From: Pseudomonadota bacterium
GTDB taxonomy: Bacteria; Desulfobacterota; Desulfarculia; Desulfarculales; Desulfarculaceae
Length of the DNA stretch: 33,227 nt
Assembly (NCBI GenBank): GCA_018819925.1
Contig: JAHJPG010000028.1
Coordinates: 1-33,227 of the forward strand
Direction of reading: 5' to 3'
Part shown: positions 1 through 33,227 of the stretch, one piece after another
Layout of the letters: the number at the start of each line of letters is the position of its first letter
How positions within the stretch are numbered: the stretch's first letter is position 1
Notes under the pieces: model-generated
Databases searched by the model: none
Told to the model about the DNA's origin: nothing
What the model saw: the letters and a program-made list of their open reading frames with translations, nothing else
Position numbers and translations under genes: made by a program

Positions 1-489
1 GTCACCGTGGGGGCCCTGGTTGCGGTAAACTCCCTGGGCTCGCTTTTGAACCCGGCCACGGGCCAGTTTTGGGAGTTGGGCCAGGAACTGGACCATGAGT
101 TCGGCCCTGACGCCGCCCGGGCCAAGGTGCTGCCGCCCTGGCCCCCCCAGACCGAGGCGGCCAAGAACACCACCATCGGAGTGGTGGCCACCGACGCCAC
201 CTTGACCAAGGCCCAGTGCAAGAAGGTGGCCCAGATGGCCCAGGACGGCCTGGCCCGGGCCATACGCCCGGCCCACACCATGTTCGACGGGGACACCATC
301 TTCGCCCTGGCCACCGGCGGGCGCGCCCTGCGCTCCTCGCCCGGCTTTTTCGGCCCGCCCGAGGCCACGGCGGTGAGTGAGATAGGACGGGCCGCGGCCG
401 ATTGCCTGAGCCGGGCCATAATCCGGGCCGTGCTGGCCGCCGAAAGTCTTGGCGGCTGGCCCGCGTTCAAGGACTTGCCGCCTCGCTAA
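1..489 (+). CDS. P1 family peptidase (DmpA/S58 type), C-terminal part
   Basis: The reading frame is open from the first base, so the gene starts upstream and only about 162 C-terminal residues are present. The family consists of self-cleaving N-terminal-nucleophile aminopeptidases (DmpA, BapA). Two family landmarks are visible: the GALVAVNSLGS stretch at the window start and NTTIGVVATDA near base 166. In this family the peptide bond after the Asn is cut and the following Ser/Thr (here the Thr codon at 169) becomes the nucleophile of the beta chain. Further conserved segments HTMFDGDTIFALATG and the C-terminal ALA-rich helix follow. The physiological substrate cannot be told from sequence. The next gene starts 29 nt downstream on the same strand. 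Family assignment is confident; the 5' end is missing because of the window edge, not because of a break. Confidence 0.88.
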   Translation, partial: VTVGALVAVNSLGSLLNPATGQFWELGQELDHEFGPDAARAKVLPPWPPQTEAAKNTTIGVVATDATLTKAQCKKVAQMAQDGLARAIRPAHTMFDGDTIFALATGGRALRSSPGFFGPPEATAVSEIGRAAADCLSRAIIRAVLAAESLGGWPAFKDLPPR

Positions 490-518
490 ACATGCCTACA
501 ACCAGAATTGGACATAAC

Positions 519-914
519 ATGAAACGACCGATATTCGCGGCTTTTGCAATCTTTTTGGCCATGGCCCTGGCCGCTTGCGCTGGCATGGAAAGCAAACAGG
601 AAACCAAGCAGACCGATTACGTGCTCATCTCCGCCGGTTTCGACGCCATAGAAGCCAACACCCCGGCCCGCATGGCCCACCTAAAATCCATGCCCCAGCA
701 GCGCATTCTGCACCTAGTGCGCGGCGGCAAGGACTACTACCTTTGGGCCGACGCCACCGACTGCCAATGCCTTTGGGTGGGCACCTACCAGGATTACCAG
801 AGGTTTAAGAAATTGGCCTGGGATCTGTACAACCAAGGCGGCCAGAACCGTCTCAATTACATGGATGGTTGGAGTTCAGGTCCGGTGAACTGGGACATGT
901 GGGGCCCCTGGTAG
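519..914 (+). CDS. Small hypothetical lipoprotein
   Basis: A 131-residue protein beginning MKRPIFAAF, with a lipoprotein signal peptide: Lys2-Arg3, a hydrophobic stretch, and lipobox L-A-A-C ending at Cys20. The mature part is small and rich in aromatic residues, with a DATDCQCLWVGTY segment holding two cysteines and a Trp-rich tail ending in WGPW. I chose the ATG at 519 because only this start gives a charged n-region followed directly by the hydrophobic core; upstream in-frame starts would add shadow sequence of the peptidase gene. I do not recognise a family. The protein is probably anchored in the outer membrane (Gly after Cys, no Asp at +2). It may be co-transcribed with the upstream peptidase gene. 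Confidence 0.75.
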   Translation: MKRPIFAAFAIFLAMALAACAGMESKQETKQTDYVLISAGFDAIEANTPARMAHLKSMPQQRILHLVRGGKDYYLWADATDCQCLWVGTYQDYQRFKKLAWDLYNQGGQNRLNYMDGWSSGPVNWDMWGPW

Positions 915-1039
915 CCTCTGCTCGACCCGACATCCTCCGTACAGCGTTCCACCAACTCTCGGGTTGATATCCCTGGACCACGCTGGGCAATGAAGGTATT
1001 ATTGAAATATACAATGCAACTTAAGTAAAAGGATTGGTT

Positions 1040-1360
1040 ATGCAAATACTTATAGTCCTGTCCAGCCCGGACCCGGAGATCAAGTGGAACACGGTTAGGC
1101 TTGGCAATTTCCTGCTAAATCAGGACGAGGAAGTGACCATTTTCCTTAACGGCGCGGCCACCGACCTTTATCGGGGCGACAGCGAAAGCTTCCCCATCGC
1201 AGAGCAAGCCAAGCTCTTCGCCCTCAGCGAGGGGTTGCTGGCCGCCTGAGGCAAGTGCATGGTCATCCACGGTGTGGATGAAGATCAGTACATGAAATTG
1301 TCCAACATGAAATTCTTGTACGAGCAAATTCAAAAGGCCGACAAAATTCTAAATTTCTAG
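1040..1360 (+). CDS. DsrE-like selenoprotein (TGA at 1247-1249 read as Sec)
   Basis: Read with the TGA at 1247 as selenocysteine, this frame gives 106 residues ending at TAG 1358-1360. The N-terminus MQILIVLSSPDPEIKWNTVR, the segment VTIFLNGAA and the SEGLLAA-x-GKC stretch match the DsrE/YchN-like fold, in which this last position is normally Cys (CGxC). TGA replaces that Cys at residue 70, giving a U-G-K-C redox motif. The 36 codons after TGA stay coherent (MVIHGVDEDQY..., ...FLYEQIQKADKILNF). A hairpin with 8-bp stem and GGU loop lies 13 nt after the TGA (separate entry). Start ATG 1040 is chosen because AAAAGGA at 1027-1033 lies 6 nt upstream; the TTG at 1034 abuts it. DsrE-like selenoproteins are known from deltaproteobacteria. 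Function is probably sulfur or redox chemistry in the cytosol. The alternative is a nonsense mutation leaving a 69-residue fragment. No sel genes are in the window. Confidence 0.85.
1263..1281 (+). promoter_or_regulatory. Bacterial SECIS-like hairpin
   Basis: TCATCCAC (1263-1270), loop GGT (1271-1273), GTGGATGA (1274-1281): an 8-bp perfect stem inside the coding frame. The loop begins 21 nt after the TGA at 1247-1249. Bacterial SECIS elements are hairpins directly downstream of UGA with a small apical loop having G in its first two positions at roughly this distance; SelB binds the loop. The geometry fits; SelB binding is inferred. Confidence 0.78.
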
Positions 1361-1475
1361 CCCGAGGCGATCCTGACCGCCTTTAAGCGGAACAATGCCT
1401 TGGCGGGGCCTCTTGCGGGGCAGCCAGCGACCCTCCCTGGGCCCCTCTCTAATGGGCCTGTTCCCATCCTATCGC

Positions 1476-1504
1476 TTGACAAGCACCCAACACCCTGCTA
1501 TCAA
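1476..1504 (+). promoter_or_regulatory. Sigma-70-type promoter for pyrR
   Basis: TTGACA at 1476-1481 is a perfect -35 box, followed after 17 nt by TATCAA at 1499-1504 (4 of 6 matches to the -10 consensus). This predicts a transcript start near 1511, about 60 nt before the pyrR ATG. It suggests pyrR has its own promoter and does not depend on the upstream DsrE-like gene. Confidence 0.55.
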
Positions 1505-1573
1505 AGTATCTTTCCCAATGGGTCGCCTCTGCTTGTCACCTAACCGGCTGCGAGAAACGCAAAAGAAAGCCTC

Positions 1574-2146
1574 ATGGAATCCGCCAGCGCAAACCATCCC
1601 CGCCTGGTTTTCGACAACCGGGACATTGCCCGAGGCATTGAAGGCATCGCCCAAGGACTGTTGCGCCGCCATGCCGACCCCAGCGGCCTGGGGTTGGTGG
1701 GCATCCACACCGGCGGCGACCTGCTGCTGCGCCGCCTGGAGGCGGCCATGGCCCAGGCTCTGGGACGGCCGCGGCTGAATCTGGACAAGGGCTTAGTGGA
1801 TATCGCCTTTTACCGCGACGACTGGACCCGTTTACGCCAGGTGCCCAAGCTCAACGACACGGTGATACATTTTCCGGTGGAAGGCCGCCGATTGGTGCTC
1901 ATCGACGACGTGATCTTCACCGGCCGCACGGTGCGCTCGGCCCTGGAGGCCATCTTCTCCCTGGGCCGCCCGGCCTCGGTGGACTTGGCCGTGCTGGTGG
2001 ACCGGGGCCATCGCGAGTTGCCCATCCAGCCCGACTTCACCGGCCTTAGCCTCGCCACCCAGCGCAGCGAGTCGGTAAACGTGTTTCTTTATCCCGAGCC
2101 CCCCAAGGACCACGTGCTCCTGGAGCCGGGCAAGTACCGCGAATAA
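1574..2146 (+). CDS. pyrR: PyrR: pyrimidine regulatory protein / uracil phosphoribosyltransferase
   Basis: A 190-residue protein of the type I phosphoribosyltransferase fold. The PRPP-binding signature VLIDDVIFTGRT sits around residues 110-121, preceded by the GIHTGGDLLLRRL loop near residue 43 and the YRDDW segment near 77 that are typical of PyrR. In Gram-positive bacteria PyrR binds UMP and pyr mRNA to attenuate pyrimidine biosynthesis genes, and it also has weak uracil phosphoribosyltransferase activity. In this window no pyr biosynthesis gene or recognisable anti-terminator accompanies it, so only the enzyme identity is supported here. Length matches the family (about 180 residues). A TTGACA promoter lies upstream. 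It ends 6 nt from the convergent hydrolase gene, with no terminator visible between them. Confidence 0.9.
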   Translation: MESASANHPRLVFDNRDIARGIEGIAQGLLRRHADPSGLGLVGIHTGGDLLLRRLEAAMAQALGRPRLNLDKGLVDIAFYRDDWTRLRQVPKLNDTVIHFPVEGRRLVLIDDVIFTGRTVRSALEAIFSLGRPASVDLAVLVDRGHRELPIQPDFTGLSLATQRSESVNVFLYPEPPKDHVLLEPGKYRE

Positions 2147-2152
2147 ATCCCC

Positions 2153-2941
2153 TCAACGCCCCCGCAGATATCTCCCCAGAAATTCCCGCACCATCTTCTG
2201 GCTGTCGCTGGTGGCCACGGGGTCGTACTCCAGGCGATGCCCCTGGTAATAGCGGGGGGGCCGGTCGCGGTCCCAGGCATGGGTCGCCTGGGGATACACT
2301 TTGATGGTCACCGGAGGCCCCGCCCGGGTTGCCAGGGCTTGCGCCAATGCTTGGCAGTGCGCCGCCGGGGTCCAGTCGTCCCGGGCTCCGGCCAGGATGA
2401 GCAACGGGGCCCGCAGCCCGGTCATGTGCAGCCAGCACCCCGGATACAGGGCTATGTAGGCTTGAAATGAATCGCCGGTGCGCAGCGTGGCCGGGTCGGC
2501 CGCCCACAAAGCGGCGATCCCTCCATGGGACCAGCCCATCAGCCCGATGCTGTCGGCCCGCACATGGGGCAACCCCGCCAGATAGGCCTTGGCGTCATAG
2601 GCGTCCACGGAGCGGGCCCTGGCCGACAGGGCCCGCTTGTTGCAGACCGAGCCCAAGCCCCGTGGCCCCAAGCTGTCCAGCACGTAGGCCACGTAACCCC
2701 ATTCCGAGAGCAGGCGCGCCCATTGACGATAGTTTTCCTTGATGCCCGAGCATCCGTGCAGCAGCACCACCGCCGGGAAGGGGCCGGGGCCAACCGGCCG
2801 GTACAGTTCTCCCCGCAGACGCACCGATTGGCCCCCATATTGACTGGAGGCGGTAAAGGAGGTTACGGCGGCGCAGCCCGCCAAGACCCCCAAGGCAACG
2901 ATCAGCAGGGCGGCGCCCAGGCTGCGTTTCAGGCCAGGCAT
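2153..2941 (-). CDS. Dienelactone-hydrolase-like alpha/beta hydrolase lipoprotein
   Basis: A 262-residue protein. A lipoprotein signal peptide ends in L-A-G-C (Cys23). The mature part is an alpha/beta hydrolase of the dienelactone hydrolase type: oxyanion segment LLHGCSG near residue 61, nucleophile elbow GWSHGG near 136, acid residue in GARDDWTP near 185, and catalytic His in ATHAWD near 220. The substrate is unknown; the tail HRLEYDPVATSDSQKMVREFLGRYLRGR is usual for this group. The ATG at 2941 lies inside the last codons of recD2 (13-nt overlap) with GGGAAG upstream, so it is translated from the same message as the DNA repair genes. A cell-envelope esterase at the end of a recombination operon has no evident functional link. 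Confidence 0.85.
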   Translation of the reverse strand: MPGLKRSLGAALLIVALGVLAGCAAVTSFTASSQYGGQSVRLRGELYRPVGPGPFPAVVLLHGCSGIKENYRQWARLLSEWGYVAYVLDSLGPRGLGSVCNKRALSARARSVDAYDAKAYLAGLPHVRADSIGLMGWSHGGIAALWAADPATLRTGDSFQAYIALYPGCWLHMTGLRAPLLILAGARDDWTPAAHCQALAQALATRAGPPVTIKVYPQATHAWDRDRPPRYYQGHRLEYDPVATSDSQKMVREFLGRYLRGR

Positions 2942-5085
2942 TTTTTAATCTTCCCGTCCAGATTGGCGTAGCGACGGATGGGCTGGGCGTGCTCCACCGC
3001 CCGCTTGAGGGCGGCGCGCTGGCCCACGATGACCACCAAGCCTTTTCCTCTTGTAACCGCCGTGTAAAGCAGTGGGCGGTTGAGCATGATGTAGTGCTCC
3101 TGGGCCAGGGCGATGACCACCGCCGGGTATTCGCTGCCCTGGCTCTTATGCACGGTGATGGCGTAGGCCAGGGTCAGGTCCTCCAGGTCGGCCGGGGCGT
3201 AGCTCACCGGGCCCTGCTCCATCTCCACCACCAGGCCCTCGTCGTCCTCGCGCAGGGCCAGGCCCAGGTCGCCGTTGAAAACCTCCAGATCGTAGTTGTT
3301 GCGCACCTGCATCACCCGGTCGCCGGGGGCCAGACCCACCCGCCCGGCGGCCCGGGGGTTGAGCGCCTGGCGCAAAAGGGCGTTGAGGTTGGCGCACCCC
3401 AGGTTGCCCTTGTGCATGGGGGCCAACACCTGGATGTCGCGCTCCGGGTCCAGGCCGAAGCGCCGGGGCAGGCGTTGGGTGACAAGCTCGCGGATCACCT
3501 CGGCCGCCCGGGATGGATCTTTCTGCTCGATGAAGAAAAAATCGCCCTCCCCTTCCCGCTCGGGCAGGCGGGGCATCTGGCCGTGCAGGATGCGGTGGGC
3601 GTTGGCCACGATGAGCCCGCGCTCGTCCTGGCGGAAGATCTCGGTGAGTTGGGCCACCTTGGCCGCGCCGCTGTCCATGATCTGGCGGAAGAACAGGCCC
3701 GCCCCCACCGGGGGGAGTTGGTTCGCGTCGCCCACCAAGAGCAGGCGGCTGTTGGCCCCCACCGCCGCGGCCAGGTGGGCCCCCAGCCATTGGTCGATCA
3801 TGGAGGATTCATCCACCACGATGAGCCCGTGCTCCAGGGGCTTGGAGGGCCCGCGCAAGAAGCGGTTCTCCTTGGGGCTGTACTCCAGCAGGCGGTGCAG
3901 GGTAAGGGCCTCCTGGCCGCTGGCCTGGGCTAGGCGCTTGGCCGCCCGTCCGGTGGGCGCGGCCAGGGCCACGGCGTGCCCCATGCGCTGGGCGATGGTG
4001 ATGATGGCCTTTACCAGGGTGGTCTTGCCGGTGCCCGGTCCCCCGGTGAGCACCCCCAGCCCCGCCTCCAGCAGTCCGGTGAGCGCCTGGGCTTGGCTTT
4101 GCGACGGCTTGACCGCCAGTTGTTGCGAGGCCCAGTCCACGGCCTTGGCCGCCCGCTCCGGGGTGAGCAGCCCTTCCTGGCGGGAGATGCGGGCCAGCTC
4201 CTTGGCGGCCAGCATCTCCATGGCGTGCTGGCCGGTGAGGTAAACTACCCTCTGGCCCGAAGGCAGGTCCTCGGCCACGATCTCCTGCTCGCCGTGCAGG
4301 CGGGCGAAGGCCGGACCAAAGAGGGGGCGCTCCACCCGCAGCTCGGCGGCGGTGCGCTCCAGCAACTCTTCGTAGGGCAGGTAAACGTGCCCCTCGTCCC
4401 GGGCGGTGCTCAAAATCCACAGCAGCCCGGCCTGGAGGCGCTCGGGATGATCGGCGGCGATGCCCAGTCGGGCGGCGATGGCGTCGGCGGTGGCGAAGCC
4501 GATGCCCCGCACGTCCGAGGCCAGGCGGTGGGGCTTGTTCTGCACCACTCCCAAGGCCCCGGCCCCGTAGCGGCGATAGATGCGTAGCGCCGTGGTGGCC
4601 GCCACCCCGTGGGATTGCAAAAAGACCATGAGGTCGCGCAGGGCCCCGTGGGCGACCACCGCCTCGGCGATTATCTGGGCCCGCTTGGGCCCCACCCCGG
4701 GAACCTCGGCCAGGCGCTTGGGCTGCTCCAGGATCACCTCCAGGGCGCAGGTGCCCAGGGTCTCAACGATGCGCCCGGCCAGCACCGGGCCTACGCCCTT
4801 GATGAGGCCCGAGGCCAGATAGCGCTCCACCCCCTCGGCGTCCGAGGGCTGCCGGGTGCGGCACTCCTCCACCTCGATCTGGGGGCCGAACTTGGGGTGG
4901 TCCGACTCCTTGCCGCTTACCTCCACCTCCTGGCCCTCGGTGAGCCCAGGCATGCGCCCCACCAGGGTGGTCAGGCCCAGGCGGCCGGAAATTTCCACCT
5001 TGGCCACGGTGTAGCCGTTTTCCGGGTTGGCAAAGGTGATGCGCTTGACCCGGCCCTTGAGTTGCACCTGGCGGGGCTCCTTCAT
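2929..5085 (-). CDS. recD2: RecD2-type 5'-3' DNA helicase (RecD-like ATPase)
   Basis: A 718-residue superfamily 1B helicase. Order: an N-terminal OB-like region (KGRVKRITFANPENGYTV), tandem helix-hairpin-helix motifs (IKGVGPVLAGRIVE and VPGVGPKRAQII, about residues 95-140), the Walker A motif GGPGTGKTT near residue 347, the Walker B region VVDESSMID near 421, motif III GDANQLPPVGAG, and the C-terminal 2B/SH3 and motif VI region (YAITVHKSQGSEYP, LLYTAVTRGK). The long N-terminal region marks RecD2 rather than the RecBCD RecD. The start ATG at 5085 overlaps the addA stop as ATGA and has GGAGGGC upstream; a longer reading to 5124 only adds addA shadow. RecD2 proteins in Deinococcus and Bacillus act in replication-fork and repair processes without RecBC. 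Here it is translationally coupled to AddA. Confidence 0.95.
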   Translation of the reverse strand: MKEPRQVQLKGRVKRITFANPENGYTVAKVEISGRLGLTTLVGRMPGLTEGQEVEVSGKESDHPKFGPQIEVEECRTRQPSDAEGVERYLASGLIKGVGPVLAGRIVETLGTCALEVILEQPKRLAEVPGVGPKRAQIIAEAVVAHGALRDLMVFLQSHGVAATTALRIYRRYGAGALGVVQNKPHRLASDVRGIGFATADAIAARLGIAADHPERLQAGLLWILSTARDEGHVYLPYEELLERTAAELRVERPLFGPAFARLHGEQEIVAEDLPSGQRVVYLTGQHAMEMLAAKELARISRQEGLLTPERAAKAVDWASQQLAVKPSQSQAQALTGLLEAGLGVLTGGPGTGKTTLVKAIITIAQRMGHAVALAAPTGRAAKRLAQASGQEALTLHRLLEYSPKENRFLRGPSKPLEHGLIVVDESSMIDQWLGAHLAAAVGANSRLLLVGDANQLPPVGAGLFFRQIMDSGAAKVAQLTEIFRQDERGLIVANAHRILHGQMPRLPEREGEGDFFFIEQKDPSRAAEVIRELVTQRLPRRFGLDPERDIQVLAPMHKGNLGCANLNALLRQALNPRAAGRVGLAPGDRVMQVRNNYDLEVFNGDLGLALREDDEGLVVEMEQGPVSYAPADLEDLTLAYAITVHKSQGSEYPAVVIALAQEHYIMLNRPLLYTAVTRGKGLVVIVGQRAALKRAVEHAQPIRRYANLDGKIKKCLA

Positions 5086-8000
5086 GGTCCGCCCTCCAGG
5101 CCGCAAAGCGCGGCCACGGGGCAATGGGACGGGTCGCAGCCCGGCCCGGACGGCAAGGTGGCGGGATCGGGCTGGGGCCCCAGGGCCGCGATGCCCTGGG
5201 CGGCGGCGCGCACCCGTCGATCCATTTCCTCCAGATCGGCGGCGGTGAACTCCAGCCAGCTTAATTTGGCCCCTTGGGGTGACAGAAACACCAGGCAGCA
5301 GCGGGGCGCGGGCCCTTGACCTCCCTCTCCCTTGTACAGGGCCAGGGCGTAGAGGGCCATCTGGTCGCGGTAAGGCATGGGGTCGGCCTTGGCGGTGACC
5401 TTGTAGTCAGCCACCAGCCAGCCGGTGTCCAGGCGCGCGGCCAGATCGATCTCGCCGATCATCTCCAAGGCCGGGCCGCCGCCCAGGCCGGGCAGGTGCA
5501 AACAGAAAGGCAGCTCCCGCTCCAACTTCCGGGTCGGGTCCAGCAGACCGGGCAGCTCGGTGTCCCAAAGGCGTGTGGCCAGGGACAGGGCCTGGTCCGC
5601 CAAATCAGGGTCGTGCTCCAGGGAGGCCAGTGCCCTTTCCAGGCCCGCCGGGCCTTGGGCAAAATCAGTGACCTCCATGAACCGATGCACCAGGCTGCCC
5701 AGTTCCACCGCCCGAGGCGAACCGCCGCCGCCCGCCTGGCCAGGCCGTGGCAAAAAGGCGGTGTCCAGGCCCAGGCACTGGGTGAGCACATAGAGCCGGG
5801 GGCAGGCCAGGTAGTTCTCCAGGCCGCTCACCGATTCGCGCACCAGGGACAGCCGCGCGGCGGGACGATCTATGCGCGCCAAAAGGGCCGCCGCCTCTTC
5901 TTTGGCCGCCCCGGCATCACCCGGCAAATCACCCGGCCAGGCATCGGCCAGGGCGCTCGGATCCACTAGGCCATGCAGGGGCAGTTTCGCGGCGTCGTTG
6001 AGGCGCGCCGCCGGGTCGGTGGCCACCAGCTCCCGGGCCCAGTAGTCCCAACCCTTGCTCTTGGTGCCTCCGGGGCTGGTGATCAAGACCAGGCGCTCCT
6101 CGGCCCGGGTGCAGGCCACGTAGAACTTGCGGGCATCCTCGGCTTCCTGGCGGGCCTTGTCTCTGTTTTGCAGACGATCATAGAGGGGCGGCTTGGCCGG
6201 GGCTCCGCTGTCCGGATGGGGCGGGGCCATGACCAACTCGCCGCCTGGACCCAGATCCGGCCCCCGGCTATTGCCGCCGTCCTTGCCGGCCAGGTCGGGC
6301 AGCACCACCACCGGGAACTCCAGGCCCTTGGCCTGATGCACGCTCATGATGCGCACCACCCTGGCTTCCTCGCCCAAAAGCGGGGCCTGGGCATCCTTGG
6401 GCGGATCGGCCACCAAGCCGGCCAGGCCCCGGGCAAAGGCCTCCATGCCTCCGGCCAACACCCCGCCGGGCTGGCGGGCGCTCTCCAGGAGCTTGCGCAG
6501 ATTGGCCACCTTTTGCTCCCCCGCGCCGGTGCCCATGAGCACCGGCAAAAGGTCGCTGTCTTCCAAAAGCAGGGTTAGCAATTCCGCAGGATGGAGCCTG
6601 CGGGCCAAGGGGCCCAGGGTGTCCAGGGCGCGCCTCGCCTTGTCCAGACAAGCCGACTGCCCGTCCTCGCACCAGTCCGGCAAAGGCGAGCCGCTCATTA
6701 GCCCGGCGTGGAGACCTTCGCGCCGGGGCGGCCGGGGATGGGCCAGGGTCAAGAGGCTTTCGTCGCTGAGACCCACCAGGGGCGAACGCAACCAGGCGGC
6801 CAGGGCGATTTCATCCTGGGGGTCCAGGATGGCCCTGAGGGCGTGGGCCAGGTCGCTTATCTCCTGGCGCTCGAAAAAACCCCGGCCGCCCACGGTATAG
6901 AAATCCACCCCTGCCCGGCGAAGGGCTTCTTCGTACACCCCCACCTGGGTGAGCTTGCGCAAAAGCACCGCCACCTGGCCGGGATGGTAGAGGCTCTGGT
7001 CGAAAAGTCCGCGCAAATACGCCGCCAGAGCCCGGGCCTCCACTGCCCGCTGGGCGTCGGCGCTGGGTTTGTCCTCCGTGAGCAAACTCTTGCAATCCAC
7101 CAACTCCACCACCACATCGCCAAGGTCGCCCGGCTTTTTGCCGGAAGGCTCCTGGCGGTCATGGGGGCCGTACTCCACGTAGGCTTGGGGAGCGTGCTCC
7201 TGCCCGGGGCCAGGGGTGAGCACCTGGGCGAACAGGCGGTTGAAAAATTCCACCAGCGCCGGATGGGAGCGCCAATTCTGGCCAAGGGGCTCCACCCGCC
7301 CCGCGCCCTTCTCCAGGCGTTCGGCCAGGTTGACCAACTCGGCCACCTCGGCCCCCCGGAAGGCATAGATGGATTGCTTGCGGTCGCCCACCACCAAAAG
7401 GGCCGGTGGTTCGGCCTGGGGCGCGGGGTCGTGGCCCAGCCCGGCCAGCAGCTCCACCAATTGGTTCTGCACCGGGTTCACGTCCTGGTATTCGTCCACC
7501 AACAGGGCCCGCCAGCGTTGGCGGCACTGAACCAGCACCTCTGGGTGATCGCGCAGCAGGTCCCGGGCCAGGAGTAGCAAGGCGTCGAAACCCAGGGCGG
7601 CCCGCCGGGTCAGCTCGCGGCTCAAGCCGGCTTCCAGCTTGGCGGCCAACTCCAGCAGATCGGCCGCGGCCTTGGCGGCGGCGGGTATGGCCGCCAGGGC
7701 CTCGTACCGCTCCAGGGCGGCAACCAACTCCTGGCGTATGGCGTTGGCCGCATACCAGTTGCCCGCGCAGAGTTCGCGCGTCCGGCCCCAGGCCCAGGCC
7801 TTGGGCGGGTTCTGGGACATGCCCGCGCGCAAACCCTCCCACTCGGTGAGCAAGGCAATTATCTTCTGACCATAGGCCTTGTCGGCCTTCACCTTCTTCT
7901 GCGCGACCAGGTCGCTAAGTCCGGGTAGGAGCTGGTCCATGTCCGACAGCAAGTCGTGGCCCGAAGCCTGGTCAGCGGCGTGGGCCATGGCCGTGGCCTG

Positions 8001-8492
8001 GGCCGCCTGCTCCGGGCTGATGCCCATGGTGGCCAGTTGCCCGTGCAGCCCGCCCAGGCGTTCCCGCAGCCCCCCCTTGCCCGACAGGTTGAAGTGGGCC
8101 AGCAAGCGCCCCAGGGCGGGGTCGCGCTCCTTTAGCCCCTGGCGCAGCGCCTCGGCTATGGTTTCCTGCAACAGGCGGCCGAACTCATCCGCGTCCAGCA
8201 CCCGGAACTCGGGGTCCAGGCCCAGGGCCAGGCCGTATTCCCTAAGCAGGGAGGCGCAAAAGCCGTGGATGGTGTTGATGGGAGCCCAGGCCAACTTGGC
8301 GGCCAACTCGGGGTCCACTTTTTGGCCGATGCGCTGGCGCATCTCGCCGGCCGCCTTTTCGGTGAAGGTGATGGCCACGATCTGGGCGGGCTCCAGGCCG
8401 CGCTCCAGCAGTCCCTGGTAGTGCTCCACCAGGCGGTAAGTCTTGCCCGCTCCGGCCCCGGCCACCAGGCACAGCCTGTCCGGCCGGGTCAT
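5082..8492 (-). CDS. addA: AddA-like helicase-nuclease subunit
   Basis: A 1136-residue UvrD/RecB-type superfamily 1A helicase fused to a PD-(D/E)XK nuclease. Walker A AGAGAGKT at residues 11-18, motif Ia AITFTEKAAGEM, Walker B LLVDEYQDVN near 331, motif IV/V SVHQAKGLEFPVV and motif VI FYVACTRAEERLVL. The C-terminal nuclease has EIDLAARL and VADYKVTA near residue 1029 with RDQMALYALAL. With AddB it would process double-strand breaks to 3' tails for RecA, the RecBCD-equivalent role. Oddly, it also carries four cysteines arranged as in iron-sulfur nucleases: ACPRLY near 897 and C-x5-C-x5-C in the tail (CDPSHCPVAALC). The ATG at 8492 overlaps the addB stop (ATGA) and GAGGGAGA lies upstream. Helicase identity is certain; the AddA name rests on domain order and the AddB partner. 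Confidence 0.93.
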   Translation of the reverse strand: MTRPDRLCLVAGAGAGKTYRLVEHYQGLLERGLEPAQIVAITFTEKAAGEMRQRIGQKVDPELAAKLAWAPINTIHGFCASLLREYGLALGLDPEFRVLDADEFGRLLQETIAEALRQGLKERDPALGRLLAHFNLSGKGGLRERLGGLHGQLATMGISPEQAAQATAMAHAADQASGHDLLSDMDQLLPGLSDLVAQKKVKADKAYGQKIIALLTEWEGLRAGMSQNPPKAWAWGRTRELCAGNWYAANAIRQELVAALERYEALAAIPAAAKAAADLLELAAKLEAGLSRELTRRAALGFDALLLLARDLLRDHPEVLVQCRQRWRALLVDEYQDVNPVQNQLVELLAGLGHDPAPQAEPPALLVVGDRKQSIYAFRGAEVAELVNLAERLEKGAGRVEPLGQNWRSHPALVEFFNRLFAQVLTPGPGQEHAPQAYVEYGPHDRQEPSGKKPGDLGDVVVELVDCKSLLTEDKPSADAQRAVEARALAAYLRGLFDQSLYHPGQVAVLLRKLTQVGVYEEALRRAGVDFYTVGGRGFFERQEISDLAHALRAILDPQDEIALAAWLRSPLVGLSDESLLTLAHPRPPRREGLHAGLMSGSPLPDWCEDGQSACLDKARRALDTLGPLARRLHPAELLTLLLEDSDLLPVLMGTGAGEQKVANLRKLLESARQPGGVLAGGMEAFARGLAGLVADPPKDAQAPLLGEEARVVRIMSVHQAKGLEFPVVVLPDLAGKDGGNSRGPDLGPGGELVMAPPHPDSGAPAKPPLYDRLQNRDKARQEAEDARKFYVACTRAEERLVLITSPGGTKSKGWDYWARELVATDPAARLNDAAKLPLHGLVDPSALADAWPGDLPGDAGAAKEEAAALLARIDRPAARLSLVRESVSGLENYLACPRLYVLTQCLGLDTAFLPRPGQAGGGGSPRAVELGSLVHRFMEVTDFAQGPAGLERALASLEHDPDLADQALSLATRLWDTELPGLLDPTRKLERELPFCLHLPGLGGGPALEMIGEIDLAARLDTGWLVADYKVTAKADPMPYRDQMALYALALYKGEGGQGPAPRCCLVFLSPQGAKLSWLEFTAADLEEMDRRVRAAAQGIAALGPQPDPATLPSGPGCDPSHCPVAALCGLEGGP

Positions 8493-11400
8493 GACTGCTC
8501 TCCCTCAAGAGCGGCGGCGGGGCTTACCCGGGCCCGGCACACCCCGCTCATAGGGCAGTATTCACAAGCTTTCTTTTGGGGCAGCGGCATGAAGTTCCCA
8601 TCCTGGAGGCGGCTCCACAGATCGGCGATGCCGTTGAACAGGTTGGGCTGGCCGACGGCTGCCAGTTCCCGGCGGGTGGCCGTGTCAACGGCCAGGAAGG
8701 GGTCGCCCGGCTGGAATTCCCCCTGGAGCGGCTTTTGCTCTATCTTGCGGGTGGGGGCCACCCGGGCGCTCATGGCGTCATCGGCCTTGCCCCACAGCTC
8801 CCGGGCCGCGGCCAGATACACCGGCATCTGAAAGGCGCTGACTCCCAAATCTTCTTTTTTCAACGGGCCGGTCACTTTGCCAGGCTGGCTGACGTGTTTG
8901 TAGTCCACCACCCTGAGCATGCCCGGGGCTTGATCCAGGCGATCCAGGCGGCCATGCAGAAACAACGGATCTCCCTGCTCCATATCCACCCGCAGTCCCG
9001 GATCGTCCTTACCGAACTCGGCCTCTACCCGGCTTGGCCGCAGAGCAGCCATGTCCGCCATCTCCCGGGCCACCACCTGGCCCAGGGTGCGGGCCAGCAC
9101 TTGGTGACGGGACTCTTGCACCTGGCCGTGCCCCGCCCTGCCCTGCCCGGCCAGATCCTCGCGGGCCTGGTTCAGGCAGCGCCCCAGGCGTTCGGTCTGC
9201 GCGGCCTGGTCCCAGGTGGGATCAAACTCCGAAGGCGCGAAAAACCTGGCCAGGGTTTCATGCACCCAGGAGCCCTCTTCCGAGCGCTCCAAGTCCCAGC
9301 CCGGCTCGCGCGGTTCGCTCAAGCCCAGCATCCTTGCCAGGAACCACCGCATGGGGCAGGCCACGTAGGTTTCCAGGGTGGTGGGGGAGAACTTGCGGCA
9401 AGACGGCTCGGCCAACAGCTCGGCCAGAAACTCCCGGGCCGCGCCTTCCTGGAGCAAGCCGTCGTAGGCGCCGCCTCGGGCCTGACGGTCCTCGGGAGGC
9501 ATGGCCTCCAGACGCAGGCGATGCTCCTCCACCCGGGCCCGAGCGGCCAAGGAGCGCCAGCTATCAGCCACGGCGGGGTCGCGGGCCAGGGCGTGCAGCG
9601 CGGCCTGGGCCAGGCCGTCTTGGGGCGCGGCCGCCAGCCGGGGCCGCAGCAGGTCACGGACCAGGGCGCTCCACAGGCTGCGCCGGTCGCGGCACTTGGC
9701 CACCGCCGGGGTTTCGCCGAACACGCTGCCCGCCGGCGCCTTGAGTTCATCTTCCCGGCCCAAACGCCGGGCAATCTGCTCCAGCAGCAAGCTGGGTGAA
9801 CGGGGCGAGCCGTCCAGGTCCGCCGCGCAGCAGGAGAGCACGGCGCCCTTTTGCGCCGAGCCCAACAACAACAGCAGGCGCAACACCTGGCCGCCGTATT
9901 CCTCTTCCTCGGTTCGCCACACTGAAAGACCGGCTTTGCGGCCCAGGGCCAGGCGCTCTTGGTTGTCCAGCAGGCGCAGGTCCGATGGGCGGGCCGGAAA
10001 CTCCTCCATGTTCAGGCCGCCGGCCAGCACATAGGCGGGGCGCAAACCCTGGGCGTCTTCCAGGCGAAGCACCCGCACGCCCCCCCTGGCCCCCACTCCC
10101 GGCCCGGCATCCTGTTGCTCCAAGGCCTGTTTGAGCAGGGCCAGGTTGCGCCCGGGGCTGTTGGCATGGTTCGCGCCCACCTGCCCGGCCGCCTGCTCCA
10201 GGCCGCTCACCGCCCGCCGGAGTCCTTCCCAAGCCCCAAGGTCCCGGGCCAGGGCCAGGGCGGGCCAGCGGCCCGAACCTAGGCCGGTCATGAGCTCCGA
10301 TGACGGCTCCAGTCCTTGCAGCAGGCGCTGCACGCGAGCGCAATATTCCGCCAGGCTTTGGGCTTGGTCCAGGGGGGCCAACCAGGCAGTAAGCGCTCCG
10401 CAGTCTTGGGCCAACTCCTGCCAGGCCAGGGCCTTGCTCCCCTCCACCCGCTTGGCCGCGTTGTTCAACCACTCGCGCACCGGGGTTTCCCGGGCGTCCA
10501 CGTAAAAAGCCTGGGCCAACAGGCGGGCCGCGTCATGGGGCAAAGGCACCTGTAGATGCCGGGCCAGGGCTTGACCCAGGTAAGGCGAGTCCCACACCCG
10601 GGACAACTCCACCCGGGAGTAGCCCATCTGGGGCAGGGACAGCAGTTCCAAGAACGCCTGCGCCAAGGGGGTGCCAGCCAGGGGTTCGCTGCGGCGGAAG
10701 GAAAGGGGCAGGCCCAGGCGGGCGGCCACGTCCACGGCCATCTGGCCGTAGAGGCCAAGCTCGGGGAAAACCATAAGCAGCTCGTGGGGCGGCACGCCGC
10801 TGTCCACCAGATGCCGGGCCCGCGCCACCAGGGCCTCAACCTCGGCATAGCGCCCCGGGGCGCGCAGCAGCTCTAGGGATTGGCCGCTGGCCGGCGATGC
10901 CTCCTCGCCCTCCCAAGCGCCCAAAGCCAGGGAGGCCAGCGGGCCGCCCTCTTGTTCAAGGTCGGCCCACTCCACCTCGAGGTTGCCGCCATGGGCTTCC
11001 AAGGCCCGGGCCGTGGACTCCAGCAGGTGGAACACCTCCTGACCAGCGCCCACCGGGGGGGTGAGCGCGAAGGACATCCGCACCGGCACCAGCCGCGACA
11101 GGGCGAAAAGCAAGCGCAGCTCCGCCGGGCGCAGCCAAAGGGCCTCCCGCACCTCCAGGGCGTCCCAGGTTTGCAACAGGGGGAAGGCTCCGCCGCCCAG
11201 CAGGTGGGCCTCCACCGCGGCCAACTGGTCAGCCTCGTCGGCCAGGCTCCGCTGGGTCAGTTCCGCCGTATAAGCGGCCAACAGGCCGGCCAGGGCCTTG
11301 CGCCGGGAAGCGCCGTGCCCGGGCAGGCCAGTGACTTCCTCGGGGCCCAGACGCGCCGCCTTGAGCCCCACCAACAGCCGCCACAAGCGATGGGGAAAGC

Positions 11401-11683
11401 GGCGGCCCCGGGAAATACCGCCCAGGACCGCCTGCTCCTGGCCCAGGGACTCCAGCAACTTTTGCACCAGCACCGGCCCGGCCAGCTCGGCCAGGGGTTG
11501 GGATCGGCGGGATTGGGGCGGCAACTGGGACCACAGCAGGGGCAGCAGGGCGTTCTTGCCCTGGAAGGTGTAGTGCCCTCCCCCGCCCAGGAGCAGCCCT
11601 CCCGGGGCCAACATGGCGCTTTGGCTGAGGGCCTGTTCCAAGGCCTGGCCGTTTGGCCAAACCCGGGCCAGGCCCTGGCTCAC
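8489..11683 (-). CDS. addB: AddB-like PD-(D/E)XK nuclease subunit
   Basis: A 1064-residue partner subunit. The N-terminal helicase-like region is divergent: the place where a Walker A would lie (GGGGHYTFQGKN, about residues 30-41) lacks the GK[ST] ending, so ATPase activity is doubtful. The nuclease domain is clear at the C-terminus: TLETYVACPMRWFLA (about residue 774), HGRLDRLD, RVVDYKH, and QMPVYLAAA. Four cysteines, one in CPMRW and three in CEYCPMSGVC near 1041, match the 4Fe-4S site known in AddB. The GTG at 11683 is the start: it overlaps the transglycosylase TGA (GTGA) and has GGGAGG 5 nt upstream. A longer reading to 12010 is only shadow of that gene. The product should form an AddAB-type complex with the next gene's product. 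Confidence 0.88.
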   Translation of the reverse strand: MSQGLARVWPNGQALEQALSQSAMLAPGGLLLGGGGHYTFQGKNALLPLLWSQLPPQSRRSQPLAELAGPVLVQKLLESLGQEQAVLGGISRGRRFPHRLWRLLVGLKAARLGPEEVTGLPGHGASRRKALAGLLAAYTAELTQRSLADEADQLAAVEAHLLGGGAFPLLQTWDALEVREALWLRPAELRLLFALSRLVPVRMSFALTPPVGAGQEVFHLLESTARALEAHGGNLEVEWADLEQEGGPLASLALGAWEGEEASPASGQSLELLRAPGRYAEVEALVARARHLVDSGVPPHELLMVFPELGLYGQMAVDVAARLGLPLSFRRSEPLAGTPLAQAFLELLSLPQMGYSRVELSRVWDSPYLGQALARHLQVPLPHDAARLLAQAFYVDARETPVREWLNNAAKRVEGSKALAWQELAQDCGALTAWLAPLDQAQSLAEYCARVQRLLQGLEPSSELMTGLGSGRWPALALARDLGAWEGLRRAVSGLEQAAGQVGANHANSPGRNLALLKQALEQQDAGPGVGARGGVRVLRLEDAQGLRPAYVLAGGLNMEEFPARPSDLRLLDNQERLALGRKAGLSVWRTEEEEYGGQVLRLLLLLGSAQKGAVLSCCAADLDGSPRSPSLLLEQIARRLGREDELKAPAGSVFGETPAVAKCRDRRSLWSALVRDLLRPRLAAAPQDGLAQAALHALARDPAVADSWRSLAARARVEEHRLRLEAMPPEDRQARGGAYDGLLQEGAAREFLAELLAEPSCRKFSPTTLETYVACPMRWFLARMLGLSEPREPGWDLERSEEGSWVHETLARFFAPSEFDPTWDQAAQTERLGRCLNQAREDLAGQGRAGHGQVQESRHQVLARTLGQVVAREMADMAALRPSRVEAEFGKDDPGLRVDMEQGDPLFLHGRLDRLDQAPGMLRVVDYKHVSQPGKVTGPLKKEDLGVSAFQMPVYLAAARELWGKADDAMSARVAPTRKIEQKPLQGEFQPGDPFLAVDTATRRELAAVGQPNLFNGIADLWSRLQDGNFMPLPQKKACEYCPMSGVCRARVSPAAALEGEQS

Positions 11684-12579
11684 CGGAGCCTCCCGGCCAG
11701 GGCCAACACCGTCTTGGCGTAAGGCTTGGAGTTGTTGTAGGTAAGCACCACCTTGAGTTGGGCCTTGAGGCTCAGGCCGGGCCGCCAGCCGTGGGCCCTG
11801 AGGTAGTTGGCCACGCTGTGGATGGCGTCCTCGGCGTGGGCCAATTCCAGCACCCCGTCGGCGTCTCCGTCCTTGCCCCAATTTAGCACCGAGCTGGGCA
11901 TGAACTGGGCCATACCCAGGGCGCCGGCCAGGGAGCCCTTGTACTCCAGGGGCGAGCGCCCCTCTTTCCCAGCCAGGCGCATCAGCGAGCCCATCTCCCG
12001 GCGGGCCCAAGCGGCACGGCGCTTAAGGCGCTTCTGGGTCTTGGCGCTGTCCAACTCGGCCCTTTGTTTGGCGGGCCAGGCCTGGGCCAAAAGCTTCTGG
12101 GCCTGGGGAGTGTCCAGCACCGCCTGGGAAGCGAGCACGTTGAAAACCGACCAGCGTCCTGTGTAGACCCCCAGGCGGCTTTCCACGCTGAGGATGGCCA
12201 CCACCACCGTGGGGTCCACGCCGCTGTCTTTTTGAGCCCGGGCCAAGACCGCGGCGTGCTCGCGAATGAACTCCTTGCCCGCCTTCACCGTTTTGGGACC
12301 CAAAAACTGGCCGTAGTTGAGGCTGCGCTCCGAGGGCGCCAGCAGCACTGCCATCAACCGGCTCTCGAAGCGCACGCTTTTGTCCCCCAAGAGGGCGTCC
12401 ACCTTGGCCGGGTCCACGCCCTGGCGGATCATTTCGGCCCTGAGTGGCGCAAAAACCGATTGATCTGTCGCCGCCGCCGGCGAGGTGGAGGGCAAAAGCG
12501 CTAGAAGGAGAAAGAACGCCAGGCTCAGGGCGAGCACTTCCCTGCTCCAGCGCCATCTGCTAATCTTGAAGCTCGTCAT
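11680..12579 (-). CDS. MltB-like lytic murein transglycosylase
   Basis: A 299-residue exported protein. Signal peptide MTSFKISRWRWSREVL... ends near PAAA (about residue 29), with no lipobox. The SLT/MltB-type fold follows: VVAILSVESRLGVYTGRW contains the likely catalytic Glu, and later ALGMAQFMPSSVLNWGKDGDADG and the conserved YNNSKPYAKTVLALAGRLR tail. Such enzymes cleave peptidoglycan glycan chains to 1,6-anhydro ends in the periplasm. I chose ATG 12579 over TTG 12603 because it gives an AAGGAAG ribosome site 10 nt upstream and a proper signal peptide. Its start codon overlaps that of a possible divergent start on the other strand. It is the first gene of the addB-addA-recD2 chain and overlaps addB by 4 nt. 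Confidence 0.88.
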   Translation of the reverse strand: MTSFKISRWRWSREVLALSLAFFLLLALLPSTSPAAATDQSVFAPLRAEMIRQGVDPAKVDALLGDKSVRFESRLMAVLLAPSERSLNYGQFLGPKTVKAGKEFIREHAAVLARAQKDSGVDPTVVVAILSVESRLGVYTGRWSVFNVLASQAVLDTPQAQKLLAQAWPAKQRAELDSAKTQKRLKRRAAWARREMGSLMRLAGKEGRSPLEYKGSLAGALGMAQFMPSSVLNWGKDGDADGVLELAHAEDAIHSVANYLRAHGWRPGLSLKAQLKVVLTYNNSKPYAKTVLALAGRLR

Positions 12580-12595
12580 GGAGGTGAAACTTCCT

Positions 12596-13222
12596 TTGGC
12601 CAAAGGTTACAGCGTGGACCGTGTGATACCCTTCCCCGGCGGCGCGGGCCGCGAACACGTGATAACCGACCAGCCCATGCGCCTGCGTTGGGGGCCCTGG
12701 CGCACCGGGCGGATCATCCAGGTGCATGTGGGCTCCGCGGCGATATACGAGGACTACCGCGAGGACTGCCTGCAAAAAGGCCTGGACCCCTCGGGCCAGA
12801 TGCCTCCGCACTTCGTTCTGGAGGGCGGCCTGCAAGACACCGCCCTGGGTCTTTTGCGCCACCGCGAAGACGCCGGCAAGCAAGAACAGGTTTGCTACCT
12901 GGCCTGCCTGCTGGAGGCCCTGATCAACGCCCCTTCGGCTATCCTGCGCACCGACCTTATCCGGCGGGTGTACCAGGAGGTGAGCCGGCTTTCCCAAACC
13001 CTGGGGTTCCGCTGGCGGGGCGGCGAGGGCCGTTTCATCCCGCCGGTGAACCAAGACGCCGGCGATCCCCATCACTTCGCCCGCATGGTGTCGCCTCTGA
13101 GCAATCTTCAGGAGTTTTACGCCGCCCTGCGCGGCTACGCCGCCGACCGATACCTCATCCTGTCCCGCGAGTACGTAATTTATTACCCCGGCCGCCTGCG
13201 CCCCTTGCTGGGCCGGCCCTAA
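12596..13222 (+). CDS. Conserved-looking hypothetical protein
   Basis: About 208 residues from TTG 12596. I do not recognise a family. There is no signal peptide or membrane segment. Visible features: VDRVIPFPGGAGREHVITDQPMRL at the start, an acidic/aromatic AIYEDYREDC segment, a helical middle (QVCYLACLLEALINAPSAILRTDLIRRVYQEVSRL) and the end DRYLILSREYVIYYPGRLRPLL. Start choice is uncertain. ATG 12578 is possible but has a weak ribosome site. GGAGGTG at 12580-12586 is an ideal site for the in-frame TTG at 12596 (9 nt). Longer readings to 12485 run over the transglycosylase signal peptide. Coding is supported by length and lack of an equally good antisense reading. It is divergent from the transglycosylase and its stop overlaps the amidohydrolase stop by 2 nt. 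Confidence 0.7.
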   Translation: MAKGYSVDRVIPFPGGAGREHVITDQPMRLRWGPWRTGRIIQVHVGSAAIYEDYREDCLQKGLDPSGQMPPHFVLEGGLQDTALGLLRHREDAGKQEQVCYLACLLEALINAPSAILRTDLIRRVYQEVSRLSQTLGFRWRGGEGRFIPPVNQDAGDPHHFARMVSPLSNLQEFYAALRGYAADRYLILSREYVIYYPGRLRPLLGRP

Positions 13223-14319
13223 AAGCCGCGCCAGACGGGCCGCCGCCACAGCAAGGGGTCTCGGCGCGGATCGCCCGGCGTGGCCAAAAGCCAATCCCGC
13301 GCCCCCACCGCTATTTCCCCCAACTCCCCGGCCAGGCCCATGGAGCGGGCCGCCCGCTTGGTGGACGCCTCGAACACCGCCTCCGGGCTCACGCCCGCTT
13401 CCAACCAGGCGGCAATCTCCCGAAACAGCGCATCGCCATGGGGTAGATTGTATGAACCCGCGTCGCTGCCCATCACCAGGTTCACCCCCAGCTCTTCGCC
13501 CCGCTTGATCTGGGCCGCCTGGCGGCGGACGATCTCCGCCAATGCCTCCAGGGTGGCCTGGTCGTGGCGTCCCTCGGGGTCTTCCAAATGGGCCTGAACC
13601 GCGGCCAGGGTGGGGGTCCACCACACGCCTTTTTGAGCCATGCTCATCAGGCACCTGGGCCCCAGGAAATAGCCGTGTTCGATTCCATCCACCCCCTGGG
13701 CCAGGGCTTGGCTGACCGCCGTTTCGCCGTTGGCGTGCACCGTTACCGGCAGACCGGCGGCGTGGGCTTCTTGCACCGCCGCGCCCACCTCTTCGGCGCT
13801 GAGGGCCCGGGGATAAAAAACTTCCCCCGGGTGCCTAAAGTCCAACAGGCCCGTGGCGAAGAGCTTGATGACCGAAGCCCCCCGGCGGGCCTGCTCCCGG
13901 GCGGCCTGGGCAAAGGCCTGGGCGCCGCTGAGGGGGGCGGCCAGCCAATAAGCGGCCTCGCCCTGGGCGCCTAAACCCACGCAGGCGGTGCGCAGCAGCG
14001 GGGGTCCGCCGCCGTCCCGGGGCGTGGCGTGGTGGGGCTTGTGCCCCAGGTCGCGCACCGCCGCCACCCCGGCCCTGCGCCAAGCCTCCATGGCGTGCTC
14101 CGGCCCTGGCCCCAAATACAGATGCACGTGAGCGTCCAAGGGGGCCGGCGACAGCCACAGGCCGGGCATCTCCCGGCGCTGGCCGCCCTTGGCCAAAGCC
14201 TCCTCGCCCAAAGCGGCCACGCGCCCCTGGCGGATAAGCACCGCCGGCGGTCCCTGGTAAGGCTCCGCCCCGGCAAGTCCCTGGGGCAGCAGGCAGAGCC
14301 CCTCTTGTTTGGCGGGCAA
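13219..14319 (-). CDS. Amidohydrolase family protein
   Basis: A 366-residue metal-dependent hydrolase of the imidazolonepropionase/prolidase-like amidohydrolase type. Metal ligands are in place: HxH in LDAHVHLY (about residue 64), a likely carbamylated Lys in SVIKLFATG near 152, His in VTVHANG near 193 and GIEHGYF near 214, and Asp in MGSDAGSYN near 286. The N-terminal beta strip (LIRQGRVAALG) and C-terminal ASTKRAARSMGLAGELGEIAVGARDWLL are standard. Substrate is unknown. The start is TTG 14319, 3 nt after the flavodoxin stop; its ribosome site is weak, so the exact start is uncertain. It ends a five-gene minus-strand operon and its stop codon overlaps that of the convergent hypothetical gene by 2 nt. 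Confidence 0.9.
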   Translation of the reverse strand: MPAKQEGLCLLPQGLAGAEPYQGPPAVLIRQGRVAALGEEALAKGGQRREMPGLWLSPAPLDAHVHLYLGPGPEHAMEAWRRAGVAAVRDLGHKPHHATPRDGGGPPLLRTACVGLGAQGEAAYWLAAPLSGAQAFAQAAREQARRGASVIKLFATGLLDFRHPGEVFYPRALSAEEVGAAVQEAHAAGLPVTVHANGETAVSQALAQGVDGIEHGYFLGPRCLMSMAQKGVWWTPTLAAVQAHLEDPEGRHDQATLEALAEIVRRQAAQIKRGEELGVNLVMGSDAGSYNLPHGDALFREIAAWLEAGVSPEAVFEASTKRAARSMGLAGELGEIAVGARDWLLATPGDPRRDPLLWRRPVWRGF

Positions 14320-14322
14320 TCT

Positions 14323-14805
14323 CTACGCGGCCAGCCGCTTGACCAAGGCGGCGAATTGGGTCCCGTAGGCCGCGCACTCATCATTCACCCGCTGGTCCGG
14401 TTCGCCGATGGCCAGGGGACCGAAGTGGCCTCCCTTGCGCAGGCCCTGCACCACCATGCCATGGATCAAAAGGCCGTGGAGCATGGACAGGATGGTAAGC
14501 TCGCCGCCGCCGCCGATGCCGCCGGTGGAAGCAAAGGCCCCCGCCGCCTTGCCCACCAACTCGCCCTTGCCGAAAAGTTGGATGGACTCGTCTATGAACT
14601 GTTTGATGGGAGCGGCCATGTCGCCAAAGTAGCAGGGGGAGCCCAGGAGCAGCCCGTCCGCGGCCCTCAGGTCGTCCAGGGTGGCCTCGTTAACTTTTTT
14701 CAGGGTCACCTGGCAGCCGCCTTCTTGCACGCTGGCGGAAAGAGCCTCGGCCATCTTGCGGGTGTTGCCGCCATGGGAAAAATACACGATCAAAACATTG
14801 GGCAT
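14323..14805 (-). CDS. Flavodoxin-like NAD(P)H-dependent reductase (WrbA type)
   Basis: A 160-residue flavodoxin-fold protein. The FMN phosphate loop is the N-terminal FSHGGNTRKMA (about residues 9-19). The second FMN-contact loop is GSPCYFGDMAAPIKQF (about 55-70), and the third is STGGIGGGGELT (about 93-104), close to WrbA/quinone oxidoreductases. It is likely to be a cytosolic FMN quinone or disulfide reductase. ATG 14805 is supported by AAAGGGG 5 nt upstream. It sits between the cupin and amidohydrolase genes in the same operon; the functional tie is unknown. Confidence 0.9.
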   Translation of the reverse strand: MPNVLIVYFSHGGNTRKMAEALSASVQEGGCQVTLKKVNEATLDDLRAADGLLLGSPCYFGDMAAPIKQFIDESIQLFGKGELVGKAAGAFASTGGIGGGGELTILSMLHGLLIHGMVVQGLRKGGHFGPLAIGEPDQRVNDECAAYGTQFAALVKRLAA

Positions 14806-14840
14806 GACGATCCCCTTTGCATGAAACTAAACCTGGGTCC

Positions 14841-15200
14841 TCAGGCGGAGTGGTCGCCCTCGGCCCGCCAGGCCGGATGACAAACACATAAAAACACCAA
14901 GTCTTCATGGCCGGTGTTTTCCAGCCACTGCCGTGCGCCGGAGGGAAGATATACGCAGCTCTCGGGGCCCACCTCTTGGGACTCCCCGTCCTGGTGCATC
15001 ACTCCCCTGCCTTGCAACACGTAGTAAATCTCCAAAAAATCCAAGCGGTGGGGCTTGGTGGCCCCCCCAGGAGGCAGCCAGGCCCGGGACAGACTCACTT
15101 CCGGGCTGGTGCCGTCGTTGGCCGGGTGGATCACCTCGGCCAGGCGGCAGCCGTCGCTGGCCTCGAAAACCTTCAGTTGGCCGGCATTTTTGTGCAGCAC
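14841..15200 (-). CDS. Single-domain cupin protein
   Basis: A 119-residue cupin with motif 1 KPHRLDFLEIYYVLQGRG (about residues 48-65) and motif 2 VYLPSGARQWLENTG (about 83-97). Of the usual His-x-His...Glu...His metal set only the first His and the Glu are visible; the second His is Leu and the last is Gln. I recall this pattern as typical for the subfamily that ends in FLCV-x-x-PAWR, as here. Enzymatic activity cannot be assumed. The GTG at 15200 lies 3 nt after the bactofilin stop, with GAGGA just upstream, so the two are probably translationally coupled. Confidence 0.85.
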   Translation of the reverse strand: MLHKNAGQLKVFEASDGCRLAEVIHPANDGTSPEVSLSRAWLPPGGATKPHRLDFLEIYYVLQGRGVMHQDGESQEVGPESCVYLPSGARQWLENTGHEDLVFLCVCHPAWRAEGDHSA

Positions 15201-15203
15201 GGC

Positions 15204-15509
15204 CTAGTCCTCGCCCCCCGGCAGGGCCTTTTGCCCGCCATTGTCCAAGGCGGCGGTTTGTGCCCGAGCCGCCATGAGCAGGTCGTCCTTCTGGGTCACG
15301 TTGACTTGGCCGTCGACCACCCCGCCCAATTCGATGGACAAATCGCGGCAGGTCAGGGTGCCCTGCACCCAGCCGGTTCCCTTGATGACAACCTTGTTGG
15401 CCACCACGTTGCCCTGCACGCCGCCCTCCACCACCAGGAGGTCCTGGCTGAACAGGTCGCCGCGCACGATGGTGCCGGCAGCTAGTATTGTCAGTTGATT
15501 GGCGGACAA
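15204..15509 (-). CDS. Bactofilin-type polymer-forming protein
   Basis: A 101-residue protein: SANQLTILAAGTIVRGDLFSQDLLVVEGGVQGNV... shows the repeating right-handed beta-helix pattern of bactofilins (DUF583), with G-x-V-x-G turns and alternating aliphatic residues to about residue 72, then a short charged tail. Bactofilins self-assemble without nucleotide into filaments on the inner membrane, often guiding cell-wall enzymes. TTG 15509 is taken as the start with GGGAG 8 nt upstream. It lies 17 nt after the gene for a one-pass membrane protein and just before the cupin gene. The short length is usual for this family. Confidence 0.88.
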   Translation of the reverse strand: MSANQLTILAAGTIVRGDLFSQDLLVVEGGVQGNVVANKVVIKGTGWVQGTLTCRDLSIELGGVVDGQVNVTQKDDLLMAARAQTAALDNGGQKALPGGED

Positions 15510-15526
15510 GGTTATCGCTCCCGGCC

Positions 15527-16330
15527 TCAGCGGTCGGATTTCTTGGGGTCCACCGCCTCGCGCATAAAAAGGGCCAACTCGCCCTGACTGTCATAGACCA
15601 GAAACTCGATAGCCTCTACTTCCTTGTCCACCAAGGCGAAACGGGCCCGCAAACGGCGGTGGCGCTGCACCGAAAAAGAGGCTCCCTTTTTGGGATTTTC
15701 CGGACTGCCCAAGGGGGTGAGACGGGCGGGGGGCCAGGCCTCCACCCAAGGAGCCCCCTGGCGCTGGCTGCGCAAAAGCACGGTGACGTAGCCGGCTGCC
15801 GGATGTTTGGAGTCCTTTTTATTGACCATGTCAAAATAGACCAGAAGCTCCCGGCCCGACTTTTTACGTTTCACGTTGCGCACATCCACCCAGTCGGAGG
15901 TGGTCGGCCAGGGCTCCAAGGCCTGGGCCGCCGGCGAGGTGGTGGCCGAGTCGTTTTCCTTGTCCGAAACCTCGCTGGCGGCCGGCTTTTCCGGTGCCGC
16001 AGGGGGCTTGGGGGCCGGCGGCGTTTGCGCCCGGGGCGGCGAAGGCGGTGGGGCGCTCTCACTGGGCATGTTGGTCAAGAAAGCCCGGTCCTGGAGGTCG
16101 CGCACTATGGTTTCCAGGTTTTGGGCCGCCAGCCTGAGCCGGCGGTTGTCTTTGACTATCTCGTTCAGGGCCAGGTTTTGCTGGTAAAGCAGATAACCGC
16201 CCCCGGCCAGGGCGGCCAGGGTCAGGATCATCAGGAGCATGAAGAAATACAGCAGCCAGGGACCTAAACGCATGGTCTGCACCGGGGCGTCCTTGCGCAC
16301 CAGCAATATGTCGATTTTTCGGCTGGACAA
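15527..16330 (-). CDS. One-pass membrane protein upstream of bactofilin
   Basis: A 267-residue protein with no family I recognise. A cytosolic N-terminus of about 20 residues (SSRKIDILLVRKDAPVQTM) precedes a membrane segment (about residues 24-48, WLLYFFMLLMILTLAALAGGGYLLY). A predicted short coiled coil follows (EIVKDNRRLRLAAQNLETIVRDLQ), then a Pro/Ala-rich linker of about 50 residues, and a beta-rich globular domain (about 145-260) including GRELLVYFDMVNK and GYVTVLLRSQ. The topology suggests a bitopic protein with its large domain in the periplasm. TTG 16330 has GGAAAAAGG upstream; ATG 16273 would remove the cytosolic tail. Heading the bactofilin operon suggests it anchors or positions the filament. 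That link is inference from synteny only. Confidence 0.75.
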   Translation of the reverse strand: MSSRKIDILLVRKDAPVQTMRLGPWLLYFFMLLMILTLAALAGGGYLLYQQNLALNEIVKDNRRLRLAAQNLETIVRDLQDRAFLTNMPSESAPPPSPPRAQTPPAPKPPAAPEKPAASEVSDKENDSATTSPAAQALEPWPTTSDWVDVRNVKRKKSGRELLVYFDMVNKKDSKHPAAGYVTVLLRSQRQGAPWVEAWPPARLTPLGSPENPKKGASFSVQRHRRLRARFALVDKEVEAIEFLVYDSQGELALFMREAVDPKKSDR

Positions 16331-16912
16331 CGCAATGCCTTTTTCCTGCCGGCGGGGCCCGAGCCCCGGTTAATAATCATCTCCGGTCACGCCCGTGCGA
16401 GCTACCGGCTAGCGCCTTTGAGGGCCAAGACGAAACCACGGCCGGCGATATTGCCCAAAAATCATCCGCCCGCCCTTCCCCTGGACCTGATCTTAACATT
16501 ATTCGCCTTCACGGTGGTTTTCTCGCACCTGTTGTTCATATGAGACTCGAACGCCTGCGATGCCCGGCGCACGGCCCTGCCGGCGCCGCGCCGATGAAGG
16601 CTCCATTTGACCTTTGGGGAAGGTGTCCGAGGGGCAGGATTCGGCCAAGCACGGCAACCGCCGATTGCTACCCAAGCAGAGCAGAGTTGGGAAGGCGGCC
16701 CTAACGCCTGTGACCCGATTTCCTATTCGGTGCGTCAAAAATGCCTCGGCCAACCAGGGCAAGCAATGTTTCCAACATCTCGACGTTGCTGATAATCGTG
16801 GAGGTTAGCATACCGCAGCTATGTTTGCAATGCACCAGAACCACAGACAAAATGTGGTATTGTCCTATTCACGGGCAAATTCCGCTTTTTTAATCTATCC
16901 GGTAAAAAGTAT
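16331..16912. other. Non-coding stretch with no recognised feature
   Basis: About 580 bases between the divergent membrane-protein gene and the fad promoter. Short open frames occur but none shows a ribosome site, protein pattern or homology I can name. A GGGGC-CCGA-GCCCC mini-hairpin sits at about 16354-16368. AT content rises towards the fad promoter. A TCGAAC-containing segment near 16547 resembles a tRNA T-arm but no tRNA can be folded from it. I cannot exclude an unknown small RNA. Confidence 0.4.
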
Positions 16913-16942
16913 TTGACAGGTCAAAAGGCGCCGTGCTAGTTT
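16913..16942 (+). promoter_or_regulatory. Promoter of the fad operon
   Basis: TTGACA at 16913-16918 is a perfect -35 box. After 18 nt comes TAGTTT at 16937-16942, a weak -10 (3-4 of 6). The predicted transcript start, near 16950, lies immediately before the first FadR-like operator, so a bound repressor would block initiation. Confidence 0.5.
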
Positions 16943-16951
16943 TTAGCATAC

Positions 16952-16969
16952 TGAATGACAACTCATTCA
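16952..16969 (+). promoter_or_regulatory. FadR-like operator 1
   Basis: TGAATGACAACTCATTCA is an 18-bp palindrome with 7-bp arms. It differs by one base from the Bacillus subtilis FadR (TetR family) consensus TGAATGAMTANTCATTCA. It lies just downstream of the fad promoter. In Bacillus the repressor is released by long-chain acyl-CoA; by analogy, fatty acids would induce this operon. No fadR gene is visible in the window. Confidence 0.78.
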
Positions 16970-17016
16970 CTTTAGACCCTACGGGGTATCGGACCAGAGG
17001 TCGCGCTTATTAATTT

Positions 17017-17034
17017 TGAATGACACTTCATTCA
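17017..17034 (+). promoter_or_regulatory. FadR-like operator 2
   Basis: TGAATGACACTTCATTCA is a second 18-bp copy with the same perfect 7-bp arms, 65 bp downstream of the first copy and 50 nt before the fadN ATG, in the untranslated leader. Two copies at about six helical turns suggest cooperative or roadblock repression, which is inference. Confidence 0.78.
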
Positions 17035-17084
17035 CCACCGCGCCAGCAGCGGGCAAGGCGGGCCCGGCTAAGGAGGTTAGCTTT

Positions 17085-19523
17085 ATGTCCCTGAAGATCA
17101 AAAAGGTGGGCGTCATCGGCGCCGGGGTGATGGGGGCCACCATTGCCGCCCACATGGCCAACGTGGGACTACCCACGGTACTTTTGGACATCGTCCCCCC
17201 CAAGATGCCCGATCCATTGGCCAAAAAAGGGGTTAGCGAGGACTCGCCGCTTTTCCGCGACTATTTCGCCCAAAATGGCCTGCAAGGCGCCCTCAAGTCC
17301 CGGCCGGCATCTTTTTACGTGCCGGAAAACGCCGCGCTGATCACCACCGGCAACCTGGAGGACGACTTCGGCCTCCTGGCCGAGTGCGACTGGATCATCG
17401 AGGTCGTGGTTGAGTTGCTGGACATCAAAAAGGACCTGTTGGCCCGCATCGACAAGGTGCGCGCTCCCGGGGCCGTGGTGACCACCAACACCTCGGGCAT
17501 CTCCGTGGCCGCCATGAGCGAGCACCTGAGCCCGGAGTTCCAGGAGCACTTCCTGGGCACCCACTTCTTCAATCCGCCCCGCTACATGAAGCTCTTCGAG
17601 ATCATCCCGGGCCCCAAGACCAAACCCGAGGTGATCGACGGCATGGCCCAGTTCGCCGAAAAGGTGCTGGGCAAGGGCGTGGTGTTCGCCAAGGACACCC
17701 CCAACTTCATCGCCAACCGCATCGGCGTGTTCGGCATGTGCTACCTCAATCAGCTCATCGACGAGATGGGCCTGACCATAGAGGAAGCCGACGCCCTTAC
17801 CGGCACGGTGTTGGGCCGTCCCAAGATGGCCTCCTACCGTCTGGCCGACCTGGTGGGCCTGGACACCCTGGGTCACGTAGCCGCCAACGTGTTTGACGGC
17901 TGCCCGGACGACGAAAACCGCGAGACGTTCCAGCCGACGGCATGGTTCAAGCAGATGATCGCCAACGGCTGGCTGGGCAATAAGACCAAGGGCGGTTTCT
18001 ACAAAAAGTCCAAGACTCCCGAAGGCAAAAAGGTGATGTTGGTCCTGGACCGGGAGAAAATGGAATACCGGCCCAAGCAGAAGTTCAAATTCGCCTCCCT
18101 GGAGGCGGCCCAGCAGGCGCCCGGAGCCAAGGGCAAACTCAAGGCCATGTACTACGCCAAGGACAAGGCCGGCGAGTTCACCTTCCGCCACATCAGCGCC
18201 GCCATCATCTACGCGGCCAACCGCATCCCCGAGATCGCCGACGACATCGTCAACATCGACAACGCCATGAAGTGGGGCTTCAACTGGAAGATGGGGCCCT
18301 TTGAGGCCTGGGACGCCCTGGGCCTGGTCAAGTCGGTGGAGGCAATGAAGGCGGCCGGCTACGCCATTCCCGCCTGGGTCGAGGACATGCTGGCCGCAGG
18401 CAACGAATCCTTCTATAAGAAGGAAAACGGCGAGCAGTACTACTACGACATCCCCAGCAAAGGCTACAAGCTGGTGGAGGTCTCGCCGGAGATTATCCTC
18501 CTGCCCTCCCTGAAGGACCGCAACAAGACGGTCATGGAAAACAAGGGCGCTTCCCTCATCGACCTTGGCGACGGCGTGTTGTGCCTGGAGTTCCACAGCA
18601 AGATGAACTCCCTGGGCCAGGACATCATAAGCATGTGCGAGAAGGCGGCCGACAAGGTGGAGGACGAGGGCTGGGAAGGCCTGGTGGTGGCCAACCACGG
18701 CACCAACTTCTCGGTGGGCGCCAACCTCATGCTGGTGCTGTTCACCGCCCAGGAAGAGGAATGGGACGAGCTTGACTGGATGATCAAGAAGTTCCAGGAC
18801 ACTTTCATGCGCCTGAAGTACATGTCCAAGCCGGTGGTGACCGCTCCCCACCAGATGGCCCTGGGCGGCGGTTGCGAAATCTGCCTGGCTTCCGACCGGG
18901 TGGTGGCTGCGGCCGAGTCCTACGTGGGCTTGGTGGAGGTGGGCGTGGGAGTCATCCCCGCCGGCGGCGGCACCAAGGAGCTGTTGCTCAGAAACACCCA
19001 CGAGCGGGTGTTCAAGATCGAGCGCGGCGGCCTGTATCCCAAGCAGGTGTACCTGCTGCCCTTCGTGGCCCGGGCCTTTGAAACCATCGCCATGGCCAAG
19101 GTGGCCACCAGCGCCCCCGAGGCCATCAAGATGGGCATCTTCCGGCCCAGCGACAAGGTGGTGGTCAACGCCGACTACCGCATCAAGAAGGCCAAGGACA
19201 ACGTCCTCGCCATGAATCTGGCCGGCTACACCGCGCCCCGGCCCATCGAGAATATCCGGGTGCTGGGCCGCGACTCCATGGGCATCTTCAACTACGCCCT
19301 TTACAACATGCACAAGGCCGGCTTCGTCACCGATCACGACATCAACGTGGCCACCGAGGTGGCGCGGGTGCTGACCGGCGGCAACGTGCTGCCCGACACC
19401 GAGGTGAGCGAGCAGTACCTCCTGGATCTGGAGCGCGAGGCCTTCCTCAAGCTCTGCGGCATGCCCCAGACCCAGGCGCGCATGGCCCACATGCTCAAGA
19501 CCGGCAAGCCCCTGCGCAACTAA
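17085..19523 (+). CDS. fadN: FadN-like 3-hydroxyacyl-CoA dehydrogenase / enoyl-CoA hydratase
   Basis: An 812-residue bifunctional beta-oxidation enzyme with the dehydrogenase first and hydratase last, the order of Bacillus FadN and opposite to E. coli FadB. The NAD-binding GVIGAGVMG starts near residue 7, VVVELLDIKKDL near 112, and the catalytic region GTHFFNPPRYMKL near 165. DTPNFIANRIG and the GLDTLGHVAANVFDG helical domain follow. The hydratase part has the oxyanion segment NFSVGANL near 540 and MALGGGCEICLASDR near 591. It converts enoyl-CoA to 3-ketoacyl-CoA in the cytosol. The start is ATG 17085 with AAGGAGG 8 nt upstream; the earlier in-frame ATG at 17016 overlaps operator 2 and is rejected. 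First gene of the fadN-fadA-fadE operon. Confidence 0.95.
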   Translation: MSLKIKKVGVIGAGVMGATIAAHMANVGLPTVLLDIVPPKMPDPLAKKGVSEDSPLFRDYFAQNGLQGALKSRPASFYVPENAALITTGNLEDDFGLLAECDWIIEVVVELLDIKKDLLARIDKVRAPGAVVTTNTSGISVAAMSEHLSPEFQEHFLGTHFFNPPRYMKLFEIIPGPKTKPEVIDGMAQFAEKVLGKGVVFAKDTPNFIANRIGVFGMCYLNQLIDEMGLTIEEADALTGTVLGRPKMASYRLADLVGLDTLGHVAANVFDGCPDDENRETFQPTAWFKQMIANGWLGNKTKGGFYKKSKTPEGKKVMLVLDREKMEYRPKQKFKFASLEAAQQAPGAKGKLKAMYYAKDKAGEFTFRHISAAIIYAANRIPEIADDIVNIDNAMKWGFNWKMGPFEAWDALGLVKSVEAMKAAGYAIPAWVEDMLAAGNESFYKKENGEQYYYDIPSKGYKLVEVSPEIILLPSLKDRNKTVMENKGASLIDLGDGVLCLEFHSKMNSLGQDIISMCEKAADKVEDEGWEGLVVANHGTNFSVGANLMLVLFTAQEEEWDELDWMIKKFQDTFMRLKYMSKPVVTAPHQMALGGGCEICLASDRVVAAAESYVGLVEVGVGVIPAGGGTKELLLRNTHERVFKIERGGLYPKQVYLLPFVARAFETIAMAKVATSAPEAIKMGIFRPSDKVVVNADYRIKKAKDNVLAMNLAGYTAPRPIENIRVLGRDSMGIFNYALYNMHKAGFVTDHDINVATEVARVLTGGNVLPDTEVSEQYLLDLEREAFLKLCGMPQTQARMAHMLKTGKPLRN

Positions 19524-19551
19524 GGCGGGGAGCAAAGGACCAAGGAAATGA

Positions 19552-19622
19552 ACGGGAGAAGGGCCAAAACAATACAAACACGTCGTGCGGGCGCTATTTT
19601 ATTGGGCCCTTCTCCTGTTTTT
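19552..19622 (+). terminator. Hairpin with T-run between fadN and fadA
   Basis: ACGGGAGAAGGGCC (19552-19565) pairs with GGCCCTTCTCCTGT (19605-19618), 14 bp with one G-T pair, loop of 39 nt, followed by TTTTATAATTTT. It has the shape of an intrinsic terminator lying inside an operon. Read-through would lower fadA and fadE relative to fadN; alternatively it is an mRNA-stabilising or processing hairpin. Confidence 0.65.
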
Positions 19623-19657
19623 ATAATTTTCGCCTCAGTTTATATGGGAGGTATCTC

Positions 19658-20845
19658 ATGAAGGAAGCCGTGATTGTCGCGGCCTGCCGAACCGCGGTGG
19701 GACGTGCCCCCCGGGGCATCCTGCGCCAGACTCGTCCGGAGTACATGGCCAGCACCGTGGTGGGCGAAGTGGTCAAACGCACCCCTGGCCTCGATCCAGT
19801 GGAGATCGACGACGTGGTGCTGGGCTGCACCTTTCCCGAGGCCGAACAGGGCCTGAACATCGGCCGGGTGGCGGCCCAAAAGGCCGGCCTGCCCGACGAG
19901 GTGCCCGGCCTCACCGTAAACCGCTTCTGCTCCTCGGGCCTCAACGCCATATCCATCGCCTGCGAGCGCATCATGACCGGCCAGGCCGAAGTTATTATCG
20001 CCGGCGGCGTGGAGTCCATGAGCCTGATCCCCATGGGCGGCAACATGATGATGCTCGACCCCGAGATGGGCCTCACCAAGCCGTGGGCCTACGAGGGCAT
20101 GGGCATGACCGCCGAAAACGTGGCCAATGACTTCGGCATATCCCGCGAAGAGCAGGACGTGCTGGGAGTGCGCTCCAACGACCTGGCCATGAAGGCCATC
20201 AAGGAAGGCCGTTTCAAGGACGAGATCGTGCCCCTGATGGTCACCAAGCAGCGCAAGAACAAAAAAGGCCGCTACGAGCTCTACGAAGAGGTCTTCGAGG
20301 TGGACGAGGGGCCCCGCCCCGGCACCACCCTGGAGGGCCTGGCCAAGCTGCGCCCCGCCTTTGTAAAGACCGGAACGGTCACCGCCGGCAACTCCTCCCA
20401 GATGAGCGACGGAGCTGCGGCGGTGATGTGCATGTCCAAGGAAAAGGCCAAGGCCTTGGGCCTAACCCCCATGCTGACCTACCGCTCCTTCGCGGTGGCC
20501 GGGGTGGACCCCCGCTACATGGGGGTGGGCCCGGTGAAGGCCATCCCCAAGGCTCTGGCCCTGGCCGGCATAGGCGTGGACGACCTGAGCCTCATAGAAC
20601 TCAACGAAGCCTTCGGCTCCCAGGCCGCCTACTGTTTGCGCGAGTTGGGACTCAACCTGGACATCACCAACGTCAACGGCGGGGCTATCGCCCTGGGTCA
20701 CCCCCTGGGCTGCACCGGCGCCAAACTGACCACCCAGTTGGCCTATGAGATGGGCCGCCGCGCGGGCTCCCGTTGGGGCCTGGTTTCCATGTGCATCGGC
20801 TTTGGCATGGGCGCGGCCGGTGTGTTTGAAAAAGAAGATTACTAG
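19658..20845 (+). CDS. fadA: Acetyl-CoA C-acyltransferase (3-ketoacyl-CoA thiolase)
   Basis: A 395-residue thiolase that carries out the last step of beta-oxidation: 3-ketoacyl-CoA + CoA to acetyl-CoA and a shortened acyl-CoA. The nucleophilic Cys is in NRFCSSGLNAI near residue 91. NEAFGSQA near 317 and GGAIALGHPLGCTGA near 347 hold the oxyanion Asn and base His. The second catalytic Cys is in SMCIGFGMGAAG near 377. Length is typical. The N-terminus MKEAVIVAACRTAVGRAPRG is canonical, and GGGAGG lies 8 nt before ATG 19658. It follows fadN with 134 nt between them, which contain the terminator-like hairpin, and precedes fadE by 54 nt. Confidence 0.97.
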   Translation: MKEAVIVAACRTAVGRAPRGILRQTRPEYMASTVVGEVVKRTPGLDPVEIDDVVLGCTFPEAEQGLNIGRVAAQKAGLPDEVPGLTVNRFCSSGLNAISIACERIMTGQAEVIIAGGVESMSLIPMGGNMMMLDPEMGLTKPWAYEGMGMTAENVANDFGISREEQDVLGVRSNDLAMKAIKEGRFKDEIVPLMVTKQRKNKKGRYELYEEVFEVDEGPRPGTTLEGLAKLRPAFVKTGTVTAGNSSQMSDGAAAVMCMSKEKAKALGLTPMLTYRSFAVAGVDPRYMGVGPVKAIPKALALAGIGVDDLSLIELNEAFGSQAAYCLRELGLNLDITNVNGGAIALGHPLGCTGAKLTTQLAYEMGRRAGSRWGLVSMCIGFGMGAAGVFEKEDY

Positions 20846-20899
20846 CCGCCCTACCCCGGCGCGGCTCGACAACGTTTTGTAATGAGAGGGAGCCCTATC

Positions 20900-22693
20900 A
20901 TGGCTGAGAAAAACATTCCCCAAGGCGGCGGTTTCCTGCTGGGCGCCACTGATCTCGCGACGGCCTTCGTGCCCGAGGAGTTCTCCGACGAGCACAAGAT
21001 GATCCTCACCACCACGGCGGATTTCGTATCGGGCGAGATCTATCCGGTGAGCGACCAGATAGAGGAAAAGGACCATGAGCTGATGAAAAAACTCATGGTC
21101 CAGGCCGGCGAATTGGGCCTGTTGGGCTCGGACGTGCCCGAGGAGTTCGGCGGCCTGAGCCTGGACAAGATATCCACCGCCTGCGTCACCGAGGAAATCG
21201 GCAAGTCCGGCTCCTTCGCCGTGGCCCAGGGAGCCCACACCGGCATCGGCACCCTGCCCATCGTCTACTACGGCAACCAGGCCCAGAAAGAAAAGTACCT
21301 GCCCGACCTGGCCATGGGCACCAAGATCGCGGCCTACTGCCTCACCGAGGCCGGCGCGGGCTCCGACGCGGTGGGCGGCTGCCGCACCAAGGCGGTTCTC
21401 AGCGAGGACGGCAAGCACTACATCCTCAACGGCGAGAAGATGTTCATCACCAACGGTGGTTGGGCCGAGACCTTCATCGTATTCGCCAAGATCGACAACA
21501 CCGACTTCAGCGCCTTCATCGTGGAGCGCGGCTTCCCCGGCGTCAGCTCCGGGGCCGAGGAGCACAAGTTGGGCATCCAGGGCAGCAGCACCACCACGGT
21601 GATCCTGGAAGACGCCCAGGTGCCGGTGGAAAACCTGCTCTACGAGCGGGGCAAGGGCGCCATCATAGCTCTGAACGTGCTCAACATCGGGCGCTACAAG
21701 CTGGGCTGCGCCGCCACCGGCGGAGCCAAGGGCGCTTTGGCCACGGCCACCAAGTTCGCCAAAGAGAGGGTCCAGTTCGGCAAACCCATCGCCGAGTTCG
21801 GAGCCATCCAGGAGAAGCTGGCCCGCATGGCCTCCAAGATCTACGCCGCCGAAACGGCGATCTACCGCACAGTAGGCCTCATCGACGCCTCCTTGCACGA
21901 CGTGGACCCGGGCGACCCTGAGTATGGCGCCAAGGCCAGCGCGGCCATCCGCGAGTACGCGGTGGAATGCTCCATCGACAAGGTGCTGGGCAGCGAGGTT
22001 CTGGACTACGTGGTTGACGAGTGCGTGCAGATTCACGGCGGTTACGGCTACGTCAGCGAGTATCCGGCCGAGCGCTACTACCGCGACGCCCGCATCAACC
22101 GCATCTTCGAGGGCACCAACGAGATCAACCGCATGACCATCCCCGGCGAGCTTCTCAAGCGGGCCATGAAGGGCAAACTGCCGCTCATGGCCGCGGGCCA
22201 GAAGCTTCTGGGCGAGATCATGGATTACTCCCCCCTGATGGTTGAACTGCCCGACGAGCCCCTGGCCTACGAGGCCCACGTGGCCGAGATGGCCAAGAAG
22301 TCGGTGATCTACGTGGCCGGCCTGGCCGCCCAGACCTTCATGCAGAAGCTGATCCACCAGCAGGAGCTTTTGCTCAAGATCGCTGACATGATCATCGAGA
22401 GCTTCGCCATGGAGAGCGCGGTGATCCGGGCCAAGAAGGCCATCGCCTCCATGGGCGAGGACAAGGCCAAGGTGTACACGGACATGACCCAGGTGTACAT
22501 CGACGAGGTCATGCCCAGGATGATGGCCTGGGCCAACGAGTGCCTGGCGGCCATGGCCGAAGGCGACGACCTGCGCACCATGATGGTGGGCGTGCGCAAG
22601 CTGCTCAAGTACAACCCGGCCAACGCCATCGCCATCAAGCGCGCCGTGGCGGCCAAGGTGTTGGACAAGAACGGCTATCCCATAAGCTACTAG
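20900..22693 (+). CDS. fadE: Acyl-CoA dehydrogenase (FadE, Bacillus-type)
   Basis: A 597-residue flavoprotein, longer than the 380-residue short-chain type because of a C-terminal helical extension, as in Bacillus FadE. Landmarks: GLLGSDVPEEFGGL near residue 74, AYCLTEAGAGSDAVGG near 150, GEKMFITNGGWAET near 178, the FAD segment GAIQEKLARMASKIYA and the catalytic-Glu region IFEGTNEINRM near 405. It forms the enoyl-CoA and must pass electrons to ETF, which is not in the window. ATG 20900 is supported by GAGAGGGAGC just upstream; the earlier ATG at 20882 lies on that site. Third gene of the fad operon, followed by a strong terminator. Confidence 0.95.
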   Translation: MAEKNIPQGGGFLLGATDLATAFVPEEFSDEHKMILTTTADFVSGEIYPVSDQIEEKDHELMKKLMVQAGELGLLGSDVPEEFGGLSLDKISTACVTEEIGKSGSFAVAQGAHTGIGTLPIVYYGNQAQKEKYLPDLAMGTKIAAYCLTEAGAGSDAVGGCRTKAVLSEDGKHYILNGEKMFITNGGWAETFIVFAKIDNTDFSAFIVERGFPGVSSGAEEHKLGIQGSSTTTVILEDAQVPVENLLYERGKGAIIALNVLNIGRYKLGCAATGGAKGALATATKFAKERVQFGKPIAEFGAIQEKLARMASKIYAAETAIYRTVGLIDASLHDVDPGDPEYGAKASAAIREYAVECSIDKVLGSEVLDYVVDECVQIHGGYGYVSEYPAERYYRDARINRIFEGTNEINRMTIPGELLKRAMKGKLPLMAAGQKLLGEIMDYSPLMVELPDEPLAYEAHVAEMAKKSVIYVAGLAAQTFMQKLIHQQELLLKIADMIIESFAMESAVIRAKKAIASMGEDKAKVYTDMTQVYIDEVMPRMMAWANECLAAMAEGDDLRTMMVGVRKLLKYNPANAIAIKRAVAAKVLDKNGYPISY

Positions 22694-22747
22694 GATATGT
22701 TGCCCGAGTGGATGCCGGGCATAAGGCGCATCCTGAATCCTGCCATA

Positions 22748-22786
22748 GAGGCCCGCCGGGTTCCCCTCCCTTTCCCGGCGGGTCTC
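22748..22786 (+). terminator. Intrinsic terminator of the fad operon
   Basis: GAGGCCCGCCGGG (22748-22760) and CCCGGCGGGTCTC (22774-22786) form a 13-bp stem with one G-T pair and a 13-nt loop, followed by ATTTTATTAT. It lies 54 nt after the fadE stop. Confidence 0.85.
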
Positions 22787-22915
22787 ATTTTATTATGCCG
22801 CGCCTCCCCTTGCGCCCTTGAGGCGAATCGGCAATCACCATAATACCTATTGACTAACAGGCCTTGCCGCCATCAGCCTATTAGTATCAGTTAATTTTCA
22901 TTTGGAGGATTAGTC

Positions 22916-23086
22916 ATGGCACAGGCTGACAGCCAAGGCGAAAAGGGATACGTGTGGGTCAAGGACAAGGCGGGCAATCAGTTCATCTGCCCGGTGGGGG
23001 CCCTAAAAGGCCCCAAGGATGCCTCCCAGTCCGAGTTGGCAAGTTGCATCGACGACGCCAAGGCAGGCGTCCCCATCGGCGATTAG
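22916..23086 (+). CDS. 56-residue two-cysteine small protein
   Basis: The frame from ATG 22916 to TAG 23084-23086 encodes 56 residues: MAQADSQGEKGYVWVKDKAG, then NQFICPVGALKGPKDASQSE, then LASCIDDAKAGVPIGD. GGAGG at 22904-22908 (spacing 7) is a perfect ribosome site. The YVWVKDKAGNQFICPVGALK pattern looks like a conserved small domain, with an acidic Cys-containing tail (SCIDDA). Two cysteines 24 residues apart could form a disulfide or bind metal. There is no signal peptide. I do not know a function. It lies after the fad terminator and so probably has its own promoter; I cannot place a convincing one, although TTGACT occurs at 22850. Confidence 0.78.
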   Translation: MAQADSQGEKGYVWVKDKAGNQFICPVGALKGPKDASQSELASCIDDAKAGVPIGD

Positions 23087-23118
23087 CTTCGCGTCCTAGG
23101 TAGCCCCTGCATCCAGCA

Positions 23119-23142
23119 CAACCCCTGCCCTGTCAGGGGTTG
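23119..23142. terminator. Hairpin between small ORF and mscS-like gene
   Basis: CAACCCCTG (23119-23127) and CAGGGGTTG (23134-23142) form a perfect 9-bp stem with a 6-nt loop between two convergent genes. There is no T-run on the plus strand, so termination strength is doubtful; it may serve both strands. Confidence 0.45.
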
Positions 23143-23182
23143 CCCTACGACCAATCACCTTTCCCCCCGCCTATTCCGTATA

Positions 23183-24289
23183 TTAAGCCTCTTTACCGTC
23201 TTTTCCCTTGACCACCTCCACTTTCGCTTGCAAATGGCCGCCGCGGGGATGGTAGCTGACCACCCGCTGGGGGAAGGGTATCTCTATGCCCTCTTGGCGG
23301 AACAGCTTAAGGATTCTGGTGTTGAGCTCGTGGACTATACGGCCCCGGTCTCCCGGGTCGTGGATCCAGGCCATTAGCTGATAGACCAAGGTGGAGTCGC
23401 CGAATTCGCGGAAGCGCACCCGGGGCTTGGGGCTGGGCAGGATTTCGCTGAGGTCCTCGCAGGCCTTGAGCAGGGTGGCCTCCACCTGATCCGGGTCCGA
23501 GTCGTAGCCCACCCCCACGGTTGTCCGCACCCGGAAGCGGGGCACCTGACCGCTTTCGTTGATAATGGTGGTGGTGCTCATCACCGAGTTGGGCACGGTT
23601 ATCAACACGTCGTCCCGGGTGAGGATGCGGGTGGAGCGGATGCCGATGTCCACCACCTCGCCGCGTTGGCCTTTTTCCAGGGTTATGTAATCACCCAGGC
23701 GGTAGGGGTGGTCCACCAGAACGCTGACCCCTCCGAAAAGGTTGGCCAGGGTGTCCTTGGAGGCCAAGGCCACGGCGGCGGTGGCGATGCCGGCGGAGGC
23801 CAGCAGGGGGGTGACGTTGATGTTCCACAGCTTGAGCAGCCAAAAACCTCCGTGGACCAGCAGTACCAGAATAATCAAGTTGTCCAGCAGGGGCAGAAGC
23901 TGGCGGGAAGCCTGATCCTTGCGGTGCCGGTTCTTTAAAACCCGGAAAACGGCGCGGCTCATGCGCACCATGTACACAGTCCAGATGGTGATCATCACCG
24001 AGTAGATCAGGTTGACCAAGGAATTGTGCCAGGCCTGCTCCTCCAGGTAGACGTCCATGGCCACCAGCAGGAATAACATCACCACCGAGGCGCGCACCGG
24101 GCCATGCAGATTGCCCAGGATGTGGTCGTCCAGCTTGGTTTTGCTCATGCGGGTGAGAACCTTTACCACCCGAGTGAAGACGTAGTCCACGGCCAAGGCG
24201 GCCACCACCGCCGCCACCACCAAGATCAAGCCCAAAAGATAGGGATGCGCCAAAATCCACTTCCAGGCGTTAACCAGGGAATGTTCCAT
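23183..24289 (-). CDS. MscS-family mechanosensitive channel
   Basis: A 368-residue membrane protein. Four hydrophobic segments are visible (about residues 16-38, 68-84, 92-112, 140-160). They precede the pore helix region ASAGIATAAVALASKDTLANLFGG (about 168-191), the Gly/Ala-rich signature of MscS TM3. The beta domain follows with HPYRLGDYITL, GEVVDIGIRSTRILTRDDVLITVPNS and the cytosolic C-terminal domain (about 250-350). Such channels open under membrane tension to release osmolytes. ATG 24289 has GGAAAG upstream. The stop faces the small two-Cys gene; the gene is divergent from rlpA. Confidence 0.92.
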   Translation of the reverse strand: MEHSLVNAWKWILAHPYLLGLILVVAAVVAALAVDYVFTRVVKVLTRMSKTKLDDHILGNLHGPVRASVVMLFLLVAMDVYLEEQAWHNSLVNLIYSVMITIWTVYMVRMSRAVFRVLKNRHRKDQASRQLLPLLDNLIILVLLVHGGFWLLKLWNINVTPLLASAGIATAAVALASKDTLANLFGGVSVLVDHPYRLGDYITLEKGQRGEVVDIGIRSTRILTRDDVLITVPNSVMSTTTIINESGQVPRFRVRTTVGVGYDSDPDQVEATLLKACEDLSEILPSPKPRVRFREFGDSTLVYQLMAWIHDPGDRGRIVHELNTRILKLFRQEGIEIPFPQRVVSYHPRGGHLQAKVEVVKGKDGKEA

Positions 24290-24393
24290 CGTCTTTCCTA
24301 CCTCTGGGCGGGCAAAAGGCCCGGATGTTGGGGGCGTTGCGATATATGGCCAAGTTTAGGGGCCACCCTGAGGCCCTGTCAACCACGCCGCCC

Positions 24394-24422
24394 TTGAGTG
24401 TGACGGCTGATGGGTTTATAAA
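24394..24422 (+). promoter_or_regulatory. Promoter of the rlpA-like gene
   Basis: TTGAGT at 24394-24399, 17 nt, TATAAA at 24417-24422. This predicts a transcript start near 24429, leaving room for the GGGAGG ribosome site at 24441-24446 and a start at 24453. Confidence 0.6.
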
Positions 24423-24452
24423 CAAGGAGTCTATTTCCCCGGGAGGTTTCCG

Positions 24453-25211
24453 CTGACTGTTCGCATCCGCTCCAAATTCTTCCCGCCGGCCTGCTTAATG
24501 GCTATGCTGCTGCTGGTTGGCGCCTGCGGCCCCAAGGTGGTGCCCCCTCCCCCGGCGGGCCGCGATCTGCCCAAGGGCAAGCCCTATACCGTTTTCGGCC
24601 GCACCTATCAGCCCTACACCAAGGCCCACGGCTATGAGGAACGGGGCTTGGCCTCCTGGTACGGCCCCAAGTTTCAAGGCCGCCTGACCTCCAACGGCGA
24701 GGTCTACGACATGGAAAAGATGACCGCGGCCCACAAGCTGCTGCCCTTCAACACCTGGGTGGAAGTCAACAACCAGGCCAACGGACAAAAAGCGGTGGTG
24801 AGAATCAACGACCGGGGCCCCTTTGTGGACGGCCGCGTCATCGACCTGTCCAAGGCGGCGGCCCGCAAACTTGGGGTTATCGGTCCAGGCACCGCCCCTG
24901 TGGTCATTCGGGCACTGGGCCAGCGGCCGCCGGGCGCGGCTCCCCCGCCGGCCGACGCGCCCACCGTAGTGGTCAAACTGGGGCCCTTGACGGTCCAGGT
25001 GGGGGCGTTTACCCAAGAGAGCAACGCATGGCGTCTGGCCGCCCTGTTGCGCACCCGCCACCAGGACGTGTCGGTGGTGGATTACAACCGGGGCGACGCA
25101 GTGTTCAGGCGGGTGCGGGTGGGCAAACTGGAGAGCCTGGACGCAGCGGAAAAACTGAAGGCCCGTTTGCGGCAAGAGGGCCACAAACAGGCCTTTGTCG
25201 TGGCCTGGTAA
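24453..25211 (+). CDS. rlpA: RlpA-like septal lipoprotein with SPOR domain
   Basis: A 252-residue lipoprotein if it starts at CTG 24453. The double-psi beta-barrel of RlpA is clear: GLASWYGPKFQGRLTSNGE, MTAAHKLLPFNTWVEV and RINDRGPFVDGRVIDLS, with the Glu, His and Asp conserved in RlpA lytic transglycosylases. A Pro/Ala-rich linker leads to a C-terminal SPOR domain (LTVQVGAFTQESNAWRLAALL ... FVVAW), which binds denuded septal glycan. The start is unusual: no ATG, GTG or TTG precedes 24498 in frame. ATG 24498 gives a signal peptide without positive charges. CTG 24453 sits 6 nt after GGGAGG and gives MTVRIRSK..., then a hydrophobic core and lipobox V-G-A-C at residue 25. It is convergent with ihfA, 11 nt apart. 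Confidence 0.9.
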   Translation: MTVRIRSKFFPPACLMAMLLLVGACGPKVVPPPPAGRDLPKGKPYTVFGRTYQPYTKAHGYEERGLASWYGPKFQGRLTSNGEVYDMEKMTAAHKLLPFNTWVEVNNQANGQKAVVRINDRGPFVDGRVIDLSKAAARKLGVIGPGTAPVVIRALGQRPPGAAPPPADAPTVVVKLGPLTVQVGAFTQESNAWRLAALLRTRHQDVSVVDYNRGDAVFRRVRVGKLESLDAAEKLKARLRQEGHKQAFVVAW

Positions 25212-25222
25212 GGAGTTGGCGG

Positions 25223-25525
25223 CTATTCCGGGTCTAGCCCGGCCGCTTCGTTTATGCGGCGGCGCAGCACTCCAGAGGTCTTGAACACCACCACCCGGCG
25301 GGCCCGAAGCTGCAAATCCGCGCGGGTTTGGGGGTTGCGCCCACGGCGAGCCTTCTTGGCCTTGACCATGAATTTGCCGAAGCCGCTGATCAACAGATCA
25401 TCCCCTTGAGACAGGGCGTCCTTCATTAACTCCAAAGCAGTTTCCACCACCTCCCGGGAACGGTTCTTGGGCAACTGGGTGGTTTCATATACTTCACTGA
25501 TTATGTTCTCTTTGGTCAGCGCCAA
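25223..25525 (-). CDS. ihfA: Integration host factor alpha subunit (HU/IHF family)
   Basis: A 100-residue HU/IHF fold protein. The helical N-terminus is LTKENIISEVYETTQLPKNRSREVV, then DDLLISGFGKFMVKAKKARRGRNPQT, whose GFGKF and RxGRNP are the family signature with the DNA-intercalating Pro, and a helical C-terminus. The ISGFGKF and RRGRNPQT details favour IHF-alpha over HU. TTG 25525 is chosen: it starts MALTKENI, the usual IHF-alpha beginning, and GGAG lies 7-8 nt upstream. GTG 25531 sits directly on the ribosome site. IHF bends DNA at specific sites in nucleoid structure, transcription and recombination. It has its own promoter and is divergent from ssrA. Confidence 0.88.
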   Translation of the reverse strand: MALTKENIISEVYETTQLPKNRSREVVETALELMKDALSQGDDLLISGFGKFMVKAKKARRGRNPQTRADLQLRARRVVVFKTSGVLRRRINEAAGLDPE

Positions 25526-25597
25526 CGCCACTCTCCTTTGCCAACCTAAAAATTAACCACTGGTGGGCCGGACCAACTTGAATGAATGCGTTAGGCG

Positions 25598-25626
25598 ACT
25601 ATCTCCAATATAGTTCCTTTTGTCAA
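25598..25626 (-). promoter_or_regulatory. Promoter of ihfA
   Basis: On the minus strand TTGACA (plus 25621-25626) is a perfect -35 box; 17 nt further is GATAGT (plus 25598-25603), 4 of 6 matches to the -10. It predicts a leader of about 65 nt before ihfA. An 8-bp inverted repeat (25582-25589 and 25635-25642) flanks it. Confidence 0.55.
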
Positions 25627-25664
25627 TACCTTTAGCATTCATAGCCGCCACAGGGGGGCTGCAC

Positions 25665-25693
25665 TTGTAATGCCGGGTCCCAATGTCTATATT
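25665..25693 (+). promoter_or_regulatory. Promoter of ssrA (tmRNA)
   Basis: TTGTAA at 25665-25670, 17 nt, TATATT at 25688-25693. Start predicted near 25700, which is 19 nt before the mature tmRNA 5' end and fits a short trimmed leader. Confidence 0.6.
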
Positions 25694-25718
25694 TAAGGTA
25701 CCTGCAAGATTGGCTTGT

Positions 25719-26078
25719 GGGGGCGACATGGTTTCGACGGAGGCAGTTGACGCTACAAGTTGCATGCCGGGGTCCTGTCGGCCCGTAATCCGGTGGGAAA
25801 ATAAAGTAATCGCAGACGATTACACATACGCCGTAGCCGCGTAAATAAGGCTACCGTCCTCCCAGCCTACTCCTGCGGGGCTGGTGCGGGCGTCGATCAG
25901 CGGGATAGGAAACGGGCATTGTCTAACCGGCCCGCGACCGAAACAATAGGCTAGACTGGCCACCCGGAAGCCCTGTCCGTTGGGACTATCCGGGGGCGAG
26001 ATGCAAACACGGACTAAGCATGTAGTGGCTTGGGCTGAAAGCTTTCGGACCGGGGTTCGATTCCCCGCGCCTCCACCA
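25719..26078 (+). ncRNA. ssrA: Transfer-messenger RNA (tmRNA)
   Basis: A 360-nt one-piece tmRNA that rescues stalled ribosomes by trans-translation with SmpB. The 5' end GGGGGCGACATGGTTTCGAC and the 3' end GGTTCGATTCCCCGCGCCTCC-ACCA form the tRNA-like domain. The 7-bp acceptor stem GGGGGCG/CGCCTCC has one G-T pair, the T-arm is canonical, and CCA is encoded (26076-26078). The tag reading frame is at 25812-25844: GCA GAC GAT TAC ACA TAC GCC GTA GCC GCG TAA, giving A-D-D-Y-T-Y-A-V-A-A. The terminal AVAA/ALAA-like end is the usual protease recognition tail. The pseudoknot region lies between the tag and the 3' domain. Promoter and terminator are both visible. Confidence 0.97.
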
Positions 26079-26094
26079 AAAACTTTTTATGATT

Positions 26095-26118
26095 TAGGCC
26101 GGTTGCGAAGCCGGCCTA
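26095..26118 (+). terminator. Terminator after ssrA
   Basis: TAGGCCGG (26095-26102), 8-nt loop, CCGGCCTA (26111-26118), then TTTCTTTG. It lies 16 nt after the tmRNA CCA end, with an upstream A/T-rich stretch AAAAACTTTTTAT. Confidence 0.82.
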
Positions 26119-26167
26119 TTTCTTTGCCCCACGATAGCCCCGCCCCCATGGCCGTTTGTCGCGGTCA

Positions 26168-28174
26168 TTATTGCGAGTCCAGCACCTGGCGCACCTTGCG
26201 GGCCAGGGAGGCGGCAGACACCGGCTTTTGCAAAAATGCCACCCCGGAGTCCAGTATCCCGTGATGGGCGATCACGTTGTCGGTGTAGCCCGACATGTAC
26301 AAAACTTTGAGGTCCGGCCGGTGGGCACGCAGCCGGTCATAGAGGTCCTTGCCGCTCATGCGGGGCATGACCACATCGGTGAGCAACAGGTCCAGGTGCA
26401 AGTATTTTTCGGCGGCCAGCGCCAGGGCCTTTTCACCGCCGTCCGTCTCCAGCACCCGGTAACCCAGGCGCCTAAGGGCCTGGCACACAACGGCGCGCAC
26501 CGTCTGCTCATCCTCGGCCACAAGGATGGTCTCCGCTCCACCCACCACACCCGGCAAATCGAATGGCTCCAGAAGGATTGCATCCCTTCCGTCCACCCGC
26601 GGCAGGTAGATTTTAAAGGTCGTCCCCCCGCCCGGCTCACTGTAGACGTAGATGTTGCCCCGGTGCTGCCTGACGATGCCGTAGACCATGGCCAGGCCCA
26701 GCCCCGTGCCCTTGCCCACCTCCTTGGTGGTGAAGAAGGGATCGAACATGCGGCTGCGTACGGCCTCCGGAATGCCGGGGCCGTTGTCGCTAACCGCCAA
26801 CATAACGTAGGGTCCAGGTTCGACGCCGGAGTGTTTGGCGGCGTATTGTTGGTCCAGCACAACGTTTGCGGTCTCAATGGTCATCCGGCCGCCCTTTTGC
26901 ATTGCATCGCGGGAGTTGGACACCAGGTTCAGCAGCACCTGGCCGATATGGTGTTGGTCGGCCTGCACCAAACCGGCCTCCGGGTCCAGGACAGTCTCAA
27001 GTTCGATGTCCTCGCCGATGATGGGGCGCAGCATTGCCAGATTGTTTTGGATGACCTTGGTTAGACTGAGGGTATGCATCTCCAGGGTTTGCTTGCGGCT
27101 GAAAGCCAACAACTGGCTGACCAGATTGCGCGCCCGCCAGGAGCTGGCGAGCACCTGCTCCAGGTTGCCCCGCAAGGGGCTGCTCCCTTCCAGGTCAGCC
27201 AGGGTCAGTTCGCTATAGCCGATTATGGCCGAAAGGATGTTGTTGAAGTCATGAGCGATGCCACCGGCCAGGGTGCCCAGGGACTCCATTTTCTGGGCCT
27301 GGCGGAGCTGCTCTTCCAGCAGGTTCCTTGCATTCTCGGCCCGCTCGCGCTCGGCGATCTCTCGCTTCAGGTGGGCGTTTAGCCGGGCCAGTTCGTCGGT
27401 CCTCTTGACCTTCTCGAACATCTGGTCCAGCGAGGAGCGCATCTTTTCCAGGCTCTCGGCCAGATGCCCAATCTCATCCCTGCCCCCGGGCAGCGAAATG
27501 GGGGCCTTGAGGTCTCCCTCGGCGATGCGGGCCGCCGAATCCTCCAGCTTGGTCAAGGGCGCGACGAAATATCTCTTTGACAGGAGAAAAATCAGAAGGA
27601 GCGCCGCGATGCCGCAGACCGCGGCAATGATTATGGTGACGTTGCGGATGCGAACCAGCGAGGCGAAGGCCTCGCTCTCGGGTATGGCCAGAAAGACGGC
27701 CCACTTCCAGGGGGCGAAGTAGTGGGCCACATAGACCTCGTCTCCAGCGCTGCTTGCGATCTGGCCATGAACCGCACCTTCGCGGTTGCCAATGATTTTC
27801 GCGGCGATTCCTCGCCATTTGGCTTTCATGGTTTCTTTGGAGTGCTTGAGGGAGCAAAAGACCAAATGCCCGGCGGCGTCAATGGCGAACAAGTGCCCAG
27901 ACTTGGCTATGCGCACCGCATCGGCGGCCGTGGCCGCGCGCTTTTTATAATCATCCACAAAAGATTTGACCCCGGCCAGCCCGTGTTTCATCAGAAGCTC
28001 GTTGGGCCGGACCAGGTTCTCGGCGACAAATCCGGCCAGGACCGTGGCCAGGTAATTATTGACGGCCTCCCTGATTCCCGCCCGGGCTTGCCAATAGGAC
28101 CATCCGCCCAGGGTCAATATCGAGGCCAGCACCAAGGGCATGATTACCAGGATGATTTTCGACTGCAGCTTCAT
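26168..28174 (-). CDS. Hybrid sensor histidine kinase with Cache, HAMP and receiver domains
   Basis: A 668-residue membrane kinase. N-terminal membrane segment (about residues 8-27), a periplasmic single-Cache-like sensor (about 30-185, [31 protein letters not shown]), and a second membrane segment (about 190-213). A HAMP domain ([19 protein letters not shown]) and a coiled coil follow. The dimerisation domain has phospho-acceptor His in [14 protein letters not shown]. The ATPase domain has [34 protein letters not shown]-terminal receiver has the phospho-acceptor Asp in LLLTDVVMP. The upstream gene for a lone substrate-binding protein ends 12 nt before this ATG. That protein may present ligand to the sensor. 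No phosphotransfer or response regulator gene is seen nearby. Confidence 0.93.
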
Positions 28175-28186
28175 GGCCCCGTCCCG

Positions 28187-29227
28187 TTAGCGATATACGT
28201 TGTCCCCTGCCATCTCCAAAAGATCGGGCGGCACCACGATACCCAGCTTCAAGGCGGTGCTCAGATTGATGCCCAACTCAAAAACCGATGGCGGCTTGAC
28301 GGGTATCTCGCCGGGCTTTTTGTCATTCAAGATGTCACTGGCCAGCAGGGCGACCTCACGGCTGGCCGCCGGCCAATTGGGATTGACCTGCATCAGGGCG
28401 CCCATCTTGACGCTCTGCATGGTGGTTCCGAAAGCCACGGGGATTGCGGGGTTGTCGAGCAGCACGCGAGTGTAGTCGTCCACCTCGCCCAAGGGGCCAG
28501 CCGGCTCCCACCAGAATCGCACCCGGCCCTTGAGCGCCTCCACTCCCTTGGCCACGTCCACTAGCATGTCCGCCATCCCCTGGGGCACCTTCCTGTATTC
28601 CACGGCATAAGGCAGGAAGCGTATGTCTCCCCGCCTTTTTTCAATGGCTTGCAACTCCCTGAGATCTCCCCTGGCCGAGGGGTAGGTGGAGTGGATGAAG
28701 CCGAAGGTCATGGGCCGGCTGGCCGTGGTCTGCCCCACCAGGCGCATAACCAACCTAACCTTGATTTCCCGGGGAACCCCGTAGACCACCCCGGTGACGT
28801 TGGTGCCCGTGGCCACACCTATCCGCTCGATCACCCCCGCGCCCACCGGATCGGATACCACGCAAAACAAGACCGGCACATCCGTGCCCCTCAGTAGGCT
28901 TACCGCGGTTTGGGTGGCCATGGTGGCCACGGTTATCACCAAGTCGGGCCTTCCTGCCTTCAGGGCGGTTTCAAGCTCCTTTTCCGCCCGTTGACGGTCC
29001 CCCTGGGCCTTGATTACCGTGAGGTCGAGGTTTTTACCGGGCATATAGCCCATGCGCTCCAGATTGCTTATGATTCCCTTGACGTGGGCCAAAACCACCG
29101 GCACGGGCATGGTTTCAATCAGGATCACGCGTTTTGTCGGGGAGCCTACGCCCGGCAGTGGCAGGAACACCAGGATCGCTAAGGCCACAAGGGGCAGACC
29201 GACGTATTTCCCGATGTTTTTTGACAT
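28187..29227 (-). CDS. ABC-type substrate-binding protein (ABC_sub_bind / TrpX-like family)
   Basis: A 346-residue exported protein. MSKNIGKYVGLPLVALAILVFLPLPGVGSPTKR is a signal peptide with no lipobox. The mature part (VILIETMPVPVVLAHVKGI, PDLVITVATMATQTAV, DVPVLFCVVSDPVGAGV, ATGTNVTGVVYGVP) matches the PF04392 type of two-lobed binding protein. The end PPSVFELGINLSTALKLGIVVPPDLLEMAGDNVYR is characteristic. No permease or ATPase gene follows; instead a histidine kinase gene does, so it probably serves as a ligand-binding sensor component. ATG 29227 has GGAGG 7 nt upstream; the reading from 29263 would lack a good ribosome site. Ligand is unknown (some relatives bind amino acids). Confidence 0.85.
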   Translation of the reverse strand: MSKNIGKYVGLPLVALAILVFLPLPGVGSPTKRVILIETMPVPVVLAHVKGIISNLERMGYMPGKNLDLTVIKAQGDRQRAEKELETALKAGRPDLVITVATMATQTAVSLLRGTDVPVLFCVVSDPVGAGVIERIGVATGTNVTGVVYGVPREIKVRLVMRLVGQTTASRPMTFGFIHSTYPSARGDLRELQAIEKRRGDIRFLPYAVEYRKVPQGMADMLVDVAKGVEALKGRVRFWWEPAGPLGEVDDYTRVLLDNPAIPVAFGTTMQSVKMGALMQVNPNWPAASREVALLASDILNDKKPGEIPVKPPSVFELGINLSTALKLGIVVPPDLLEMAGDNVYR

Positions 29228-29276
29228 GATGGTGGCCTCCGAAATCTGGCCGGCATGCGGCACTGCTTATTATTTC

Positions 29277-29306
29277 ATAGTACGCCACTGTCCTTTCGCC
29301 GGTCAA
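29277..29306 (-). promoter_or_regulatory. Promoter of the binding-protein/kinase operon
   Basis: On the minus strand TTGACC (plus 29301-29306), 18 nt, TACTAT (plus 29277-29282), predicting a start about 40-45 nt before the ATG at 29227. Confidence 0.55.
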
Positions 29307-29621
29307 ACTCGCGTCTTGTTTCAGATAGCGCCCACAACCTCACGAATATAACGGGCAAATGGAAACGACCAGGCCACGGGCGGCCAATAGCGCTGGCCAT
29401 GGCAAGCAATCGGCGCGTCTCCCACGGCATCTGCTGTCGGTGCTAAAACGCCGTGCCGTTGATAAAGCTCACCCATCACCCAAAAACCGGTGTACAGGGA
29501 TTGCCCCCTGCGATTCATGCTTTGTATCCCCTGCAACCTCTGCTATGTTCTCAAGGCGTCGATGCGATGAGCGAAATTTCAATAGTTAGCCACCAAGCAC
29601 GTAATCGGGACGATAAAGACC
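29307..29621. other. Intergenic stretch with no recognised gene
   Basis: About 315 bases between divergent genes. Short open frames overlap on both strands but none has a good ribosome site or recognisable protein pattern. It presumably holds the promoter for the plus-strand Cys-rich genes, although I could not pick one with confidence. Confidence 0.4.
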
Positions 29622-29849
29622 ATGCAAGAATGCCCCTTGTTGAGCACCTGCGGTTTTTTTGCCAAATATCAAGAAAACAAGAGCTTGGCATGCCGCGGTT
29701 TCATAAATCGTTACTGCCGGGGGGCGGAGCAGGACCTGTGCAAACGCAAGCAGCACCGCCTGGAGCACGGCACTCCCCCCTCCGATGACATGATGCCCAA
29801 CGGCCGCATGATCGCCGATCTGGGCGAGCTGATCGGCTCCAAGGCCTGA
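29622..29849 (+). CDS. Small Cys-rich protein
   Basis: A 75-residue soluble protein of a type I recall as occurring in several Desulfobacterota, without a known function. Five cysteines: two in the first ten residues (ECPLLSTC), one in LACRGFINRYCRG plus a second there, and one in DLCKRKQHR. The segment PPSDDMMPNGRMI is a conserved-looking tail. The spacing C-x5-C, C-x7-C, C-x7-C could bind metal or an iron-sulfur cluster, which is inference. ATG 29622 has only a weak ribosome site. It is followed 15 nt later by a gene for a secreted Cys protein. Confidence 0.75.
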   Translation: MQECPLLSTCGFFAKYQENKSLACRGFINRYCRGAEQDLCKRKQHRLEHGTPPSDDMMPNGRMIADLGELIGSKA

Positions 29850-29864
29850 ACGGTGTTGAGGAAC

Positions 29865-30287
29865 ATGTACGGCAAAAATCTTGGCAGGGCCGCGTGGCGG
29901 GGATTGGCCTTGGCGGCGGCTGTCTGGCTGTTGGGGGCCTCGCCGGCCTGGGCCTTGGTATGTCCCGCCCCCGAAGGGTTGCTGGTGGTGGACGGCTGGT
30001 GGAGCGCGCCCGGAGGGTGGCAGCAGGACCGCGCCTACAAAAAACCGGCGGGCTCGGCGCGCATCGCCGATTTCGCCGCGGCCTCGTTTCGGGGAAATTT
30101 GAAGGGCCCGGGCAAACTGATGTGCCTTTACGTGGTCGACGGCCAGCCCGGCGCGGAATACACCAAGATATTCCACCCCTCATCCGGCGGTCCCATGGAT
30201 TTTGATTGGGACTGCCCCGCGGCCACCACGGACATCACCTGCTCTTGCGTGGGCCTCAGGCGCAGCGACTGCGAGGTGCGCGACTAG
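29865..30287 (+). CDS. Hypothetical secreted protein with six cysteines
   Basis: A 140-residue protein with a Sec signal peptide (MYGKNLGRAAWRGLALAAAVWLLGASPAWA, cleavage likely after residue 30). The mature part of about 110 residues has six Cys: in VCPAPEG, MCLYVVDG, and four in DCPAATTDITCSCVGLRRSDC. Three disulfides in the periplasm are plausible. No family recognised. ATG 29865 is chosen with GAGG 4-5 nt upstream; an earlier GTG at 29853 adds four residues. It ends 4 nt from the convergent alpha/beta hydrolase stop. Confidence 0.65.
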   Translation: MYGKNLGRAAWRGLALAAAVWLLGASPAWALVCPAPEGLLVVDGWWSAPGGWQQDRAYKKPAGSARIADFAAASFRGNLKGPGKLMCLYVVDGQPGAEYTKIFHPSSGGPMDFDWDCPAATTDITCSCVGLRRSDCEVRD

Positions 30288-30291
30288 ACCG

Positions 30292-31008
30292 CTAGGCCAT
30301 TGGCCTGACGAACTGCTCGACCCAGGCCAGGCTGTGGGCCATGGCCTTCTTCTGGTCATCCAGGTTGCTCAGGCGGTGATCCGCCCCGGGCAGCACCAAC
30401 AGGCCCTTGGGCTCGGCCAACAGTTGGTGGGCCCGCCGGGCTTGCCCCACGGGCACCACCTCGTCCAACTCGCCATGCGCCAATAAGGCCCGAGCCGTGC
30501 GGGCCAACACCGCCTCCAGGTCGTGGTGGTGCATGTCGCGAACCATCTCCCGCAGGGTGGGCCGCCCCTGGGGGTCCTGGATAATTCCGAACAAGGGCTC
30601 GAAATCCCAAGGCGTGGACCAGTGCAGGGAGCACACCGGAGGTTCGATGTCCCCTGCCAGGGCAACCACCGTGCCGCCAAAGGACGAGCCCATGTACACC
30701 AAAGGCAACTCCGGCTCCCGGGCGCGCATGGCCTTAACCACGGCAAGGAACTCGTCACGGCGGGCGGTGAGGGAGGTTCGGCTCAAATCCCCGGGGGATT
30801 CGCCGCAGCCGGCGTGGTCGAAACGCAGGGCCAGGTGCCCGGTTTCGGCCAACGCTCCGGCAAGGCGAGTCAGTTTTTGGCTGTCCTTGGAGGATTCCAG
30901 GCCGTGGGAAATTATGGCCAAGGAGCGTGGCCGGCCTTGGGGCCGGTGCAGCCGCCCGGCCAACTCCAAGCCTGCAAAGGGTACGTTGAAGACTTGGGAT
31001 TCAAACAC
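30292..31008 (-). CDS. Alpha/beta hydrolase (serine hydrolase)
   Basis: A 238-residue cytosolic alpha/beta hydrolase of the S33/lysophospholipase-like type. Oxyanion segment ISHGLESS near residue 33, the LRFDHAGCGES strand, nucleophile elbow MGSSFGG near 105, acid residue in HGELDEVVP near 188, and catalytic His in GADHRLS near 218. Substrate unknown. GTG 31008 is used because it begins the strand MFESQVFNVPFAGLELAGRL; the ribosome site is weak, so the start is less sure. The gene lies 18 nt after the flippase-like gene on the same strand. Confidence 0.88.
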   Translation of the reverse strand: MFESQVFNVPFAGLELAGRLHRPQGRPRSLAIISHGLESSKDSQKLTRLAGALAETGHLALRFDHAGCGESPGDLSRTSLTARRDEFLAVVKAMRAREPELPLVYMGSSFGGTVVALAGDIEPPVCSLHWSTPWDFEPLFGIIQDPQGRPTLREMVRDMHHHDLEAVLARTARALLAHGELDEVVPVGQARRAHQLLAEPKGLLVLPGADHRLSNLDDQKKAMAHSLAWVEQFVRPMA

Positions 31009-31026
31009 GCTTAACCCGCTCCCCTG

Positions 31027-32043
31027 TCAACCGTTATTGCTTTTAAGGGCCTTGCCGGTGAGCGCTCCCCAGCCCAACCCCAGGCGCCACAGATAGTACA
31101 GGCCCAGCAGGGTGGTGGAGACGAAGTGGTTCAGCCACAGCACCATGGCGTAGGAGCCCGCCACTCCCGGGTTGGCCCCCATGAAGGCCAGGGTGGCCGC
31201 GGCGGCCAGGTGAAAGGTGCCCACAAAGGCCGGGGCGGCGGGGATAAGCAGGGCCAGGGCCAACACCACCTCCATGAGCACTCCGGCCATGAAGCCAAGG
31301 TGGATGCCGAAGGCCAGGATGAACATCCAGGCCCACACCGCCAGCACCGCCCAGGTGCACAGGGAATAAATCCCGATCCACACCAGGTCGCGCGCCCTGG
31401 CCAGGGCCAGTCCATCGCAAAAGGAGTCGCAGGCTTCCAAGACCTTGATGCTGAAACGCTCGGGCAAGGGAGTTAGCAACCAGGCCATGAGCCGAAGGGA
31501 AACCGCCCGTTGCCAGCGGAAGGCCTGCAAGGCTATGAGCAGGCCGGCGAATAGAATCAGGCCCAGCCAACCGGCGGTGCGCAGGTTGGCGGCGGTAATC
31601 AGGCTGCCCTTTACCTGCCCCACGGGCAGGTCCACGAAAAGCAGCACCAAAAGCAGCATGAAAAGCACGGTGAGGCCGTCGTAGACCCGCTCCAGGACCA
31701 CGGTGGCCAAGGTGGCCGACTTGCTCACCCCCTGGGTGCGGCCCAGAACGATGGCCCGCACCACCTCGCCCAGGTGGGCGGGCAGAATGTTGTTGCCCAA
31801 AAAGCCAATCATCAGAGCCGCAAACAGGGGCCTGAACTTGACCAGGGCCACCGGGCGCATGAGATAGTGCCAGCGTATGGCCCTGAAGCAGTAGGAGATG
31901 ATGTAGACCGCCGTGGCCGGGGCCAGCCACCACAGGTTCAACTGATCCAGGGAGGCCAGCATCTGGCCCGGAGGGGCCGCCTGAAAAAACAAATAGACCG
32001 CGGCCAGGCTCACCAGGAGCCCTATGAGGTAGTGTTTCCACAT
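31027..32043 (-). CDS. Flippase-like / LPG-synthase-TM family membrane protein
   Basis: A 338-residue polytopic protein of the UPF0104/YbhN group (lysylphosphatidylglycerol synthase TM region). About eight hydrophobic segments are visible. Signature elements: FRAIRWHYLMRP near residue 54, IGFLGNNILPAHLGEVVRAIVL (about 78-99), LERVYDGLTVL near 120, and LLIPAAPAFVGTFHLAAAATL near 268. Members lack the catalytic LPG-synthase domain and are proposed to move lipids or lipid-linked sugars across the membrane. It follows the DPM1-like glycosyltransferase gene by 13 nt, a common pairing that suggests lipid-linked sugar or lipid export. ATG 32043. Confidence 0.9.
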   Translation of the reverse strand: MWKHYLIGLLVSLAAVYLFFQAAPPGQMLASLDQLNLWWLAPATAVYIISYCFRAIRWHYLMRPVALVKFRPLFAALMIGFLGNNILPAHLGEVVRAIVLGRTQGVSKSATLATVVLERVYDGLTVLFMLLLVLLFVDLPVGQVKGSLITAANLRTAGWLGLILFAGLLIALQAFRWQRAVSLRLMAWLLTPLPERFSIKVLEACDSFCDGLALARARDLVWIGIYSLCTWAVLAVWAWMFILAFGIHLGFMAGVLMEVVLALALLIPAAPAFVGTFHLAAAATLAFMGANPGVAGSYAMVLWLNHFVSTTLLGLYYLWRLGLGWGALTGKALKSNNG

Positions 32044-32056
32044 GGGGTGGGCCGGC

Positions 32057-32779
32057 TCAGTCCGTGAAGCGGAACTTGATGAGGCACCACAGGGCCACCA
32101 GCCCGTCGCGCCAGGTTATCTTTTTGCCCTCGTCGAACTCCCGGCCGGTGTAGGAGATGGGCACCTCGTAGATGCGGATGCCTTTTTTGAGAATCTTGGC
32201 GGTTATCTCCGGCTCGAAGTTGAAGCGGTCGCTCTTGATGGTGATGCCCTGCATGGACTCGCGAGTGAAGAGCTTGTAGCAGGTCTCCATGTCGCTCAGG
32301 GTGGTGTTGAACAACACGTTGGTCACCAAGGTCAAAAACCGGTTGCCAAGCCAGTGGTGGAAGAACATGTTGCGCCGCTCGCCGGTAAAGCGCGAGCCGT
32401 ATACCACCTCGGCCTTTCCCTTTTGCACCGGGGCCAACAGCTTAAGGTAATCCTCGGGGTCGTACTCCAGGTCAGCGTCTTGGATGATGATAAGGTCGCC
32501 CTGGGCCTGGGCGAACCCGGTGCGCAACGCCGCGCCCTTGCCCATGTTCACCGGATGGCGGTACAGCCGTATGGGCCGGTCGAAAGGCTTCAGACCTTCA
32601 TCCACCGAGGTCAGGCCTTCCATGGCCTGGGCGATGGCCAGGGAGCCGTCGGTGGAACAGTCGTCCACCATAATCAGTTCTCGTTCCAAATCGCCCAAGT
32701 CCACCGCCTGGACCTGGCGCACGATCTGGGCCAGGAAATTTTCTTCGTTGAAGACCGGCATCACCACCGTGAGCAGCAA
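32057..32779 (-). CDS. Family 2 glycosyltransferase (dolichol-phosphate mannosyltransferase-like)
   Basis: A 240-residue GT-A fold transferase: [16 protein letters not shown] at the start, [12 protein letters not shown] near residue 36, [12 protein letters not shown] near 79, and the DAD nucleotide-sugar/metal motif in [15 protein letters not shown] near 97. SRFTGERRN and the acceptor-side [30 protein letters not shown] follow. No membrane segments, so it acts on a membrane lipid phosphate from the cytosolic side, as DPM1 does. The start is TTG 32779, with AAGGAGG 5 nt upstream; no ATG matches better. Likely to work with the flippase-like gene just downstream. Confidence 0.93.
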
Positions 32780-32818
32780 GGTAGCCTCCTTGTCCGGTAA
32801 GGGCCTAAACAGCCGGGG

Positions 32819-32837
32819 AAAAGTATCCTATACTTTT
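32819..32837. promoter_or_regulatory. 19-bp palindrome in a divergent promoter region
   Basis: AAAAGTAT-CCT-ATACTTTT, 8-bp perfect arms. On the minus strand it contains a -10-like TAGGAT 18 nt after TGGACG. It could be an operator over the glycosyltransferase promoter. No regulator is known for it. Confidence 0.45.
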
Positions 32838-32875
32838 AACGCGGCGAACGTCCAGCCGCAAGCGCCCCGGCCGGC

Positions 32876-32904
32876 TTGTGGGCTTTTTGGCGTCCTGCTA
32901 CAAT
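32876..32904 (+). promoter_or_regulatory. Promoter of the plus-strand partial gene
   Basis: TTGTGG at 32876-32881 (3 of 6 matches), 17 nt, TACAAT at 32899-32904 (5 of 6). The predicted start is about 27 nt before the ATG at 32938. Confidence 0.45.
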
Positions 32905-32937
32905 CCGGGCAACCTTTTTTATTAAGGCGGCCATCCC

Positions 32938-33227
32938 ATGCCATCCTCCGCGCCCCGATATAGCCTGATTATCCTGGCCGGCCACGGCCAAGCCCAGCAG
33001 AGGGCCGGGATCGCCTCCCTGGCCCCCTTGCTGGCCTCGGGTCATTGCGAGGCCCTGGTGATGGCTCACCGGGGCGAAGCCGACGGCCTGGAGTCCCTGC
33101 GGGAGATTCTGGCGGAGCTGGGCCCCCGGGCGCGCCTGGCGCCCCTGCCCCCCTGCCCGGCCGGGGCGGCCCGCAACCAGGGGGCCGAGCAGGCCCGGGG
33201 CGAGGTGCTTTTTTTCAGCCAGACGGA
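32938..33227 (+). CDS. Glycosyltransferase-like protein, N-terminal part
   Basis: The frame from ATG 32938 stays open to the window end (96 codons). It begins MPSSAPRYSLIILAGHGQAQ and has ARNQGAEQARGEVLFFSQTD/E near residues 77-96, which resembles the A-R-N-x-G-x-x-x-A-x-G-E-x-L-x-F segment before the DxD motif of family 2 glycosyltransferases. The usual DDxSxD motif is not seen and the canonical DD position reads SQT. So family 2 membership is likely but the catalytic site is atypical, or the protein is a diverged relative. It is divergent from the DPM1-like gene. Confidence 0.6.
   Translation, partial: MPSSAPRYSLIILAGHGQAQQRAGIASLAPLLASGHCEALVMAHRGEADGLESLREILAELGPRARLAPLPPCPAGAARNQGAEQARGEVLFFSQT

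Follow-up and report, generated by a model that had tools for sequence, protein, structure and literature searches.

Does the gene beginning at position 1040 end at its in-frame TGA, as a gene caller would have it, or is that codon read as selenocysteine (Sec), and what might the longer product do? We addressed this question in the window, that is, the whole 33,227-nt stretch of DNA that was analysed, where the following features bear on the answer.

974..1002, + strand: TGGACC-17-TATTAT, a weak match to a sigma-70-like promoter (9 of 12 positions agree in a consensus scan, against 0.2 expected matches; a consensus count only)
1028..1033, + strand: AAAGGA, probable ribosome-binding site of the DsrE-like gene, upstream of the ATG (sequence reading)
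1040..1360, + strand: complete coding sequence of the predicted DsrE-like selenoprotein, 106 aa with TGA as Sec (translation, Pfam PF02635)
1247..1249, + strand: TGA codon predicted to be read as Sec, codon and residue 70 (TGA or Cys codon in homologues)
1263..1281, + strand: predicted bacterial SECIS hairpin, 8-bp stem with a GGU loop at 1271-1273 (folding energy, covariation)

Read directly from the sequence, the frame runs from ATG 1040 to TAG 1358-1360 with the TGA at 1247-1249 as its single in-frame interruption, and 36 sense codons lie 3′ of the TGA, as the original prediction had it. That prediction also held that a standard gene caller would end the gene at 1249, and a mechanical ORF caller indeed returned 1034..1249 (71 aa), terminating at the TGA. 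With TGA written as U, the translation is MQILIVLSSPDPEIKWNTVRLGNFLLNQDEEVTIFLNGAATDLYRGDSESFPIAEQAKLFALSEGLLAAUGKCMVIHGVDEDQYMKLSNMKFLYEQIQKADKILNF, in which residues 70-73 form the motif U-G-K-C and Cys73 is the second member of the pair. When Cys was substituted for U in the query, residues 1-106 matched the Pfam DsrE family (PF02635; E 4.3e-8, 33.8 bits against a cut-off of 22.7); an NCBIfam search gave no match. The gene is present as a single copy in the genome of its host, a sulfate-reducing bacterium.

We searched that genome (4.0 Mb, 96% complete) by family for the Sec machinery, and the four components to be checked, selA, selB, selC and selD, were all found: SelA at 621 bits, SelB at 389 bits over cut-off, tRNA-SeC (SelC) with the anticodon TCA (UCA), and SelD at 369 bits, the last with its own in-frame TGA in the context ...RAAGUAAKIG. 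The genome also has two full-length formate dehydrogenase alpha genes with one internal TGA each, and together with the interrupted SelD these suggest that the organism decodes TGA as Sec elsewhere too. Within a phylum sample, SelA accompanies the TGA-interrupted homologue in 63/63 genomes, matched by hand from two lists, compared to a background of 355/395; the chance of this is ~0.001 if the genomes are independent, which they are not wholly. SelA was chosen for this comparison and SelB left out because EF-Tu-type proteins cross-match. G299, a genome with the Cys form only, does not appear in the list of SelA-positive genomes.

A scan of a genome collection returned 14 close relatives with 61-84% identity over the whole length; the records carry names such as Desulfarculaceae and Desulfovibrio. 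In all 14 the same column holds TGA, which puts the TGA at 1247-1249 beyond chance, and each of the 21 sequences that make up the gene's own subfamily likewise has TGA there. One locus of this subfamily, L009, comes from the cultured Solidesulfovibrio alcoholivorans DSM 5433. When the close-relative loci were combined with profile searches covering the family and 395 phylum genomes, 84 full-length members were obtained; 72 have TGA and the remaining 12 have Cys (TGC/TGT), one of the latter (L081) assigned by eye. The TGA form spans many families, in genomes that are independent of one another. Alignment of an in-frame UGA with a Cys or Sec residue of homologues, as found here, is one criterion for a bacterial selenoprotein, and when Sec is counted as Cys the residue is one of only four invariant columns in a 74-sequence alignment (E13, R20, G65 and Sec/Cys70). 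Compared with its three closest relatives, the gene has a dN of 0.06-0.13 and a dS of 0.46-1.55 on both sides of the TGA; the 36 codons past it, with dN of 0.06-0.13 and dS of 0.9-1.5, evolve much like the upstream part. The codons 3′ of the TGA are under purifying selection.

An 8-bp hairpin with a GGU loop, starting 13 nt past the TGA, had been described for this locus, and its positions, stem and loop are as claimed. It spans 1263-1281 (TCATCCAC-GGT-GTGGATGA), and its loop is separated from the TGA by 21 nt. A 25-nt stretch folds at -10.5 kcal/mol (z -3.3), a value reached by 1 of 200 dinucleotide shuffles, and a 42-nt stretch compared with synonymous-codon shuffles gave p=0.003. The bSECIS model specifies an upper stem of 4-16 bp, a loop of 3-9 nt with G within its first two positions, a UGA-to-loop distance of 16-37 nt and an MFE of -7.5 or lower (PMC13188914); the hairpin at 1263-1281 lies within all of these bounds (8 bp, GGU, 21 nt, -10.5 kcal/mol). 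Across 38 sequences, compensatory changes occur at seven of the eight stem pairs, and the covariation score is 0.322 compared to 0.114 when shuffled, with 0/500 shuffles as high. In the same sequences 91% of pairing cells pair in the proper register versus 33-54% in slid registers, a control that retains the kinship by which stem-pairing counts are inflated. Mean folding energy is -14.5 kcal/mol in the 72 TGA forms versus -6.9 in 11 Cys forms, and in these 11 folded Cys homologues the hairpin was absent. Scanning 900-1600 against Rfam revealed no SECIS element and one chance match below the gathering score, a null that carries little weight because many bacterial SECIS elements are unlike one another (PMC13188914).

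Five lines of evidence agree on the Sec reading (machinery, TGA conservation, downstream selection, SECIS and SelA co-occurrence), and we conclude that the gene at 1040-1360, known from its sequence, almost certainly encodes a selenoprotein in which the TGA at 1247-1249 is predicted to be read as Sec. Two other explanations were weighed. The TGA could be a sequencing error or a nonsense mutation of TGC/TGT, in which case the gene is a pseudogene and the downstream conservation is residual; decayed copies do exist among the relatives (L014/L056, frameshifted, and L046, truncated with CGA). However, the identical TGA occurs in independent genomes of many families, dN is low past the TGA and the hairpin covaries, and the conservation of the TGA across genera refutes this explanation, whose probability we regard as vanishing. 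The UGA could instead be a true stop, with a functional 69-residue truncated product and incidental read-through, as the short ORF ending at 1249 that gene callers yield would imply. Against this, the 36 downstream codons evolve as protein and supply the remainder of the DsrE fold, modelled at pLDDT 96-99, and the Cys homologues are full-length, so that we judge a true stop to be very improbable. The original prediction of a DsrE-like selenoprotein with UGA-Sec at the redox position is supported, and the three findings that were to count against it were looked for and not made: the Sec machinery is present, all 84 full-length homologues have Sec or Cys at the column, and three other genomes of the genus (G004, G006 and G009) have TGA, none having TGC/TGT, with the gene copy itself undecayed.

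The product is predicted to be a 106-residue cytoplasmic protein with a DsrE/YchN/TusD fold. An AlphaFold2 model built on the 74-sequence alignment has a pLDDT of 98.1, and in it the strand 66-70 ends at residue 70 and is followed by helix 71-77. The best structural match is YchN (1jx7, Z 16.4), followed by a Sulfolobus DsrE/F-like protein (Z 15.9), TusD (2d1p, Z 14.4) and DsrE (2hy5, Z 14.3). Ten structures have Z >= 13.0, namely YchN, proteins of the DsrE/TusD type, small proteins related to these and a designed cage that scores like ST0148; the best structure outside this ten-entry DsrE/TusD-type group has Z 6.8. YchN is also the sole significant sequence match among solved structures (E 2.5e-7 with a wide alignment), PDB sequence searches with the single sequence or a close-family alignment having given chance matches only. 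By profile alignment, the column of Sec70 coincides with the first Cys in YchN's CxxC motif and weakly meets the Cys of a Syntrophomonas DsrE; the placement of the TGA at the reactive-Cys position, as originally predicted, thus holds for YchN by sequence alignment. From the shared fold we infer that Sec70 would take the position of DsrE Cys78, the structural comparison having given ranges only.

We hypothesize the following mechanism. SelB would deliver Sec-tRNA(UCA) to the UGA at 1247-1249, with the hairpin at 1263-1281 as its guide. Sec70 would come to lie where the fourth long strand ends, directly ahead of the helix, in the place of the DsrE-family reactive Cys. There it could accept sulfur as a selenenyl-sulfide, the donor being a persulfide carrier or polysulfide. 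Cys73 could then resolve the selenenyl-sulfide, so that the sulfur would be passed on or sulfide released. Such a sulfur-relay role in handling sulfane sulfur, with a substrate, partner and transfer direction that we infer, has in our estimate about an even chance. It is favored because the single Cys of DsrE and of type II DsrEFH accepts sulfane sulfur from TusA (PMC13293266), Sec stands at that place, and the same genome has dsrA and two TusA-family proteins. None of the neighbouring genes is a sulfur gene, so the neighbourhood lends the relay role no support. The explanation as a whole, a DsrE/YchN-fold selenoprotein with a sulfur-relay role, is in our view quite probable, a grade weighted to the selenoprotein part.

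A Sec-dependent thiol-disulfide or peroxide reductase, with Sec70 and Cys73 as a UxxC redox pair handling electrons and not sulfur, is possible but somewhat doubtful. UxxC is the usual redox motif, the literature places DsrE-like proteins among homologues of thiol-based oxidoreductases (PMC1088965, PMC13188914), and Cys73 is invariant within the gene's own subfamily. On the other hand, the fold is that of the DsrE/TusD sulfur carriers, not thioredoxin, and Cys73 is replaced in 12 of the 72 Sec homologues (Leu in eight, Ser in two, Ala in two), in several clades, while Sec70 stays. Position 73 has undergone at least five changes on the tree, a minimum in which Cys forms are counted too. That Sec is kept where the second Cys has been lost in several lineages points to single-chalcogen sulfur-carrier chemistry; since Cys73 is invariant in the gene's subfamily, carrier and reductase are both possible for the 1040-1360 protein. 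We tentatively suggest that Sec, like the lone Cys of DsrE, may hold sulfane sulfur as a selenenyl-sulfide. With similar reserve, Sec-DsrE proteins might form a broad, partly uncatalogued Desulfobacterota group in which Sec alone would hold the sulfane sulfur and the second Cys of UxxC would be optional. Should Sec-DsrE be a carrier of sulfane sulfur, sulfur trafficking would gain a selenium-dependent step in organisms that rely on sulfur for their energy metabolism.

DsrE-like selenoproteins have been reported from deltaproteobacteria, as the original prediction rightly stated (PMC1088965, PMC1794560): a DsrE-like UxxC selenoprotein was described from the Sargasso Sea in 2005 (PMC1088965) and one from Desulfovibrio vulgaris in 2006 (PMC1794560), the latter in the same phylum as the gene studied here (Deltaproteobacteria/Desulfobacterota). 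Two groups, DsrE 1 and DsrE 2, followed from the GOS set in 2008 (PMC2398784), and a 2026 review lists the DsrE-like UxxC protein as predicted with high confidence and functionally uncharacterised (PMC13188914). WP_014524487.1 is the published representative of the family. That the gene at 1040-1360 belongs to this already catalogued family is well supported: PF02635, UxxC and a SECIS right after the UGA are common to both, and no differing feature was found when the published defining features were compared. The 2026 review gives the family as UxxC only (PMC13188914), whereas some of the relatives found here are without the UxxC Cys. These read UGKL (L059, L061, L062, L065-L068 and L070), UGKS (L042 and L069) or UKKA (L078:3436-3750 and L099:3001-3315); the TGA is kept in all of them and most have the hairpin. 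Such natural variants would allow the necessity of UxxC to be tested and, UKKA included, are natural tests of the single-chalcogen reading. As gene callers truncate or miss the gene, annotation of the family in sulfate reducers is probably incomplete.

Among systems that use Cys, E. coli YchN (1jx7) has CxxC at the position of the gene's UxxC, with Cys for Sec, and YedF has a CGxC DsrE domain, also with Cys for Sec, and an extra SirA-like domain (PMC5322559). The gene product shares its fold with DsrE of DsrEFH and TusD of TusBCD, and in DsrE, TusD and type II DsrEFH the reactive residue accepts sulfane sulfur (PMC13293266). DsrE, TusD and type II DsrEFH (YTD) are Cys-using subunits of hetero-oligomers encoded with partner genes, whereas the gene at 1040-1360 stands alone and has Sec plus Cys.

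No dsrF/dsrH, tusB/tusC or yeeE-tusA-chp was found adjoining the gene. On one side it adjoins genes for a peptidase S58 and a lipoprotein, and on the other a gene for a phosphoribosyltransferase, with a dienelactone hydrolase gene also a neighbour; this order is kept within the genus (L001, L002 and L039) and was not seen outside it. A search for sulfur partners near the loci of the gene's subfamily found none with a distribution wider than the genus or a single family, and neighbours shared no more widely than this imply no partner for the subfamily. In one family (L004, L010 and L053) the gene lies among branched-chain amino acid genes, between ilvN-like (acetolactate synthase small subunit) and ilvC-like (ketol-acid reductoisomerase) genes, as named by sequence reading. 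An ArsR-type regulator gene, so named by sequence reading and not by a Pfam scan, occurs within ~3 kb of many DsrE-like genes of other subfamilies, in Sec and Cys forms alike and sometimes divergently (for example L057, L064, L069, L070, L073, L089, L090, L096, L101, L103 and L107); none was seen near the 21 loci that belong to the subfamily of the gene itself, a rough comparison given that flank lengths differ. L077, L078 and L099 each have Cys and Sec forms of the DsrE-like gene side by side in the same genome region. Further along the window, a row of three genes resembles an AddAB-type repair cluster (2929-12010, - strand).

2929-5124, - strand: RecD2-like helicase
5082-8492, - strand: UvrD-like helicase with PD-(D/E)XK nuclease
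8489-12010, - strand: second PD-(D/E)XK nuclease protein

Within the genus, G007 and G010 gave no match to the DsrE-like Sec gene, and G008 has a remnant only (L046), covering residues 54-106 with CGA at the Sec codon. Absence or decay in some genomes of the genus implies that the gene is not essential. The G008 remnant (L046:1044-1659) is a 3′ portion lying ~100 bases past a tmRNA gene, and tmRNA genes are common integration sites. A plasmid search returned distant haloarchaeal DsrE proteins only. The frameshifted copy at L014:4001-4314 and L056 has more stops past the Sec codon, and at L048 the intact gene adjoins an additional, partial copy covering the C-terminal 36 residues.
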